Positions 1 through 64,000 of a DNA stretch of 64,000 bases are shown one piece after another. The number at the start of each line of letters is the position of its first letter. Positions within the stretch are counted from its first letter, which is position 1. The position numbers and the translations under genes were made by a program. The notes beneath the pieces were generated by a model that did not search any database, was not told the origin of the DNA, and saw only the letters and a list, made by a program, of their open reading frames with translations. Source of the stretch: an uncultured Bryobacterales bacterium (lineage in GTDB: Bacteria; Acidobacteriota; Terriglobia; Bryobacterales; UBA6623). The DNA lies in assembly GCA_951813605.1 (NCBI GenBank), contig OX638379.1, forward strand, positions 4,786,062-4,850,061, read 5' to 3'.

Positions 1-206
1 GCCCGCATTCTAGCAAACCGCGCGACGCGCCTGGCGCCAGCATATGAGCGGTGCCCTGTCGCAGGGCGCAGATTAGCCGGGAGCCGCTGCGACGGAGGAA
101 TTCGTCACTTTGGTATCGAGCGCTGTGGGCGCTTGGCCGGCGCGGCGCGCACCACCCGGAATTTGCTAGCATATTTGGTTCGTTCAGCATGATTTAGATC
201 TCAGCT
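1..206. other. Leader region upstream of the SulP-DabA-Mrp operon
   Basis: No coding sequence is recognised here. The last 40 bases before the SulP start are visibly more AT-rich than the rest and are the natural place for the operon promoter, but I cannot point to a confident -35/-10 pair. The upstream neighbour lies outside the window. Confidence 0.3.
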
Positions 207-1784
207 ATGCCAATCGAACCCCCCCGAGGAACCGTCGCGAGTTTTACTGAGCACTGGGTGGCCGACATCCGGTCGGGCTTCCTCGTGTTTCTGATTGCGC
301 TCCCCTTGTGTCTCGGAATCGCGCTCGCGTGCGGGTATCCGGCGATCGCGGGCATTTTCACGGCGATCATCGGCGGGATGCTGGCCACCTTCTTCAGCAA
401 CTCCGAACTCACGATCAAGGGTCCGGCCGCCGGATTGATTGTGATTGCGATCGGCTGCGTCACCGAGTTTGGGTTTACGGCTGGCAGGGATCCGGCAGCC
501 GACATAGAGGCCTACAGGCTAGCGCTGGGAGTGGGCGTAGCCGCCGGAATCCTGCAAATCCTGATTGGCGTGTTCCGCGCCGGGATTCTCGGCGACTTCT
601 TTCCCAGCGCGGCCGTGCATGGGCTGCTCGCCTCGATCGGCGTGATCATCATCGCCAAGCAGGTTCCGGTCGTGATGGGCCTGAGCCCGGAAGGGGCGCC
701 GCTGGAGCTGCTGGCCAAGATACCTAGCTTCGTGGCAAACATGCACCCCGCGGTGGGGCTGATCGGCATCGCCAGCTTGGTGGTGATGTTTGTCCATCCG
801 TTTCTCAAGATTCCAATAATCCGGGCGATTCCGGCGCCGCTGGTCGTGCTGGTGATCGCGGTGCCCCTAGGGATGCGCTTTGAGCTCGGAGAGGAATTCT
901 TGGTGCACGTGCCGCTAAACATGTTCGCCGCGCTGACCTTTCCCGATTTCTCCGGAATCGCCACGGCGACAGGCGTGAAGTACATCATCAGCTTCGCTCT
1001 GGTCGGGAGCCTGGAGTCCCTGCTGAGCGCGAAAGCAGTGGACGAGATCGATCCCTTTCGCCGGAAGACGAATTACGACAGCGATCTGCTGGCCGTGGGC
1101 GTGGGCAACACGCTGGCCGCGTTCGTCGGCGGCCTGCCTATGATTTCCGAGATCGTGCGAAGCAGGGCGAATATCGACAACGGCGCCAAGACCCGCTTCG
1201 CCAACATGTACCACGGAATCTTCTTGCTGCTCTTCGTCGCGCTGGTGCCGGCGCTGGTGAATCAGATCCCACTGGCGGCGCTCGGGGCGATGCTGGTGTT
1301 CACAGGGTTTCGGCTGGCCTCGCCTCACGAGTTCGCGGAGATGTATCGGCTGTCTCGCCAGCAATTCATCATCTTCGTGGCGACGATCATCGCCGTGCTG
1401 GCGACTGACTTGCTGTCGGGGATCGCGATCGGCATTCTCGTCAAGGCTTTGCTGCATCTTTGGAACGGCCTGCCCCTCGCCGCGCTCTTCCGGCTGCGGG
1501 CCGAGGTCGCAACAAGCGGAGATCGGGCGACCGTGGCGGTCAAGGACGGCGCCGTGTTCAGTACTTGGATCGCACTGAAGAAGCGGTTGGCAGCGGTTAA
1601 GGGCCACAGCTCAGTCACAGTCGATCTATCGGATACCGTGCTGGTCGATCACACAGTGATGGAGCGTCTGCGCGAGACGGCCAAGGAATTTGCAGAGAGC
1701 GGCTCCAGCCTCGAAATCTCCGGGCTGGAGTCCCATCGGGCGATGTCCCAGGCTGCGACGGCGGCCCGGGTCCGAAAACGCTGA
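207..1784 (+). CDS. SulP family inorganic anion transporter
   Basis: A 525-residue polytopic membrane protein of the SulP (SLC26-like) family, which moves sulfate, bicarbonate or other anions, often with Na+ or H+. The N-terminal two thirds is a run of hydrophobic segments with SulP-like stretches, such as the GPAAGLIVIAIG segment around residues 72-83 and the central SLESLLSAKAVDEID motif. The C-terminal ~95 residues look like a shortened STAS domain (SVTVDLSDTVLVDHTVMERL). It is the first gene of the cluster, 22 bases before dabA. Since dabA handles CO2/bicarbonate, bicarbonate (BicA-like) is a reasonable substrate guess, but substrate cannot be read from sequence and sulfate remains possible. 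Confidence 0.88.
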   Translation: MPIEPPRGTVASFTEHWVADIRSGFLVFLIALPLCLGIALACGYPAIAGIFTAIIGGMLATFFSNSELTIKGPAAGLIVIAIGCVTEFGFTAGRDPAADIEAYRLALGVGVAAGILQILIGVFRAGILGDFFPSAAVHGLLASIGVIIIAKQVPVVMGLSPEGAPLELLAKIPSFVANMHPAVGLIGIASLVVMFVHPFLKIPIIRAIPAPLVVLVIAVPLGMRFELGEEFLVHVPLNMFAALTFPDFSGIATATGVKYIISFALVGSLESLLSAKAVDEIDPFRRKTNYDSDLLAVGVGNTLAAFVGGLPMISEIVRSRANIDNGAKTRFANMYHGIFLLLFVALVPALVNQIPLAALGAMLVFTGFRLASPHEFAEMYRLSRQQFIIFVATIIAVLATDLLSGIAIGILVKALLHLWNGLPLAALFRLRAEVATSGDRATVAVKDGAVFSTWIALKKRLAAVKGHSSVTVDLSDTVLVDHTVMERLRETAKEFAESGSSLEISGLESHRAMSQAATAARVRKR

Positions 1785-1806
1785 GGACAGGTACCGAATC
1801 GGGTCT

Positions 1807-4590
1807 ATGCACGGAGGACGCCGCAACGAGTTGCGCAGCGAGGTCTTGGGTGCCGCCGCCGCGGCCGCCCAGATCTGGCCGCTGCGCACGTTCGCGTACA
1901 GGAATCCAATCCGCGGATACGAGAACCTGCCGTTCGACGAGGCGATTCGGCAAGGCGAGCGCCTGCTCGGCGGCGCGGGATACCTGGCCAACAGCGAGTA
2001 TCGCGAGTTTCATCGGCAAGGCCGCATCACCGACGACGGCCTGCGAGCCGCCTTGGATCGGGTCGGTCCCAGAATCAAGGCGGCGAGCGTGCGAGCCGGC
2101 GAGCGGGTCATCTCGTCGGACGAGGTCTTGTGGGCGCAATTGACGCAGGGGGTGACCGCTGTTGATCCGCCCATGCTCGATTGGTCGGCGAAGCGGGAGG
2201 CGCACACGGAACTCCTGCGCCATGCCCGGGCGCTCGGAGAAGCCCTGCGTCAACACGAAGCTGCGCCGGCGCCCGAGGCCGACCTGCCGAGCGGGCGCAC
2301 GGCCAGCGACTGGCTGGACGCGCTGGCAGGCTCGACCGTAGTCGAGTCGATTAACCAGCAGATGGTCAAGTGGTCGGCGGCATTTCTCGACGAGGGCATG
2401 GCCGCCTGGGCGATGCCTTGCCGCGGCGACGGGTTCTACCGCAGCTGGCGCGAGCTTGCCGCACGGGACCGCACCGGCCGGTTCCTGGGAATCCGGCGCT
2501 TCGCGCGCAAGATCCGCGCGCTGCCGGATTCGCCGGAGGAGGCGGTCGCGCTCGGCCTGCGGAGCTTGGAAATTCCAAGGCAACGATGGGCTGAGTATCA
2601 GTCCCGCATGTTCGCCCAATTGCCGGGCTGGACCGGCTTCGTTCGCTGGCGCAGCGAGAATCCCGGCTACCCGGAGCAGAGACGGCATCCCGTCGACCTG
2701 GTGGAGTACCTGGCGGTACGCATGTTCTACGAGGTCGAGCTAGTGGCAGCGACCTGTCGACGGGAATTCGGCACCGCGGGCACACGGTCGGCGCTTTGCG
2801 CGCATGCAGCACGCCTAGCGGACGGCTCCCCGGATGCGCGCCCGACCGCCGACAGCGCAAGCCGGCTCTACCAGCTCGCGCGGCGATTGGACTTGACGCC
2901 CGCCCAGATGGCCGGCCTGTCCGCGCACGCGGCGCGCACGCTGCTCGATTGGCTGGGACATTTCCCGGAGGATCGCCACGGGCCGGTTTGGCTCGAGGCA
3001 TACGAGGAAGCCTATCGCCTGCGATTGGTAGCGCGGCTGGCAGACCATCAGGGCAAGGGCCGCGCGCTGGAGTCACGGCCCCACGGGCAGCTGGTATTGT
3101 GCATCGACGCACGGTCGGAGCCGTTTCGGCGCCACATCGAAGACCAAGGGCCGTACGAGACATTCGGCTATGCGGGTTTCTTCGGGGTGCCCATCAGCCA
3201 TCTGGCGTTTGACACCAACAACCGGCTCGCCCTGTGCCCGGTGCTGCTGAAGCCGGGGCGGTCCGTCGACGAAGCGGTGAGGGACGGCCAGGAGGCGCCG
3301 CTGGAAAGGTACGCTTCGGGGACGCGCTGGCGACAGCTCGGTGACACGCTGTTCCACGACTTGAAGCAAAGCCCGGTCGGAGGCTTCATGCTGGTCGACG
3401 CGCTGGGCCTCTTGTTCAGCCTCGTGCTGGCTGGCAAGACGTTTCTGCACCGCGCTTACGCGCAGCTGGCGGGCAGGCTCGCGGAGCGCTTTGGGAGTGC
3501 GGTAAAGACGCGCCTGCCTGTCGCGCGAGATGACGGCGGGTCCGGGGTTGCGGCGGGTTTCACGCTTGCGGAGCAGGCGACGTTCGTCGAGAATGGACTG
3601 CGGATGATCGGGCTGACTGACCGGCTCGCTCGGTTGGTCGTGGTGTGTGGCCACGGCGCCGCTTCCGACAACAACCCGTATGCCGCCGCTTACAACTGCG
3701 GCGCTTGCGGCGGCGCGCACGGCGACCCCAACGCCCGGGCTTTCGCAGCCATGGCGAACGACCCTGAGGTGCGCGGCCTGATCGCCGCGAACGGCCTCGA
3801 GATCCCCGCGGATGCGTGGTTCGTCGCAGCCAAGCACGATACGACGACGGACCGGGTGAGCTTCTACGACATCGACGACTGGCCCGCAAGCCACGCCGAA
3901 GACCTGCTCCGGCTGCGTACCGACTTGGCCGCTGCCGGGGCGCGCCAGGCCGCGGAACGTCTCGGGAGGCTGCCTGGCGCGCCCAAGCGCATGGCGCCGG
4001 CCAAGGCTGCGCTGCACGCACTGGGCCGCAGCGTCGACTGGGCCAATCCGCGCCCGGAATGGGGGCTTTCGAGCAACGCCGCGTTCCTGATTGGGCGGCG
4101 AGCGCTGACCAAGGGGCTGGATCTGGAATCGCGCGTGTTCCTGCACTCCTACGATCCGGATGCGGACGCGGACGGGGGCGTTCTGGAACGGATCATGACC
4201 GCGCCGCTGATTGTCGGGGAGTGGATCAACATGGAATATTACTTTTCCGCTGTGGATCCTTGGGTGTACGGCAGCGGCAGCAAGGTGATCCACAACGTTG
4301 TCGGCGGCGTGGGAGTCATGCTTGGCAGCCAGGGCGACTTGCAGGGCGGGCTGCCGCTGCAGGGCGTCAACGACGGCGCCCGCCACTACCACGAGCCCAT
4401 GCGATTGCTCGCGATCATCGAAGCTCCCCGCGAGCGGATCTCGACGCTGATTCGAAAGCACGAGGCGCTACAGACGCTGTTCCACAATCAGTGGGTGAAT
4501 CTGCTAGCGCTGGAACCGTGGACCTGCAGCTTCCACCGTTACAACCCGAACTCCACTTGGGAACCACTGGCCGTGCGGCGGGCCGCCTGA
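1807..4590 (+). CDS. dabA: DabA-like DUF2309 inorganic-carbon transporter subunit
   Basis: A 927-residue protein of the DUF2309/PF10070 family, the carbonic-anhydrase-like subunit of DAB complexes (DabA in Halothiobacillus, MpsB in Staphylococcus). Known DabA binds zinc through Cys-x-Asp plus a distant His and Cys. All four are visible: C432 and D434 in LCIDARSEPFRRHIE, H616 in VVCGHGAASDN, and C631 in NCGACGG; the 15-residue spacing of the last two matches the family. The N-terminal PLRTFAYRNPIRGYENLPFDEA stretch is also typical. The start at 1807 was chosen because it lies after the SulP stop and directly precedes the conserved region; an in-frame start at 1690 would overlap sulP by 95 bases. 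Predicted role: one-way hydration of cytosolic CO2 to bicarbonate, driven by its membrane partner. Confidence 0.93.
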   Translation: MHGGRRNELRSEVLGAAAAAAQIWPLRTFAYRNPIRGYENLPFDEAIRQGERLLGGAGYLANSEYREFHRQGRITDDGLRAALDRVGPRIKAASVRAGERVISSDEVLWAQLTQGVTAVDPPMLDWSAKREAHTELLRHARALGEALRQHEAAPAPEADLPSGRTASDWLDALAGSTVVESINQQMVKWSAAFLDEGMAAWAMPCRGDGFYRSWRELAARDRTGRFLGIRRFARKIRALPDSPEEAVALGLRSLEIPRQRWAEYQSRMFAQLPGWTGFVRWRSENPGYPEQRRHPVDLVEYLAVRMFYEVELVAATCRREFGTAGTRSALCAHAARLADGSPDARPTADSASRLYQLARRLDLTPAQMAGLSAHAARTLLDWLGHFPEDRHGPVWLEAYEEAYRLRLVARLADHQGKGRALESRPHGQLVLCIDARSEPFRRHIEDQGPYETFGYAGFFGVPISHLAFDTNNRLALCPVLLKPGRSVDEAVRDGQEAPLERYASGTRWRQLGDTLFHDLKQSPVGGFMLVDALGLLFSLVLAGKTFLHRAYAQLAGRLAERFGSAVKTRLPVARDDGGSGVAAGFTLAEQATFVENGLRMIGLTDRLARLVVVCGHGAASDNNPYAAAYNCGACGGAHGDPNARAFAAMANDPEVRGLIAANGLEIPADAWFVAAKHDTTTDRVSFYDIDDWPASHAEDLLRLRTDLAAAGARQAAERLGRLPGAPKRMAPAKAALHALGRSVDWANPRPEWGLSSNAAFLIGRRALTKGLDLESRVFLHSYDPDADADGGVLERIMTAPLIVGEWINMEYYFSAVDPWVYGSGSKVIHNVVGGVGVMLGSQGDLQGGLPLQGVNDGARHYHEPMRLLAIIEAPRERISTLIRKHEALQTLFHNQWVNLLALEPWTCSFHRYNPNSTWEPLAVRRAA

Positions 4591-4597
4591 GCAACCG

Positions 4598-5086
4598 ATG
4601 CGTTTCCGACTCTCCAAGCGGTTCTTTTTCTGGACACTGACGCTATTCGCCTTGTGGCTGGTGCTGTCAGAGAGTTTGGCACTGATCCACGTGCTGGTCG
4701 GGCTGGCGGCTGCGGCTTGCGTGGCCGCGCTGAACGCCGGCTTGCATCCAAAGCACGAGCGCGTATTGCGCTGGTGGAGCTTGCTCGCTTATTTTCCGTG
4801 GCTGTTCTGGCAGATCAGCGCAAGCGGGCTGCGGCTTTGCTACTTGATTCTCCACCCGCGCATGCCGATCAAGCCGAGGCTGTTTCGGCATAGAACGGAC
4901 TTGGATGATGACCTGGCAGTCACCCTGCTCGGTAACTCGATCTCGCTGACACCCGGCACCGTCACTGTCGAGGCCCGGCGCGACGAGCTGACTATACACG
5001 CGATCGACGGCGGCGCGGCACGGGATGCCGGGATCCGGCGACTGGAAAAGAAAGTTTCGGAACTGTTCCGGGCCCGAGGCAAGTAA
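4598..5086 (+). CDS. mrpE: Na+/H+ antiporter subunit E (MrpE/MnhE/MbhA-like)
   Basis: A 162-residue protein with hydrophobic N-terminal segments and a soluble C-terminal domain. The stretch LLGNSISLTPGTVTVEARRDELTIHAID is the MrpE family hallmark (usually N-S-I-T-L-T-P-G-T). MrpE is a small membrane subunit of multisubunit Mrp antiporters and of the antiporter modules of MBH-type complexes. It starts 8 bases after dabA stops and opens a tightly packed Mrp gene set, so it is almost certainly co-transcribed with sulP-dabA. Confidence 0.9.
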   Translation: MRFRLSKRFFFWTLTLFALWLVLSESLALIHVLVGLAAAACVAALNAGLHPKHERVLRWWSLLAYFPWLFWQISASGLRLCYLILHPRMPIKPRLFRHRTDLDDDLAVTLLGNSISLTPGTVTVEARRDELTIHAIDGGAARDAGIRRLEKKVSELFRARGK

Positions 5087-5088
5087 GG

Positions 5089-5355
5089 ATGCAACTCCCG
5101 CTCCTGATCGTGTTGGACTTGCTCGTCGTCCTGATTCTGATGTACCTGTTTCGCGTCGTCCGGGGGCCCACGCTCTGCGATCGAGTATTGGGGTTGAACG
5201 GCATATCGACCAAGGCAATCCTGCTCCTGATCGTAATCGGCACGGTCTACGAGAGAGTGGAGGTGTTCGTCGATATCGCCACGGGCTACGCCTTGCTGAA
5301 TTTGGTGGGCGTGCTGGCGATTGCCAAGTACCTGGAACGCAGGGGGGCGGCGTAG
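5089..5355 (+). CDS. mrpF: Na+/H+ antiporter subunit F (MrpF/MbhB-like)
   Basis: An 88-residue protein with three predicted membrane helices. FRVVRGPTLCDRVLGLNGISTKAILLLIVIG matches the conserved MrpF core (R-V-x-x-G-P-x-x-x-D-R). The start follows the mrpE stop by two bases. As with other MrpF proteins it is expected to sit in the membrane arm beside MrpG and the C-terminal part of MrpA. Confidence 0.9.
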   Translation: MQLPLLIVLDLLVVLILMYLFRVVRGPTLCDRVLGLNGISTKAILLLIVIGTVYERVEVFVDIATGYALLNLVGVLAIAKYLERRGAA

Positions 5356-5361
5356 TCATCC

Positions 5362-5655
5362 ATGTTGGTTGCTGGTCTGATTGCGGCAGGTTTGTTCTTC
5401 CTAGTCGTTGCGGCGATTGGCATCGTCCGCCTGCCAGATGTCTTTACACGCTCCCACGCGGTCAGCCTGACCGACTCGCTGGGAGCCTTCTTCCTGCTCG
5501 CCGGCCTTGCCGTTCACCAGGGCTTCGGGCCGAACACATTCAGGATTCTCATCGTATTGGCGCTACTGTACCTGCTGAATCCGGTCATCGCGCACGCGAC
5601 GGTTCGGGCGGCGTTGCGCTCTGGCGAGAAGCCGGTGGGGGAGGACGCCCGATGA
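5362..5655 (+). CDS. mrpG: Na+/H+ antiporter subunit G (MrpG/MbhC-like)
   Basis: A 97-residue three-helix membrane protein. GIVRLPDVFTRSHAVSLTDSLGAFFLLAGL is the MrpG signature (G-x-x-R-x-P-D-x-x-x-R-x-H-A). Its stop codon overlaps the next start in an ATGA arrangement at 5652-5655, indicating translational coupling with the following MrpA C-terminal-like subunit. Confidence 0.9.
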   Translation: MLVAGLIAAGLFFLVVAAIGIVRLPDVFTRSHAVSLTDSLGAFFLLAGLAVHQGFGPNTFRILIVLALLYLLNPVIAHATVRAALRSGEKPVGEDAR

Positions 5656-6182
5656 CCCTCTCGTACGAGCTGCCTCTGCTGCTGCTGCTACTGCTGACTG
5701 CCTGCGCGGCGGTGCTGGTGAAGGACTTGATCAGCGCCGTGTTGATCCTAGGGTCCTATAGCTTCTTCCTAGCCCTCGTGTGGGCTTGGCTGGGAGCCCC
5801 CGACGTCGCATTCGTCGAAGCGGTCGTCGGTGCCGGGCTAGCGACCGTGTTCTTCCTGCTAACGCTGCTTTCGACCGCTCCGAAGGACACGCACATTCGG
5901 CGGCACGCACCGCCGAAGGCGGCCATGCTGCTGTTGCCGCTGCTGGCCGCGCTGCTGCTCTACGCGACGAGCGACCTGCCCCGCTTCGGAGATCCCCAGT
6001 CGCCCGCGAGCGTGCACGTTTCGCCGCACTATCTGAAGAACAGCCTTGCCGACACCCGCACCACCAATGTCGTGACGGCGGTATTGATGGATTACCGGGC
6101 TCTCGACACTCTCATCGAGACCGCCGTGGTGTTCACCGCCGGGATCGCATGCTGGCTGCTGCTCAGGAGGGACGTGAAATGA
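5652..6182 (+). CDS. MrpA C-terminal-like (DUF4040/MbhD-MbhE-like) antiporter subunit
   Basis: A 176-residue membrane protein. Residues 1-80 resemble the DUF4040 module (KDLISAVLILGSYSFFLALVWAWLGAPDVAFVEAVVGAG), and the rest resembles the MbhE-like tail of MrpA (NVVTAVLMDYRALDTLIETAVVFTAGIA). In canonical Mrp operons these segments are fused to the NuoL-like MrpA; here they are a separate gene, as in MBH/MBS-type modules. E57 in FVEAVVGAG is an acidic residue in a hydrophobic segment and a candidate for ion translocation. Coupled to its neighbours by ATGA overlaps at both ends (5652-5655 and 6179-6182). Confidence 0.85.
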   Translation: MTLSYELPLLLLLLLTACAAVLVKDLISAVLILGSYSFFLALVWAWLGAPDVAFVEAVVGAGLATVFFLLTLLSTAPKDTHIRRHAPPKAAMLLLPLLAALLLYATSDLPRFGDPQSPASVHVSPHYLKNSLADTRTTNVVTAVLMDYRALDTLIETAVVFTAGIACWLLLRRDVK

Positions 6183-6631
6183 TCCAGTCCTCCTACGACA
6201 GCGTGATCGTCCGGCGGATCGGCGCGATTCTCGTTCCGCTCGTGCAATTGTTCGCCCTATACGTACTGTTCTTCGGCCAATACGGACCGGGCGGAGGCTT
6301 CGTGGCCGGGGTGATGATCGGCACGAGCCTGATCATGGACTTGCTCGTTTTCGGGCGCGAAGGGAAAGCTCCCACGGCCGCCGAGCGGGCGCTTTCGGGG
6401 GATGGCATAGGGCTGGTCGTCTTCGCCTTCGTCGGCGGACTTTGCCTCATCGGCGGGGGCGAGTTCTTGAACTATTCCGACATGCCCGTGCCGGGGATCG
6501 ACGGCGCTTCTCGGCGCTACGTCGGAATTCTGCTGACCCAGGTCGGCGTGGCAGTCGATGTCGCGGTGGCGGCGGTTTCGATCGTGTTCAGCCTTTCGCG
6601 CGACGACAGCCTAGGAGTACCCCATGAATGA
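6179..6631 (+). CDS. mrpB: Na+/H+ antiporter subunit B (MrpB/MbhF-like)
   Basis: A 150-residue membrane protein. LFALYVLFFGQYGPGGGFVAGVMIG is the classical MnhB motif (G-H/Q-x-x-P-G-G-G-F-x-x-G). The start overlaps the previous stop (ATGA), and its end overlaps the next start by eight bases. MrpB forms part of the ion-translocating membrane arm of Mrp antiporters. Confidence 0.92.
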   Translation: MIQSSYDSVIVRRIGAILVPLVQLFALYVLFFGQYGPGGGFVAGVMIGTSLIMDLLVFGREGKAPTAAERALSGDGIGLVVFAFVGGLCLIGGGEFLNYSDMPVPGIDGASRRYVGILLTQVGVAVDVAVAAVSIVFSLSRDDSLGVPHE

Positions 6632-7001
6632 GCTGATCGAGACAGCGCTGCAACGTCCCAACATCGTTGCCTTCGTCGTGTTGCTGCTGGTGGGCTTGTA
6701 CATCACCCTGACCCGTCACAACCTGATCAAGAAATTGATCGGCCTGTACTTGGTCCAGACCAGCGTCATCTTGTTCCTAGTGACGGTCGGCGCGAAATCC
6801 GGGGCGACTGTCCCGGTTCTGTTGGACACGGCGAGCGCCGTTGAACAGGACGCCTACGTCAACCCGCTGCCGCACGTGCTGACACTCACGGCGATCGTTG
6901 TTCAGGTCGCGACCCTAGGCGTCTCGCTGGGGCTCGTTTCCGCGATCTACCGCAAGTACGGAAGCTTGGACGAGGACCACATCTTGGAGCGGACTCGATG
7001 A
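6624..7001 (+). CDS. mrpC: Na+/H+ antiporter subunit C (MrpC, NuoK-like)
   Basis: A 125-residue NuoK/MrpC-type subunit with three hydrophobic helices. GLYITLTRHNLIKKLIGLYLVQTSVILFLV and the VNPLPHVLTLTAIVVQVATLGVSLGLV segment are typical of MnhC (conserved D/N-P-L-P-x-x-L-x-L-T-A-I-V). It overlaps mrpB by eight bases and mrpD by four (ATGA), so translation is probably coupled. Confidence 0.93.
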   Translation: MNELIETALQRPNIVAFVVLLLVGLYITLTRHNLIKKLIGLYLVQTSVILFLVTVGAKSGATVPVLLDTASAVEQDAYVNPLPHVLTLTAIVVQVATLGVSLGLVSAIYRKYGSLDEDHILERTR

Positions 7002-8467
7002 CAGATCAAATTCCCGCTCTGGCCTTCCTCGCGCCCTTTGGGACGGCCATCTGCCTGCCACTAGTCGGGCACTGGCGGAATGGCCTCTGCCGCCCGGTGG
7101 CCATGGCCGCCGTGGCAGTCATGGCGGCTCTTTCAGTTGCCGGTCTGTGGGGAGTGTACGCATCGGGCGAAATCCGCTATTCGCTCGGCGGCTGGGAGGC
7201 GCCGATCGGCATTGAATGGGTTGCCGACAAGATTGCCGCGATCATGATCGCGACCATCTGCTTCGTGGCGGGAGTTTCCCTCGTCTACGGCGGAGTGATC
7301 GAGGACCGCGCGATGCGCGGCCGAGCGATTCCGTACTACACGATGATCCTGCTGCTGATCGCCGGCCTGGCTGGCGCCGTCTACGCCGCGGACCTGTTCA
7401 ATATCTTCGTGTTTCTCGAGGTCGTGGCGCTTGCGGGATACGCACTTGTGGGAGCACGGGGCGGGCGAGCGCTGATGTCGGCGTTCCGGTACCTCGTTAT
7501 GGGCGCCCTCGCGACGACGTTCTACCTGCTAGGGCTGGTCTATTTCTACGCCGCGACCGGCGCTCTGAACATAGCCGACCTCGGGGGGCGGGTTCCCGGC
7601 CTGCTCGGGTCCAAGGCGGTCCTTGGCGGTCTGATCTTCATTTTCATCGGGCTTGCGATCAAGATGGCGCTCGTGCCGTTGCACGCGTGGCTCCCCGATG
7701 CCTATGCGGACGCTCCGGACGCGGTGTCACCCTTGCTGGCCGGCCTGGTCACCAAGATCGCGCTGCTGGTCTGGCTGCGCATCCAGTACTGGGCGGTGGC
7801 AGCCGAGAGCGGGGATCCGGCAGCGCACGTCTTTGCCGTGGTTTCCGGCCTGGGAATCGCGGCGTCCGTCGGCGGCGCCTTCCTTGCCATGAGCCAGCGA
7901 GAACTGAAGCGCATATTCGCATACGCCGGCGTGTCACACGTCGGGCTGGTGCTCATCGGAGCGGGCCAGGCCAATCAAACCGGCCTGGCCGGAGGCCTGT
8001 TCTACCTAGCCAACGACGCCGTCATGCAGTGCGGCCTGTTCGTCCTTGCAGGCGTTGTCGCATTTCGCTACCAAGCCCGGTCCCTGGACGACGTGGGCCG
8101 TGCTCGCATCCGGAATCCATGGGTGCTGGGTGCATTCGTGGTGGTCTCACTCGGGATGGTCGGGCTGCCTCCGACCGGCGGATTCTTCGGCAAATGGTAC
8201 ATCCTGCTCGGTGCGCTGGAGGCCGGCAACTATCTGGCCGTAGCCGCGATCGTGCTCACGACTCTGCTAACGCTGGCGTATTTGCTGCGAATCCTCGAGA
8301 GACTCTTTCGAAACGGAGGGGCCGCGCGCGGCTCCGGGAGCCGTAGCATGCCTTTCGCGTTGCGCCTCAGCCTGGCCGCACCGCCAGTCGCGGTCATAGG
8401 ACTTGGCATTTGCGGCGATCCGATCATCAAGGCGCTGCTGGATTCGACAAGCGGGTTGGGATTGTGA
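6998..8467 (+). CDS. mrpD: Na+/H+ antiporter subunit D (MrpD)
   Basis: A 489-residue antiporter-like subunit (Proton_antipo_M, PF00361) with about 14 membrane helices. The key charged residues of the family are present: E141 in NIFVFLEVVALAGYAL (the helix-5 glutamate) and K222 in LAIKMALVPLHAWLPDAYADAPD (the helix-7 lysine), followed by a lysine/histidine pattern further on. It starts inside the mrpC stop (ATGA). A 111-base GC-rich spacer with two copies of ggggccgggcg separates it from the next antiporter-like gene. Confidence 0.93.
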   Translation: MTDQIPALAFLAPFGTAICLPLVGHWRNGLCRPVAMAAVAVMAALSVAGLWGVYASGEIRYSLGGWEAPIGIEWVADKIAAIMIATICFVAGVSLVYGGVIEDRAMRGRAIPYYTMILLLIAGLAGAVYAADLFNIFVFLEVVALAGYALVGARGGRALMSAFRYLVMGALATTFYLLGLVYFYAATGALNIADLGGRVPGLLGSKAVLGGLIFIFIGLAIKMALVPLHAWLPDAYADAPDAVSPLLAGLVTKIALLVWLRIQYWAVAAESGDPAAHVFAVVSGLGIAASVGGAFLAMSQRELKRIFAYAGVSHVGLVLIGAGQANQTGLAGGLFYLANDAVMQCGLFVLAGVVAFRYQARSLDDVGRARIRNPWVLGAFVVVSLGMVGLPPTGGFFGKWYILLGALEAGNYLAVAAIVLTTLLTLAYLLRILERLFRNGGAARGSGSRSMPFALRLSLAAPPVAVIGLGICGDPIIKALLDSTSGLGL

Positions 8468-8578
8468 GCGCCGGACGCCCAGGGTTGGCCAGCGCCGACG
8501 GCCCGGTGAGGGGCCGGGCGGCCGCGCCGGCTGGCCCACAGGGGCCGGGCGCAGCCCGCCGGGGAGGCAAGCCGTAGC

Positions 8579-10699
8579 ATGTCGATCTACGCGCTCATCC
8601 CCGCACTGCCGCTGGCGGCATTTGTGATCCTGGCCTTGGGCGGGCGGCGCATCAACGGAGCGAGCCACCGCGTCGGCGTTCCGGCCGTCGCTGTCTCGTT
8701 CGGTCTGTCGATTGCCGCCCTGGCCGAGGTGGCTCGCAACGGGGCGATAGCCGTGCCCCTGTACCGCTTCGCCGCGGCGGGCGACTTGGTAATCGACGTG
8801 GGGATGTACATCGACCAACTCGCTACGCTGCTGCTTCCCCTGGTGACCGGAGTGAGCTTCGTCGTGCATGTGTATTCGTCGCGCTACATGATCGGCGATC
8901 CGCGCTACCGGCGGTTCTTCGCCGTGATGGCGCTGTTCACGTTCGCGATGACCCTGCTGGTTACGAGCGACAACCTGCTGGTGACCTACATGTGCTGGGA
9001 ACTGATGGGGATCTGCTCTTACTTGCTCATTTCCCACTGGGCCGGCCGGCCGTCTGCGGGCAAGGCCGCCACCAAGGCCTTCCTCGTCAACGCGGTGGCC
9101 GACGTGGGGCTCGGCTTTGGCGTGATTCTGACGTTTGCAACCTACGGCACGCTCAACATCCAGGAGATTCTCGCCCAAGCGGCCGCTGTCAGCGGCCAGA
9201 GCATTGAGCTGCTGGGCTTCGCAGTCGAACGGAACACCTTGATCACGCTGTGCTTGCTGAGCGGCGCCATGGGCAAGTCCGCACAGGTCCCGATGCACGT
9301 CTGGCTCCCGTTTGCCATGGAGGCTCCAACACCGGTCTCGGCTCTGATTCACGCCGCCACCATGGTCAACGCCGGCCCGTTCCTGCTTGTCCGAATGAGC
9401 CCCTTGGTGCTGCTCGCGCCTCCCGCCATGGTCGTGATCGCGATCGTCGGCGCGATTACCGCGCTCTTCGGGGCGCTAGTGGCACTTACGCAGTCCGATA
9501 TCAAGAAATTGCTGGCCTTCTCCACGATCAGCCAGATCGGATTCATGATATTCGCTTGCGGGGTTGGTGCGTTCTCCGCAGCCGTCTTCCACTTGCTGGC
9601 CCACGGCTTCCTCAAGGGCTTCCTATTCCTCTCCACGGGATCCGCGCTGGAGACGGCGGGCGCTCACGGGCATGGCGGGGAATCAATTCCCGCCAGCCGC
9701 ACTCGTCCCTTGGCCCTGGGGGCGCTGCTGCTGACGAGCGTTCCCATCGTCGTGCTGTTTTGCGGTCCCTACGAGCGACTCTGGACCGCTCAGCAGGTTC
9801 CCGCGGCCGGTGTCGCGTTTTGGACTGTCGCAGTGGCAACAGTCTTTCTGACCGCCTTCTATGCTTTTCGAGGAGTCGTCTCGCTGTTCGGCGCAAACGT
9901 CGGAACGTCAGTGACGGCGCGGCCGCGCTTGCTTTCGCGCGACCATGTGGCGGCAATCGCCGTCGCTTGCGTCGCGGTCGGCACGCTGCTGCTGGGAGCG
10001 TGGTCGTGGCTCGGCACTTTCCTGGCCCCGGCGGTGGGCGGTCGCCTTGGGGAGGCGGAAGCAGGCACTTTCTCGCCGCTGGCAGCGGTGGCCGTAGCTG
10101 CGGCTGTCGCAGGGTGGAGTGTAGCGTATGCCGGACATCTGCGACCGTCGGCCGTTCCGCTCGGCCAGCGCGAATGGGTCAAGAGGGCCTACGTGCATTT
10201 TCTGAATCGACTCTACTTCGACGAGTTGCACGACCTCTGCGCGGTGCGGCCTTCCCTGCGAATTTCCAGGTGGCTTTGGCGCGACCTGGATGTCCGCTGG
10301 ATTGACCGGGCAGTCGCTGGCACAGCGCGGGTGTCGCGCCTGGGCGCGGAGTCGCTGCACCGGCTGCTGGAGAGATCGGTCATCGACCGGGCAGTCGCTG
10401 GCACAGCGGGGGTGTCGCGCCTGGGCGCGGAGTCGCTGCACCGGCTGCTGGAGAGATCGGTCATCGACCGCACGGTTCACGCCGCCGCTGCGACGACAGT
10501 GGGGCTGTCGCGCTGGCTGTGGGCGGCCGTTGACATGCGCAAGATCGATGCCGCCGTGCAGCGCCTGGGAAGGCTGGCTGCCGCCGTCGGCCCGGCTTTG
10601 CGAGGAATCGAACCGCGCACGCTGCGCCAACACCTCTTGATCGTGGTCTACTGGCTCGTCGCCGCAATCGGATTGTCGTACTTGTTCACGCTGCAATAA
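8579..10699 (+). CDS. NuoL/MrpA-N/DabB-like proton-translocating subunit
   Basis: A 706-residue member of the NuoL/ND5 branch of antiporter-like subunits (Proton_antipo_N plus Proton_antipo_M). E141 (MCWELMGICSYLLISHW) and K233 (GAMGKSAQVPMHVWLPFAMEAPTPVSALIHAATMV) correspond to the conserved glutamate and lysine of the proton channel. About 220 residues extend beyond the core; FDELHDLCAVRPSLRI resembles the NuoL segment before its lateral helix, and a 27-residue unit is duplicated there (see repeat at 10304). It ends in a last hydrophobic helix (HLLIVVYWLVAAIGLSYLF). A ggggagg ribosome-binding site precedes the start. This is the best DabB-equivalent partner of DabA in the cluster, though it could equally be the MrpA N-terminal half. 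Confidence 0.88.
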   Translation: MSIYALIPALPLAAFVILALGGRRINGASHRVGVPAVAVSFGLSIAALAEVARNGAIAVPLYRFAAAGDLVIDVGMYIDQLATLLLPLVTGVSFVVHVYSSRYMIGDPRYRRFFAVMALFTFAMTLLVTSDNLLVTYMCWELMGICSYLLISHWAGRPSAGKAATKAFLVNAVADVGLGFGVILTFATYGTLNIQEILAQAAAVSGQSIELLGFAVERNTLITLCLLSGAMGKSAQVPMHVWLPFAMEAPTPVSALIHAATMVNAGPFLLVRMSPLVLLAPPAMVVIAIVGAITALFGALVALTQSDIKKLLAFSTISQIGFMIFACGVGAFSAAVFHLLAHGFLKGFLFLSTGSALETAGAHGHGGESIPASRTRPLALGALLLTSVPIVVLFCGPYERLWTAQQVPAAGVAFWTVAVATVFLTAFYAFRGVVSLFGANVGTSVTARPRLLSRDHVAAIAVACVAVGTLLLGAWSWLGTFLAPAVGGRLGEAEAGTFSPLAAVAVAAAVAGWSVAYAGHLRPSAVPLGQREWVKRAYVHFLNRLYFDELHDLCAVRPSLRISRWLWRDLDVRWIDRAVAGTARVSRLGAESLHRLLERSVIDRAVAGTAGVSRLGAESLHRLLERSVIDRTVHAAAATTVGLSRWLWAAVDMRKIDAAVQRLGRLAAAVGPALRGIEPRTLRQHLLIVVYWLVAAIGLSYLFTLQ
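10304..10465 (+). repeat. 81-bp tandem duplication inside the NuoL-like gene
   Basis: Two adjacent 81-base copies, 10304-10384 and 10385-10465, differ at one base (position 28 of the unit, c versus g, changing Arg to Gly). Each encodes 27 residues beginning DRAVAGTA and ending LLERSVI. The reading frame is kept. A third, diverged start of the unit (DRTVHAAA) follows directly. Near identity implies a recent slippage or unequal-crossover duplication in the amphipathic C-terminal region. Confidence 0.95.
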
Positions 10700-10724
10700 C
10701 TTCGCTAGAGAGATGGAGATTTCA

Positions 10725-12209
10725 ATGATGCCGCTCCTTAACGATCATCTAATCAGCCTGCTGATTGCTGTCCCGTTCCTTGGTATCGCCGCCATACTGC
10801 TCGTGCGCGGCGACGAGTGGGCGCGCCGCATCGCGCTGCTCAGCTCTTTAGCCGGACTCGGTCTATCCGTGACGCTTTGGCGGGCATTCGACCCGGCGCT
10901 GCCGGGCATGCAATTCGTCGAGCGCGCGGACTGGATGCCCACGTTCAACATTGCGTACGCGGTTGGGGTGGATGGCATCAGCGTGCTGCTGGTGCTGCTC
11001 ACGACGCTGCTGACGCCCCTCTGCGTGCTTGCCTCGTGGCAGGCGATCACCACCAAGGTGAAGGCCTTCATGAGCCTGCTGCTGCTGGTCGAGGGCGCGA
11101 TGATTGTCGTCTTCACCGCTCTGGACCTGTTCCTGTTCTTCATGCTTTGGGAAGTCACGATGATTCCCATGTATTTCATGATCGTGCTGTGGGGCGGGCC
11201 AAACCGGATTGTCGCCGGGCTCAAATTCGTGCTCTACAGCTTGGCTGGAAGCCTGCTCCTGCTGGCCGGCATTCTTGGCCTGTACCTGAACGCCGGCCAG
11301 ACCTTCGACCTGCAAGCCATGGCTGGCAGCCAGATCGCCCTGGAAGCGCAACAGTGGATCTTCGCCGCTTTGGTTCTGGGATTCGCGATCAAGCTGCCGA
11401 TGGTGCCGTTCCACTCTTGGCTGCCCGACGCCCATTCGGAAGCGCCGACGGCTGGCAGCGTGATCCTAGCCGGGGTTCTGCTGAAAATGGGCGGCTACGG
11501 ATTTCTGCGGATTTGCGTGCCGGTCCTGCCCGAGGCGTCGGTGGAGTTCAGCCCCTACATCCTCTGGATGTCGGTCGCCGCCATCCTGTACGGAGGCTGC
11601 CTGGCGCTGGCTCAATCCGATCTCAAGAAGCTGGTCGCCTACTCGTCAATTTCCCACATGGGATTCGTCACGCTCGGCATTTTCGCATTCAACCAGGAGG
11701 GCGTTCAAGGCGCCGTGCTGCAGATGTTCAACCACGGCATTACCACGGGCGCGCTGTTTCTCGCGGTCGGCTTGCTGTACGACCGGACGCACTGCCGGAT
11801 GATCAGCGATTACGGCGGATTGCACAAGCCTATGCCGCGATTCGTCGTCTTCCTGGCGATTTTCTCAATCGCGTCGTTCGGACTGCCCGGCACCGCGAAC
11901 TTCGTCGGGGAGTTCTTGGTCCTGGTCGGGACATCCTACGCGAGCATGGCGATGGTGTTGCTGGCGATGGGCGGGATCGTGCTAGCCGCCGCCTATATGC
12001 TGTGGATGCTGCAGCGCGTGATGCTCGGCCCGACGTCCGACCGTTGGGCGCTGCTGCGCGACCTGACCACACGGGAGATCCTGACGCTCGCGCCGCTGGC
12101 GATCATTGTCTTCGCCGCAGGGGTTTACCCCGCTCCGCTCGTGGAATTGCTGGCCAACAGCGTCGGCGAGCTCATCGCATCGGCGACGGCGCTCGCGACG
12201 GGCGGCTGA
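10725..12209 (+). CDS. NuoM-like proton-translocating subunit
   Basis: A 494-residue NuoM/ND4-type subunit (PF00361). E143 (LFFMLWEVTMIPMYFMI) and K223 (GFAIKLPMVPFHSWLPDAHSEAPTAGSVILAGVLLKMGGYG) are the conserved channel charges, and the second lysine of LLKMGGYG is also present. It closes the cluster, 25 bases after the NuoL-like gene. The start at 10725 is preferred over the in-frame ATG at 10713 because ggag at 10715-10718 gives a well-spaced ribosome-binding site. It is not part of a visible complex I operon, so a role in the Dab/Mrp assembly is likely. Confidence 0.88.
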   Translation: MMPLLNDHLISLLIAVPFLGIAAILLVRGDEWARRIALLSSLAGLGLSVTLWRAFDPALPGMQFVERADWMPTFNIAYAVGVDGISVLLVLLTTLLTPLCVLASWQAITTKVKAFMSLLLLVEGAMIVVFTALDLFLFFMLWEVTMIPMYFMIVLWGGPNRIVAGLKFVLYSLAGSLLLLAGILGLYLNAGQTFDLQAMAGSQIALEAQQWIFAALVLGFAIKLPMVPFHSWLPDAHSEAPTAGSVILAGVLLKMGGYGFLRICVPVLPEASVEFSPYILWMSVAAILYGGCLALAQSDLKKLVAYSSISHMGFVTLGIFAFNQEGVQGAVLQMFNHGITTGALFLAVGLLYDRTHCRMISDYGGLHKPMPRFVVFLAIFSIASFGLPGTANFVGEFLVLVGTSYASMAMVLLAMGGIVLAAAYMLWMLQRVMLGPTSDRWALLRDLTTREILTLAPLAIIVFAAGVYPAPLVELLANSVGELIASATALATGG

Positions 12210-12449
12210 CACCAGTCGGCGGGCCAGCCTGACAAGCAGAAACCTGGCCGCTTCGGCTGGGGAAGCCTGTCGCTTCCCTCTCCGTAGCACCGCGCCAGCC
12301 GCGACCGCTCCACGCATGGGAGTCGCCCGCCTGCGAAGAGCCTGCGCGGTCAATTGGGGGCAAGCCTTGGCTTGACGAGCCGCGGGCGGCAAGCGCCGTG
12401 CCCGTATCGGGTTGCCCGACGCTCGTGGTCCTGTCCGTGGAAGGCCCGC
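12210..12449. other. Intergenic region between convergent genes
   Basis: 240 bases between the end of the antiporter operon and the end of cutA. I see no gene and no convincing intrinsic terminator. Confidence 0.4.
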
Positions 12450-12788
12450 TCAGGCCTGCATGCTGACGGACTCGTCCAGCCAGCGAAGGTAGGCCGCGTT
12501 GCCCGCCCGGACCCGAGTGGCGATCAATTCGAAGACTTCGTACGGATGCAGGGCAGCCACCGCCGACTCAAGAGCCCCGAAGCAGTCGCTGCGGGTCTTG
12601 ATGACTAGCAGGGACTCGGAGTCCTCCTCGACTTCGCCCTTCCACGTGTACACGGATCGCAGGCCCGGCACCACGTTGACGCAGGCGCAGACCCGCCTTC
12701 GGACGAGTTCGCGGGCGATCTCGTCCGCCTTCTCCGGCGGGCAGGTGCAGTAAGCGACCAGATGGCAGGTTTCCTTGTTTTCGTTCAT
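12450..12788 (-). CDS. cutA: CutA1 divalent-ion tolerance protein
   Basis: A 112-residue CutA1 protein. CTCPPEKADEIARELVRRRVCACVNVVPGLRSVYTWKGEVEEDSESLLVIKT is the complete family core, including A-C-V-N and Y-x-W-x-G. CutA1 forms very stable trimers; it has been linked to copper tolerance, but its role is not settled and many CutA1 proteins have other or unknown functions. It lies 62 bases downstream of the glycosyltransferase on the same strand. Confidence 0.93.
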   Translation of the reverse strand: MNENKETCHLVAYCTCPPEKADEIARELVRRRVCACVNVVPGLRSVYTWKGEVEEDSESLLVIKTRSDCFGALESAVAALHPYEVFELIATRVRAGNAAYLRWLDESVSMQA

Positions 12789-12850
12789 GGCCCGTGTTGC
12801 GGCCCGCGGCCCCGGTACTATCGTGTCAAGTCGCGGCCGCCCCGATCAAC

Positions 12851-15235
12851 TCAGTCAGCTGCCCGCTGGCGCAAGGGCAATGGATACGCCGACCGCGAGA
12901 GCAGTTTCGTCTCCAAGGCTGCCGCGTAGTGATCGAGCAGGCGTGGCACAGTGGCTTCGGAGTTCCAGTTCCGCTCAACGGCTCGCCGCGCTTCGCGGGC
13001 GATCGCCCGTGCGCGGGACCGGTTTCTCAGCAACGCTACGACGGCATCGGCGAACGCCGCTGGACGGTCCTCGATTTCCGCCATGCCGCTGTCCCTGTCG
13101 CACAGGCCTTCGGCGCCTAGAGTCGTCGAGACCACCGCGATTCCTGAGGCGAACGCCTCCAAGATCTTCACGCGCACCCCCGACCCCGAAAGGATAGGCG
13201 CGACAAAGACCGCGTATCTGCCCAGCACGTCGCGGATTTCGGGCACCCAGCCGAGGTACTCATCTCCTTCGCCCTGGAGAACCGCGGTGAGGTGCGCCGG
13301 CGCGCCCGCGCCCGCTACCACGAGGCGCGCTTGTGGCATATGCTCGCGCACCCTCGGCATGACGCGCTCCCGAAAGAACTCCAGCGCTTCCAAATTGGGC
13401 GGATGGCGGAAATTGCCGACGAACAGAATCGTGCCCGGCTCGCGACCCGCTTGCCGAAACGGGTAGCTGTCCACGGCAATGGCGGTGCGCAGGCCGTGCA
13501 GCACGCTCGGACCGTCGCCCAGCAAGGCCCGGAGCACGCGCCCTTGCTCGGCGCTGCAAACCTGCACGGCATCGAATGCCGGAATCACTGCCAACTCGAA
13601 TCGCAACGCGCGCAAGTACTCGTAGCCCCGTCGCGCGATCTGGAGCGGTCCCTTCGCCAGCACGGTTCGCTGGACGCACTGGAAGTGCAGGTCGTGCTCG
13701 AACAGGCAGCAAACCAGTTGCCGGAAAGACTCTCCGTAGGACGCCAGCTGCGAGTACTCGAGCTGGACGACGTCGATGCGCCGCAAGAGGATCGTGCGGT
13801 GAACCTTCCACAGGAAATCCGGGCTCCAGTAGGCCTGCGCCGATTGCGGCCATATCATCGGTGCGCCGAAGCGCATCCGGGGGTCGTGCAGCACGAACTC
13901 CGCGCTGGCGCATCTCTCGGCCAGCCTCGCATGGCCCTCGAAGTCGGAACCTCGCTCCACCATGCACAGCAGATGCAGGCGGCATCGTTGTGCAAGGCCC
14001 TCGACGGCCTGCTTCATGAAGACGGCGCCGCCATGGGTCGGCGGCTCGATCGGGTAGGGTGACACGAACAGGACGTTGAGATCGCTGCGGGACTTGTTCT
14101 CCAGCCGGTGAAAGCGGTCGCGGAAGTACCCGCCAAACGGGCGTTTCAGAGCCTCGGCGTCGGGAATTTCCGCGAGCCGCCGAGCCGCCGCACGCCGACC
14201 GAATGCGCGAGCCGACTGGATCAAAGCCGCCAGGAAGGCCCGTACGTTCGCGCGGTCGGGAGAGGGGCCGGCGACCAGGGAGAGCCACATTTCGCCGTAG
14301 ATCCACCCGAAGTGGCCTAGCAAGCGGCCCCAGTGGTGCATGTTTTTCCAGACGAACAGCAGTCGGTTCTTCTGCAGGACGCGGTCGATGTACTCCTTCT
14401 CGAAATGCCTGCCAATGGTGCCCCGGTGCTCGTGGTGCAGCACGCTGCGCGGTGCGTAGAGATTGATCCAGCCTCGCTTCCAAGCCATGTAGGACAGGTC
14501 GACGTCCTCCATGTAGAACGGCGCGAGGATTTCCGCAAAGCCGCCGAGCTCCAGAATCTTGAGTCGGTCGTAAGCCGAGGACCCCCCTCCGGCGTAGAAG
14601 GTCGGGAACAGCTCGTCCACCGCCTCGTCGGCGACATGCTGGAGGCGAATCCCGCCGCGGTGCCAGCGCCCCATGGTCAGTCCAGTCTCCTCCCGCGGCT
14701 TGCCAGAGTCCTGGAAGTGGATCTGGCCGGTGACCGAAAACACCCTGGGATCCCGGAACCCCTCGAGCAGCGGGCCCAAGAAGCCTGGCTCAACGCGCAT
14801 GTCATTGTTCAGCAGGACCACGATGTCGTGGCGCGCGATGCTGAAGCCGACATTCGAGGCCCGGGCGAATCCTAGGTTGGAGCCCATCTCGACGACGCGC
14901 ACCGAGGGGAACTCTCGAGCTAGGAACTCCGCCGAGCCATCGTCGGATGCGTTCTCGAGGACCAAGATCTCGTGATCCGGATGCCCCGCAAGCGCCTCGA
15001 CGACCGAGGGCAGGTTTCTCGCGAGGTGGTCTCTGCCGTTCCAAGTGGGAATCACCACGCTGACCGCTTCCTTGGAGACTCCTCGCGCCGCGTCCGGATG
15101 CTTTCGGCGACCGAAAAGCGTCACGCAGTCCGCAAGGAGCAGGAGCAGCGCCAAGAGCGCTAGCAGGACGGGCGCGACGACCGCCAGGAATGTCGCCGCG
15201 CCCAGCGCCGCCAGCAGTCCGGTAACCCGCCTCAC
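12851..15235 (-). CDS. Bifunctional GT2-GT4 glycosyltransferase
   Basis: A 794-residue protein with a hydrophobic N-terminal segment (about residues 8-40), a GT2 domain (about 58-290) and a GT4-like domain at the C-terminus (about 410-780). GT2 landmarks: VSVVIPTWNGRDHL, ENASDDGSAEFL and the NND triad in VVLLNNDMRVEPGF. GT4 landmarks: GTILFVGNFRHPPNLEALEFF, LVVAGAGAP, and the nucleotide-sugar loop VFVAPILSGSGVRVKILEAFASGIAVVSTTLGAEGL. The GTG start at 15235 overlaps the wzt stop in a GTGA arrangement, so longer readings into wzt are rejected. It probably adds sugars to the polysaccharide exported by the neighbouring Wzm/Wzt. Confidence 0.85.
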   Translation of the reverse strand: MRRVTGLLAALGAATFLAVVAPVLLALLALLLLLADCVTLFGRRKHPDAARGVSKEAVSVVIPTWNGRDHLARNLPSVVEALAGHPDHEILVLENASDDGSAEFLAREFPSVRVVEMGSNLGFARASNVGFSIARHDIVVLLNNDMRVEPGFLGPLLEGFRDPRVFSVTGQIHFQDSGKPREETGLTMGRWHRGGIRLQHVADEAVDELFPTFYAGGGSSAYDRLKILELGGFAEILAPFYMEDVDLSYMAWKRGWINLYAPRSVLHHEHRGTIGRHFEKEYIDRVLQKNRLLFVWKNMHHWGRLLGHFGWIYGEMWLSLVAGPSPDRANVRAFLAALIQSARAFGRRAAARRLAEIPDAEALKRPFGGYFRDRFHRLENKSRSDLNVLFVSPYPIEPPTHGGAVFMKQAVEGLAQRCRLHLLCMVERGSDFEGHARLAERCASAEFVLHDPRMRFGAPMIWPQSAQAYWSPDFLWKVHRTILLRRIDVVQLEYSQLASYGESFRQLVCCLFEHDLHFQCVQRTVLAKGPLQIARRGYEYLRALRFELAVIPAFDAVQVCSAEQGRVLRALLGDGPSVLHGLRTAIAVDSYPFRQAGREPGTILFVGNFRHPPNLEALEFFRERVMPRVREHMPQARLVVAGAGAPAHLTAVLQGEGDEYLGWVPEIRDVLGRYAVFVAPILSGSGVRVKILEAFASGIAVVSTTLGAEGLCDRDSGMAEIEDRPAAFADAVVALLRNRSRARAIAREARRAVERNWNSEATVPRLLDHYAAALETKLLSRSAYPLPLRQRAAD

Positions 15236-16545
15236 TGGCTGGTCCTGCGTCCGGAAGGGCTCGTGCCGCGCCGACCGCCGACCTCCACGCGACAGGGCAA
15301 GTGAATGTATCCGTAAATCTCGCCGACGCCCCGCGCCATCGGAAGGGCCAAGGCGTTGTCGATCCAGTCGCAGATCTCGTAATTGCGCAGGCCGCCGTCG
15401 GCGACGGCCGGGGCGAAGGAGAACGACCCGGCGTACAGTTCCGGAAGGTCGATGTGGAAGTCGACCGTTCGCGTCTCGTCCGGGCGCATCGGTTCCAGGA
15501 CGCATCCCTCGCGCGCAGTGTTGGTGCCAGCGAAATCGATTCCGAGATGGTTTCGCATCATGAAGCCGATATTCGGCTCGTCGATGCGATCTCTGGCTCG
15601 TACGGTGATTCGCACAATTGCACGCCCGTTCGGTATCAGTGCCTTCGCCTGTCTGCCCAAGCTGTCGAGGACTGCGATGCCCGTGATCTCGGCCCTGCCG
15701 GTTCCGAAGCGACGGTCGGCGTTCGGAATGCCTGCCGCCGGCTGCGGGGCGGGCGCGGGGCGGCGCGCCGCGGCGGCCGGAACGCCGACGGATGCCGAGC
15801 CACGGACCGCGCGGTCTTTCGCGTTCATGCTTGCCAAATACTGACGGACCACCGTTTGGGGCTCGCCCAGGCCGGCGACTCGGCCGCGGTCGAGCCAAAG
15901 CGCGCGTGTGCCTAGCGCCTGCACATCTGCCATTGCATGTGACACGAACAAGATCGTCACCCGGCTGGCGCGCAGCTCGTGAACTCGCCGCATGCAGCGC
16001 TGGCGAAAATAGTAGTCGCCGACCGCCAGCGCCTCGTCGACGAGCAGAACCTCCGGCTCCACGTTGATCGCTACCGCAAACGCCAGGCGCACCACCATGC
16101 CTGTCGAATAACTCTTGACCGGCCTGTCGATGAAGTCGCCAATCTCGGCGAAGTCCTCGATCTCCGGGAACCGCCTCTCAATCTCCCGCTTGGACAAGCC
16201 GAACAGAGCGGCGCTGAGACGGGCGTTCTCGCGTCCGGTGAACTCGGGATGGAATCCGGCGCCCAGCTCGAGCAACGCGGCTACGCGTCCCTCGACCTCA
16301 ACGCTTCCGGCAGTCGGGTGCAAGATGCCCGCGGCGAGTTGCAGGGAAGTGCTCTTGCCGGACCCGTTCGCTCCGATCAGGCACAGCGTCTCGCCGTGTC
16401 GGGCCTCGAACGAGACATCGCGGAGAGCCCAGAATTCCGCACTGCGGCGCCTATGGCTCGGCCAGACCAGCTCTCTCAGGCGGTCGGACGGGCGGGAATA
16501 CGCGGAGTAGCTCTTGGAGACGGCGTTGAAGATGACCTTGGCCAA
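15232..16545 (-). CDS. wzt: Polysaccharide ABC exporter ATPase (Wzt-like, with C-terminal substrate domain)
   Basis: A 437-residue ATPase. Walker A GANGSGKST (about residues 60-68), Q-loop area GRVAALLELGAGFHPEFTGREN, signature YSTGMVVRLAFAVA, Walker B EVLLVDEALAVGD and H-loop FVSHAM are all present. The GxGFHPEFTGREN pattern is specific to the O-antigen/teichoic-acid exporter ATPases. Residues ~270-437 form a Wzt_C-like beta domain (IGFMMRNHLGIDFAGTNT), which in known systems reads a terminal modification of the glycan. Wzm lies 90 bases upstream and the glycosyltransferase overlaps its 3' end. Confidence 0.9.
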   Translation of the reverse strand: MAKVIFNAVSKSYSAYSRPSDRLRELVWPSHRRRSAEFWALRDVSFEARHGETLCLIGANGSGKSTSLQLAAGILHPTAGSVEVEGRVAALLELGAGFHPEFTGRENARLSAALFGLSKREIERRFPEIEDFAEIGDFIDRPVKSYSTGMVVRLAFAVAINVEPEVLLVDEALAVGDYYFRQRCMRRVHELRASRVTILFVSHAMADVQALGTRALWLDRGRVAGLGEPQTVVRQYLASMNAKDRAVRGSASVGVPAAAARRPAPAPQPAAGIPNADRRFGTGRAEITGIAVLDSLGRQAKALIPNGRAIVRITVRARDRIDEPNIGFMMRNHLGIDFAGTNTAREGCVLEPMRPDETRTVDFHIDLPELYAGSFSFAPAVADGGLRNYEICDWIDNALALPMARGVGEIYGYIHLPCRVEVGGRRGTSPSGRRTSQ

Positions 16546-16635
16546 GGCTCCCTAGAGTCGCGCCGAACGCGGCTTGATCCTATGTTAGGGGGTGGGGGAA
16601 GATCGATGAGCATCGGGACGGCACCAGGCGGCAGG

Positions 16636-17418
16636 CTACATCACGTCAGGCAGCCCCCGCTTCACGCGTCGGAAGAAGAAACCGCCGGCGGCGAGAGAGG
16701 CGAAGGCAAATGCTGCGAGGATGCAAAGGTCCGCAATCGGGGGCTGCTCGGCTCCTAGGATTGCGCCACGATAGCCGAGAACTGCGTAGCGGACGGGATT
16801 CCAATCGAGCACAGGATCTAGCCTGCCCCGGTAGAACGCTTCCGGCAGGAACACCGGCGTAGCCCAGAACCAAGCGGTCAGCGCTACGGAGAGCATCTGC
16901 GCCGTGTCCCGAAGATACGCTTGCAGCCCCGCCACGACCCACGCGAGGCCTAGGCTGAACAGCGCCAGCAGGCCAGCGTACAAGGGCAGGAGCGCAAGCG
17001 ACTTTCCGGGCGGATGCCCCCACGCGGCCGATGCTGCAAGCAGGACTGCGAGAGAAAGGAGATGCGCCGCGCCATTCGAGGCAAGAATGCTCATCGGAAC
17101 CGCCTCTGACGGAAAGATGCTCTTCTTGATCAGCGCGGAATACTCGGATAGCGAATTCGCGGAGCGCGTCAGGGTCTCGGAGACGAGCAGCCAGGGCAGC
17201 AAGCCCGCAAGCAGGAACAGGGGGTAATTCTCGGTCGACTCTTCCGGCGGCAGCCTAGCCCCGAACGCATGCTGGAACAAGAGCGTGTAAACGGCCAGGA
17301 GGACCAGCGGATGGATTACGCCCCACAGCCATCCGAGCAGCGAGCCGACGTAGCGCTGCTTGAAGTCGCGCAGCGCCAGCTGGTACAGGAGGTTGGCCCT
17401 CACGCCGGGCGACACCAT
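16636..17418 (-). CDS. wzm: Polysaccharide ABC exporter permease (Wzm-like)
   Basis: A 260-residue ABC-2 permease. LALRDFKQRYVGSLLGWLWGVIHPLVLLAVYTLLF is the canonical N-terminal region of the O-antigen exporter permease, followed by about six hydrophobic segments and the motif FWATPVFLPEAF. It forms the membrane channel for the Wzt ATPase encoded next. First gene of the wzm-wzt-GT group, with a 349-base gap behind it. Confidence 0.92.
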   Translation of the reverse strand: MVSPGVRANLLYQLALRDFKQRYVGSLLGWLWGVIHPLVLLAVYTLLFQHAFGARLPPEESTENYPLFLLAGLLPWLLVSETLTRSANSLSEYSALIKKSIFPSEAVPMSILASNGAAHLLSLAVLLAASAAWGHPPGKSLALLPLYAGLLALFSLGLAWVVAGLQAYLRDTAQMLSVALTAWFWATPVFLPEAFYRGRLDPVLDWNPVRYAVLGYRGAILGAEQPPIADLCILAAFAFASLAAGGFFFRRVKRGLPDVM

Positions 17419-17767
17419 CGACCAACTTTACTGCAACCGGCAGGCCGCGTTGCCGCAGTGGACGACGCAACTGTCCTTCAGGACGTTGCATGGCGGGTTC
17501 CCGGCGCCCCCAGGCAGTCTCCACCCGGCCAATCGCGGGGCTGCGAAGCCTTCGAGCTTCGACGTAGAACTCCCGCACGGCCGGGGAACCTTGCGGCGCG
17601 CAATCGGACACAGGAGCGGCACTCGGACCCGATTGTGTTCGTGGGAACGCGCGCGGCGAAGGCTGGGAGCGCACCGGATCGGAGAGCGCAACTCTCGCGC
17701 CTTGATTGCTGGCCTGCGGGGAACGAGTCGCGCCGAAATGGCTCGGGGGAGCCCCAAGCCGGCAGGG
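17419..17767. other. Upstream region of wzm
   Basis: 349 bases without a recognised gene between the peptidase stop and the wzm start, both on the minus strand. It probably carries the wzm-wzt-GT promoter, but no clear motif stands out. Confidence 0.35.
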
Positions 17768-19657
17768 CTAAGGCCGCTCCGCAAGCGTGACGTCCGCGGT
17801 GAGTGCCTCGCCATCCCGAAGAAAACGAACCCTCACGACTTCGCCGACTTCGGAATCGCGCAAGGCATAGGTGAAATCGTATAGGTTTTGGACAGGCGTA
17901 TCGTTCCAGCGGGTGAGAATGTCGCCTCCTTGGAGGCCGGCCTCCGCGGCTGGAGACCCCGGGCGCACGTCGGCGAACTTGACGCCGTTCGGCACCTCTC
18001 CGAAGTCCGGCACCGAGCCAAACCAAGGTCCGTACCCGCCCCCGCCACCGTCTCCTGCAGCCGGATCGTGCCCGGACTCCGCCCTGGTCTCGACAAAAGC
18101 AAGGCGTGCGGGGAGGGAACTCACGCCGTCCACGATGTCTCGGGCGACGGCAAGCAGTCGGACGGCTGCTTCGCCGTCGATCTTTTCGGCGGTGTCTCCT
18201 GGCTTGTGGTAGTCGGAGTGCAGCCCTGAGAAGAAAAACAGCACGGGTATCTTCTTCGCGGCGAACGAGGTATGGTCGCTGGAACTGTAGCCGCTTCGCG
18301 AGCTATCGATCCGCAGGGAATGCTCCTTGCCGGCCCGCTCTACCAGCGACGCGAACTCCTCGGCTGTTCCGATTCCTCCGACATAGAGCTTGCGATTCTC
18401 GATGCGCCCGACCATGTCGAAGTTGAGCATCGCGACCGCGTTCTCGATCGGAAGCGTCGGGTGCTCCGTCCAGTGGCCGGAGCCGAGCAGCCCGATCTCC
18501 TCGCCTGCAAAAGCCAGGAACAGCAAGCCAAGCCGGTTCTTCTCCGCGCGCTCCGCATATGCGCGCGCAATTTCCAGGATTGCCGCGACACCCGAAGCGT
18601 TGTCGTCAGCGCCTGGGTGGACCTGCCCCGCCCGTGAGGGCGCCAGCGAGCCTTGCCCGCCGAGGCCGAGATGGTCGTAGTGAGCCCCGAGGACGAGGTA
18701 ATCGTCCGTCGAGCCGGGAAGGTAACCGGCGACATTGTTGACGACTGCGCGCTCGTGTTCGACATCGACCGAGAGACTGACGCGCAAGGACTCGGCAAGC
18801 GCGAACGACTGGGGCTGCTTCGACGCTTCAACGTCCCGCTGGAGCAAGCGCAGCGACCGGCCCGAGCCGCGCAGCCAGCTCTCGACGATGTCAGCCTTGA
18901 CCTGCACCATCGGAATCCCGGCGTCCGTCGGGCCCGAAACGCTTCCGAAGCGAATCAATCGATCGCGCCGGCGTCCCCGGGACCGGCTATTGACCAGCAG
19001 GACCGCTTTCGCGCCCCGGTTGCGTGCTTGGATCGCCTTGGCAATCAAGTGCGAATGCCGTGTGTATCGGCGACCCCTTTGCCGCCTTCCGCGCTCCTCG
19101 CCTTCTCCTCCGTCGTCGCGGAAAAAGTCCGGCTCATACCGCAGAAGCACCACGATCTTTCCGGTCACGTCGAAGTGCAAGTAATCGTCGTAGTCGAACT
19201 CCTCGGCGGTTGCTCCGTAGCCGGCGAAGGCGACCTGGCCCTCGACCTCTCCGCTGGCGGAGAAATTGATCGGAATGAATTCTTCCCCGACCTTAAGGTC
19301 AGCCGAGCCACGGTTTCTACTGACGCGCAGGCTGTTTCGCTCGCCCATGCTGGCGTCGGTGGTGACTTCGAACGGCTGCATGAAGGAACCGTCCTCGCCA
19401 GCCGGATTCAAGCCGATTTCACTCAACCGGTTCGCGATGTACTCGGCGGCTTGGTCGAGTTCCGGCATACCCGCGCCCCGGCCTCGCATCTCGGGGGAGG
19501 CCAGGAACCGCACGTGGTCCAGATAGCGCTCGGCAGGCGCGGCGTCCTGTGCCGCCGCAAACGAGACCAGCGCAAGCGAGACCAGCGCAAGGAGCGCGAC
19601 ACGGGGGAAGCGGAGTCGCGACGTGCTGGTTGCCGTTGAGATTCTGGGGAATGGCAT
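17768..19657 (-). CDS. Secreted M28-family metallopeptidase with C-terminal PDZ domain
   Basis: A 629-residue exported protein. The start at 19657 gives a good signal peptide (RFPRVALLALVSLALVSFAAAQ); longer in-frame readings add only low-quality sequence. The zinc-peptidase core is complete: LGAHYDHLG (His), HPGADDNASG (Asp), FAGEEIGLLGS (Glu-Glu), LNFDMVGR (Asp) and SSDHTSFAAKKIPVLFFFSGLHSDYH (His). A PA-type insert probably lies before it (FAGYGATAEEFDYDDY). The last ~80 residues are PDZ-like (VRPGSPAAEAGLQGGDILTRWNDTPV). It is likely an aminopeptidase-type enzyme outside the cytoplasm; substrate unknown. Transcribed divergently from the HlyD-type adaptor. Confidence 0.9.
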   Translation of the reverse strand: MPFPRISTATSTSRLRFPRVALLALVSLALVSFAAAQDAAPAERYLDHVRFLASPEMRGRGAGMPELDQAAEYIANRLSEIGLNPAGEDGSFMQPFEVTTDASMGERNSLRVSRNRGSADLKVGEEFIPINFSASGEVEGQVAFAGYGATAEEFDYDDYLHFDVTGKIVVLLRYEPDFFRDDGGEGEERGRRQRGRRYTRHSHLIAKAIQARNRGAKAVLLVNSRSRGRRRDRLIRFGSVSGPTDAGIPMVQVKADIVESWLRGSGRSLRLLQRDVEASKQPQSFALAESLRVSLSVDVEHERAVVNNVAGYLPGSTDDYLVLGAHYDHLGLGGQGSLAPSRAGQVHPGADDNASGVAAILEIARAYAERAEKNRLGLLFLAFAGEEIGLLGSGHWTEHPTLPIENAVAMLNFDMVGRIENRKLYVGGIGTAEEFASLVERAGKEHSLRIDSSRSGYSSSDHTSFAAKKIPVLFFFSGLHSDYHKPGDTAEKIDGEAAVRLLAVARDIVDGVSSLPARLAFVETRAESGHDPAAGDGGGGGYGPWFGSVPDFGEVPNGVKFADVRPGSPAAEAGLQGGDILTRWNDTPVQNLYDFTYALRDSEVGEVVRVRFLRDGEALTADVTLAERP

Positions 19658-19848
19658 TGGATCGCTCGCCGCTTGGAAGCGGCGGTCCGGGCGGCCGGCA
19701 TCGGGCCGGTTCCGGCGTTCGGCGCTCCAAGATCTCATTCTATCGTTGCGCGGCCTTGCAGTTTCAGCGCCCCGACCGCACCAAAAGTTGGGAAAACCCG
19801 GGGTCCGGCAATAACCCCGTGGGCGATCGCCTCGCCATATACTGCGTA

Positions 19849-19867
19849 CAGTGCTAACTGAGCACTG
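19849..19867. promoter_or_regulatory. Putative operator palindrome
   Basis: A perfect 7-bp inverted repeat, cagtgct-aactg-agcactg, lies eight bases before the adaptor start at 19876 in the divergent region. A second partial symmetry (actg-cgta-cagt) overlaps its left side at 19841-19852. The position and symmetry suit a repressor operator, but the regulator is not in the window. Confidence 0.4.
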
Positions 19868-19875
19868 CTGAAACC

Positions 19876-21333
19876 ATGGCATCCGCAACTCCCACAAGCC
19901 TCTCGTGGATCCTCCAGCCAAGATTCTTTTCCGACGCCAAGCCGGAACAGCTGCCGGCGCCTGAGTCGAACCCCGGCCCGGAAATCGTTCCGGAGCCGGA
20001 CGACGACCGGCCGCAGCTTCCCGGGTGGATCGCCGGGCTGCTAGCTCTAGGCGGCGTCGCGGTCGGCCTTGGGATCTACCAGTCGGTGCAAGGCAGGCCC
20101 GCAGAGCAGGTCGCAGCGCAGCCGGCCGTCGTCACCACGGTCGCGGCGCAAAAGACGAAATTCACAAAGTCGATCCGTGTCGGAGGCACGATCGGAGCCA
20201 CCAATTTCGCGATGATCCGGGCTCCTCGGATGGAGGGCGGAAGAGACCGGGGCGGCGGGGGATCGCTGGTCATACAGACGCTCGCGGAACCGGGCAGCAT
20301 CGTGCAAGCGGGTGACGTGGTAGCGGAGTTCGAATCCAAGCGGACTCAAGACATCCTTGACAACTACGAATCGACCCTTGCGCAAACGAAGGCCCAAGTC
20401 GGTACGCGGAAGGCGGAGATTCTGATCGCGACCGAAACTTTGCGGCAGGACTATCGGACGACAAGGTCTGAAGCGGAAAAGTCGGAATTTGACCTGCAAA
20501 CTGCCGAAGTGCGATCGGCGATCCAGGCGGAGATATTCGATCTCCTGGCACAGGAAGGCCGGGCTTCGACCGACCAGCTCGACAACGAAGTGCGCCTGCA
20601 GGAACTCGCCAACGAAGCGGAGATTCGCAGCCTGGACATCACCGTGGAGCAGGACGAGAAACGCATGGCGCGGACGAAGACGGACCTCGAGAAGATGAAG
20701 ATCCGCACCCCGGTTGGGGGACTCGTGGTAATCGAGACGATGTTCTCCAGAGGGAACTTCCAGCAGGCGGCGCCAGGTGACCAAGTGTACGGCGGCTCGT
20801 ACTTCATGCGCATCGTCGACCTCTCCAACATGGCCGTCTTCGCCCAGCTCAACCAGGCGGACAGCCAAATGGTCCAGCTCGGGGTGCCGGTGAAGGTCCA
20901 TTTGGATGCGTACCCGGACGTTTCATTCAACGCTCGGGTTAGATCTGTGGGCGCGATGGCGGTTTCCGGCGGAAGCGGCGGAGGTCGGCGGGGGCCGCCC
21001 GGGTCCCGCGGCTCGCGGGGCGATTGGATCAAGCAGGTCCCGGTGGAAATCGAGATCCTGGAGAACGACGAGCGTATCCAGCCGGATTTGTCGGCCAGCG
21101 GGGACATCATCGTTGAAGAGCTAGACGATGTGCTTATCGTGCCGCGCGCGGCGCTCTCTGCGGTCGGAGAGGCTACGATCGTCTGGTTGCAGCAGGACGA
21201 GGGATTCGTCGAACGCGAGGTGGACGTGGGCTCGCTGAGCGACACGGAAGTGGTGATCCTGTCGGGCTTGCGGGAAGGCGATCTGATCGCGGCGCAGCCG
21301 ATCGCCAGGGAGTCCGGGCTGGCGATGAGATAG
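19876..21333 (+). CDS. HlyD/RND-type periplasmic adaptor (membrane fusion) protein
   Basis: A 485-residue protein with a cytoplasmic N-terminus (about 48 residues), one membrane helix (residues ~49-70), a lipoyl-like half motif (LAEPGSIVQAGDVVAEFES), a long charged coiled coil (about 155-285), the second lipoyl half with GLVVIETMFSRGNFQQAAPGDQV, a beta-barrel and a C-terminal domain. Such adaptors bridge an inner-membrane pump and an outer-membrane channel. No pump or TolC-like gene is adjacent, so the partner is unknown. A Gly/Arg/Pro-rich stretch (SGGSGGGRRGPPGSRGSRG) interrupts the barrel region, which is unusual. Likely controlled from the palindrome just upstream. Confidence 0.85.
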   Translation: MASATPTSLSWILQPRFFSDAKPEQLPAPESNPGPEIVPEPDDDRPQLPGWIAGLLALGGVAVGLGIYQSVQGRPAEQVAAQPAVVTTVAAQKTKFTKSIRVGGTIGATNFAMIRAPRMEGGRDRGGGGSLVIQTLAEPGSIVQAGDVVAEFESKRTQDILDNYESTLAQTKAQVGTRKAEILIATETLRQDYRTTRSEAEKSEFDLQTAEVRSAIQAEIFDLLAQEGRASTDQLDNEVRLQELANEAEIRSLDITVEQDEKRMARTKTDLEKMKIRTPVGGLVVIETMFSRGNFQQAAPGDQVYGGSYFMRIVDLSNMAVFAQLNQADSQMVQLGVPVKVHLDAYPDVSFNARVRSVGAMAVSGGSGGGRRGPPGSRGSRGDWIKQVPVEIEILENDERIQPDLSASGDIIVEELDDVLIVPRAALSAVGEATIVWLQQDEGFVEREVDVGSLSDTEVVILSGLREGDLIAAQPIARESGLAMR

Positions 21334-21680
21334 GCGCGCTGCACCGGAATCTTGGATTCGTTCCGGATCCAGAGGGGTCTTGCAGCGGTGGTGTCAATGC
21401 CTGATGCCTGGTCGGCGCCGCCACGAGCCACGCATTGGTGTACGGCCCCAGAACCAGTCGCCCTTGGCACTTCGCGCTGACTCGATCGGCTGGGCCTGAA
21501 CTCGCCAGCCATCGCTTGGATGCCCCGCAGCACAGGACGCCTGACCAAGCTTCGGCGGGGCGGGCTCAGGGCGTTCCAGCGAACGCTGGCCAAGGACTGC
21601 AGAAGAGCGAAGAAACGGGCCTGCAGGACAAGTGCTAGGATCAGAGAAGCGAATGCCATCCCGCATTCCGGTTCCCCCGC
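21334..21680. other. Intergenic region before tRNA-Glu
   Basis: No gene is recognised in these 347 bases. There is an inverted repeat (ccggaa at 21344-21349 and ttccgg at 21361-21366) shortly after the adaptor stop, without a following T-run, so it is not a convincing terminator. Confidence 0.35.
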
Positions 21681-21758
21681 GTCCCCATCGTCTAGCCCGG
21701 CCTAGGACACCGCCCTTTCACGGCGGCAACGCGGGTTCGAATCCCGCTGGGGACGCCA
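21681..21758 (+). tRNA. tRNA-Glu (anticodon TTC)
   Basis: The sequence folds into a cloverleaf: acceptor gtcccca (21681-21687) pairs fully with tggggac (21748-21754), anticodon stem ccgcc/ggcgg encloses loop ctttcac with TTC at 21717-21719, and the T arm is gcggg-ttcgaat-cccgc. Discriminator G is followed by an encoded CCA (21756-21758). Confidence 0.96.
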
Positions 21759-21835
21759 ATTCCATCCGTCGCGGGACACCCTTGTTCCCGGGTTCTGCTA
21801 GACTTCCGTAGCCTCCGCTACCGCGAGGCCGTGGC

Positions 21836-23227
21836 GTGCTTCTATTTCTGATCGCGTACTGCCTGCTGCTCCTGTTAGTCGGAGCGCTCGCATCGCGCTC
21901 GGTGCGCCGTGCAGAGGATTTCTTCGTCGCGGGCAGGAACCTGTCTCCCGCGCTGCTCTTCTCAACATTTCTCGCGGCGAATCTAGGCGCCGGGAGCACC
22001 GTCGGGGCCGCGGAATTCGGGTACACGAGCGGATTGCCCGCATGGTGGTGGGTCGGCTCGGCCGGCATCGGGTCTCTTGCACTGGCATTCCTCGTGGGCC
22101 CGCGCATGCATCGAGTCGCGAGGACCCTCGGTCTCTTCACCGTCGGAGACTACTTGGAGTCGCGCTACGGCCGGGCAACGCGAGTCGTGACGGCGACGAT
22201 CCTGCTTGGCGGCGCGCCGGCCATCCTGGCGGGGCAGATCATCGCGATGGGGCTTGTGCTGCGCGTCATTGCCGGTGTCCCCGAACTCTGGGGATCCATG
22301 CTTGGCGGCGCGATCGCGACTCTGTATTTCGCAATGGGCGGGCTGCGAGCGGCAGCATGGGTGAATTCATTGCAAGTTGCCGTGAAAGCGGCGGGATTCC
22401 TTATCGCGGTGCCTTGGATGATCGCTGCGAGCGGCGGCTGGCCAGCCCTAGCCGCGGCCGCGCCCGGCAAGGAGGCTCTCGGGATTCATGGCGCGGGCGC
22501 TCAAGAGACAGCGCAGCTGGTCCTGATGCTGGCGCCCGCGTTCGTGGTGTCCCCGGGCCTGTTGCAAAAGCTCTACGGCGCAAGAGACGAGACGGCCGTG
22601 CGAACCGCGGTGGGCCTGCAAGGCATGGCATTGCTCGGCTACGCGTTTCTCCCTGTCCTGCTCGGCATGGTCGCCAGGGTCCACTTCCCGCGCCTGGGGA
22701 ATCCCGGGCTGGCGCTAATCAAGCTGTTCGGCGAAGCCGCGCCGGCATGGCTGGGCGGGCTGATGCTCGCCGCCGTCTTCTCGGCGGAAGTCAGCTCGGC
22801 GGACGCCGTGCTGTTCATGATCACGACCTCGGCAGTCCGAGATATCCTGGAGCCGCTCAAGGGCGGGCAGGTGACCGACGCTTCGCTGCTCAAGCTGGCA
22901 AGGCGGTCCGCCGTGGCGGCCGGTGCCGCGGGCGTCCTGCTGGCCCGCCGGTTCCAGTCGGTTCTGTCCGCACTGAGCTTCTTCTACAGCCTGCTGACCG
23001 TAACGTTGTTCGTGCCCTTGGTCGCCGGCCTGTTCTGGAAGCGGCCCGGCCAGCGCACGGCGCTCGCTGCCATCGCCTGCTCGCTTGTCGCGGCAGCTGT
23101 CGCGCTCGTCTGTCCAAACGCTCTGGGCCGCTGGATCGGCCCCGTGCCCGCAGGCATCGCGGCCAGTGCCGCCGTCTACGTTTCGAGGGCATTCTCGTTG
23201 AAGCGGCACAGCCCGTATACTGGCTGA
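21836..23227 (+). CDS. Sodium:solute symporter (SSS family)
   Basis: A 463-residue membrane protein of the SSS family (PF00474) with about 13 helices. RRAEDFFVAGRNLSPALLFSTFLAANLGAGSTVGAAEFGYTSGLPAWWWVG is the usual first-helices pattern (A-x-D-F-F-x-A-G-R and G-x-S-x-x-G). Start is GTG at 21836. The substrate is unknown. It precedes a second SSS gene by 12 bases; the two proteins are not close copies. Confidence 0.87.
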   Translation: MLLFLIAYCLLLLLVGALASRSVRRAEDFFVAGRNLSPALLFSTFLAANLGAGSTVGAAEFGYTSGLPAWWWVGSAGIGSLALAFLVGPRMHRVARTLGLFTVGDYLESRYGRATRVVTATILLGGAPAILAGQIIAMGLVLRVIAGVPELWGSMLGGAIATLYFAMGGLRAAAWVNSLQVAVKAAGFLIAVPWMIAASGGWPALAAAAPGKEALGIHGAGAQETAQLVLMLAPAFVVSPGLLQKLYGARDETAVRTAVGLQGMALLGYAFLPVLLGMVARVHFPRLGNPGLALIKLFGEAAPAWLGGLMLAAVFSAEVSSADAVLFMITTSAVRDILEPLKGGQVTDASLLKLARRSAVAAGAAGVLLARRFQSVLSALSFFYSLLTVTLFVPLVAGLFWKRPGQRTALAAIACSLVAAAVALVCPNALGRWIGPVPAGIAASAAVYVSRAFSLKRHSPYTG

Positions 23228-23239
23228 ACGGATCGTCGT

Positions 23240-24907
23240 ATGGAGACAAGCCTTCTGGCCATCGATTGGGTCGTCATAGCCCTTTACTTCGCCATGATGG
23301 TCGCGGTCGGACTGGCCGCCGCCCGCAATGTCAAGAAGACCGCCGACTACTTCCTCGGCAACAGGAGCTTCAACGTCTGGCTGGTGATCGGCCAAGCGCT
23401 CGGCGTGGGAACCCACGCCGAGATGCCTGTCTCGCTCGCCGGGAAGGTCTACCAATCAGGGTATGCCGGCATCTGGTACCAGTGGAAGAACCTTTTCATC
23501 ACGCCGTTCTACTGGGTGCTCGCCCCGCTCTTCCGCCGCTTCCGCCGGACGACCACGGGGGAAGTCTACGAGGACCGCTATGGCGAGTGGATGGGCGCGG
23601 TCTACACCGTCTTCGCGCTGGCGTACTTCACCTTCAACATGGGGGCGATGCTCAAGGGCGCCGGCAAGCTGGTCAGCGTGGCCTCGGGAGAGGTCGTCTC
23701 AGCCAACGCCGTGGTTCTCGCCATGACCGCGACGTTCCTGCTCTACAGCTTCGTGGGCGGGCTCGTTTCGGCCGCCTACACGGACTTCGTCCAAAGCCTG
23801 TTCATCGTCGCCCTGAGCTTCCTGCTGATTCCAATCGGCTTGCGCGAGACCGGGGGCTTCACAGGCATTCGCGAGACGCTGGATCCGAGCATGCTCTCGA
23901 TGGTCACCCCCGGGGACGTCGGCGTGTTCACGATCGTCATGCTCACCTTGAACGGTCTCATCGGCATCGTCGCGCAGCCGCACATCCTGGCGAGCGTGGG
24001 CACCGGGGAGGACGAGCGGTCCTGCCGGGTCGGCATGGCCTACGGCAACTTCATCAAGCGCTTCTGCACCATCGGCTGGGCCTTGGTCGGCGTCATCGTA
24101 GCGGTGCTTCTCCTGCAGAGGGGCGAAGCCGCCTTCGCCGATCCCGAGGACGCCTTCGGTTACGCGACGCGCGAACTGCTGTTCCCGGGCGGGCTGGGCC
24201 TGATGATCGCTTGCGTGCTCGCGGCCAACATGTCGACCGGCTCGGCCTTCATGGTCGATAGCGCGGCCCTCTTCACCCAGAACTTCTACCGCCGTTACGT
24301 GGCAAAGGGCCGTACCGACCGACACTATCTTTGGTCGGGCCGATTCGCCGGCGTGGCAATCACCTTGCTGGGGGTGGTGTTCGGCCTTTTTGTGGGCAGC
24401 GTGCTGCAGGCTTTCTTGTTCACCGAGACGATCGCGGCCTTCATGGGGATCAGCATGTTCGGCGCAATTTCCTGGCGGCGATCGAACCGCTGGGGGGCGC
24501 TCGCCAGCCTGCTTGTCTCCTCGGCCGTGTTCTTCTGGCTAACCCACTCAGAATTCGGAGTGCTCCTGCAATGGGAAGCGGCGAACTTCGCGATCGCGCT
24601 CGTAGCAGGATTCGCATCCTTGGCGGCGGTGAGCCTGGCAACGGCGCCGGAATCCGGAGAGAGGCTCGAATCGTTCTACGAACGCCTAGACAGGGCTTCG
24701 CGATGGGACGCGCGAGCCGGCCGCGAGGTTGACGACAGCCGGCCGGGCAACGCGCTGCTATTCGTCCACTTGTTCGACCTGCGACTGCGACGAGGGCTGG
24801 CGAGCTTCTACCAGAGATTCCGCGTGGACCTGAACGGGCTGGCCGTGGCGGCTGTCGTGGTGGTTGCTTTGATCGCGCTGGCCAAGGGAATCCTCTGGTT
24901 GCCGTAA
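23240..24907 (+). CDS. Sodium:solute symporter family protein
   Basis: A 555-residue SSS-like transporter with about 13 membrane helices. KTADYFLGNRSFNVWLVIGQALGVGTHAEMPVSLAGKVYQSGYAGIWYQWKNLF and later LAANMSTGSAFMVDSAALFTQNFYRRYV fit the SSS fold. A ~65-residue soluble stretch (SGERLESFYERLDRASRWDARAGREVDDSRP) lies before the last helix. It follows the first symporter and precedes a sugar-type oxidoreductase and a hydrolase, suggesting uptake of a carbohydrate or organic acid, but this is inference only. Confidence 0.85.
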   Translation: METSLLAIDWVVIALYFAMMVAVGLAAARNVKKTADYFLGNRSFNVWLVIGQALGVGTHAEMPVSLAGKVYQSGYAGIWYQWKNLFITPFYWVLAPLFRRFRRTTTGEVYEDRYGEWMGAVYTVFALAYFTFNMGAMLKGAGKLVSVASGEVVSANAVVLAMTATFLLYSFVGGLVSAAYTDFVQSLFIVALSFLLIPIGLRETGGFTGIRETLDPSMLSMVTPGDVGVFTIVMLTLNGLIGIVAQPHILASVGTGEDERSCRVGMAYGNFIKRFCTIGWALVGVIVAVLLLQRGEAAFADPEDAFGYATRELLFPGGLGLMIACVLAANMSTGSAFMVDSAALFTQNFYRRYVAKGRTDRHYLWSGRFAGVAITLLGVVFGLFVGSVLQAFLFTETIAAFMGISMFGAISWRRSNRWGALASLLVSSAVFFWLTHSEFGVLLQWEAANFAIALVAGFASLAAVSLATAPESGERLESFYERLDRASRWDARAGREVDDSRPGNALLFVHLFDLRLRRGLASFYQRFRVDLNGLAVAAVVVVALIALAKGILWLP

Positions 24908-25024
24908 CTGCCCGGCGGCGCCAGCAATTCGCCGCCATTCCCGGAGCTGGAGTGCTTCCAGCAACAGCATCCGGCTGGACAGGGATGCCGCTGCGCCGTA
25001 TGATGACGGCGGAGGAAAGATGCG

Positions 25025-26242
25025 ATGCCCTCCCGGCGACAGTTCCTTGGCGGATCCGGTGTAAGCGCCGCCGCGCTTGCGATGGCGGCGGCAGGACGCC
25101 CTGGCAAGGCGGCCCCCGCCGATTTCTCTAAGCAGGTCCGTATCGGCGTTGTCGGCGGCGGGTTCGGGCGGCAGTTCTACTGGCACGAGCACCCGAATTG
25201 CGTCGTGGACGCAGTGACTGACCTGCGAGCGGACCGTCGGCAGGCGCTGCAAGAAACCTACCGCTGCGACACTGTCTATCCATCCCTGGAGGCGATGCTG
25301 CGAGAGCATCGCGGACTGGACGCAGTTGCGGTCTTCAGCGGCGCGCCGAGCCATTTCCGTCACGCCGAGATGTGCATGAATCGGGGACTGCACGTAATCT
25401 CCGCTGTTCCGGCCGTGATGTCGCTCGAGGACGCCGGAAGGCTTCGCGATCTCAAGTACCGCACTGGGCTGCGCTACATGATGGCGGAAACCAGCTACTA
25501 CCGCCAGCCGAATATCTATGCACGCAACCTGTTGGACGAAGGCGGGTTCGGGGAACTGTACTACAGCGAGCTGGAGTACTACCACGACCGGGGCGACCTG
25601 GATGCCCTGCTCTCGGACAAGTCCACCCGGTTCTACGAGCCGGACGGCTCCCGCTCCTGGCGCTGGGGCATTCCGCCGATGCTGTACCCGACCCACTGCC
25701 TCGGCCATATCGTCGGTGTCACCCGCGAGCGCATCCGGAGCGTTTCGTGTCTCGGCTGGGGGGACTCGCATCCCTGGCTAACGGAGAACTCTTACCGGAA
25801 CCCGCACTGGTGCCAGACGGCCCTGATGCAAACGGACCGGGAGCACATGGTGCGATGCAACGTCTTCTGGATCGCCACGGCGGACGGTGAAAGGGCCCGG
25901 TGGTTCGGAACCCGAGGGTCCTTGCACATGGCAGTCAACGGCCTCCACGGCGACGCATGGCTGCCCCGCTCCCACAAGCTTGACCGGCACGAGCGGGTCC
26001 AGCCGATCGAGATTCCGCAGTACTGGAAGAGCGACATGCTGCCGGAATCCATGCGACACCCGAGCGGCCACGACGGGAGCCACACGTTTATCGCCGCCGA
26101 GTTCGTCAACGCCCTGGTCGCTGATCGCGAGCCGGCGATCGATGTCCACGAGGCGCTGGCCATGACCGTACCCGGCATCGTCGCCCACCAGTCGGCGCTG
26201 AGGAACGGGGAGCAACTCGAAGTGCCCCGCTTCGATCCATAA
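25025..26242 (+). CDS. Tat-exported Gfo/Idh/MocA-family oxidoreductase
   Basis: A 405-residue protein with a twin-arginine signal (SRRQFLGGSGVSAAALAMAAAG) and an NAD-binding Rossmann motif (IGVVGGGFGRQFY, about residues 40-52). The Gfo/Idh/MocA core follows, including GLHVISAVPAVMSLEDA, where the usual catalytic E-K-P is replaced by V-P-A-V. That change suggests altered chemistry or loss of canonical dehydrogenase activity. Known relatives with this signal act on sugars or cell-wall glycans in the periplasm. It starts 118 bases after the symporter, with ggaggaaag upstream, and is followed by a secreted hydrolase. Confidence 0.87.
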   Translation: MPSRRQFLGGSGVSAAALAMAAAGRPGKAAPADFSKQVRIGVVGGGFGRQFYWHEHPNCVVDAVTDLRADRRQALQETYRCDTVYPSLEAMLREHRGLDAVAVFSGAPSHFRHAEMCMNRGLHVISAVPAVMSLEDAGRLRDLKYRTGLRYMMAETSYYRQPNIYARNLLDEGGFGELYYSELEYYHDRGDLDALLSDKSTRFYEPDGSRSWRWGIPPMLYPTHCLGHIVGVTRERIRSVSCLGWGDSHPWLTENSYRNPHWCQTALMQTDREHMVRCNVFWIATADGERARWFGTRGSLHMAVNGLHGDAWLPRSHKLDRHERVQPIEIPQYWKSDMLPESMRHPSGHDGSHTFIAAEFVNALVADREPAIDVHEALAMTVPGIVAHQSALRNGEQLEVPRFDP

Positions 26243-26258
26243 CGAGGAGGCCCGAGCC

Positions 26259-27758
26259 GTGCGAGTAACAGGCTGCCTGCTGTTCTTCCTGCTGGCGAGC
26301 GCTGCGGTCGCCGATGTCGTGGAGCAAGGCCCCGCCGACTCCGCGCCGTCCGGCCTGCTTGCAGGCGTGGCCCGCGCGGATATCACGCCGCCGGTCGGGA
26401 TCGCCCAGATGAACTGGGGTTCGCAGACGCATATCGAAGCGACGGCGATCGACCCCGCGGGCATGGTCGTGACCGCCCTCGTTCTGTCGGACGGTCGGCA
26501 AAGGTTCGCAATGGTCGAGCTGGACCGGCTGACGGTTGGCGGTTTGGAGCCGGCCGTCGCCGCCGCTTCCCGGCGCACCGGAATTCCCGAAGCGCATATC
26601 CGCCTGGCCGCGTCGCACACGCACGCGGGGGCCACCATCAACGCCACCAAGGGCCCACCGGGCCTCGACCTGTCAGAGTTCGTCGCGCTCGCCGAGCGCT
26701 ACCGGCTCCAGATCGTCGACCGGATCGTGGGAGCGATCATCGAAGCGAGCTCCAGGCTGGCACCGGCCCACATTCACGGCGGGAAAGGCGTGGGCACGAT
26801 CAACATCAATCGCCGCGTCCGAGCCGAGGGACGGGACCCGGCGGCCGTGGGCCGGAATCCCGACGGCTTCGTCGACCGCGAAATCGTGGTTTTCCGCATC
26901 GACGACGCCCACGGCAATCCGCTCGCAGTGCTGGCGAATTATCCCTGCCATGGCACGGTGCTGGCTTACGAGAACAAGGCAATCTCGCCGGATTGGCCGG
27001 GCATGGCCCGCAAGACGGTCGAGGCGGCGATGCCCGGCGCGCTCTGCCTGTTCTTTCAAGGCGCGGCGGGCAACCAAGGCCCTGTCGAGGGCTTCACCGG
27101 GGACCTGCGCGTCGCTCACAGGCTGGGAAGAATCCTCGGACACCAGATCGCCGCGGTTGCGGAGCAGATCGAGACAGTCCGACGCAACCCGAGATTCGAG
27201 GGCTTCGTTGAATCCACTGCCTATCAAGCGAAGCAGCATTGGCGCGTGGACGGCCCGCGCGACGCGACCCTGCGATTCGCCGAGACCGTCGTCGAGGTTC
27301 CCCCGCGCTCGTACAGCGAAGGGGAAATCGCCGGCATGAGAGCCCGCCTTGGCCGGGCAAGAGCGCAACTTGCGGCTCTCGGCGCTTCGGCAGACGTCTG
27401 GGAGCGCCATCAAGCGGGCGCCCGAGTGCGCCGCTTCGCCGACTTGCTAGAACAGTGGGCGGCTCCGCCGAAATCCGGAGCGGTTCAGATCGAGGTGCAA
27501 GCCCTGCGCATCGGCGAACTCGCGATTGCGGCCATGCCGGGCGAGCCATTCGCCGAGATCGGCGCAGCGGTGAGGAAGCGCTCGCCATTCGATCTCACGA
27601 TGTTCTGCGGCTACTCGGACGGGGTTGGCGGGGACTACGTGCCAACCGCCGAGGAATACTCGCACGGCGGCTACGAGGTCGAGAGGACCCCGTACGGCCC
27701 GGCCGCCGCAAAGCTAGTGGAAGACGCCGCTGTCAAGCTGCTCGAGAGCTTGCGGTGA
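26259..27758 (+). CDS. Secreted neutral/alkaline ceramidase-like hydrolase
   Basis: A 499-residue exported protein (signal peptide RVTGCLLFFLLASAAVAD) of the neutral ceramidase N-terminal domain type (PF04734-like). ARADITPPVGI at the mature N-terminus, AASHTHAGATINATKG (zinc histidines), NYPCHGTVLAYENKAISPDWPG and FFQGAAGNQGPV are family marks. Members hydrolyse amide-linked lipids, but many short bacterial ones have unknown substrates. The start is GTG at 26259 with gaggagg eight bases upstream. Probably co-transcribed with the oxidoreductase, 16 bases apart. Confidence 0.85.
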   Translation: MRVTGCLLFFLLASAAVADVVEQGPADSAPSGLLAGVARADITPPVGIAQMNWGSQTHIEATAIDPAGMVVTALVLSDGRQRFAMVELDRLTVGGLEPAVAAASRRTGIPEAHIRLAASHTHAGATINATKGPPGLDLSEFVALAERYRLQIVDRIVGAIIEASSRLAPAHIHGGKGVGTININRRVRAEGRDPAAVGRNPDGFVDREIVVFRIDDAHGNPLAVLANYPCHGTVLAYENKAISPDWPGMARKTVEAAMPGALCLFFQGAAGNQGPVEGFTGDLRVAHRLGRILGHQIAAVAEQIETVRRNPRFEGFVESTAYQAKQHWRVDGPRDATLRFAETVVEVPPRSYSEGEIAGMRARLGRARAQLAALGASADVWERHQAGARVRRFADLLEQWAAPPKSGAVQIEVQALRIGELAIAAMPGEPFAEIGAAVRKRSPFDLTMFCGYSDGVGGDYVPTAEEYSHGGYEVERTPYGPAAAKLVEDAAVKLLESLR

Positions 27759-28028
27759 ATACGGTTGCCCGCCCCGTATCTCGGGCACGGTGCAGCGCGC
27801 GTAGCGGCGGATCGGCAACGCGGCCGCCTGGACCGCGCGATGGGCGAGCGGCAGGACGCGGTTCTAGCGACCTAGGCCGGCAATCCGAGGTCCGCAGCTA
27901 TCCAGCCGTTCGGTCGAGATCCGGAGCTGGCAGGGGCGAACCTCTAGCGCAATCAGGAAAGCACCCCCCGGACGCTCCCCGCGGGACGAAGCGTTTCGGG
28001 GGCAGTCACGCCTGGCGCATCTCGACTG

Positions 28029-29327
28029 TCACCAAGCCGCGACGCTGCCGTCCTCGTGCCAGACACGGCTCATCGACTTCGTTCCCTTGAACGGGTGCTT
28101 CGCCAGAGCTGCTTCGTCTATCTCAAAACCCAGCCCGGGCTTGTCTGGCAGGGGGAAGTACCCGTTCGCCATGCGCATGGCAGGAAAGCCCAGCCAGTCT
28201 TCCCAGAGCCGCTCCTTGAAGGTGGGTTCGACGCCGGAGCAAATCTCTTGGACGATGAAATTCGGCATCGCTGCGTCCACGTGAAGGGTCGCAATGCCCC
28301 CGATGGGGCCCTCGCAAGCGTGCGGCGCCATGAAGCATCCCGACGCCTCGGCCATCGCGCCGACCTTCCAGAGTGCCGTCACGCCGCCCACGTGATTGAT
28401 GTCGCACTGGAGGATATCGACCGTGCCGTCCTCGAGGAGCTGCTGGGTCGAGTAGTGGGCCACCAGCCTCTCGCCAGTCGCGATGGGAGTGGTCGTCCTC
28501 CGTGCGATCCGGGCCATGGCCTTGTAGTTCTCCGGCGGGCAGGGCTCCTCGATGAACATCAGGTTGAGCGGCTCGACCTCCTTACAGATGATCGACGCCA
28601 CGGTCGGGCTGGTCTTCGCGTGAAAGTCCACGCCGATGTCAATGTTGTCGCCCAGGCCCTCGCGGAGAATCTCGATCCGCCTGACAGCCTCGTTGATCGA
28701 GGCGTTGGTCTCGATCCATTCGTAATATCCCGGAATTCCGCTCTTGAAGGCCGTGACGCCGAGATCTTCCGCCGATTCCCGTAGCGCCGCCAGCTCTTCC
28801 GGCGTGCGCGCCCGCGCATGGTAATAGCCCCGCACGCCTCTCGAATCCACGGGCCCCCCCAAGAGCCGGTAGACCGGCTGGCCGAGCACCTTGCCGCGAA
28901 TGTCCCAAAGCGCCTGGTCGATTCCGGCGATCGCGGAACCGAGGATCGGCCCGGCGCGGTAGAAGGCATGCACGTACATCCCCTGCCAGATGTGCTCGAC
29001 GCGCATCGGGTCCTGGCCGATGTAGAACTCCTTGAGATCGTCGATCGTTTGCAGCACCGCGCCGGCCTTGCCCTCGAGCGTCGCTTCTCCCCAGCCGACA
29101 ACGCCCTGATCGGTCTCGAGCTTGATGAACACGTAAGGCCTGTCGGAGTCCTCCTCCCATGTGACGCCGAACGTCTTCGCCCCTGTGATGCGAATCCGCT
29201 CCGGAACCGCGGCTATCGCGGGGGCGAGCGCGGGCCGGCACGCGCATCCTCCGAGCGGCGCCGCGCGAGACGCGGTCGCCGCCGCTCCCGCCATCAAGGC
29301 CCCGCCGAAAAAATCCCGTCGATTCAT
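28029..29327 (-). CDS. Tat-exported enolase-superfamily sugar-acid dehydratase (galactonate/mannonate dehydratase-like)
   Basis: A 432-residue protein starting with a Tat-like signal (NRRDFFGGALMAGAAATASRAA). The mandelate racemase/muconate lactonizing enzyme fold is complete: metal ligands D234 (GVDFH), E260 (MFIEEP) and E286 (IATGERL), with H236 and H336 (APHACEGP) placed as in D-x-H dehydratases such as galactonate or mannonate dehydratase. The start at 29327 lies in an ATGA overlap with the upstream homologue; longer readings enter that gene. Known reaction: removal of water from a sugar acid to give a 2-keto-3-deoxy acid. A periplasmic location is unusual for a catabolic dehydratase. Exact substrate unknown. 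Confidence 0.87.
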   Translation of the reverse strand: MNRRDFFGGALMAGAAATASRAAPLGGCACRPALAPAIAAVPERIRITGAKTFGVTWEEDSDRPYVFIKLETDQGVVGWGEATLEGKAGAVLQTIDDLKEFYIGQDPMRVEHIWQGMYVHAFYRAGPILGSAIAGIDQALWDIRGKVLGQPVYRLLGGPVDSRGVRGYYHARARTPEELAALRESAEDLGVTAFKSGIPGYYEWIETNASINEAVRRIEILREGLGDNIDIGVDFHAKTSPTVASIICKEVEPLNLMFIEEPCPPENYKAMARIARRTTTPIATGERLVAHYSTQQLLEDGTVDILQCDINHVGGVTALWKVGAMAEASGCFMAPHACEGPIGGIATLHVDAAMPNFIVQEICSGVEPTFKERLWEDWLGFPAMRMANGYFPLPDKPGLGFEIDEAALAKHPFKGTKSMSRVWHEDGSVAAW

Positions 29328-30475
29328 GCCGCGAACTCCCGCAACGCGCCCTCGTCGATCTCGATTCCCAGCCCGGGCGCCGTCGGCAGCTCGAAGAATC
29401 CCTCGACAACCTTGGGGGCAGATCCTCTTGTGATCGCTTCGTGCATCCGACGCTGCCGCTCGCCCGTCGAGAACGCCACTTCCTGGATTACGAAGTTTGG
29501 AACCGAGGCCGCGATCTGAAGCGCTGCGGCGGTGCCTACGGGGCCCCCTCGGTGGAATGGAGCAACCGCCGTGTAGTACGCCTCGGCCAAGGCCGCCGCA
29601 CGCCTGCAGGCGCTGATCCCATTCAGGCCCGGGTCGGGCCGGAGCACATCCACCACCTGCATGCGCAGGAGATCCTGGAACCGACTGTTCGAGGTGAATG
29701 CCCGGCCCCAACCGACCGGCGTGACAGTCTCGTGGGAGATCTTCTCGAGCGCCGCGTCGCTGATCTGCCTGGTCGGCTCGTCCATCCACATCAGGTGAAA
29801 GCTCTCCAATCGCGCCGCCAGACCCGCCGCCTCGGCAGCGCTCGTGCGCCCTCCGCAGTCGAGGACGAGATCGTCGGCGCCAGCTTGGCGCAACCTCTCG
29901 AGCATCGCTACCGTGTCCGAGAAGAACTTCCTTCCTCTCATCGGACTATCCTCCGGCAGCAAGACTGGCACGGAAAACGCGCGGTACCCCTCCTCGCGTG
30001 CGGCAGCCAGCTGATCCATCAACTGCGACTCGCCAGCGCCTGACAGTGCGGCCATCGCCCGGGCCTTGTCTCGGGTCCGGCCTGCAAGCAGGTCGTAGAC
30101 CGGCGCATTCGCAACCTTGCCCCTCGCGTCCAGCAACGCGATATCGACAGCGCCGCGAACCGCGGGCGAAACGTGCGAGAGCGCTGCGGCCGCCGCAACG
30201 CTGGCAACGGCGTCCCTTCCCGATAACGCCTCGCCCGCACGCAACACTTCGGCGACCGCCGAGGCCGGGTTCGGCGTCGCCGACGTCTCGCCGTATCCCG
30301 TGATGCCGGCACTGGTACGAACGGCGATGACCAGTCGCGCAGCGGACGACGGACTGGCTCGGATCGCCCATGCATCCAGCCCCGTGACCGACACCTCGGA
30401 CGCGCTGGCGGCAGCCTGCGCTCCCGCCGCCATCATCGCTAACCGTGCCCGCTTGACTGATCGATTCGACGGCAT
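29324..30475 (-). CDS. Degenerate enolase-superfamily protein
   Basis: A 383-residue homologue of the mandelate racemase/MLE group, upstream of and translationally coupled to the intact dehydratase (ATGA). Only part of the metal site is left: D206 (VLDCGG) and D232-E233 (WMDEPT) are present, but the third ligand position reads GWGRAF, with R258 where the family has Glu. The usual lysine motif on the second strand is replaced by YRAFSVPV. The N-terminus is hydrophobic and may be an export signal. It may be a non-catalytic partner or a new activity; I would not assign a reaction. Confidence 0.8.
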   Translation of the reverse strand: MPSNRSVKRARLAMMAAGAQAAASASEVSVTGLDAWAIRASPSSAARLVIAVRTSAGITGYGETSATPNPASAVAEVLRAGEALSGRDAVASVAAAAALSHVSPAVRGAVDIALLDARGKVANAPVYDLLAGRTRDKARAMAALSGAGESQLMDQLAAAREEGYRAFSVPVLLPEDSPMRGRKFFSDTVAMLERLRQAGADDLVLDCGGRTSAAEAAGLAARLESFHLMWMDEPTRQISDAALEKISHETVTPVGWGRAFTSNSRFQDLLRMQVVDVLRPDPGLNGISACRRAAALAEAYYTAVAPFHRGGPVGTAAALQIAASVPNFVIQEVAFSTGERQRRMHEAITRGSAPKVVEGFFELPTAPGLGIEIDEGALREFAA

Positions 30476-30566
30476 TGCTAGCCTTCCGACCGCATTGTAG
30501 TCCGAACTCCGTTCCCGGCCAAGGCGGAATCGGCGAATCCGCGGGCCTTGCTGCCCGGAAATGCGC

Positions 30567-31682
30567 CTAGCCGAGCAGCCGGTACACCTCGCGGCCGACC
30601 ACCAATTCCTCCTGCGCGCCTAGGACCAAGCAGGCCACGCCGCTCCCGCGGCGCGCAATAAGGCAGTCCGGAACGGCCGAGGCGTTCTTTTCGGGGTCCA
30701 GATCGATGCCGAGAAATCCGAGCCGGCTGCAGATCCGCTGGCGTACCGCGGCGGAGTTCTCTCCGATGCCCCCGGTGAACGCCAGGGCGTCCAAGCCGCC
30801 CATCGCGGCCGCGAAGGCCCCGATCGTCTTGCGGACCTGGTAGGCGAAGACGGAAAGCGCCAGCTCGGCGGCGGAGTCGCCCGCGGCGGCGGCGGCTTCG
30901 ATGTCCCGGACATCGCCTCCCGGAATCCCGGACAGCCCTGCCAAGCCGCCCTCGCCCACCAGCCGATCCCGCATCTGCCCGGTGCTCAATCCCAGCCGAT
31001 CCATCAGGAACAGCACCGCGAACGGGTCGAGGTCGCCGTGGCGTGTCGCGTTCTCCACGCCCGTCTGCGGCGAGAAGCCCATGGAAATGTCACAGGATCG
31101 CCCGTCCCGGATCGCGCAAATCGACGAACTGCCCCCTAGATGGCAGGAGACGGTGCGCAGCGCTGCCGCCTCGATGCCCAGCAAGGCCGGCACTCGCTCG
31201 CCGATCCAGCGGTGCGAAGCGCCGTGGAATCCGTATCGCCGGATGCCGTGCTCGCTGCGCCATTCTGCCGGCACTCCGTACGCCGCGGCCCATTCGGGAA
31301 CCGTCTCGTGGAATCCCGTCTCCAATACGGCGACCAGCTCCAGTCGCGGCCGCAAGGCGCGGAATTCCCGAATTCCCTCGAGATAGATGCCGTTGTGCAG
31401 CGGAGCGGCGGGCTCGTACTCCTCGAGCGCCGACAGCAAGGCGGCATCCACTCGAAACGTCCCGCGATAGCGGGGACCGGCGTGAACCGCCTTGAAGCCG
31501 ACGGCGTCGACCGCGCCGACCGCGCCCAATACCCCCCTGATCGCCTCGCGATAGCTGGGCGCGTCGCCGCCCGGACGACCGATCCGCTGCATCCGTCCCG
31601 CGCCGAGCTGTCGCTCGTCGGGAAACTGCAGCAGCTTGAATTTCAGCGACGTCGAGCCGAGGTTTGGGACCAAGACGCGCAT
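30567..31682 (-). CDS. ackA: Acetate/propionate family kinase
   Basis: A 371-residue acetokinase (PF00871). N7 lies in LVPNLGSTSLKFKLL (the phosphate-binding N-x-G-S-S-S-x-K motif), followed by RYGFHGASHRWIGERVP, DISMGFSPQTGVENATRHGDLDPF and ALAFTGGIGENSAAVR. It interconverts acetyl phosphate plus ADP and acetate plus ATP. At 371 residues it is slightly shorter than E. coli AckA (400). No phosphotransacetylase is adjacent; the gene sits 46 bases after the E2 gene. Confidence 0.88.
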   Translation of the reverse strand: MRVLVPNLGSTSLKFKLLQFPDERQLGAGRMQRIGRPGGDAPSYREAIRGVLGAVGAVDAVGFKAVHAGPRYRGTFRVDAALLSALEEYEPAAPLHNGIYLEGIREFRALRPRLELVAVLETGFHETVPEWAAAYGVPAEWRSEHGIRRYGFHGASHRWIGERVPALLGIEAAALRTVSCHLGGSSSICAIRDGRSCDISMGFSPQTGVENATRHGDLDPFAVLFLMDRLGLSTGQMRDRLVGEGGLAGLSGIPGGDVRDIEAAAAAGDSAAELALSVFAYQVRKTIGAFAAAMGGLDALAFTGGIGENSAAVRQRICSRLGFLGIDLDPEKNASAVPDCLIARRGSGVACLVLGAQEELVVGREVYRLLG

Positions 31683-31728
31683 CGAAGAAGCAAGCTTAGC
31701 AAAGGCTCCTCCCTCGTCGTTCGGGAGC

Positions 31729-33012
31729 CTAGAGCACCGGCGCGCTCCAGTTTTCCAGGATCCCGCGCATGTGCTCGAGGAACAGGTCGCCCGTCGCCCC
31801 GTCGATCACCCGGTGGTCGAAGGTCAGCGTGAGGTACGAGATCGACCGGATCGCGATCGCGTCGTTGATCACCACGGGAGCCTTGGCAACGGACCCTATC
31901 CCGAGAATCGCGACTTGCGGCTGGTTGATAGCCGGAGTCGCGAGAAGCGAGTTGTAGCTGCCGTAGTTGGAGATCGAGAACGTGCCCTGCGAGATCTCGC
32001 CGGGCCGAATTGTTTTCGACCTCGCCCGGACGGCGAGGTCGTTGACGGCGAGCTGGAGCCCGAGCACATTCTTCTCGTCGGCGTTCCGGATTACCGGCAC
32101 GAGCAACCCCCAGTCGAGCGCGACGGCCACGCCGATGTTGATTTCGCTGTGCTTGATGAGGTTCTTGCCGTCAAGCGAAGCGTTCACCGCCGGGTAGGCC
32201 TTCAGTGCGGAGGCAGCGGCCTGCAAGAAGAACGGCAAGTACGTCAGCTTGACGCCCTGCTGCTGCAAGAACCTCTCCTTCGTCGCGTCCCGCAGCCGGG
32301 CGATGCGCGTGCAGTCCACCTGATGCACCGTCGAGACGTGCGGAGAAACGCGCTTGGTCCGAACCATGTGCTCCGCGATGCTTAGCCGCATCGCGCTGAG
32401 CGGCTCGACTTCGAAATCGCCAAACCGGGATTCGGGGGCCGCCGGGAACGGACTTGCCGGCTCGGCCGACACCGCGGCGCGCTCCTGTCTCTCCACGTAA
32501 GCGAGGATGTCGTTCTTGGTGATCCGACCGCCCGCGCCGCTGCCCTTCCCGACCAGGGCTAGGTCGATACCCTTCTCCTTGGCGATGCGGCGCACCAAGG
32601 GCGAACTGCGAATGCGCCTGCCCGGAGGCGCGGCCGCCGGCTCCGTAACGGCTGCAGCCGTAGCAGCCGGCGGCGGCGCGGGCACGGAAGGTTCCGGGGC
32701 CGACGCCGCCGGGGTCGGGGCCGAAGGCATTGCGACAGTCGCGCCCTGCGCCGGCGCGCCGTGCTGGCCCAGCCGGGACCCGTCGCCGATATAGGCCACT
32801 ACCGTGTTGATGTCAACGGTCTCGCCCTCCGGGTAGAAAATCGCCTCTATCACACCCGAATCGGGCGCGGGCACCTCGGAGTCGACTTTGTCAGTCGAGA
32901 TCTCGAACAGCGCCTCGTCCTTCTCAATCTTGTCGCCGGTACTCTTCAGCCACTTGGTGATGGTCCCTTCGACAATGCTCTCCCCCATCTGGGGCATTAC
33001 GACTTCGCCCAT
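31729..33012 (-). CDS. 2-oxo acid dehydrogenase E2 (dihydrolipoamide acyltransferase)
   Basis: A 427-residue E2 component. One lipoyl domain (residues 1-80) carries the lipoyl lysine K42 (FEISTDKVDSEVP). After an Ala/Pro-rich linker comes a peripheral subunit-binding domain (RRIRSSPLVRRIAKEKGIDLALVGKGSGAGGRITKNDILAY), then the catalytic domain ending in TFDHRVIDGATG, with H400 and D404 as catalytic residues. The start at 33012 begins the lipoyl domain directly. Which oxoacid (pyruvate, oxoglutarate or branched-chain) cannot be decided, as no E1 is nearby. lipB and lpdA are just upstream. Confidence 0.92.
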   Translation of the reverse strand: MGEVVMPQMGESIVEGTITKWLKSTGDKIEKDEALFEISTDKVDSEVPAPDSGVIEAIFYPEGETVDINTVVAYIGDGSRLGQHGAPAQGATVAMPSAPTPAASAPEPSVPAPPPAATAAAVTEPAAAPPGRRIRSSPLVRRIAKEKGIDLALVGKGSGAGGRITKNDILAYVERQERAAVSAEPASPFPAAPESRFGDFEVEPLSAMRLSIAEHMVRTKRVSPHVSTVHQVDCTRIARLRDATKERFLQQQGVKLTYLPFFLQAAASALKAYPAVNASLDGKNLIKHSEINIGVAVALDWGLLVPVIRNADEKNVLGLQLAVNDLAVRARSKTIRPGEISQGTFSISNYGSYNSLLATPAINQPQVAILGIGSVAKAPVVINDAIAIRSISYLTLTFDHRVIDGATGDLFLEHMRGILENWSAPVL

Positions 33013-33050
33013 GGCCGCCCTCTCTCGCTCTCGCGCAGTCCCTTGCAATC

Positions 33051-33746
33051 TCAGTCAATCGAGGCAGGGCCGATCATCGATCGCCCGAACACCTCGCCAA
33101 ATCGGCAGCCCATCGAGTCCACGACCGCGCCCATGCTGACCTCGCGGCCGAGGACTTGCTCCAGAGACGTGACGGGCTTGGGCAGGCCACAGGGAACGAT
33201 CAGGCGGAAGTGATCGAGATTCGTGTTCACGTTCAACGCCAAGCCGTGCGAGGTCACCCACCGGCTCAAATGCACTCCCATGGCCGCGATCTTGGCATCC
33301 CCCACCCATACTCCCGTCCAGCCCTCGACCCGCCGCGAGCGGACGCCGAAATCCAGCAGCGTCGTCATGACAACCTGTTCCAGCGCGCGCAGGTAGGCAC
33401 CGACGTCCCGGCGCCATTCCTTCAGATCCAGGATCGGGTATGCCACGACCTGTCCCGGGCCGTGATAGGTGACGTCTCCGCCGCGGTCGGTCTCCTCCAC
33501 TGCGATCCCGAGGTTGCTCAGCCGGACCGGCGCTGCCAGGACGTTTCCCTCGTTGGCGTTGCGACCGAGCGTGATGGTTGGCGGATGCTCGACGAAAATC
33601 AGCTGGTCGCACACCGCTCCCGCCTTCCTGGCTCGCACCAGATCCAACTGCAGGTCCCATGCCTCCCGGTACCCGGCGCGACCCAAGTCGTTGATCTGGC
33701 AGTGCCGTGTTCGCGTCGAGACGGTCCCCGCAGCCGCTTCAGGCAT
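33051..33746 (-). CDS. lipB: Octanoyl-[ACP]:protein octanoyltransferase
   Basis: A 231-residue LipB. RGGDVTYHGPGQVVAYPI (about residues 88-105), K152 in VGDAKIAAMGV and the catalytic C186 in LIVPCGLPKPVTSL are the known active-site elements. It transfers octanoyl groups to lipoyl domains such as that of the adjacent E2. Start at 33746 overlaps the lpdA stop by eight bases (atgcctga), and the E2 gene starts 38 bases downstream, so the three form one operon. Confidence 0.93.
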   Translation of the reverse strand: MPEAAAGTVSTRTRHCQINDLGRAGYREAWDLQLDLVRARKAGAVCDQLIFVEHPPTITLGRNANEGNVLAAPVRLSNLGIAVEETDRGGDVTYHGPGQVVAYPILDLKEWRRDVGAYLRALEQVVMTTLLDFGVRSRRVEGWTGVWVGDAKIAAMGVHLSRWVTSHGLALNVNTNLDHFRLIVPCGLPKPVTSLEQVLGREVSMGAVVDSMGCRFGEVFGRSMIGPASID

Positions 33747-35133
33747 TGATCGCTTGGCCGTAAATGCCGTTGAAGGCGTCGAGTACCGCTTCCGACAAGG
33801 TCGGGTGCGCGTGAATCGTCGCGCGCATCGAGTCGACCGTAGCCTCGGCCTGCATGGCAACGATGGCCTCGTGGATCAGCTCCGTTGCCTGGGGCCCGAT
33901 GATATGCGCTCCGAGGATTTCCCCGTATTCGTCGTCCGCCACGATCTTGACGAAACCGGCGTGGCTGTCGAGGATAGAGGCCTTGCTGTTGGCGGCGAAA
34001 GGGAACGTGGAGACCTTGATGCGGCGTCCCTCGGCGCGCGCCTTCGCCTCGGTCAGTCCGACGCTGGCCACCTGCGGCTCGCAGTAGGTGCAGTTCGGAT
34101 TCAGGCTGTAGTTGATCGGCCGGGCTTGCTTCCCCGCGATGCGGGCAGCGGCGAGCATGCCCTCGGCGGAAGCCACGTGCGCCAGCTGCGGCGATCCGGC
34201 CACTATGTCCCCGATGGCGTAAACGCCCATCTCGGCCGTTTCCATGTAGGCGTTTACCGGAATGAAGCCGCGGTCCGTCTCGATGGCCGTCCTCTCCAGG
34301 CCGATCCGCTCGGTGTTTGGCTTGCGGCCAACGGCCACCAGCAACTTGTCGAACGCTCGAACCTGCTTTCCGCCCTTGGCATCAGTGAAGGTCAATGCAA
34401 CGCCGCTATCTGTCTCCTCCACGGATTCCACGGCCGTCCCGGCCAGCACATCGATTCCCTTGGCTCTGAAGGCACGCGCCAGCGCGGCCGAGACTTCCTC
34501 GTCCTCGAATGGCACGATCCTAGGGAGCATCTCGAAGACAGCGACATCTGCCCCGAAGCTTCGATAGATCGAAGCGAACTCGACCCCCACCGAGCCGGCC
34601 CCGATGATCGCGAGCGAGCCGGGAACGCGCTTGAGATCGAGAATTTCGACGTTCGTCAGGATCCGGTCGGACACGGAGTCCAGGCCGGGCAGCATGCGGG
34701 CTTGCGAGCCGGTCGCCAGGATCACGTGGGCCGCCTCGAGCGTCTTCTCGCCGTTGCGTCCGGAAACGCTGACAGCACTGTGCCCCCTCAGCTTGGCGAA
34801 TCCGTGGATCGTGTCGATCGCGTGCTTCTTGAATAGCTGCCGGATGCCGATCGCGTGCTTGGCAACGATCTCGCCCTTGCGCCGAGCCATCGCCCCCAAG
34901 TCGATAGAAAGATTGTCGGCGAGGATGCCGATCTTCTGGCCGTCCAGCGCGGCCTCGTAGATTTCCGCGAAATGGAGCAGGGCCTTGGTCGGAATGCAGC
35001 CTACGTGGAGGCAGGTGCCCCCTAGGTGAGGATCCTTTTCGATCACGCCCGCCCGCAGCCCGTACTGGGCCGCCCGGATGGCAGCGACGTATCCGCCCGG
35101 ACCGCTGCCGACGACCAAGACATCGTAGTCCAT
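33739..35133 (-). CDS. lpdA: Dihydrolipoamide dehydrogenase (E3)
   Basis: A 464-residue flavoprotein. The FAD motif VVGSGPGGYVAAIRAA, redox-active disulfide C41-C46 (GGTCLHVGCIPTK), NAD-binding LAIIGAGSVGVEFASIY and catalytic HAHPTLSEAVLDAF at the C-terminus are all intact. It reoxidises the dihydrolipoyl arm of E2 with NAD+. First gene of the lpdA-lipB-E2 group. Confidence 0.95.
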   Translation of the reverse strand: MDYDVLVVGSGPGGYVAAIRAAQYGLRAGVIEKDPHLGGTCLHVGCIPTKALLHFAEIYEAALDGQKIGILADNLSIDLGAMARRKGEIVAKHAIGIRQLFKKHAIDTIHGFAKLRGHSAVSVSGRNGEKTLEAAHVILATGSQARMLPGLDSVSDRILTNVEILDLKRVPGSLAIIGAGSVGVEFASIYRSFGADVAVFEMLPRIVPFEDEEVSAALARAFRAKGIDVLAGTAVESVEETDSGVALTFTDAKGGKQVRAFDKLLVAVGRKPNTERIGLERTAIETDRGFIPVNAYMETAEMGVYAIGDIVAGSPQLAHVASAEGMLAAARIAGKQARPINYSLNPNCTYCEPQVASVGLTEAKARAEGRRIKVSTFPFAANSKASILDSHAGFVKIVADDEYGEILGAHIIGPQATELIHEAIVAMQAEATVDSMRATIHAHPTLSEAVLDAFNGIYGQAINA

Positions 35134-35270
35134 CGCTCAAGCGCAGTCTATCAGAGCGTCGGGCGGTCGCGTGCCGCGCTGGCCTGGCGTCGGAACCGTA
35201 GCGGCAAGCAGCCCGCGAGAGAGCGCGCGCGCCGCCCGCCCGCGGCTGGCGATGGTCTCCGGATGGGGGC

Positions 35271-36639
35271 CTAGAATACGCGGAAGCTCGTCCCGACGGT
35301 GATAGTGCGGCCTTCGCGATAGGCCAGGAAGGTCGAGCCCCCCTGCGTGAGGAACCAGCGAGCGTTGTCGTCGCTGTCCCGAGAGAAGAAGTTCTTCAGG
35401 GAGAGCTTGTTCGCCGGCGTGAACTGGCAAGAGACGTTGAGCACGCCCCCGGGCCGCACAGACTCCGAGGACTCGTCGTACGCGAACTCGCTCGCGAGAA
35501 CGGGAGGCCCGGCGTTCGCGTTGCCCAGCGCGGCCTGCGGATTCGGCAGGTAGTAGTTGCGCTCCTGATCGAAGATCGTTTGCATCGAGTTGGAAAAGGT
35601 GAGCGCGCCGACAAGTCCCAGCTTCCCGTACGTGTTGCCCGCCACGATGTTCCAGCTCATCGCCGGCCGGCTCAAGTCGCGAGGCACTCGCTCCCAGTTG
35701 TTGGCAAACGAGCGCCCGAGCGCCTGCAGCTCGTCGCGGCTGAACGCGAAGCGGTCGATGCGCTGATCGCCCGGAATCGAGTCCGGCAGGCCCCGCGTGC
35801 CGTCGTCGAATCCAAAGAAGTTGCGGCTGCCGCCGGGATAGTCGAGGAACGTGCGTCCTTGCGTCTGGCTGTTGTAGCCGATCGAATAGCTCACGTTCAG
35901 GGTCGGGCGCGTAGGGAACTCGGTCGTCTCCACCTGCACGAGCCCCGCCGAGAACTCGCCGGGCAAGTCCGGTGCGTAGGTCTTCTGAACCTTGATGTTG
36001 TCGATCAGGCTGGCGGGGAACAGGTCGAGCGGGCTCGGTGCTCGCCAGCAGGGCGTTGTCGAGGGTCGTGCCGCTGTAGCGCGGGTCGAGGCCGCGCACG
36101 AAGACGAAATTGTTCATCGTAGTCACCCCGGTGACCTTCTCGATCGCCTCCGATGCGTCGGACGAGGTTCCGCCGCGGATTTCCTCGGCGCTGATCGTGT
36201 CCGAGACCGCGGAGGCGAGCTTGCGCTCGGCCAGCATGGCCTCCTGCGTGGCGACGGACGCCTCAATGGTGGACCGGACTGTCACGGTCGTGGTCTCGCC
36301 CATGGAGGACATGACCGTGCTGGCGTCCGCGATCTCTCCGGCAAGGACTTCCAAGCCCTCCACGTTCACGCCTTGGTGGTGCTCCGAATTGTAGCTCGCG
36401 ATGTAGACGCCGACAGGCACCCTCTCCACCATGAAGCTGCCTTCGATGGTCGTGGTCGCCGTGACCGTGACCTCGCCCGTCATTTCCACTTCGCCCGGCG
36501 GAATCGGATTTCCCGTCGATGCGTCGTAGACAAATCCGAGCACGGTGCCGCTGTTGTCTTGCGCAGGGAGGGCCGCTCCGCCGGCAAGGAACGCGGCCAG
36601 CACCGCGAAGAGTGTGAACTTGTTTGTAATGGCGGTCAT
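35271..36639 (-). pseudogene. TonB-dependent receptor, frameshifted and internally deleted
   Basis: The reading starts with a signal peptide (MTAITNKFTLFAVLAAFLAGG), a carboxypeptidase-regulatory-like domain and a TonB plug (VSDTISAEEIRGGTSSDASEAIEKVTGVTTMNNFVFVRGLDPRYSGTTLDNALLASTEP). At 36030-36036 the frame changes and about five residues expected in this family between STEP and PLDLFP are missing; the plug then continues in another frame (PLDLFPASLIDNIKVQKTYAPDLPGEFSAGLVQVETTEF). The barrel is far too short: after ~230 residues it ends with GRTITVGTSFRVF, a normal receptor C-terminus. So there are two lesions, a frameshift and a large internal deletion. Misassembly is an alternative explanation. 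Confidence 0.8.
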
Positions 36640-36771
36640 AGGAGGGTGCCTCTGCTACCCCGGATGGTCGAGACGCCCTAGCGAAGAGACGGGGACTTGC
36701 AAGGCAACGACGGCGGCGGCTCGCCAGACTTCAACTTTCGGGCGTTGCGTTACGTTCGCAATGCATTCCGA

Positions 36772-37479
36772 TTAAGGTTTGGTGAACCTGTCACATTCCG
36801 ACGTCCTCGCCGTGTAGCCGAAGCCCCGCACGGACCGGATGTACTGGGGCTTGGACGGATCCGGCTCGAGCTTCCGCCGGAGCCGCCGGATATGGACGTC
36901 CACGGTTCGGTCGGTGACGTTGCAGGCCACGCCCCAGACGGCGTTGAGCAGGCTCGCTCGGCTGAACACGCGGCCAAACTGGCGAATCATCCTCTCCAGG
37001 ATCTGGAACTCGGTCGCGGTGACCGCGACAGGCTTCCCGTCCAATCGAACTGCGCGCCGCTCCTGATCCACCTCGCGGCCGCCCAGCCTGCAGACCGGCT
37101 CGAGTCCGGCGCGACCGCGGAGTCGCAGTTTGACCCTCGCGACCAGCTCGCGCAGCGAGAAGGGCTTGACGACATAGTCGTCGCCGCCGATCTCCAGCCC
37201 CCGCACGCGGTCAGCTTCCTGCGAGCGTGCCGTCAGGAACACCACGGGCGTGTCCCTCGGGCAAGAGTCCTTGCGGATCTCCCTGCAGATCGAGAACCCG
37301 TCGACTCCCGGCAGCATCACGTCCAATACGATCGCGTCCGGCTGCTCGCGCTGGCAGAACTCCGTGGCCGTGCGGCCGTCCTGGGTGGCGGCGAAATCAA
37401 AACCCTCCTGCTCGAACGCGTATCGCAGGAGGTCGGCCAGATCGCGGTCGTCTTCGACGATGGCAATTTTCGGCGGCAT
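36772..37479 (-). CDS. OmpR/PhoB-type response regulator
   Basis: A 235-residue regulator. The receiver domain (1-120) has the acidic pair E9-D10-D11, phosphoacceptor D53 (AIVLDVMLPG), T83 (FLTARS) and K105 (DDYVVKPFS). The C-terminal winged helix ends with TDRTVDVHIRRLRRKLEPDPSKPQYIRSVRGFGY, typical of PhoB/OmpR. No histidine kinase gene is next to it, so it is an orphan in this window. It lies 132 bases upstream of the receptor pseudogene on the same strand. Confidence 0.93.
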   Translation of the reverse strand: MPPKIAIVEDDRDLADLLRYAFEQEGFDFAATQDGRTATEFCQREQPDAIVLDVMLPGVDGFSICREIRKDSCPRDTPVVFLTARSQEADRVRGLEIGGDDYVVKPFSLRELVARVKLRLRGRAGLEPVCRLGGREVDQERRAVRLDGKPVAVTATEFQILERMIRQFGRVFSRASLLNAVWGVACNVTDRTVDVHIRRLRRKLEPDPSKPQYIRSVRGFGYTARTSECDRFTKP

Positions 37480-37645
37480 CGTGGCTCTGCTGCCACCGTA
37501 TCGCGTCGAGCGTTAACGCCCGATTGCAAGTCTGTTAAGGATCGAAGAAACGCGACATCTTGGGGCGTTGCACGTAGGCCGATGCAAGTGGCTGCCAGCA
37601 CGAAGAGGGATCGATCCGGCCTGTAACCGGACCCTAGAATGGGGC

Positions 37646-38686
37646 TTGCGAGCCGCCGACTTCGACTACAGTTTGCCGGAAGAGCTGATCGCGCAGCGAC
37701 CGCTCCCCTGCCGCAGCGCGAGTCGGATGCTGGTGGTCGAGCGGCGGGCAGGCGCGTGGAAGGATTCGCGGTTTCGTGACCTTCCGAACCTGCTGCGCCG
37801 AGGCGACTGCCTGGCAGTCAACAACAGCCGGGTGCTGGCGGCCCGGTTGCTCGGCCGGCGGCGGTTGCGATCCGGAGCGCCGGGCGCAAGGGCCGAAGTT
37901 CTCCTGCTCGAGCCGGAAAGCCCCGATTCGGGGCGCTGGCGAGCGCTTGTGCGACCGGGCCGGAAGCTGCGCCCCGGCGCGGTCATGGTGTCAGGGGGAG
38001 TGGAGATCCGCATCTCCGGGCAAGGGGCGGACGGAGTCCGCATCGTGGAGTTTCCGACCCTCGACCGACGCGCTGTCGAGCAGTTTCTGGCAAGGCGCGG
38101 ACACGTTCCGCTGCCGCCGTACATTCGACGGGATGACGACCTGGCGGACCGGGAACGCTACCAGACGGTCTTCGCCCGGGAAGGCGGATCGGTGGCGGCT
38201 CCCACGGCAGGCCTGCATTTCGACTCCGGCCTGCTCGACACGGTTCGCAAAAGCGGGGCGACTCTCGCGCAGATCACTCTCCACGTAGGGTTGGGGACGT
38301 TTCGACCGGTGTCGGCGATTCGGATCGAAGACCACCGAATGCATGCCGAGCGATTCGTCGTGCCGCGGGAGGCTGCAGAGGCGCTCAGGGCAGCGCGCCG
38401 GACGATCGCGGTCGGAACGACGACGGTGCGTGCATTGGAATCGGTTGCCGCCCGCAACGCCGGCGCGATCCGTCCGGCGAGCGGGGAGACGGACCTATTC
38501 ATCCGGCCCGGATATCGGTTCCTGGCCGTTGACGCCCTGCTAACGAACTTCCACCTGCCGAAATCCACGCTGCTGATGCTCGTCTCGGCGTTCGCGGGGA
38601 CAGCGCTGATGCGCGAGGCCTACGAGCACGCCGTGCGCGCAAGGTACCGGTTCTACTCGTACGGCGACTGCATGCTCATCCTTTGA
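37646..38686 (+). CDS. queA: S-adenosylmethionine:tRNA ribosyltransferase-isomerase
   Basis: A 346-residue QueA, which adds the ribosyl moiety of SAM to preQ1 in tRNA during queuosine synthesis. DFDYSLPEELIAQRPLPCRSASRMLVV, NNSRVLAARLLG, SVAAPTAGLHFDSGLL, ITLHVGLGTFRPV and LLTNFHLPKSTLLMLVSAFAG are family blocks. There is no good ATG; TTG at 37646, just before the conserved N-terminus, is the most likely start, with another TTG at 37568 possible. The 3' end overlaps the convergent HAD gene by 11 bases. Confidence 0.9.
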   Translation: MRAADFDYSLPEELIAQRPLPCRSASRMLVVERRAGAWKDSRFRDLPNLLRRGDCLAVNNSRVLAARLLGRRRLRSGAPGARAEVLLLEPESPDSGRWRALVRPGRKLRPGAVMVSGGVEIRISGQGADGVRIVEFPTLDRRAVEQFLARRGHVPLPPYIRRDDDLADRERYQTVFAREGGSVAAPTAGLHFDSGLLDTVRKSGATLAQITLHVGLGTFRPVSAIRIEDHRMHAERFVVPREAAEALRAARRTIAVGTTTVRALESVAARNAGAIRPASGETDLFIRPGYRFLAVDALLTNFHLPKSTLLMLVSAFAGTALMREAYEHAVRARYRFYSYGDCMLIL

Positions 38687-39326
38687 GAGGCGGACCGGAT
38701 TCCAGCCACTCGAGCAGGGCGCCTGCGTGCCGGAACAGGCGGTCCGGGTTGCATGCAGCGAGCCGGTCGGCCCTCGTCCCGGGCGCCCACGCGGCGGCCA
38801 CGCTTGCCATGCCGACCTGCTTGGCGGAACGGATGTCCGAAGGGGCATCGCCGACCCCGACGACGTCTCCGGGCAAGAGACCCCAGTGGTCCAGGACGCG
38901 CCGCATCGCGGCCGGCTTCACCCCTCCCAGAGGAGATCCAGCCTCGACAACCGGGAAGAACTTGGCAAGGTCGAAGGCTTCCAGCGAGATGCTCGCGCTG
39001 CGCGGCCCCTTCCCCGTCACGATGGCCAGCTCGACTCCGCGCCCGCGCAAGGTCTCCAGCGCCTCGCGGATGCCGTCGAACGGGCGCGGGCACGCGGCAT
39101 GGGCCGAGCGGTACTCCGCCAGGTATTCTTCCAGGGCGCCTCCGGGGTCGTCGGGGCACAACCTCGCCAGGATGCCCTCCTCGCTGGGCCCGAACATCGC
39201 ATGGATCGCGGCATCGGTGAAGGGGCGTCCGAGGCGGCGGCCCAGCACTCGCGCGAATGCTCGGAAGCAGACCGGCAGCGTGTCGCCGAGCGTTCCGTCA
39301 AGGTCGAAGATCAGCCCCCTGAACAT
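38676..39326 (-). CDS. HAD-superfamily phosphatase (Gph-like)
   Basis: A 216-residue HAD hydrolase. Motif I is D8-x-D10 (LIFDLDGTLGDTLP), motif II is LAIVTGK, and motif III/IV are KPAAMRRVL and GVGDAPSDIRSAKQVGM. The four-helix cap of subclass I lies between motifs I and II. Phosphoglycolate phosphatase or a similar small-phosphate activity is plausible; the substrate is not determined. It begins 7 bases after the ThyX-like gene, so both are one transcription unit. Confidence 0.88.
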   Translation of the reverse strand: MFRGLIFDLDGTLGDTLPVCFRAFARVLGRRLGRPFTDAAIHAMFGPSEEGILARLCPDDPGGALEEYLAEYRSAHAACPRPFDGIREALETLRGRGVELAIVTGKGPRSASISLEAFDLAKFFPVVEAGSPLGGVKPAAMRRVLDHWGLLPGDVVGVGDAPSDIRSAKQVGMASVAAAWAPGTRADRLAACNPDRLFRHAGALLEWLESGPPLKG

Positions 39327-39333
39327 GCAGTCC

Positions 39334-40794
39334 TCAGCGCTTGAGAGTGTCTTCCTCCCAGGGCGGCGTCGCATGCATTAGCCTTCCTAGGTCGGGCGCA
39401 AGCTCCGAGACTCGCTCGCGCATCTCCCACGCGACTCGTCGGTACGAGATGTGACCCTTGACCCCGGAGCGGACGCGCGCGATGTACTCGGCCTCGGCGA
39501 AATCCATCTTGAATAGCGAGCGGCAGCGCGCAGCGAACGGCAGCAGGTACACGCTCGCCGGTGCGGATACCGGGCAAATCGACTCCCTAGCCTCCTCTGC
39601 GGCGCGAATAGCCCCGTCGAATTGCTCACGGACGCCCGCTTCGTCGAGAAGCGGAGGGCGTTCGTAGCCTAGATCACCAGCGAGCTTCTGCCGGATCTGC
39701 TGGCAGCGGCGGTGGCGGTGCAGGTCGCGATAGGCACCTAGGTCGCACACGATGTCGAAGATGAACCCGTACCCGCTATGGAACGGCCGCATCAGCTCGT
39801 CGCGGCGGTGCCGACCTTGGAGGGCCGTTTCCAGAACTTCCATCCGCCGTGCCCGGCTCCACTGGCTGACCGCATCCAGGATGGCTCGGAAGGGATGGTT
39901 CGTAACCGCGTAGAGCCAGGTCGCCGCAGTCTCGTCCAAAGGGTCGGGCGCCCGGACGAGATCCACGTCCGGGGGCGCGTCATACGTTCCGGGATCGAAA
40001 TTCTCTCGCGCCCAGTCTCGAACACGGTGCAGCGCGCGCGACTGCGCGAGGTCCGGATCGGCGTATTTCGCCAGCGTCGGCGCGACCGGTTCGCGCGGCA
40101 GGTTCTCCTCGAGACCGCACGCCGCGGGGGAGGCGCAAGCAACATGCATCTCCCGTGCGAGCGAGCGCACCTCCGCGTATTCGGATACCCCCATCCGGCG
40201 CATCTGCTTCTCGAGGGTGCGAATGCTCGTGACCTGGCCCACGTTCGTGGAGATGCCGGCGAACAGCAGGTACCGCGCCGCATCGAAAGCGCGGGCGTTG
40301 ATCGTTCGGCGGTAGGCCCCGAGCTTCATCGAGGGGGGCCTTGGATGGACACCGGCCAAGTGCTCGCGGAGCGCGGAGTGCAACTCGAGGTACGAGCTCA
40401 GCAGGGCCGACGCCGCGCGCTCGTACCTCGGCAGGCTCTCGGTCCCGCGCAGCTCGTGGGGAACGACAATGCTGCCCTTCGAGAAGTCTTGGTAGCGGCT
40501 GGACTTGGCCTGGCCGTCCCAAAGCTGCTCGTCTTCGATCTCGATCGCGGCGAGCTCGGAAATGCCCTCAAAGCAGAAGACGAGATGGCCGAGGTCCGCG
40601 ATCGAGGCGTGGCCGTACTGGAAGTAGAAGCTGTCGAGAAACTTCTCCGAACTGTGCCCGCGGACCCATGCCAAGCTATCGACCACCGAATCAGGTGAAC
40701 GGCTGTAGCGGGCGAGGGCGTACGCGCTCTTCTCGGGCGGCATCGGCGCGACGACGACCACGCGTCGCTTGCCGGCGTGGGGGGTATCGGGCAT
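39334..40794 (-). CDS. Two-domain ThyX-like (FAD-dependent thymidylate synthase-type) protein
   Basis: A 486-residue protein with two ThyX-like halves, roughly twice the usual ThyX length (~220-250). The N-terminal half has YGHASIADLGHLVFCFEGISELAAIEIED and SSRYQDFSKGSIVVP, but no R-H-R triad. RTINARAFDAARYLLFAGISTNVGQ resembles the helix before the active site. The C-terminal half has FHSGYGFIFDIVCDLGAYRDLHRHRRCQQIRQKL, where an R-H-R triad is present but the serine expected seven residues later reads Lys. Such long forms are known in several phyla and are usually annotated as thymidylate synthase; whether this one makes dTMP is uncertain. Co-transcribed with the HAD phosphatase. Confidence 0.8.
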   Translation of the reverse strand: MPDTPHAGKRRVVVVAPMPPEKSAYALARYSRSPDSVVDSLAWVRGHSSEKFLDSFYFQYGHASIADLGHLVFCFEGISELAAIEIEDEQLWDGQAKSSRYQDFSKGSIVVPHELRGTESLPRYERAASALLSSYLELHSALREHLAGVHPRPPSMKLGAYRRTINARAFDAARYLLFAGISTNVGQVTSIRTLEKQMRRMGVSEYAEVRSLAREMHVACASPAACGLEENLPREPVAPTLAKYADPDLAQSRALHRVRDWARENFDPGTYDAPPDVDLVRAPDPLDETAATWLYAVTNHPFRAILDAVSQWSRARRMEVLETALQGRHRRDELMRPFHSGYGFIFDIVCDLGAYRDLHRHRRCQQIRQKLAGDLGYERPPLLDEAGVREQFDGAIRAAEEARESICPVSAPASVYLLPFAARCRSLFKMDFAEAEYIARVRSGVKGHISYRRVAWEMRERVSELAPDLGRLMHATPPWEEDTLKR

Positions 40795-41186
40795 CCGCGC
40801 GCCGCCTCAAGCCGCCCCCTGTACAGACCGCAAGGCCGCAGCGGGCGGGAACCTGCGATTGTACATTGCTACGGGCCCGCGCGGCCTTGATGTCGCCGGC
40901 CGCGCCGGCCGGCGCCGGCGGCTTGACAAGTCCGCTCCCGTGTCGACGCAGGCGCGCGGCCATCGGGTGCCGGTTGGTTCCGCCGCGATTTCCGGAACGA
41001 GAACCCGCAGTGGCTACCCGCTCGGCGCGAGCGCGTGGCGGAGAGCCGCGGCGACGAAGCGCCTCTTTTTGCTCGAAGCGGCGGCGAGCGCTTGACAGCC
41101 GGGCGGGCAGCGGGGAAGAATCTTAATTCGCGCCCATCGGTTCCGCGACACTGCTCGCAGGCCTGATGCGGCACTGGAGGCACCGC
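40795..41186. other. Divergent intergenic region
   Basis: 392 bases between the divergent ThyX-like and aldehyde dehydrogenase genes; it must hold both promoters. It includes a strongly symmetric GC block (repeated gccgg around 40897-40920) directly before a ttgaca-like hexamer at 40923, but no matching -10 box is visible. No gene is seen. Confidence 0.35.
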
Positions 41187-42602
41187 ATGGAGATGCTAAT
41201 TGCCGGGGGCTGGTCTGCAGGCGCAGGCACGATCCCCGTCGTGAACCCTTACGACAACAGCGAGGTCGACACCGTTCCGAGCGCTTCGAGCGCCGACATC
41301 GACCGCGCGATCGCCTACGCAGTCGAAGGGGCCAAGAAGATCAAGGCGATTTCCGGGTACGAGCGCGCTCAGTTGCTGATGCGCGCCGCGGCCCTTATGG
41401 AAGAGCGGCTCGAAGACCTCGCGCGCACGATCACCTTGGAAGAGGGCAAGGTCATCGCCGAGGCGCGCATGGAGGTGGACCGGGCGAGGGAGACCATCGT
41501 CGGCTCGGCGGAGGAGGCCAAGCGGCTGGGCTCCGAGGTCGTGCCGCTCGACGGGGCGCCGGGCACCGGCAATCGATTCGGATTCACATTGCGCGTTCCC
41601 TGCGGGGTGGTTCTGGCCGTCACGCCGTTTAACTTCCCGCTGAACTTGGTCTGCCACAAGATCGGGCCGGCGTTCGCGGGCGGGAACAGCGCGATCCTGA
41701 AGCCGGCGACCGATACTCCTCTTGTCGCCCTGAAGTTTGCCAAGCTGCTGCTGGACGCCGGCCTTCCGCCGGAGGCGATCCAAGTCGTCACGGGATCGGG
41801 CGGGGAGATCGGCCGCCAGCTGTGCTCGGATCCGCGGATCCGGAAGATCAGCTTCACCGGAAGCCGCGATGTCGGCGAGGCTATTTGCCGCGTGGCGGGG
41901 CTCAAGAAGGTCACGATGGAGCTAGGCAGCAACTCCCCCGTGATCGTGCTGTCGGACGCGGACCTGGAGAAAGCGGCGAACGCGATCGTCGCGACCGGCT
42001 ATAGCAACGCCGGCCAGGTTTGCATCAGTGCGCAGCGCATCCTCACGCATGACAAAGTGTACGGCGACCTGCTGGATTGCCTGCAGCCGCGCGTGAGCTC
42101 CCTCCAGACCGGCAATCCGCTCGACGAGAGCGTTCGGGTCGGCCCGATGGTCCGCGAAAACGACGCCGTGAGGGTGCAGCAGTGGATCCAGGATGCAGCC
42201 GCGGGCGGCGGTCGCCTGCTGACAGGCGGGGCCCGCGACGGAGCCATCGTCGAGCCGGCAATTGTCGCCGATGTCCGGGCGGACATGCGCATCTCCTGCG
42301 ACGAGCTCTTCGGGCCCGCCGTGGGGCTGACCCGCTTCGAATCCGTGGACCAGGCGATCGCCAGCGCAAACGACACCAACTACGGACTGTCGGCGGCGGT
42401 GTTTACCGAGAATCTCGACAACGCGATGAGGTTCGCTAGAGAAGTGGATTCGGGCAACATCCACATCAACTGGGGAACCCAGTGGCGAGCGGACCTCATG
42501 CCGTACGGCGGCCTGAAGGAAAGCGGTTTCGGCAAGGAAGGACCGCGCTACGCGGTCCAGGAAATGACCGAGACCAAGATGGTCGTCATGCATCTGCCCT
42601 GA
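41187..42602 (+). CDS. NAD(P)-dependent aldehyde dehydrogenase
   Basis: A 471-residue ALDH. Landmarks: VVLAVTPFNFPLNLVCHKIGPAFAGGNSAILKPATDTPL, the nucleotide-binding FTGSRDVGE, general base Glu in VTMELGSNSPVIV and catalytic Cys in NAGQVCISAQR, with PYGGLKESGFGKEG near the end. It oxidises an aldehyde to an acid; the substrate is unknown, though similarity to lactaldehyde/succinate-semialdehyde types is possible. The start at 41187 is preferred over 41166 because ggagg lies at 41176-41180. Confidence 0.92.
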   Translation: MEMLIAGGWSAGAGTIPVVNPYDNSEVDTVPSASSADIDRAIAYAVEGAKKIKAISGYERAQLLMRAAALMEERLEDLARTITLEEGKVIAEARMEVDRARETIVGSAEEAKRLGSEVVPLDGAPGTGNRFGFTLRVPCGVVLAVTPFNFPLNLVCHKIGPAFAGGNSAILKPATDTPLVALKFAKLLLDAGLPPEAIQVVTGSGGEIGRQLCSDPRIRKISFTGSRDVGEAICRVAGLKKVTMELGSNSPVIVLSDADLEKAANAIVATGYSNAGQVCISAQRILTHDKVYGDLLDCLQPRVSSLQTGNPLDESVRVGPMVRENDAVRVQQWIQDAAAGGGRLLTGGARDGAIVEPAIVADVRADMRISCDELFGPAVGLTRFESVDQAIASANDTNYGLSAAVFTENLDNAMRFAREVDSGNIHINWGTQWRADLMPYGGLKESGFGKEGPRYAVQEMTETKMVVMHLP

Positions 42603-42664
42603 CGGGCGGGCCCGGCTACGACCTCCGGCCTCAACCGGCGGAGCCCCGGCTCCCTAACGATAGG

Positions 42665-44233
42665 ATGAAACTTCAGCCTGCCCTTGGCGGGCAGGCCAGC
42701 GGGAAGCTCTCCGATCTCCGGCTACTTGGCAGCAGCTGGGCTGAAGCAGGACAGTCAGTGCCGAGCCTTTCACCCTCCCGACGCGCAGCCAGCCGGTTAT
42801 CAGGCCCATTGCTTTCGGGCCGGCTCGTGGCATTCTCCGCGACCGGCGCCCTCGGCTGGTGGCTCGTCACCGCCATCAAGGGCGGAGAACACAACGACGA
42901 TTCGACCGTCTTTCTTCTCGCATTCTCGATCATTCTCGTCGCCGCCAAGGTCGGGGGCGAGATATTCGAACGGCTAAACCAGCCGCCAGTCCTCGGCGAG
43001 CTTGTGTGCGGCATTGTCCTTGGCAATCTGGGCGTCGCCGGAATCGACGTTTTCGAAGTCCTGAAGGAGGCGCCCTTCCTGGCGATTGCCGCCGAGGTCG
43101 GCGTCATTCTTCTGCTGTTTGAGGTCGGGCTCGAGAGTGACTTGGACGAATTGCTGGCCGCCGGGCCTTCGGCGATCGTCGTCGCCTCGGTCGGAGTGGC
43201 GGCCCCCATCGCGCTGGGCTTTTGCGCTTCGTGGTTCTTCATGCCCGAGGACGCCGCGTGGTACGTGCATCTTTTTGTCGGCGCAACGCTCTCCGCGACG
43301 AGCGTGGGAATCACCGCCCGCGTGCTCCAGGACCTGGGGAAGATGCGGTCGCCGGAGTCGAGGGTCATCTTGGGAGCCGCCGTCGTGGACGACATCCTAG
43401 GCCTGATCGTTCTGGCGGTCGTGCTCGGGCTGGTGCATTCGGCCGATGCGGGGTCGGGGACCGGATTCTCGTTCCTGGGGATCCTATTGATTCTCGTCAA
43501 GGCGGTCGGCTTCCTTGCGGGATCGATCCTTATGGGCCGGACGGTGCTGGTCCCCTTGATCGCAATTATCCAAAACGCCAAGTCCAAGTCGATCCCGGTC
43601 GTGATGGCAGTGGCGTACTGCTTCGTGATGTCCGCGCTAGCCGAAATGGTCGGACTTGCGGACATCGTCGGGGCGTTCGCCGCAGGTCTCGTGGTAGATC
43701 GCGCGATTGCACGGCACTTCGGAGAACAATCGCCCAAGTATCGAATCTCCGACTCGATCCGTCCGATCAGCGCGGTCTTCGTGCCAGTCTTCTTCGTCTA
43801 CATGGGCTTGCAAGTGGACCTGCATTCGTTCGCATTGGCGGAGGTGCTGGTGTTCGCGGCGGTGCTTGCGGCGGTGGCGATCGCGAGCAAGCAAGTCTGC
43901 GCGCTGGGCGTGCTGGAGAAGGATCTCAACCGCTGGGCAATCGCTGTCGGCATGATTCCGCGAGGAGAAGTCGGGCTGATCTTCGCTCGGGTCGGCTCGA
44001 CGGTGATGGTCGCGGGCGTGCCGGTGTTCAGCGTCGAGACATTCTCGTCGGTCGTGGCGATGGTCATGCTGACTACGCTCGCCACGCCTCCGCTGCTCAA
44101 GGCGGTGTTCGTCAATGGAGGCGGGGCGCCCGAGTCCCGTCAAGCCCCGCTCTTCCCTGAACCGGGGAGGCACCGGCGAAAGCCGGCGGCGGCTACTCCG
44201 CGGGGCCCGCACAGCGAAAGCCGAGATTGTTGA
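42665..44233 (+). CDS. CPA2-family cation/proton antiporter (KefB/NapA-like)
   Basis: A 522-residue membrane protein with about 12-13 helices after a ~50-residue N-terminal tail. LNQPPVLGELVCGIVLGNLG, VILLLFEVGLESDLDELL, TSVGITARVLQDLGKM and the ion-binding Asp pair in LGAAVVDDILGLIVLAV are CPA2 hallmarks; GMIPRGEVGLIFARVG follows. There is no TrkA-N domain at the C-terminus, so it is a Na+/H+ or K+/H+ exchanger without the KefB-type regulatory part. The C-terminal 13 codons overlap the convergent formylglycine-enzyme-like gene by 41 bases. The N-terminal start is uncertain. Confidence 0.87.
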   Translation: MKLQPALGGQASGKLSDLRLLGSSWAEAGQSVPSLSPSRRAASRLSGPLLSGRLVAFSATGALGWWLVTAIKGGEHNDDSTVFLLAFSIILVAAKVGGEIFERLNQPPVLGELVCGIVLGNLGVAGIDVFEVLKEAPFLAIAAEVGVILLLFEVGLESDLDELLAAGPSAIVVASVGVAAPIALGFCASWFFMPEDAAWYVHLFVGATLSATSVGITARVLQDLGKMRSPESRVILGAAVVDDILGLIVLAVVLGLVHSADAGSGTGFSFLGILLILVKAVGFLAGSILMGRTVLVPLIAIIQNAKSKSIPVVMAVAYCFVMSALAEMVGLADIVGAFAAGLVVDRAIARHFGEQSPKYRISDSIRPISAVFVPVFFVYMGLQVDLHSFALAEVLVFAAVLAAVAIASKQVCALGVLEKDLNRWAIAVGMIPRGEVGLIFARVGSTVMVAGVPVFSVETFSSVVAMVMLTTLATPPLLKAVFVNGGGAPESRQAPLFPEPGRHRRKPAAATPRGPHSESRDC

Positions 44234-45071
44234 GGCCCGAATCCGCCTCGGTTTGCATCCTGGCGGCCACGCGGTAGCCCTGGCAGTAATTCGCGCTGCA
44301 CAGCCAGCTGCCGCCACGCTGCACCTTCTCTCGTCCCGTGCGGGGCCCTTTCGGATTGCGCACGGGTGAATTCGAGAAGTAAACGGGCGAGTACCAGTCC
44401 TGCACCCACTCCCAGACGTTCCCCGTCATGTCGTACAGGCCGTAGCCGTTCGGCGGGAATTTCTTCACAGGCCCATGGCTCCCGTACCCATCCAGGGTCC
44501 GGTCCTGCCGGGGAAAGGTCCCTTGCCAAAGGTTGGCTCGATGCACGCCGCCGGGGGTCAGTTCGTTCCCCCAAGCGAACTTGGCACCCTCCAGCCCGCC
44601 CCGGGCCGCGTATTCGAACTCCGCCTCGGTCGGCAGGCGGGCACCGCGCCAGTCGCAATAGGCCGCGGCGTCGGCCCAGGACAGATGCACGACGGGGAAC
44701 TCGCCCATGTCCAAGTACGAGGAGCCGGGGCCGTGCGGGTGGCGCCAGTCGGCGCCGTCCCCCTTCGTCCAGCCGTTCTGCCGGGGGTCGAACACGCCCG
44801 ACCAGCCATGCTTCTCCGAGTTAGTGACGTAGCCTGTGGCCTCGGCGAAGGCCGCATACTGGCGGTTCGTCACTTCGTGCTCGTCGATGAAGAACGCGTC
44901 CAGCACGACGCGGTGGGGAGGGCCCTCGAAGGGGAAGCCATCGTCGGTCCCCATCGTGAATTCCCCGCCCTGGATCAGGACCATCCCGGTCGTGTCGGGC
45001 GGCGGGCCGGACCCGCAGCCTGCGCCAGCCACGGTCGCTCCGACGAGCCCTGCGAGCCATGTCCTCGACAT
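44193..45071 (-). CDS. Formylglycine-generating-enzyme-like (SUMF1) lipoprotein
   Basis: A 292-residue protein of the FGE-sulfatase family (PF03781) with a lipoprotein signal (WLAGLVGATVAGAGC). GMVLIQGGEFTMGTDDG, DEHEVTNRQYAAFAEATGY, LSWADAAAYCDWRGARLPTEAEFEYAARGG, GNVWEWVQDWY and the C-terminal GGSWLC are typical. Two cysteines in the pattern W-L-C-S-A-N-Y-C (C258 and C263) match the copper-binding pair of true FGE, which oxidises a sulfatase cysteine to formylglycine. Many SUMF1 proteins lack that pair, so this one could be catalytic; no sulfatase gene is in the window. Start at 45071 fits the lipobox. Confidence 0.87.
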   Translation of the reverse strand: MSRTWLAGLVGATVAGAGCGSGPPPDTTGMVLIQGGEFTMGTDDGFPFEGPPHRVVLDAFFIDEHEVTNRQYAAFAEATGYVTNSEKHGWSGVFDPRQNGWTKGDGADWRHPHGPGSSYLDMGEFPVVHLSWADAAAYCDWRGARLPTEAEFEYAARGGLEGAKFAWGNELTPGGVHRANLWQGTFPRQDRTLDGYGSHGPVKKFPPNGYGLYDMTGNVWEWVQDWYSPVYFSNSPVRNPKGPRTGREKVQRGGSWLCSANYCQGYRVAARMQTEADSGLNNLGFRCAGPAE

Positions 45072-45155
45072 CCGCCGTATTATACGCGAGCAGCCCATTC
45101 CCAGATCAGGCTAGTCTAGAGGTAGGGTCTTGATCGGCAGGCGACCCGTAACTCC

Positions 45156-47129
45156 TTGCTACACGGCCGCATAGCACCGACGCTAGCCGCGTGCGCACTT
45201 TGGGCGATCGCGGCCGCAGCGGATGTCTCGGCCGAGGACCGTCACTGGAAGCGCCTCGGCGGGACGGGGGTAGCCGCCGGATTGGCGGGGCCCGCGGGAA
45301 GCCCTGCGGACGGTGCGTGGTTTTCCGTCGACGGCCGCCGGCTGTTCGTGTCGTTGCGTAACGGCACTGTCTGGGCCAGCGAGGATCTCGGGCTGACTTG
45401 GAATCCTGCGGACCGTGACCCTCTCGCGCCTCGCGCCTTGCTGGACCCGCCGACCTTCGACGGAGCCCTGACGGTATTGCGCAACCCCTACCGGGCGGGC
45501 GTTGCCTACGCCCTAGGCGAGCATCTCTATCGCTCCGATGACGGCGGGAGCGCATGGACGAACCTGACAGCGATCGGCCGCGGGTCGGTGATCGGCCGCT
45601 GGCAAACCGCGATAGCCTTCTCCCCGCTCGATCCGTACCTGATTGTCGTGGGCAATGCGATGGGACTCTGGAAGTCGCATGACGACGGGGTGACTTGGAG
45701 CAGCCTCAACGCCAACCTGCCGAATTTTCCAATAGCGCGATTCGTCCAGAGCGGAAGCCCGTCACCGCCGACTCTGGCGGCGCGTTCCCTAGGGACGCTG
45801 GAATTGATTCGCACAGCCGGCGGCCCGACCTGGCGCGCCACGCCGGGGCCGGCGCTCTCCTCGAGCCGCCTGCCGTCCGAGGAGCGGGCGCGGATCGCGG
45901 GACACGAACCGCTGCTGCCGCCCGGATACGCGGTTTCGCAGCGCGTGTGGCGGGACGGCAAGCCGATTTCAGGCGACCTCACCGCTTGCGCAAGCGGACC
46001 GGAATGCTCGCAGCATTCCATTTCCGCTCTCGCGGCCGGCCAGCAGCTATGGGCTGGCACGTCGAACGGTCGCATCTGGGTTTCTTCGGACAACGGAGAG
46101 AACTGGCGGCTGTCCTGGTCGGACGCCGATGGCGGCTTGGTCGCGAGCCTGTGGACCGATCCAGACCTGCCCTACGCAGCGCTTGCGATCGCCGGCGGAC
46201 GCGTCCTGCGATCGACGAACGGCGGCGCATCTTGGTTCGACATCAGCTCGGACCTGCCCGATTCCACTTGGAGGGTGGTAGTGGGTCACCCCGCAGCGGG
46301 AGCGGTCTACGTGGCCGGGCCGCTTGGCATCCAATTCGCGCTCGCTGATCTTTCGCTGCCGGGTCCCGCCGGATCGTGGACCGACATCAGCGGGGACCTT
46401 CCAGCCCGGGGGGCGAACGACATTGCACTCGACCCCTTGCGAGGACGCCTTTACGCCTTGCTGGGCGGATACGGTGTGTACTGGACTCGAACCCCACAAG
46501 TCGAGCGCGCGCTTCGCGTCCTCAGCGCCGCCGACTTGACCGTTAGACCGGCCGCGCCAGGCAGCCTGCTGACAATCATGGGAGCGAATGCGGTCCGCGC
46601 GCGGGCGGCAGGGCGCCCCGCGCCAATCCTCGACACCGAACCCGGCCGCACGCAGCTGCAAGTGCCTTTCGCGATCAGGGGCAATTCCCTTCGGCTGCAG
46701 TTCGTGGCGCAGGGGAACAGCCACACTTTCGACTTGCCGCTCGAGCGAGTCGCCCCGGCTATCTTCGTGGTTGACGACGCACCCTTGGTCTTGGATGCCG
46801 GAACCGGGGCACTGGTTGGCTGGGGGAGGCCGGCCAAGATCGGCGGGACGATTCTGGTCATGGCGACAGGGCTCGGCGAGGTCGAACCGCCGTGGCCGGC
46901 CGGCCGGCCATCGCCGGAGCGCGAGCCGCCGCGTGCGGTCGCCCGGGTGACGGCGACCCTCGGCGGCGCGCCCGCCAACGTCGTCACGGCGCATCTAGCC
47001 CCGGGATTCGTGGGAATCTACTTGGTGGAGGTCGAGATCCCGCTCGGAGCGAATCCGGGAGCCGTCGAACTCGCGATCCAGGCCGACAGCCGGCCAAGCA
47101 ACCCGGTCAAGCTCCCTATAGGCCGCTAG
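45156..47129 (+). CDS. Secreted BNR/propeller protein with Solibacter-type TIGR03437 C-terminal domain
   Basis: A 657-residue exported protein. After a signal peptide (IAPTLAACALWAIAAAADVSAE) come repeated BNR-like blocks with S/T-x-D-x-G-x-x-W (VSLRNGTVWASEDLGLTW, LYRSDDGGSAWTNL, LWKSHDDGVTWSSL, IWVSSDNGENWRL, VLRSTNGGASWFDI) that build a beta-propeller. Residues ~450-657 match the domain abundant in Solibacter proteins (APGSLLTIMGA, ILVMATGLGEVEPPWPAG, ATLGGAPANVVTAHLAPGFVGIYLVEVEIPLG). Function is unknown; it may bind a surface or substrate. The start is TTG at 45156. The 3' end overlaps alr by 14 bases. Confidence 0.85.
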   Translation: MLHGRIAPTLAACALWAIAAAADVSAEDRHWKRLGGTGVAAGLAGPAGSPADGAWFSVDGRRLFVSLRNGTVWASEDLGLTWNPADRDPLAPRALLDPPTFDGALTVLRNPYRAGVAYALGEHLYRSDDGGSAWTNLTAIGRGSVIGRWQTAIAFSPLDPYLIVVGNAMGLWKSHDDGVTWSSLNANLPNFPIARFVQSGSPSPPTLAARSLGTLELIRTAGGPTWRATPGPALSSSRLPSEERARIAGHEPLLPPGYAVSQRVWRDGKPISGDLTACASGPECSQHSISALAAGQQLWAGTSNGRIWVSSDNGENWRLSWSDADGGLVASLWTDPDLPYAALAIAGGRVLRSTNGGASWFDISSDLPDSTWRVVVGHPAAGAVYVAGPLGIQFALADLSLPGPAGSWTDISGDLPARGANDIALDPLRGRLYALLGGYGVYWTRTPQVERALRVLSAADLTVRPAAPGSLLTIMGANAVRARAAGRPAPILDTEPGRTQLQVPFAIRGNSLRLQFVAQGNSHTFDLPLERVAPAIFVVDDAPLVLDAGTGALVGWGRPAKIGGTILVMATGLGEVEPPWPAGRPSPEREPPRAVARVTATLGGAPANVVTAHLAPGFVGIYLVEVEIPLGANPGAVELAIQADSRPSNPVKLPIGR

Positions 47130-48273
47130 ACCTGTTCCGGTACTGGCGCGGCACGCGGCCGGAGATGCCGCAGAGCACTTCGTAGGCCATGCCGCCCGTC
47201 AAGTCGGCCATCTCCGGCGCACCGTAGGGCTTTGATCCGAGCAGCACGACTTCGTCGCCCACTCGCGCTTCCGCGCTTCGGCTCAAGTCGACTAGGGTCA
47301 GATCCATGCTCACTTCCCCCAAGATGTCACAGCGCTTGCCGCGAAGGGCGACCCAGCCGCGGTTCGACAAGCGCCAGTCGAACCCGTCCGCGTAGCCGAC
47401 GGAGACGATGCCGACCCGCATCGGACCCGGGGCGACGTAAGTTCCCCCGTAGCCTAGCCTTGCGCCGGCGGGCACGTCGCGGATTCCCGCCACTCGCGCT
47501 CGCCACTCAAGGGCGGGTCGAAAGCGATGATTCGCGACCCTCTTCCGGCCGCTCGGCCCCTTCACGTACCCGTACAGTGCAAGGCCCGGCCGCACCATGT
47601 TGTGGCCGTTGCGGTCCCTCGGCCCGCCGGCCCCCCGGTACACGATCGCCGCGCTGTTGCCAGCATGCACGTGTCGAGGAGCGAAGCCCGCATCGCGAAG
47701 GACGGCCAGCTGCCTTCCAAAGAGTCGGTCCTGCCGATCGGTCTGCCGGTTCCTGAAGTCCTCCGCGGAGGCGTAATGGGTCGCCACGCCCCGCGGGTCC
47801 ACCCAGTCACTCGCTGACAGCGCGTCCAGCAATTTGGCACGGCTCGCTTTCCGACCCGGATTGAAGTCAATCCCGAGCCGATTCATGCCCGTGTTGAACA
47901 GCAGGTGGCAGGACAGCCTGCGGGCCAACGTGCGCCCGGTCTCGTTCCACCGCGCGAGCTGGCCGATGGAGCCGATCGCGGGTTCTATGCCGCGAAGCGC
48001 AGCCTCGCGATCCTCCCCCGATTCCAGACCGCACAAGACCGTAACGGACGCGCCCACGCCTCCGTCACGCAGTTCCACGGCTTCGTCCAATGTGGCGACT
48101 GCGAGGTGCCGGGCCCCGGCGGTGACCAAGGATCGGCTGACAGTCAGGGCGCCGTGCCCGTAGGCATTCGCCTTGACGACACAGAGGATAACCGCCTTCC
48201 CGCCGGTGAGTCCGCCTAGACGAGCGTAATTGCTGCGAAGCGCGTCGAGGTCGACGATCACTCGGCAGCGCAT
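47116..48273 (-). CDS. alr: Alanine racemase
   Basis: A 385-residue PLP-dependent racemase that makes D-alanine for peptidoglycan. PLP lysine K34 lies in CVVKANAYGHGA, the catalytic tyrosine in GARLGYGGTYVAPG, and HNMVRPGLALYGY and GEVSMDLTLVDLS are conserved. Start at 48273 begins the barrel; longer readings enter the insertion element. An IS1111-like element ends 101 bases upstream, so the native alr promoter may have been replaced or shortened. Confidence 0.93.
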   Translation of the reverse strand: MRCRVIVDLDALRSNYARLGGLTGGKAVILCVVKANAYGHGALTVSRSLVTAGARHLAVATLDEAVELRDGGVGASVTVLCGLESGEDREAALRGIEPAIGSIGQLARWNETGRTLARRLSCHLLFNTGMNRLGIDFNPGRKASRAKLLDALSASDWVDPRGVATHYASAEDFRNRQTDRQDRLFGRQLAVLRDAGFAPRHVHAGNSAAIVYRGAGGPRDRNGHNMVRPGLALYGYVKGPSGRKRVANHRFRPALEWRARVAGIRDVPAGARLGYGGTYVAPGPMRVGIVSVGYADGFDWRLSNRGWVALRGKRCDILGEVSMDLTLVDLSRSAEARVGDEVVLLGSKPYGAPEMADLTGGMAYEVLCGISGRVPRQYRNRSSGL

Positions 48274-48373
48274 GACATTCGAATCTACCACGAGATCGAC
48301 GGCCGGCCCGGGATCCGTGCGGGCAGTTCCAAGTACGGTGTTCTGTGTCCGAATACAGCACGGACCACTTGTC

Positions 48374-48411
48374 AATATACGGTTCGCTCCCGAGTTGTCT
48401 ACCGCTCCCGG
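48374..48411. repeat. 38-bp repeat, copy at element end
   Basis: This 38-base sequence, which contains the terminal ggttcgctcccg, recurs at 48962-48999 with a single mismatch (c versus t at the seventh base). It forms the alr-side end of the IS1111-like element. Confidence 0.9.
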
Positions 48412-48639
48412 CCCGATGGACGGCGGTCTGCGCCAATATAATTCGACCTCTGAGTGGAACCGCGATGGTTCCGGGCCACGATGGGCTCCGCGCGCCTCGG
48501 TCCTCATAAACATGGCGACCTCGCAGGGCCATTGACAAGTGCAGGCTTCCGAAACGTGGGTGCGACCTCTTTGTCCATCGATTGGGCTTGGCAGACGAAT
48601 TCAAAGTCCCTGCTCGCAGCTGGGCGCGCCAGCGCGCCC
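48412..48639 (-). ncRNA. Candidate bridge-RNA region of the IS1111-like element
   Basis: IS110-family elements encode a structured bridge RNA in a non-coding end; in the IS1111 group it lies between the transposase stop and the downstream end, which is this stretch. It contains a hairpin (ggaacc-gcgat-ggttcc, 48456-48472). I cannot identify the target- and donor-binding loops by eye, so this rests mainly on position. Confidence 0.3.
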
Positions 48640-49547
48640 TCAGGCCGCCGACGCAGCCTGCGGCTGCATGCCGAACCTCTGGCCGCTGGTCAGCAGGGCC
48701 CAGGCGATCCGCGCCAGGCGGGCGGCCAGCGCCACGATCACGGTGCACCGGTCCTTGGTCTTGAGCATGCGCCGCAGCCATGCCCCCAGCCCGTCGCCAC
48801 GCTTGGCCAGCGTCTCCAGGCCCGAGCGGGCGCAATGCACCAGCAGCGTGCGCACGTAGCGGTTGCCGCGCTTGCTGATGCCTCCCAGGCGCTGCTTGCC
48901 GCCCGTCGAGTTCTCCCGCGGCGTCAGCCCTAGCCAGGCCGCCAGGTCGCGCCCCTTCTCGAATATATGGTTCGCTCCCGAGTTGTCTACCGCTCCCGGT
49001 CTCCCAGGCCGTTGTTGGCATCCTCGAGGATCTCCGGCAGCCGCGCCGCGAAGCGGTGCTTGCCCTGCGGGATCGCGATGCCGCGCTCCAGCAGGAAGCC
49101 GCGGGCCTGATTCACCAGCTGCGCGGAGTTGCCCACCAGCCGCGAGCGGTGGCGGTGCAAGGACTGCATCGCTAGCTGCGCCTCGCTCTTGACGGCCACA
49201 AACCGCATGGTCGGGCGCCGGCAGGCTTCCGCGCAGGCCTCGGTGTCCTTGGTGTCGTTCGTGTCGCGCTTGACGTACTTGGGAGGCATCAGCCGCACGT
49301 CGTGCCCCTGGCCCAGCAGCTGGCGCCCCAGGTGATGGGCGCCGCAGCAGGCCTCCATGCCGATCCGGCACGGATCCATCTTCGCGGTGATCTCCGCGAG
49401 CTTGTCCTTCGAGTACCGGCGGCGCGTGAGCACCCGCCCACTCGCGTCCAGGCCTACGAAGTGCCGCGATGTCTTGGCGAGGTCGAGGCCGATCGTGGCC
49501 ACCTCCTTGAGTACCCTCTTGCGGGATGGTTGTCCGGTCGATGCCAT
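48640..49547 (-). pseudogene. IS110/IS1111 transposase, internal deletion plus frameshift
   Basis: The N-terminal part (49547 to about 49006) is the DEDD nuclease domain (ATIGLDLAKTSRHFVGLDASG, CRIGMEACCGAHHLGRQLL, DTNDTKDTEACAEACRRPTMRFVAVK). The C-terminal part, in another frame (about 48964 to 48640), is the Transposase_20 domain (EKGRDLAAWLGLTPRENSTGGKQRLGGISKRGNRYVRTLL). The linking segment, normally about 70-80 residues including a P-G-I-G motif, is missing, and a 38-bp sequence (48962-48999) sits in its place. A functional full-length transposase cannot be made. Confidence 0.85.
48962..48999. repeat. 38-bp repeat, copy inside the transposase at the deletion junction
   Basis: Second copy of the element-end sequence, in the same orientation as the copy at 48374-48411. 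It lies exactly where the central part of the transposase is missing, creating the frame change. Confidence 0.9.
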
Positions 49548-49641
49548 GCTGGTTCTCCTCTTGAATCGTACGCGGCGCCCACTGCAAGCCGCTGGTTCCA
49601 GCATTGTCGAACTGGCTGCCACCGCTGAACGGGAGCGAACC

Positions 49642-50041
49642 ATCCCATAAACACGAGCTAGGCATCGCCCTTGCGGCTGGTCACCGACAAGCTGCGAATA
49701 TGCGGCCGTCCGCTGGGAACTCAGTCTATCGCCTACCCATCGAACCGAGCAGCACCAAAATAACGGGGCCGAGGTGTCCCACCAGAACACCAAGGATTGA
49801 AGACGCCAAATGCGCCGTTTCACGCAGGCGCAGTGTTTTCTCGCAGTCCATGCTGCCATTCAAAACTCATAAAGCGCGGCACGGCATGGCCTCGTGGCGA
49901 TTCATCATCGACTTTGTCGGGAGCAGGCCTTCAAAACCTGGAAGTCGGCGACGTGCGTTGCCTGAGAGAAGGTGCATGCAACGATGGTCGGATCAGGGTC
50001 GCCTCTCCGAAAACCACTTGACACCGCCCGACCGCCTGTTG
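49642..50041. other. Intergenic region beside the insertion element
   Basis: About 400 bases, less GC-rich than the surroundings. On the minus strand 49726-49851 reads as a 41-codon ORF with a hydrophobic run (LGVLVGHLGPVILVLLGS), which may be a relic of a membrane protein. Nothing else is recognised. Confidence 0.3.
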
Positions 50042-51577
50042 TCACGGGCCACAGCAGCCGTCCAACAGGAAATCATCACGATTCCGGATCACTTCCCTGG
50101 CTCGCTCCGTTCGGTTAATCGCGTTAAACAGGGCCGTGAGGTTCAGGTACGCATCCTCCCTGCCGGGGTCCAGCTCGATGGCACGCTCGAAACGATCGAT
50201 GGCCTCACTCGTCCTTCCGAGAGCCAAGTAGGCACTGCCCAGATAGAGGTGGTGCTCCGCACGATCCGGTTCTCGTGCGATCGCAGCCTCCAGAAAGGCG
50301 ACGGAATCGGTGAACCTCCGTTCGCCGTAGTGCGCTCTTGCCATTGCCGACATCACCTCCGTGTCCTCGGGAAATTCCTCTTGGACGGCTGTGAGTAGTA
50401 ACAGCCCTTCCCTCATCGCCGAACCGTATTGATAGCGCTCGCCCATCTCGATCGACGCCAGCCCGAAATTTCGCTCCCGCAGTCCCGCTGGCGGTTCCCC
50501 CCACGCGGTCAAACGGCGTGCGACCGGCCCGCCGGACTTCTTTCGGGGATTGCGCAGTATTTCATGATCCGTGAGAGCGGCATGCGCCACGTTGTTGGCA
50601 CTTAGACGCGGCATATGGCAACGGACGCAGCCGTCGGTCGGCGGGTCGTGGGTCTCGAAAAGCTCGGCACCGTGGCAGCCGATGCATCGGTCGCGATAGT
50701 AACGCTTCGGGTCGGTGGCTGGATCATGCGGGTTGTGGCACGTCCCGCACCACATCTCTCCCTCACTCGCCTGGGCGCAAACACTCAGGGCAAGCAGTTC
50801 CGCGTGGCTCACGGCCTTCACTTCCGACACTGCAGCCCCTTTCTCTCGTTCCAGGACATACACGGTCCACACGTCCTCCAGTGCCATGCCCGGGCTAAAG
50901 TCAGCCACGCTGAGCCCGGGATTAGGCACTCGCACCTCCCCGGCCACATGGCACTGCTCGCACACACTGGCTCTAGCCCGAGGCGGGAGCCTCGCGGGAT
51001 TCACGATCGTCCCGCGCGAGGGTTCCGCCATGTGCTGGTCCGCTCGACCATGGCAGCGGGCACAGGAAATCGGCTCCACCGTAACAGCCGGATCGTGATA
51101 GCGGTTGCGAGTTCCCGCCACCGGTCGAAGACCTCCGGCGTGACACTGCAGGCATTCCAATTCCACCGGCCGGGTAAAGTCCGCACTTGGATCATCGTCG
51201 TATCCGGGGGACATCGCCCACCCGCCTCGTGCCGCATAAAAGGAAACAGGGGATTGAAACAGGTATCCCCGAATGTGTGCCAAGTAGCTGCGGCCCGTTC
51301 GTCCCGAACCCACGAAGAGAGGGACATCATGCTCGATGGTTCGCGCACTGCGGACCATCCGGTGGCGCATGCCGGTTTCAGACTGGTAGATCACGATCCG
51401 GCTCGCCGAGACATCGTGTACAACGCGTCCTTCGGGATGGCCTGTAGGGCGGCCGACGGAGCGAGCCATGCCCGAAGCCGCATATCCTTCTACTTCCTTT
51501 GGATGGCAGCTGGCACAAGGGTTTTGGCAAACCGCCGGGAGAGCGACTAGCAGTCCCAACAACACCAGCCGCGTCAT
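50042..51577 (-). CDS. Secreted multiheme c-type cytochrome with TPR domain
   Basis: A 511-residue protein with a signal peptide (RLVLLGLLVALPAVCQ). Seven C-x-x-C-H heme sites are visible: CASCH at the mature N-terminus, CLQCH, CARCH, CEQCH, CGTCH, CIGCH and CVRCH, all in the first ~330 residues. The C-terminal ~140 residues are TPR-like (AEHHLYLGSAYLALGRTSEAIDRFERAIELDPGREDAYLNL). It probably moves electrons in the periplasm and uses the TPR part to bind a partner; the reaction is unknown. The multiheme region resembles cytochrome c554/NrfA-related folds in general, but I cannot place it in a defined enzyme family. Confidence 0.88.
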   Translation of the reverse strand: MTRLVLLGLLVALPAVCQNPCASCHPKEVEGYAASGMARSVGRPTGHPEGRVVHDVSASRIVIYQSETGMRHRMVRSARTIEHDVPLFVGSGRTGRSYLAHIRGYLFQSPVSFYAARGGWAMSPGYDDDPSADFTRPVELECLQCHAGGLRPVAGTRNRYHDPAVTVEPISCARCHGRADQHMAEPSRGTIVNPARLPPRARASVCEQCHVAGEVRVPNPGLSVADFSPGMALEDVWTVYVLEREKGAAVSEVKAVSHAELLALSVCAQASEGEMWCGTCHNPHDPATDPKRYYRDRCIGCHGAELFETHDPPTDGCVRCHMPRLSANNVAHAALTDHEILRNPRKKSGGPVARRLTAWGEPPAGLRERNFGLASIEMGERYQYGSAMREGLLLLTAVQEEFPEDTEVMSAMARAHYGERRFTDSVAFLEAAIAREPDRAEHHLYLGSAYLALGRTSEAIDRFERAIELDPGREDAYLNLTALFNAINRTERAREVIRNRDDFLLDGCCGP

Positions 51578-51908
51578 GGCCCTACTCTACTCCGGGTCCT
51601 TACCGTAAGGACTGTCACGAGGTCCCCTCGAAGAGATCGCATGGGTCGGCGCCTTTGACGCCGCTGTCCCGTGCGCGGCTCGTGGCACTTGTCGGCGATT
51701 CCGCCGAGCTTTGCGGGAGCCGTCCGAGATCCGCGGAAGATCCTCTCCCAGATCCACTGTGGCGATGCGTTGCGGGGCTCGACGCACGCACGGAACTATT
51801 CGGCGAGCTTCCCTCGCCCGCGCGGGCCGCAGGGGACCCGCGGCCGCACGGCGCGTTTCTCCACTCCGAAGCGGCTTCGGACGAACTCGGCCCCGGGGCA
51901 AGGCCTCG
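51578..51908. other. Intergenic region
   Basis: 331 bases between the receptor stop and the multiheme cytochrome start, both on the minus strand. No gene or clear terminator seen; presumably includes the cytochrome promoter. Confidence 0.35.
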
Positions 51909-54900
51909 CTAAAAGTTCAACTTCAGCCCGAACTGGACTGTCCGAGGACCGTTGCCTTGCCCTCGCACCCTTCCAAAGCTCTGCCGGCTGTTCACGTTAC
52001 TCGCAGGACTCCTGAACACGACTCGGTTGAACAGATTGAAGAATTCGGCCCGGAACTCGATATTGAAGTTCTCAGAGATAGATGGCAAGAAAGTCCGCTT
52101 GGACAGCGTGAAGTTCTCGGTCCAGAACGAGAAGCCGTGCAGATCGGGTTCCACGCGCGACACGTCGCCGAAGGTGTAGGGCGCGGGCTGAGTAAATGCG
52201 TCGATGTTGAGGTATAGGTGCCGAGCCGGGTCGAAATCGCCCGGGCCCACCCCCGCGCGGCGGTCCGCACCGGGCACGCGGTCCGGTCGATTGCCGCCTC
52301 CGAATATCGGCAATGCCGAGCCGCCGAACATGCGTAGCGGGGGACCGCTCCTATACTGCGTGATCCCGGCAACTTGCCAGCCCTTCAGGATCTTCGCTGC
52401 CGCACCGCTGGAACTCTTCCCAAGCGGCAACTCGTAGACCCAAGAGGTGGCGAGGTTGTGCGTCTGGTCAAACGGCGAGATCGATTTCTCCAAGGCTCGG
52501 TTGCCCGAATCCAGCGCTTTGACCTCGTGATTTGCCCAGGCGTTCCCTTGGTTGTCGCTGATGCTCTTCGAGAGCGTGTAGCTGACCAGGAAGCTGAGAC
52601 CACGCGAGAACCTCTTCTGAACCCTCGCCTGCATCGAATGGTAGGTGGAGTTTCCTATCCCGTTCGCGTGGGTGACGAGCCCGGTAAACTGAGGAAACGG
52701 TCGCAGAGCCTGGGCAACCGATCCGGAAAAGCCAGCATAGGGGATCCCGATGCCAGCCTCGTGCGCTTGCATGGAGTTGATGTTCGCCCGCAGCGTCGAC
52801 CCCAGGCTCAGGTACGAGGATGGAACTTGGTTAAGGTTCTCCATGTTCGAGGGCAACCGAGTCCCTTTGTTTCCCACGTAGGCGACATCAGCGAACATTC
52901 TGAACGGAAGCTCGCGCTGGATCGTGAGGTTGTAGTTTGTCGTGTACGCTGCGCGACCGCTGGTCGGACTGATATGGTCCGCCGTGCGTCCAACGTTCAG
53001 ACCCGGCGATAGGTTCGGCAACTTGCCCTCGAACGGCGGGAAGCCTCGATCGAGAATGAATGCGGGTGTGATGCCCTGATCCACTGAGCGCGGCTGGCTG
53101 AAATCTGTAAACCCAGCCCGGAACTCGTTTCCACCTAGTTCGATCCCCGCCGAAAGGGCGTTCGACTGGGCGTAGATGAGACCGAAGCCGGAGCGTATCA
53201 CCGTCTTGTCGTCTAGCCGATACGCCAAGGAGACACGCGGGCTCCATTCCTTGTAGTCCGTGTCGGGCCGACCGTCGTCGCCAAAGACATGCGCCCCGGG
53301 AATCCCCCCGGCCGCGGGGTTCGGCAGATCCAGATCGATCACGGACCAAGCGCCGTCCGGCACTCGGATCGGCGTCGGAATCTCGTAACGCAGCCCCACG
53401 CTCATCGTGAGCTTCGGAGTGAGTTGAATCTTGTCCTCGAAAAAGACCGCAAAATACGTCGTATAGAAGACGTTGTCAGTGGGGTTGACGCGCCGATAGC
53501 CTCTAAACACCTGCCCCAGTAGCATGCTGGCCGCGGCATCACCCCAAGTGGGGAAAGACGGAGAATTCGGCTGGCTGGTCGCAAACTTGTTGAAATGGAA
53601 TTCGCCGGTTTCCCCTCTCGTCCGCGCTCGCATGAACCGCTGGTTCCAGTACTCGCCTCCAAACTTGAAATAGTGGCGGCCGCGGGTCCACGACAAGGTG
53701 TTCGTGAAGATGTGCGCCCGGTCCTCTGTCCGAATGACGTGGTTCGCTGTCCCCATCGAGACATAGGGGGCAATCGTGAATTGCGGGAAGCCGGACCTGT
53801 CGGTTGGTATGCCCGGAATCCCAAGCTCCTGGTTCCAGTGGGTCTCCGTGTCGTTGTGGGTCCTGTCTTTGTTCGAGAAGGAATAACCATAAGCGAAATG
53901 GTTCAGCATCTTCGGAGTGACCGTCCAATCCCAGCTGCCACGAGTGCCGCCTCCTTCGATCAGAATGGAGCTGGTACTGGGATCCAGTGCATGCCCCTTT
54001 CCGAACGTGCTATAGCGCCTTGCATCCAGGCGCGGTTTCCACCACGTCATGCTAAACCTGTGATTCGCCCCGTGGCTGTGGTCTGCCTTGACCGACAGAG
54101 AATAGTCAGTCACCGGACTGCTGCTCCGGTCGAGCCAGTTGTCAACAATGCCAGGACGGTCTGGTTGCGGCAGGAGACCTAGCACCTGCGCCGCGATTGG
54201 ACTGATCCGCGCCGAGGGAATCCGATTGCCAGCAAAAGGATCGCGCATGAAGCCCCCTGCGAGGTCCGCCCGGGTTGAAGCCGGATCAAAGATTGGGATG
54301 AGGTCACCGCCGGGGGTTTTCAACTCCGCAAAGTCACCCTGCCGGAATGCCCCTGTAGGAATTGTGCGCAGGGCTGCCCCGGGAGCCCCTGAGCGCAAGA
54401 TGAAGCCTTGGTAAGAGGTGAAAAAGAAGGTCCTGTTCTTGACAACGGGCCCGCCCAACGTCCCGCCGTACTCGTTCTGGCGGACGATGGGCCGGGTGGG
54501 ACTGAAAAAGCCGCTCGAGTCGAGCTTGTCGTTCCGCACGAACCAAAACGCGTTGCCATGAAACTGATTCGTTCCCGACTTCAGCGTGTAGTTCGAGATT
54601 CCAAAACCTCGCCCTTGGTCGGCCGGGTACATGGTGGTACTGATCTTGAACTCTTCCACCGCCTCGAAGGGAGGGGAGGTCCGCACGGTCAGGCCCGGCG
54701 ACTCCTGGAGCCCATGGGGCACGCCATCGATGATCGCCTGGCTCGTCTGTTGGGGAGAGCCCAGGAAATGTTTTTCCCAATTGTCGCCGGTGACACCCGG
54801 CGTGAGGAATATGAACTGCTCGATCTGCCGGCGACCCGACCCGCCACCCGACGTTGATCCTAGCCCGAGGGGTAAATCCATCACCATCTTCTTCTCCATG

Positions 54901-55337
54901 ACCGTGCTGATTTCCGCGCTGTCGGTCTGTACCAAGGCGGCCGCAGCGGCCTCAACCGTCACCGTCTCGGTCACCTGGCCTAGTTCCATTTGAATGTCCA
55001 CCGTCGTCGTCGAGGCTGTGGCCACGTTGACCGGTTCGCGAACGAACCGCCGGAATCCCGGTGACTCTACCTCCAGACGGTAGTCGCCAACAGGTACGTT
55101 TCCAAGCACGTAAACTCCTGCCTCGGTCGTTTGCGCGGACACTGAAAGATCGGTCGCGAGATTCGTGGCCCGGACTTCAGCCGCGACGATCACCGCCCCG
55201 GTTGAGTCGGTAATAAAACCGCGAATTGTTCCCGCCGTCGCCTGGGCGAAGCTCGTGCTCGCTAGCGGAAACAGGAGCGCTGCCACTGCCGCGTAGCGAA
55301 ACAAGGTCCGATTGGGCTTGGCTTCGTTGCAGGTCAT
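51909..55337 (-). CDS. Oar-like TonB-dependent receptor with carboxypeptidase-regulatory domain
   Basis: A 1142-residue outer-membrane protein. Signal peptide (YAAVAALLFPLASTSFAQ), an N-terminal carboxypeptidase-regulatory-like domain (GTIRGFITDSTGAVIVAAEVRATNLATDLSVSAQTTEAGVYVLGNVPVGDYRLEVESPGF), a plug, and a long barrel ending with the aromatic C-terminus TVQFGLKLNF. Start at 55337 has ggaggtg eight bases upstream. Families of these receptors are expanded in Acidobacteriota and are thought to import large glycans or peptides; the ligand is unknown. In contrast to the receptor at 35.3-36.6 kb, this one is intact. Confidence 0.92.
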   Translation of the reverse strand: MTCNEAKPNRTLFRYAAVAALLFPLASTSFAQATAGTIRGFITDSTGAVIVAAEVRATNLATDLSVSAQTTEAGVYVLGNVPVGDYRLEVESPGFRRFVREPVNVATASTTTVDIQMELGQVTETVTVEAAAAALVQTDSAEISTVMEKKMVMDLPLGLGSTSGGGSGRRQIEQFIFLTPGVTGDNWEKHFLGSPQQTSQAIIDGVPHGLQESPGLTVRTSPPFEAVEEFKISTTMYPADQGRGFGISNYTLKSGTNQFHGNAFWFVRNDKLDSSGFFSPTRPIVRQNEYGGTLGGPVVKNRTFFFTSYQGFILRSGAPGAALRTIPTGAFRQGDFAELKTPGGDLIPIFDPASTRADLAGGFMRDPFAGNRIPSARISPIAAQVLGLLPQPDRPGIVDNWLDRSSSPVTDYSLSVKADHSHGANHRFSMTWWKPRLDARRYSTFGKGHALDPSTSSILIEGGGTRGSWDWTVTPKMLNHFAYGYSFSNKDRTHNDTETHWNQELGIPGIPTDRSGFPQFTIAPYVSMGTANHVIRTEDRAHIFTNTLSWTRGRHYFKFGGEYWNQRFMRARTRGETGEFHFNKFATSQPNSPSFPTWGDAAASMLLGQVFRGYRRVNPTDNVFYTTYFAVFFEDKIQLTPKLTMSVGLRYEIPTPIRVPDGAWSVIDLDLPNPAAGGIPGAHVFGDDGRPDTDYKEWSPRVSLAYRLDDKTVIRSGFGLIYAQSNALSAGIELGGNEFRAGFTDFSQPRSVDQGITPAFILDRGFPPFEGKLPNLSPGLNVGRTADHISPTSGRAAYTTNYNLTIQRELPFRMFADVAYVGNKGTRLPSNMENLNQVPSSYLSLGSTLRANINSMQAHEAGIGIPYAGFSGSVAQALRPFPQFTGLVTHANGIGNSTYHSMQARVQKRFSRGLSFLVSYTLSKSISDNQGNAWANHEVKALDSGNRALEKSISPFDQTHNLATSWVYELPLGKSSSGAAAKILKGWQVAGITQYRSGPPLRMFGGSALPIFGGGNRPDRVPGADRRAGVGPGDFDPARHLYLNIDAFTQPAPYTFGDVSRVEPDLHGFSFWTENFTLSKRTFLPSISENFNIEFRAEFFNLFNRVVFRSPASNVNSRQSFGRVRGQGNGPRTVQFGLKLNF

Positions 55338-55906
55338 TTCGACACCTCCGTTTCTTGATTCCAAACACATCTGTGTCGCGGCCCTCCGCCGAGCACAACT
55401 AGTAGCGGAAAAAGGCCGCTGCCACTCTTCTCGCGTACGTGAAAGTTTGGTCTACAAGATACAAACATGCAACCGTGACCATATCACGCGGCAGCAACTT
55501 CCCCGACGCAATTCTCGCCTAGAAGAGCGCTTCGGGCGGCAATCTTGCCACGAACGAAGAGATTTCCTTGATTGGCCTCGCGGCAGACGGCTGTCAGGAG
55601 CGTGAGAAGGGGGTCCGTCGCCGCGGCGGTGAGCAAAGAATCTGGTGGAGGAAACCGCTGGCAGGCTATGGGGATTGCATGGACGGGGCAGGCTGTGCGG
55701 GTCGAGCGGCGGGCCTGTGGCGCAGCGTGCGGGATGGACAGGGACGGAGGGACGGTCGTGGGGGAGGCCGGCGGCGGGGGCCGGATAGGCGTGACGGCGG
55801 GGCCAGCGCCGGGACGAGGGCCGCGAGCGCTGTGGGCGGCGCAGGTTCGCCGGGCGAGCGGCGGACCGGGCTGGTGGGGGGAGCGGCTTGGAAAGGCGAG
55901 CGGCGG

Positions 55907-56122
55907 TCATGATGAGTCCTCTGAGGGCGAGGTGCCGGGCCGGAGGGTGTCGACGACCTGCATGCGCCCGTGGTGGCAGGCAGGGCAGTCGTGCAGCGCC
56001 TCGCCGGAGAGCTGCTCGAAGTGGTCTCGGTAGTCGGGAGGCGGCCAGCTGAGATCGGGGCCCCGGGGGGATGCCGAGCAGGCGGCGGAACAGGGCCAGC
56101 TGGGCGGCGTCATGGCCGACAT
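55907..56122 (-). pseudogene. IS91 transposase C-terminal remnant
   Basis: The reading GHDAAQLALFRRLLGIPPG changes frame at the C/G homopolymer near 56056-56070 and continues as DYRDHFEQLSGEALHDCPACHHGRMQVVDTLRPG, the zinc-ribbon-like tail of IS91-family transposases (C-P-x-C-x-x-G-x-M). Only this tail is left; the HUH catalytic part is gone. Confidence 0.65.
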
Positions 56123-56150
56123 GGCGGCCGGGAATCCGGATTGGGAACAG

Positions 56151-56697
56151 TCACTCGGCGGGGGTCCGGACGCGCCGCCAGTAGTCGCGAAGGATCTCCA
56201 GCATGCGGGGCGAGAGCACGGCGTAGGGCCCCTTTCGACCATTGCCCTGCACGACGCGGATGGCCATGCGTCGGCTGTCCATGTCGGCCGGGCACGGGCT
56301 GATGGCTTCCGAGATGCGCAGGCCGGCGGCGTAGAAGGCGGCCAGGATGGTGCGGTGCCGGGTGCAGCGGGCGCTGTCTGGGAACTGCCCGACTTCCGGT
56401 GGGCCGGGAACGACGTGCAGCTTGCGCGGCCGCTTGGGCGCGGGCAGGACCTCGGGGATGTCCCAGTCCTTGCGCAGGGTGACGCCGTAGAGGAAGCGCA
56501 GGGCGGAGACGGCTACGCCGATCGAACTGGGCGAGAGTTGCTTTTTGGGCGGCCAGGAACACCTGTTAGTTGCGGATCTGCTCGGTGCCGAGCCGCTCCG
56601 GAGAATTGCCGAAATTGCGGACAACGAGGGAGACCTGCCGGATGTATGTGGACTGGGTACGCAGTGACAGGTTGCGCACGGCCATGGCCTCCGTCAT
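56151..56697 (-). pseudogene. Tyrosine site-specific integrase, truncated with stop and frameshift
   Basis: The N-terminal SAM-like domain (MAVRNLSLRTQSTYIRQVSLVVRNF) is interrupted by a TAA at codon 44 (56566-56568). A frame change at the A-run near 56545 then leads into SSIGVAVSALRFLYGVTLRKDW, and on to AAFYAAGLRISEAISPCPADMDSRRMAIRVVQGNGRKGPYAVLSPRMLEILRDYWR. The first catalytic Arg (GLRISE) is there, but the His-x-x-Arg and Tyr part is missing. Typical partner of IS91 transposases. Confidence 0.75.
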
Positions 56698-57160
56698 GCG
56701 CTGACCAAGTGATGTCGTGGGCGAGCTCCTTTGCGGAATCGAACGGAATGAGCTGCCATGTGCAGCCGCCTAATGGTTCCGTAGCGGGAGCTTCCGGGGA
56801 AGCCACCGGACTCAGGGGAGGTGGCCCTTGCAGACGGACCTAGCGACGAAAGCAGGAACGCGCCATCGATCGACCATCGATACCACGTAGCGGTTCAGTC
56901 CAAGCACAGATTTGATGAAAGGGAGGTGAAGTAGCACGGCTACGCTCGCATCGGAATCAGATACGTACGATGCGGAATTACGCGCTAGACTCGGGCCAGA
57001 ATTCGATCTTGCCCCGGGGAACGGCTCAGGAGTAGGTTGATAGCTCATCGCACGGACTCGTATCTTGGACTTGTGCCGTTCGCGAGCGATCAGTAGGGTA
57101 TCCGATGCTCCGTGTGATCTCGGATCGGAGAGTCGCACTTTGGAGGGCCTAAGGGCCGAC
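56698..57160. other. Intergenic region upstream of the CRTAC1 gene
   Basis: 463 bases, the first half visibly less GC-rich than the neighbouring core genes. I recognise no gene. The 3' end holds tggagg at 57141-57146, about 14 bases before the CRTAC1 start, and must hold its promoter. Confidence 0.35.
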
Positions 57161-58765
57161 ATGCATTTCAAGCTTGCACTGCTGCTCATCGCTTGTGCAG
57201 TCGCTACGTGTGCGGAGAACAGTCCCATCCGATTCGAATACAGCGCCGTCGATTTCGTGCTGGAAAACGGCCAGACACCGCGTCTGCACGCCCCGGAGAC
57301 GATGGCTGGCGGAGTCGCGGTATTCGATTACGACAACGACGGCGACCAAGACATTTACTTCGCCAATGGTGCGGAGATGCCGTCGCTGGTCAAGAGAGAT
57401 CCAAGATTTTGGAACCGGCTCTTCGCGAACGACGGCGAGGCTCACTTCACCGACGCCACCAAATCCTCAGGGCTAGCGGGAAGCGGGTATGCGACCGGAG
57501 TCTCCGTTGGCGACTTTGACGATGACGGCGACTACGACCTGTTTGTGGCCGGTGTGCATCAATACACGCTCTTTCGCAACGATGGTGACGGCACCTTTAG
57601 TGACGTCACCGAGTCCGCAGGTCTGCGTGCGACCGACCCAGAGCATGGACCGATGTGGGCTGTCGATTCCGCTTGGATCGATTACAACAGGGATTCGAAG
57701 CTCGACCTGTTCGTCGTCAACTACCTAGCCTGGGACGCGGAGACCGAGAGCGTCTGCGACGATTATTGCCATCCCAAGATGTACAAGGGAACACCCAACC
57801 GCCTCTACCGCAACAACGGTGACGGCACCTTCACGGACGTGTCTGCAGCTGCCGGCTTCGCCCAGCACATTGGCAAGGGCATGGCCGCTGCGATAGCGGA
57901 CTTCGACCGCGACGGCGATCTCGACATCTTCGTCCCGAACGACAAGATGTTCAATTTCTTGTTCCTGAACAACGGCAGCGGCTCATTCCGTGAGATCGCC
58001 TTCGACGCAGCCGTCGCACTACCCGAGGCAGGTATGTACGTCTCCGGCATGGGAAGTGATTTTCGAGACTGGGACAACGACGGATTGCCGGACATCGTCT
58101 TCGTCGCGCTCGAACATGAAACCTTTCCGCTGTTTCGGAATACCGGGAACGGTGACTTTGAAGAAGTGACCGGGCCCAGTGGGCTCTCCTCGCTTTCGAA
58201 ACAGATGGCGGGTTACGCTCCGATCCTGGCTGATTTTGATAACGATGGACGGAAAGACCTGTTCGTCTCCTGCGGGCACGTGCAGTCCACCAAGCAATAC
58301 GGCGGCGTACAGCGGGTCAACCAGCACAACGCAGTCTTCCGTACTATGGACGACGGTAAATTCAGCGCCCTGGTGGAGGAAGCAGGATTCGCTTCCCAGC
58401 CCGCCGCGAGGCACCGGGGTGCGGCCGTGGCAGACTTCGACGCGGACGGAAGACTAGATCTCGTCGTCACCGCGCTCGCGCGGCCAGCCGAGATCTGGCT
58501 GAACCGCAGCACCGGGGAACATCACTGGCTCGAGCTACGCCTTTCGATGCCCGGAACAGAGGTTCGCGTTGAATCCGCCGGGTCATCGCAATTCGACCAC
58601 GTTTCCCCGAGCGTCGGCTACGCCTCGTCTTCGGCCGTTCCGCTGCACTTCGGCCTGGGCAACGAGGCGGTCGTCGAGGAAGTCGAGATCCGCTGGCCCT
58701 CTGGCGAGCGCCGCATTCTGACCAACATCAAAGCCAACCAGACCATCACCGTCGAAGAACCCTAG
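57161..58765 (+). CDS. CRTAC1-like secreted FG-GAP/ASPIC-UnbV protein
   Basis: A 534-residue exported protein (signal peptide FKLALLLIACAVATCAE). Seven calcium-binding D-x-[DN]-x-[DS]-x-x-D loops mark FG-GAP/VCBS propeller blades (FDYDNDGDQDIYF, FDDDGDYDLFV, YNRDSKLDLFV, FDRDGDLDIFV, WDNDGLPDIVF, FDNDGRKDLFV, FDADGRLDLVV). The C-terminal ASPIC/UnbV part is present but short: after HHWLELRLS the usual N-x-x-G-I-G segment is missing and the chain goes on to HFGLGNEAVVEEVEIRWPSGER. Such proteins are often secreted with TPR partners in Acidobacteriota and Planctomycetota; function unknown. The three TPR genes lie just beyond, convergent. Confidence 0.88.
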   Translation: MHFKLALLLIACAVATCAENSPIRFEYSAVDFVLENGQTPRLHAPETMAGGVAVFDYDNDGDQDIYFANGAEMPSLVKRDPRFWNRLFANDGEAHFTDATKSSGLAGSGYATGVSVGDFDDDGDYDLFVAGVHQYTLFRNDGDGTFSDVTESAGLRATDPEHGPMWAVDSAWIDYNRDSKLDLFVVNYLAWDAETESVCDDYCHPKMYKGTPNRLYRNNGDGTFTDVSAAAGFAQHIGKGMAAAIADFDRDGDLDIFVPNDKMFNFLFLNNGSGSFREIAFDAAVALPEAGMYVSGMGSDFRDWDNDGLPDIVFVALEHETFPLFRNTGNGDFEEVTGPSGLSSLSKQMAGYAPILADFDNDGRKDLFVSCGHVQSTKQYGGVQRVNQHNAVFRTMDDGKFSALVEEAGFASQPAARHRGAAVADFDADGRLDLVVTALARPAEIWLNRSTGEHHWLELRLSMPGTEVRVESAGSSQFDHVSPSVGYASSSAVPLHFGLGNEAVVEEVEIRWPSGERRILTNIKANQTITVEEP

Positions 58766-58782
58766 ACGGGATTGCAGGCCGA

Positions 58783-58808
58783 CCGCCAAACAACTGGCGG
58801 GAGCTTTT
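58783..58808 (+). terminator. Probable intrinsic terminator of the CRTAC1 gene
   Basis: ccgcca (58783-58788) pairs with tggcgg (58795-58800) around a six-base loop, followed by gagc and a four-T run (58805-58808), 17 bases after the stop codon. The stem is short, so it may be weak. Confidence 0.45.
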
Positions 58809-59002
58809 CGAGCGCGGTGCGGCGCGGAAGCTTCCTGTATCTTTCGAGCAATGCCTTGGAGGGCCGAGCCGGACCGAGGAAAGGTCAAGGGCCAAGCGGG
58901 CCTGACCAGCGGCACCATGCCGCAGGCGGTGTGACGGCGGATGCGGCGGCTCCGCTCCACGCCATGTCCGCTTACTTGAGCCCTGCCGATAAGGAATTGC
59001 CG

Positions 59003-60700
59003 TTACGGGCGGAGTTGAGCCGAGCGCTGTCGGGCGGCTTCCGCCTTTTCATCGAGTCCGAGTTCTCGGTAGGCCTGAAACAACCGGTAGTGGAGCGTGC
59101 CGTCCTCATCGGTCGATGCCCCGGCTTCCAAGTGGGTTACGGCCTCCTCGACTTTGCCCACGGCGGCAAGCGCCTTGCCGAGTGCCGCGTGCGCCAGCGC
59201 GAGGTCCGGTTGCAATTCCAGTGCTCTGCGTAGCGGCGCAACGGCCTCCCTGTGCAGATTTTGAGCGGCTAGAGCGAGTCCCAGGTTGTAGGACGCTTCC
59301 GCATCCGCGGGCGAAATGGCAAGGACTTTGCGATAGGCTTCCATCGCGAGTCGAAAATTTGGTTCACGTAGGCGCGCAGTGGCCAGCGATAGCAGGAGCA
59401 CTGGATCGCCAGGCTGCCTCTCCAGCGCTAGAACGTACTGTTCGGCGGCCTCGCCGAAGCGATTCTCCGCATACAATGAGTCCGCCAGCAACTGGTGCGA
59501 ACGCGCCGAATCCGGGCTCTCTTCGATGAGACGGTCGAGCATCGACTTGCCTAGCTGGCGGTACGCCGCCCCTCGCAGGTAGATAGCCTCGGGTCCCTTC
59601 ACGCCACGCATTCGCGTCAGTTCTTCGTAGAGGCCAACCGCCAGCAAATCCCTCATCCTGTCCAGACCCGTTTGCAAGAGTTCCGAATCTCCGGTGGGAG
59701 AGGGCGTTGGCTCCCCTGTGAGAACCCACCTCAGATAAGCCGATCCGAAGTCTCTCCTGTTGAACAGTTGGTGATGCACGCGGACGTCTAGCTGGTCCAC
59801 AGGGGGCGCAGGTAGCGGCCTGAAGAACTCCGGCCGAACTTGCGCGACAGTCCCGATGTCGGCGGCAGCACCTTCCCAGTCGCCTTCCGCCAATTTGGCG
59901 AAAGCGCGTCCGAACAATGCCTCGGGGGCTCGCGAATCGCGTTCCAACGCCTGGTCAAACAGCTCATGGGCGGCCTCCCAGTCGCCTCGTCGCAGCAGAA
60001 ACATCCCGAGCGCAGATCTGAGCCCGGAATGACCTGGTTCGGCCTCGATCGCCCGACGATAAAAGTCTTCCGCTACCGCCGCAAACCGACTCCTCTCGCC
60101 CCTCTCGGCCTGGAACTCTGCATTCGCCAGCAAATAGAACGCCGAATCCTCGAATTCGCCAAGCCGATCAAACTCCTGTTGGCCCCGATGGAGGTGTAGC
60201 TTGCCCAGGCCGTACAACGCTTCGGTGTCGTGGGGGTCCGCTTCGAGCAACTTACGGTATTGGAGCGCGGCGGCGTCGTAGCGTTTGAGGCCAATCCACG
60301 TAGCGGCCAGGAGGCGGGCGATGCTCGCGTCTTCTGGGTGGGCCTCCGCGGCTGACTCCAACAGCCGAGCCGCCTCTTCGTATCGGGACGACCGGAACAG
60401 CATGCGACCAAGCAGGAACTTCGGGGCGGATATGTCAGGACTCAGTTCCAAGGCACTCCGAAACGATGCCTCGGCTCCCCGGAAGTCGCCAAGCGAGAGC
60501 CGCGCCAGGCCGAGGTTGCTGTGCAACTCGGCGACGCCCGGCACCTGCTCGATCAGCCTTGCGAACTTGAGTTCGGCATCACGGTACCTGCCAGCGCGCA
60601 TCGCAGAGACTGCTTCCATCGCAAGTTCCTGCGGCGCCTGTGCATGCCCCGCCCAGCAAAGCGCGAGCAGCAACGCAATCAGCGCTCTACCGGTTCGCAT
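59003..60700 (-). CDS. Secreted TPR-repeat protein
   Basis: A 565-residue protein with a signal peptide (ALIALLLALCWAGHAQA) and TPR units nearly throughout, e.g. ELHSNLGLARLSLGDFRGAEASFRSALELSPD, TEALYGLGKLHLHRG, SGLRSALGMFLLRRGDWEAAHELFDQALERD and ASYNLGLALAAQNLHREAVAPLRRALELQPD. TPR solenoids bind other proteins; with export signal this should act in the periplasm. Last gene of a three-gene TPR operon; its start overlaps the middle gene by 14 bases. Its convergent neighbour is the CRTAC1 protein, a frequent pairing in this phylum. Confidence 0.88.
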   Translation of the reverse strand: MRTGRALIALLLALCWAGHAQAPQELAMEAVSAMRAGRYRDAELKFARLIEQVPGVAELHSNLGLARLSLGDFRGAEASFRSALELSPDISAPKFLLGRMLFRSSRYEEAARLLESAAEAHPEDASIARLLAATWIGLKRYDAAALQYRKLLEADPHDTEALYGLGKLHLHRGQQEFDRLGEFEDSAFYLLANAEFQAERGERSRFAAVAEDFYRRAIEAEPGHSGLRSALGMFLLRRGDWEAAHELFDQALERDSRAPEALFGRAFAKLAEGDWEGAAADIGTVAQVRPEFFRPLPAPPVDQLDVRVHHQLFNRRDFGSAYLRWVLTGEPTPSPTGDSELLQTGLDRMRDLLAVGLYEELTRMRGVKGPEAIYLRGAAYRQLGKSMLDRLIEESPDSARSHQLLADSLYAENRFGEAAEQYVLALERQPGDPVLLLSLATARLREPNFRLAMEAYRKVLAISPADAEASYNLGLALAAQNLHREAVAPLRRALELQPDLALAHAALGKALAAVGKVEEAVTHLEAGASTDEDGTLHYRLFQAYRELGLDEKAEAARQRSAQLRP

Positions 60701-61445
60701 CGAGTTTCTCTATTTCCTGAAAGGCGCATTGCCGGATGACGTCCGGTCCCAGTTGTGCCGCCCGACCGAGAGCGGCCTTGGCGTCGTCTAGGCGTCCAGC
60801 CCACGCATGAATCACGCCCAGCCGAAACAGTTGCCTGCCCTCCGGTTCCGGATTCTTTGCCACGGCAGCCTGCAACTCTCTTGTCGCAATGTCCAGGTCG
60901 CCTCGCTTGGTAGCGACATGGCCGAGCGTCTCGTGCAGCCGGGATTCCATCTTGGCGCGGAACTCCTGCCAATCGGCAAAGCGTATTGCACGCGGGATCT
61001 GTTTCCGTTCCAAGGCCTCGAATGCCCGACTTGCATACTCGCCGGCGGTTGCAAGTCGTCTCTCGGTTCCCTGATCGGCGGCTACTCGGTTCGGGATCGC
61101 AGATGCCATGGTGACCATTGTGATCACGTTTTCGGGAAGGTGCTCGAGCTCTCGAACTACAGCTTTCAGAACGCCATCGAGGTTGTCCAGGCGCTCGTAC
61201 GCCAACATCTGGTATTGATAGACGCTGCCGATCAACTCCGACTCTCTGTAGAGCTGGAAAAACTCGCTCACGAGCGCCTGACACTGGACCGGATCCTGTT
61301 CCAAGACGATCATTTGGTAGAGATCGAACTCCTCCTGGGTTTCGGCCTGAGGCATGAGGCCGAGGTTTCGGAACACGCCGAACTGCGCGGCCAGTGGCAG
61401 CGCTCCCAGAACAGCCGCCAAGAGAGCCTTTCTAGAAATCGCCAT
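60687..61445 (-). CDS. Small secreted TPR-like protein
   Basis: A 252-residue protein with a hydrophobic N-terminus (SRKALLAAVLGALPLAAQF) and degenerate helical repeats. The clearest is HETLGHVATKRGDLDIATRELQAAVAKNPEPEGRQLFRLGVIHAWAGRLDDAKAALGRAAQLGPD. Overlaps by 14 bases with the genes on both sides (61432-61445 and 60687-60700), indicating translational coupling. No specific function can be assigned. Confidence 0.8.
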   Translation of the reverse strand: MAISRKALLAAVLGALPLAAQFGVFRNLGLMPQAETQEEFDLYQMIVLEQDPVQCQALVSEFFQLYRESELIGSVYQYQMLAYERLDNLDGVLKAVVRELEHLPENVITMVTMASAIPNRVAADQGTERRLATAGEYASRAFEALERKQIPRAIRFADWQEFRAKMESRLHETLGHVATKRGDLDIATRELQAAVAKNPEPEGRQLFRLGVIHAWAGRLDDAKAALGRAAQLGPDVIRQCAFQEIEKLDANR

Positions 61446-62301
61446 AGGCCGCTCTCAGTTGCTTGAATGTCGCCAGCGCTCGCCCGGCTTCCGCTGTGTT
61501 GCCCAATTGGCGATGAATCCGGTCAGCAAGGAAGTGCGCCTCGACAGGGTCGGGGGCAAGTTTGATCGCCTGCTCGACAGCTTGCAGGGCCGCGCTGCAC
61601 TGTTTCATTCTCCAGAGGACTTGTGCCATCACTTAGCGGCCCTCCGCTTGCTCAGGCTCGCGTTTGACGGCCCTTCTGGCCCACGCGAGCGCAGCCTCCA
61701 GATGGGTGTCCTGCATCAGCCGGACCGGTCCGTGAAATGCCTTTGGCAAGTCCATAGCCGCCGCCTCACGGTATGCTGCCATCGCCTCAGGTGTGCGATG
61801 CAAGTTTTCCCGGCAATAGCCGCGAAAGTAGTGACTTTCGGCGTGTTTGGGATTGCGCCCCAGAACTTCTTCGAAAAAACCAAGGGCGCTCTGACAATCG
61901 TTCCCGACCAACTCCTGGTAGCGGCCTAGGTGGAAGAACGGCTGAGGGTCGTTCGCATCAATGGCAATCGCCTTTTCCATTTGTTGCTTGAAAAGCCGAA
62001 ACTGATCGACGTCGAAATAGGCCAATCCAAGCGCTTTGTGCAGAGACGCGGTGTTGAGGCCCAATCTTTCTGCCGAACGGAATGCCTGGATCGAACCCAC
62101 CTTGTCACCGGTCTGCCAACGCGCAAGACCGACCAAATAGTAATCGTTCGCATCGACGGAATCCGCGCTTATCAGGTCGTCAGCCACTCGGAGAGCCGAT
62201 CCCCAATGTTGTTGGCGGACCAACTGCTCCAGACGGTTCTCACCCACGGCTGTAAGCACGAGAATGAGCAGCGCGACTCCGACTCTTGCCAACGAGGACA
62301 T
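61432..62301 (-). pseudogene. TPR protein split by an in-frame TAA
   Basis: From 62301 the frame gives a signal peptide (SLARVGVALLILVLTAVGE) and TPR units to codon 223, a TAA at 61633-61635. The same frame continues without interruption for 66 codons (MAQVLWRMKQCSAALQAVEQAIKLAPDPVEAHFLADRIHRQLG), which is again TPR-like and ends in the 14-base overlap with the next gene. So the ancestral protein was probably ~289 residues. It may be a nonsense mutation, a functional two-part split (the second part could restart at gtgatg directly after the stop) or a sequencing error. First gene of the TPR operon. Confidence 0.75.
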
Positions 62302-62527
62302 GAATGGGATTCCCCCGCAGTGGATCGAGTATTTATAGCCCCTCCACCAGAATACCGCACGCTCCAGATACTCGGACAAGAGGGTACGAGACGTCACTGG
62401 CAGCAGCCAAGAATGAGCAAGCAACTACGTTTCCAGTCAAGCCCATCGGCCCCAACTACACAGGAGATCGTTGTCCCAAGCTTCCTATTGCGCCCCGGGA
62501 TCCCCGTGCCAGTGGCGCATTCGGTCG

Positions 62528-62551
62528 AAAAGTGCCCGGCTCAGCCGGGCA
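62528..62551 (-). terminator. Intrinsic terminator behind a gene relic
   Basis: On the minus strand gcccggc and gccgggc form an 8-bp stem with flanking T-A pair around a three-base loop (62533-62551), followed by a T-run (62528-62531). It lies eight bases after the stop of the open frame ending at 62559. Confidence 0.55.
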
Positions 62552-62558
62552 AGTGAGT

Positions 62559-62750
62559 CTACTCCGAGAGATTGCCGAAGTACTGCACCCACAGCTCGCA
62601 GAGGTGCTTCCGACCGAAGATGAGTGCCTCTTTGGAATGCTTGTGGAATCCGTCGTTTCCCCGCGACGTGCCCAATTGGTGATAGGAAGACGGACTCTTG
62701 GGAACGGTCACCTCATTGGCCGCCCCTTGCAACGCAACACCGGGGTCAGT
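62559..62750 (-). pseudogene. Unidentified ORF, possibly the 3' end of a lost gene
   Basis: An open frame of 63 codons between a TAG at 62751-62753 and a TAG at 62559-62561, without a good ATG. The last part (GNDGFHKHSKEALIFGRKHL and then CELWVQYFGNLSE) has natural-looking amino-acid composition, and an intrinsic terminator follows the stop. I do not recognise a family. It may be the tail of a gene cut off at about 62750. Confidence 0.3.
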
Positions 62751-62923
62751 CTATGTCTCTTACCTACATATTTATGGTCGGAACAGCCCGGGGGCGATTT
62801 CTCGTCCGGACCCAATTCGGTGATCATCGAGGCACCTGTTCGGGGGTACGATTGAGGGGGAACTCTCCTTTGGGAGTCCTCCACGGCTTGACGACAATTT
62901 GCGCGGCCGAACAGCCTTGGGAT

Positions 62924-63685
62924 CTAGACACCACCCGCCATGTCGATGAACGAGCCCGTCACGTAGGAAGCTTCGTCTGACAGGAGCCAAAGAATCGCCG
63001 CAGCAACTTCACTGGATTCACCGCCACGTCCGATCGGCAGCGTGTCCTTCAGTCGATCGATCCGACGGGGATCCCCACCAGCCCCATGGATTTCAGTCCG
63101 GACAAATCCCGGCCTGACCGCGTTGACACGAATGCCGTCCCGCGCCACCTCCCGTGCGACGCCTATCGTGAAGCTGTCAATCGCACCCTTCGATGCCGCA
63201 TAGTCTACATACTCATTTGGCGATCCTGTTCGAGAGGCGGCAGATGACACGTTGACAATCGCCCCTCCAAGTCCGCCAAATCGTCGGCTCATTCTCTTGA
63301 TGGCCTCCCTTGTGCAAAGCATCGTTCCAAGCACGTTCGTCCTGAAGATTTTGGTCCAGCGGAGGCTTTCCATGTTCTCCAGCCGAGTGGCGGGCGCCAA
63401 GACACCAGCGCTGTTGACAACTCCCACCAGTGTCCCAGGCTGGATATCTATTGCTTTGAACAGCCTTGCTACGTCTTGCTCTTGCCCGACGTCCGCTTGA
63501 ACAGCGATGCCAGCTCCCCCCGATTCTCGAATCTCGTTTACTACCGCAGTGGCTGCTTCGACGTTCTGTCGAAAATTGACGCACACAGAGTAGCCGAGCC
63601 CCGCCGCCCTGAGGGCGGTTGCCGCACCAATGCCGTGACCGCCCCCCGTAACTAACAAGACTCGGCTTGACTCCGCTTCTGCCAT
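62924..63685 (-). CDS. SDR-family oxidoreductase (FabG-like)
   Basis: A 253-residue classical short-chain dehydrogenase. NAD(P)-binding TGGGHGIG (residues 13-20), NSAG, catalytic Ser in IVNVSSAAS and Y-x-x-x-K in YVDYAASKGAIDS are intact, followed by VNAVRPGFVRTEI. The C-terminus (YVTGSFIDMAGGV) is the standard FabG ending. It reduces or oxidises a hydroxyl/carbonyl; substrate unknown. Start at 63685 is preferred over 63697. Closest neighbour on the same strand is the unidentified relic. Confidence 0.93.
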   Translation of the reverse strand: MAEAESSRVLLVTGGGHGIGAATALRAAGLGYSVCVNFRQNVEAATAVVNEIRESGGAGIAVQADVGQEQDVARLFKAIDIQPGTLVGVVNSAGVLAPATRLENMESLRWTKIFRTNVLGTMLCTREAIKRMSRRFGGLGGAIVNVSSAASRTGSPNEYVDYAASKGAIDSFTIGVAREVARDGIRVNAVRPGFVRTEIHGAGGDPRRIDRLKDTLPIGRGGESSEVAAAILWLLSDEASYVTGSFIDMAGGV

Positions 63686-64000
63686 CGATCCTCGCAAAGT
63701 TCGTCAGGCGCTACCTTGGCCGACGTACGGCGCAAAGAGGCGCGGACTTCCTGAGGCTCGGAATCTCATTTGGATCGAGTTCCGGTCCCGGTCTGTCGCC
63801 AGAGGCCGTAGACGGGAACGACGACGTTCGAACGGCTACGTTCCGCTAAGTGATCGGCAATGGGCGGACAGCAGGTTCCGGAAACGGCCCGGGACCGGCA
63901 AACAGGATGTATGCGAACACCTGATTTGCAACAAGGGAACACCGTCAATGCAACTGGCTGGGCTCTGACGGGGTAAATCCCGCAGTTCCGCCATTGAGAA
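63686..64000. other. Window end, no gene recognised
   Basis: These 315 bases contain only short open frames with no recognisable product. They may hold the SDR promoter and the start of an upstream gene outside the window. Confidence 0.35.

What the first reader, a model, noticed from the sequence alone, without database searches (positions are those of the whole stretch)
48374..49641. IS1111-like element whose transposase core was replaced by a copy of its own end
A 38-bp sequence that carries the 12-bp terminal inverted repeat occurs at the element end (48374) and, with one mismatch, exactly at the site where 70-80 central codons of the transposase are missing (48962). This looks like an intramolecular IS110-type recombination that used an internal site and deleted the middle.
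Basis: partly seen in the sequence, partly recalled or inferred. Interest (0 to 1): 0.6.

Follow-up and report, generated by a model that had tools for sequence, protein, structure and literature searches.

The report
Decayed IS1111 transposon with nested end
This is a dead bacterial jumping gene of the IS1111 family whose transposase was most likely hit by a second, closely related copy that later lost all but its last 36 bases, so it is ordinary decay, although it shows clearly how the element's guide RNA matches the site where it sits.

Summary
A 38-bp sequence carrying the right end of an IS1111-family element occurs at the element's end (48374-48411) and again, with one mismatch, inside its transposase gene (48962-48999). 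Four relatives lack it there and have about 190 bp of ordinary transposase sequence instead; 186-188 bp (62-63 codons, not 70-80) are missing. The internal copy meets the gene exactly at the element's core dinucleotide TT, as a normal IS1111 insertion joint does. The other junction has no core, only up to 4 bp of microhomology, and a single intramolecular reaction would move the end rather than copy it. The best explanation has two steps: a second copy inserted into the gene at TT, then a deletion removed nearly all of it plus adjacent gene sequence. The element's target guide is an exact 10/10 complement of its outer flank, but reaches only 7/10 at the internal site, and only in a shifted register (about 3% of TT sites do as well). 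No transposase-coding copy in this genome is intact. The element is an ordinary relic; the by-product is a readable bridge-RNA family in Bryobacterales and related families.

The parts
48376..49650 (-). IS1111-family element, decayed (1275 bp; intact relatives about 1430 bp)
   Evidence: Left end TTATGGG-ATGGTTCGCTCCCG and right end CGGGAGCGAACC(G/A)T-ATA, giving extensions of 7 and 3 bp outside the inverted repeats as in PMC11187229; aligned to four relatives
48374..48375 (-). core TT between the right end and the flank
   Evidence: TT is found at both ends of nearly all related copies: xTT-ATGGG ... ATATA-TTx
48381..48392 (-). right subterminal inverted repeat CGGGAGCGAACC
49630..49643 (-). 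left subterminal inverted repeat ATGGTTCGCTCCCG
48964..48999 (-). internal copy of the right end: last 36 bp of a second element, joined to the gene at core TT 48962-48963
   Evidence: absent from intact relatives
49000..49547 (-). 5' part of the transposase gene: DEDD/RuvC domain, 186 aa open frame that ends at a TAG inside the internal end copy
   Evidence: PF01548 E=1.8e-15; P0001; 82% identical to an intact relative
48640..48963 (-). 3' part of the transposase gene: C-terminal domain with the GL-P----TG motif, in another frame
   Evidence: PF02371 E=2.6e-15; 83% identical to residues 245-356 of the intact relative
48425..48561 (-). bridge/seek RNA region in the downstream non-coding region
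   Evidence: consensus fold of 7 copies with two variable patches in an internal loop; model R1 matches here, 151 bits
48532..48541 (-). target guide for the right flank (CACTTGTCAA)
   Evidence: exact reverse complement of the flank TTGACAAGTG at 48366-48375
48508..48514 (-). target guide for the left flank (CATGTTT; flank CGTGTTT)
   Evidence: 6/7 match by inspection
48366..48375 (-). right flank of the insertion site, paired by the guide

Best explanation
A copy of an IS1111-family element (A) sits here at its guided target (TAGCTCGTGT-TT-GACAAGTGG). A second, closely related copy (B) inserted into A's transposase gene, in the same orientation, at the TT of ...GCC-TT-CGAGAAGG; this produced B's right end joined to the gene at the core. 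Later an ordinary deletion ran from a point about 188 bp upstream in A's gene to 36 bp inside B's right end, at a junction with at most 4 bp of microhomology (CCGG). It removed B except for its last 36 bp, together with 62-63 codons of A. Shown: the joint at the core TT, the absence of the piece in relatives, the missing segment, the non-core left junction, and the frame break. Inferred: that B was once complete, the order of events, and which guide RNA took B there.
For: Intact relatives read ...GGGCGAGCC-TT-CGAGAGCGG..., and the window reads ...CATATA-TT-CGAGAAGG..., so the end copy stops exactly at the element boundary and at a native TT. The internal copy has the family's usual end CATATATT, whereas A's own end has CGTATATT, so it descends from a normal end. 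The left junction has no TT. Copies in this genome decay by one-sided or internal deletion: LE-only L005; RE-only L006, L007, L008; and L003 (330 bp), whose whole transposase was lost at an 8-bp near-repeat (GCGGC(T/C)TG). A's guide matches A's own flank 10/10, which confirms the outer ends.
Against: No trace of B's left end or of B's internal sequence remains, so a full nested copy was never seen. No known guide matches the internal site well: A's own guide reaches 7/10 one base out of register, a level that about 3% of TT sites reach. Among the 32 copies scored with their own flank no other guide exceeds 5/10; one degenerate copy outside that set (L055) also reaches 7/10. No strain with the intermediate stage was found.
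Confidence: 0.7

Rival explanations
1. Repair-templated insertion: a break in the transposase gene was repaired by copying 36-38 bp from the element's own right end about 590 bp away and then joining to the other side, deleting the middle.
For: The left junction looks like end joining with short microhomology; the template lies close by; a 37/38 match fits a copy from the element's own end.
Against: The copied piece would have to stop by chance exactly at the element/target boundary, at a TT that is native to the gene. The internal copy has CATATATT where the element's own end has CGTATATT.
Confidence: 0.17
2. Bridge-RNA-directed recombination within a tandem dimer of the element: the RE-LE junction recombined with the internal TT of the downstream copy and deleted the part between, followed by a second deletion inside the upstream copy.
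For: The RE-TT-gene joint is the expected product. [quoted passage not shown] This element's own guide matches the internal site 7/10 in a shifted register.
Against: It still needs a second, non-core deletion. The guide match is weak, near the 3% tail of random TT sites. No dimer is seen in this genome.
Confidence: 0.1
3. One-step intramolecular IS110-type recombination that used an internal site.
For: The right joint is at the core.
Against: It would move, not duplicate, the right end; the left junction has no core.
Confidence: 0.03

Closest known systems
IS1111 family (ISEc11, ISPa11, ISKpn4 type; PMC11187229)
   Same: Subterminal inverted repeats of 12-14 bp, extensions of 7 and 3 bp, DEDD transposase with PF01548 and PF02371 and the GL-P----TG motif, long downstream non-coding region, guide RNA with the top-strand match 5' of the bottom-strand match.
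   Different: The transposase is broken by an internal copy of the right end; copies in this genome are relics. Core TT here.
IS621 / IS110 bridge RNA (PMC11208160)
   Same: Target guides in an internal loop of a folded RNA that pair with both sides of the target around a dinucleotide core.
   Different: The RNA lies downstream of the transposase gene and the order of the two target guides is as in IS1111 rather than IS110; core TT instead of CT.
Non-autonomous (MITE-like) IS derivatives
   Same: L003 in the same genome keeps both ends and the whole RNA region but has no transposase gene.
   Different: Single copy with no amplification seen, so not shown to move; the window element itself is not of this kind.

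Membership tests
IS1111 family | subterminal inverted repeats of 11-13 bp, with 7 bp (left) and 3 bp (right) outside them | tested here: met
   12 bp exact (14 bp with the usual end sequence); TTATGGG outside on the left, ATA on the right, then target TT (rule from PMC11187229)
IS1111 family | DEDD (RuvC-like) N-terminal domain PF01548 | tested here: met
   PF01548 E=1.8e-15 in the remaining 5' part; intact relatives 2e-16 to 4e-19
IS1111 family | C-terminal PF02371 with GL-P----S(T)G motif | tested here: met
   PF02371 E=2.6e-15; GLTPRENSTG in the window frame
IS1111 family | long non-coding region downstream of the transposase gene | tested here: met
   about 265 bp between the stop codon and the right end; conserved fold in 7 copies
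[quoted passage not shown]
   10/10 complement of the right flank, then 6/7 match of the left flank; over 32 copies own-flank matches beat shuffled pairings, 0 of 20000
IS1111 family | no extra target duplication (empty site equals joined flanks) | tested here: inconclusive
   joined flanks found no empty site in 10 other genomes of the genus
IS1111 family | circular intermediate and active transposition | not testable with these tools
   needs an experiment; the window copy has a broken transposase

The most novel reading that the evidence does not exclude
The element's own bridge RNA (or that of a sister with the same guide) sent a copy into its own transposase gene at a near-match site one base out of register (TCGAGAAGGG against TTGACAAGTG, 7/10), so that the RNA-guided element targeted itself.
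Probability: 0.12. Interest if true: 0.35.

Novelty: new member of a known kind. Interest (0 to 1): 0.18.

Why it matters
[quoted passage not shown] If the second copy was directed by the element's own guide, it would be a natural example of self-targeting by an RNA-guided recombinase; the data neither show nor exclude that.

Tried and rejected
and the first genome-contig scan used the wrong reading frame for the 5' part of the gene; they were repeated correctly (the PF02371 result is valid, since that frame is the 3' part). Rfam gave no bridge-RNA match, only chance. The empty site could not be shown: the joined flanks match no single place in related genomes. I first read the internal site as unrelated to the element's guide (4/10 in register); allowing a one-base shift gave 7/10, so that claim was weakened. 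Six copies in relative G010 with an apparently shortened RNA proved to be cut by contig ends. One search for papers combining nested insertion or transposase pseudogenes with the IS110 family found nothing relevant.

Full report
OBSERVATION. The window holds one 38-bp direct repeat in this region, 48374-48411 and 48962-48999, 37/38 identical. A search of the whole window with up to 3 mismatches gives only these two places, and shuffles give none. The 12-bp inverted repeat pairs 48381-48392 with 49630-49641; the internal copy pairs with 49630-49643 over 14 bp. The element is on the minus strand: left end at 49650, transposase ATG at 49547, gene stop at 48640, right end at 48376, then a TT and the flank.

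ENDS AND CORE. Related copies in this genome and in relatives start xTT-ATGGG and nearly all end ATATA-TTx. Counting TTATGGG as the left extension and ATA as the right one gives 7 and 3 bp outside the inverted repeats, the rule for the IS1111 family (PMC11187229). The TT is therefore the core shared by end and target.

INTACT RELATIVES. A DNA search of the family found four relatives in other genomes with the gene region complete (G014:C5 = L017, G015:C310 = L018, G010:C38 = L019, G003:C13 = L020). None carries the 38 bp inside the gene. Where the window has 36 bp between GGCCTGGGAGA and TTCGAGA, G014 has 190 bp. The window thus lacks 186-188 bp, 62-63 codons: the stretch before and at the start of PF02371 (residues about 190-252 of the G014 protein; PF02371 starts at 224). 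G014 and G010 have open frames of 356 and 357 aa. In 80 further relatives the protein match mostly runs as one segment through this region (not inspected one by one).

THE TWO JUNCTIONS. Right junction: the end copy stops exactly at the element boundary and continues with CGAGAAGG, native gene sequence that in relatives is preceded by a TT. This is what an IS1111 insertion makes. Left junction: GGGAGA|CCGGGAGCGG; it has no TT and at most 4 bp (CCGG) are shared with the sequence inside the right end. This looks like an ordinary deletion. A single intramolecular recombination would have a core at both joints and would leave only one right end (inference from the known reaction). The structure therefore needs a second copy and a second event. 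The internal copy also has the family's usual CATATATT, where the element's own end has CGTATATT.

THE GENE IS DEAD. The 5' part (PF01548) ends at a TAG inside the end copy; the 3' part (PF02371) is in another frame. Four further codons are missing upstream. With the G014 protein as query, the window copy is the only one in this genome with both domains left; the other hit is a 67-residue piece. Remaining copies are L002/L004 (about 630 bp, most of the gene gone), L003 (330 bp, ends and RNA region, no gene), LE-only L005 and RE-side fragments such as L006, L007, L008. Loss of all but one end is thus common here, which makes the proposed second deletion ordinary.

THE GUIDE RNA. The downstream non-coding region of seven copies folds into one structure with an internal loop that holds two hypervariable patches. 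A covariance model of it finds matches in 8 of 18 genomes of the family and 30 of 299 of the class. In the window the first patch, CACTTGTCAA, is the exact reverse complement of the right flank TTGACAAGTG; the second, CATGTTT, fits the left flank CGTGTTT 6/7. In G014 the second patch reads TCGCCACAGTT and the left flank TCGCCACAG-TT; in G010 and G003 the first patch matches the right flank over 8 and 9 bases. Over 32 distinct copies the mean match of guide to own flank is 7.0 of 10 against 4.5 for other copies' flanks, and none of 20000 shuffled pairings reaches the sum (copies share ancestry, so this is not an exact probability). This is the arrangement reported for IS1111 elements: top-strand complement first, then bottom-strand match (PMC11187229).

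THE INTERNAL SITE. In register, the window's guide matches the internal site 4/10; one base shifted, 7/10. About 3.3% of all TT sites in the window do as well with the same freedom, and intact genes of relatives contain several such sites. One-base shifts do occur in true targets (for example L060 against L065). So the element's own guide may have taken a copy there, but this is not shown; a copy with a different guide is as likely.

ORGANISM. The closest named protein relatives are Bryobacterales MAGs (Acidobacteriota). The window's own genome is one contig of 6.19 Mb.

VERDICT. Interest is low; the readable guide-target rule is the more useful by-product.

Noticed in passing
L003 1443-1772 (G000:C1 about 5041999-5042330): 330-bp MITE-like copy: both ends and the complete bridge-RNA region, transposase gene removed at an 8-bp near-repeat. 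Its guide fits its flank only partly (6/10).
   Followed up: partly
window 49666-49862: Sequence next to the element's left end is itself repeated: 75% match at G000:C1:115963-116170, and further matches at 3421700, 3427532 and in relatives G013 and G017. Nature unknown.
   Followed up: no
L060, L065, L057 and other G010 contig ends: An amplified copy in a relative genome with right flanks TTGCCTG or TTTGCCTG: same apparent target with a one-base difference in register.
   Followed up: partly
A1 columns 59-69 and 86-92; loci L044-L093: Bridge-RNA family in the same class whose two target guides can be read against the flanks; Rfam has no model that matches it.
   Followed up: partly
window 49272-49277: In-frame loss of four codons (QPFV) in the 5' part of the gene, next to a repeated CGTC.
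   Followed up: no
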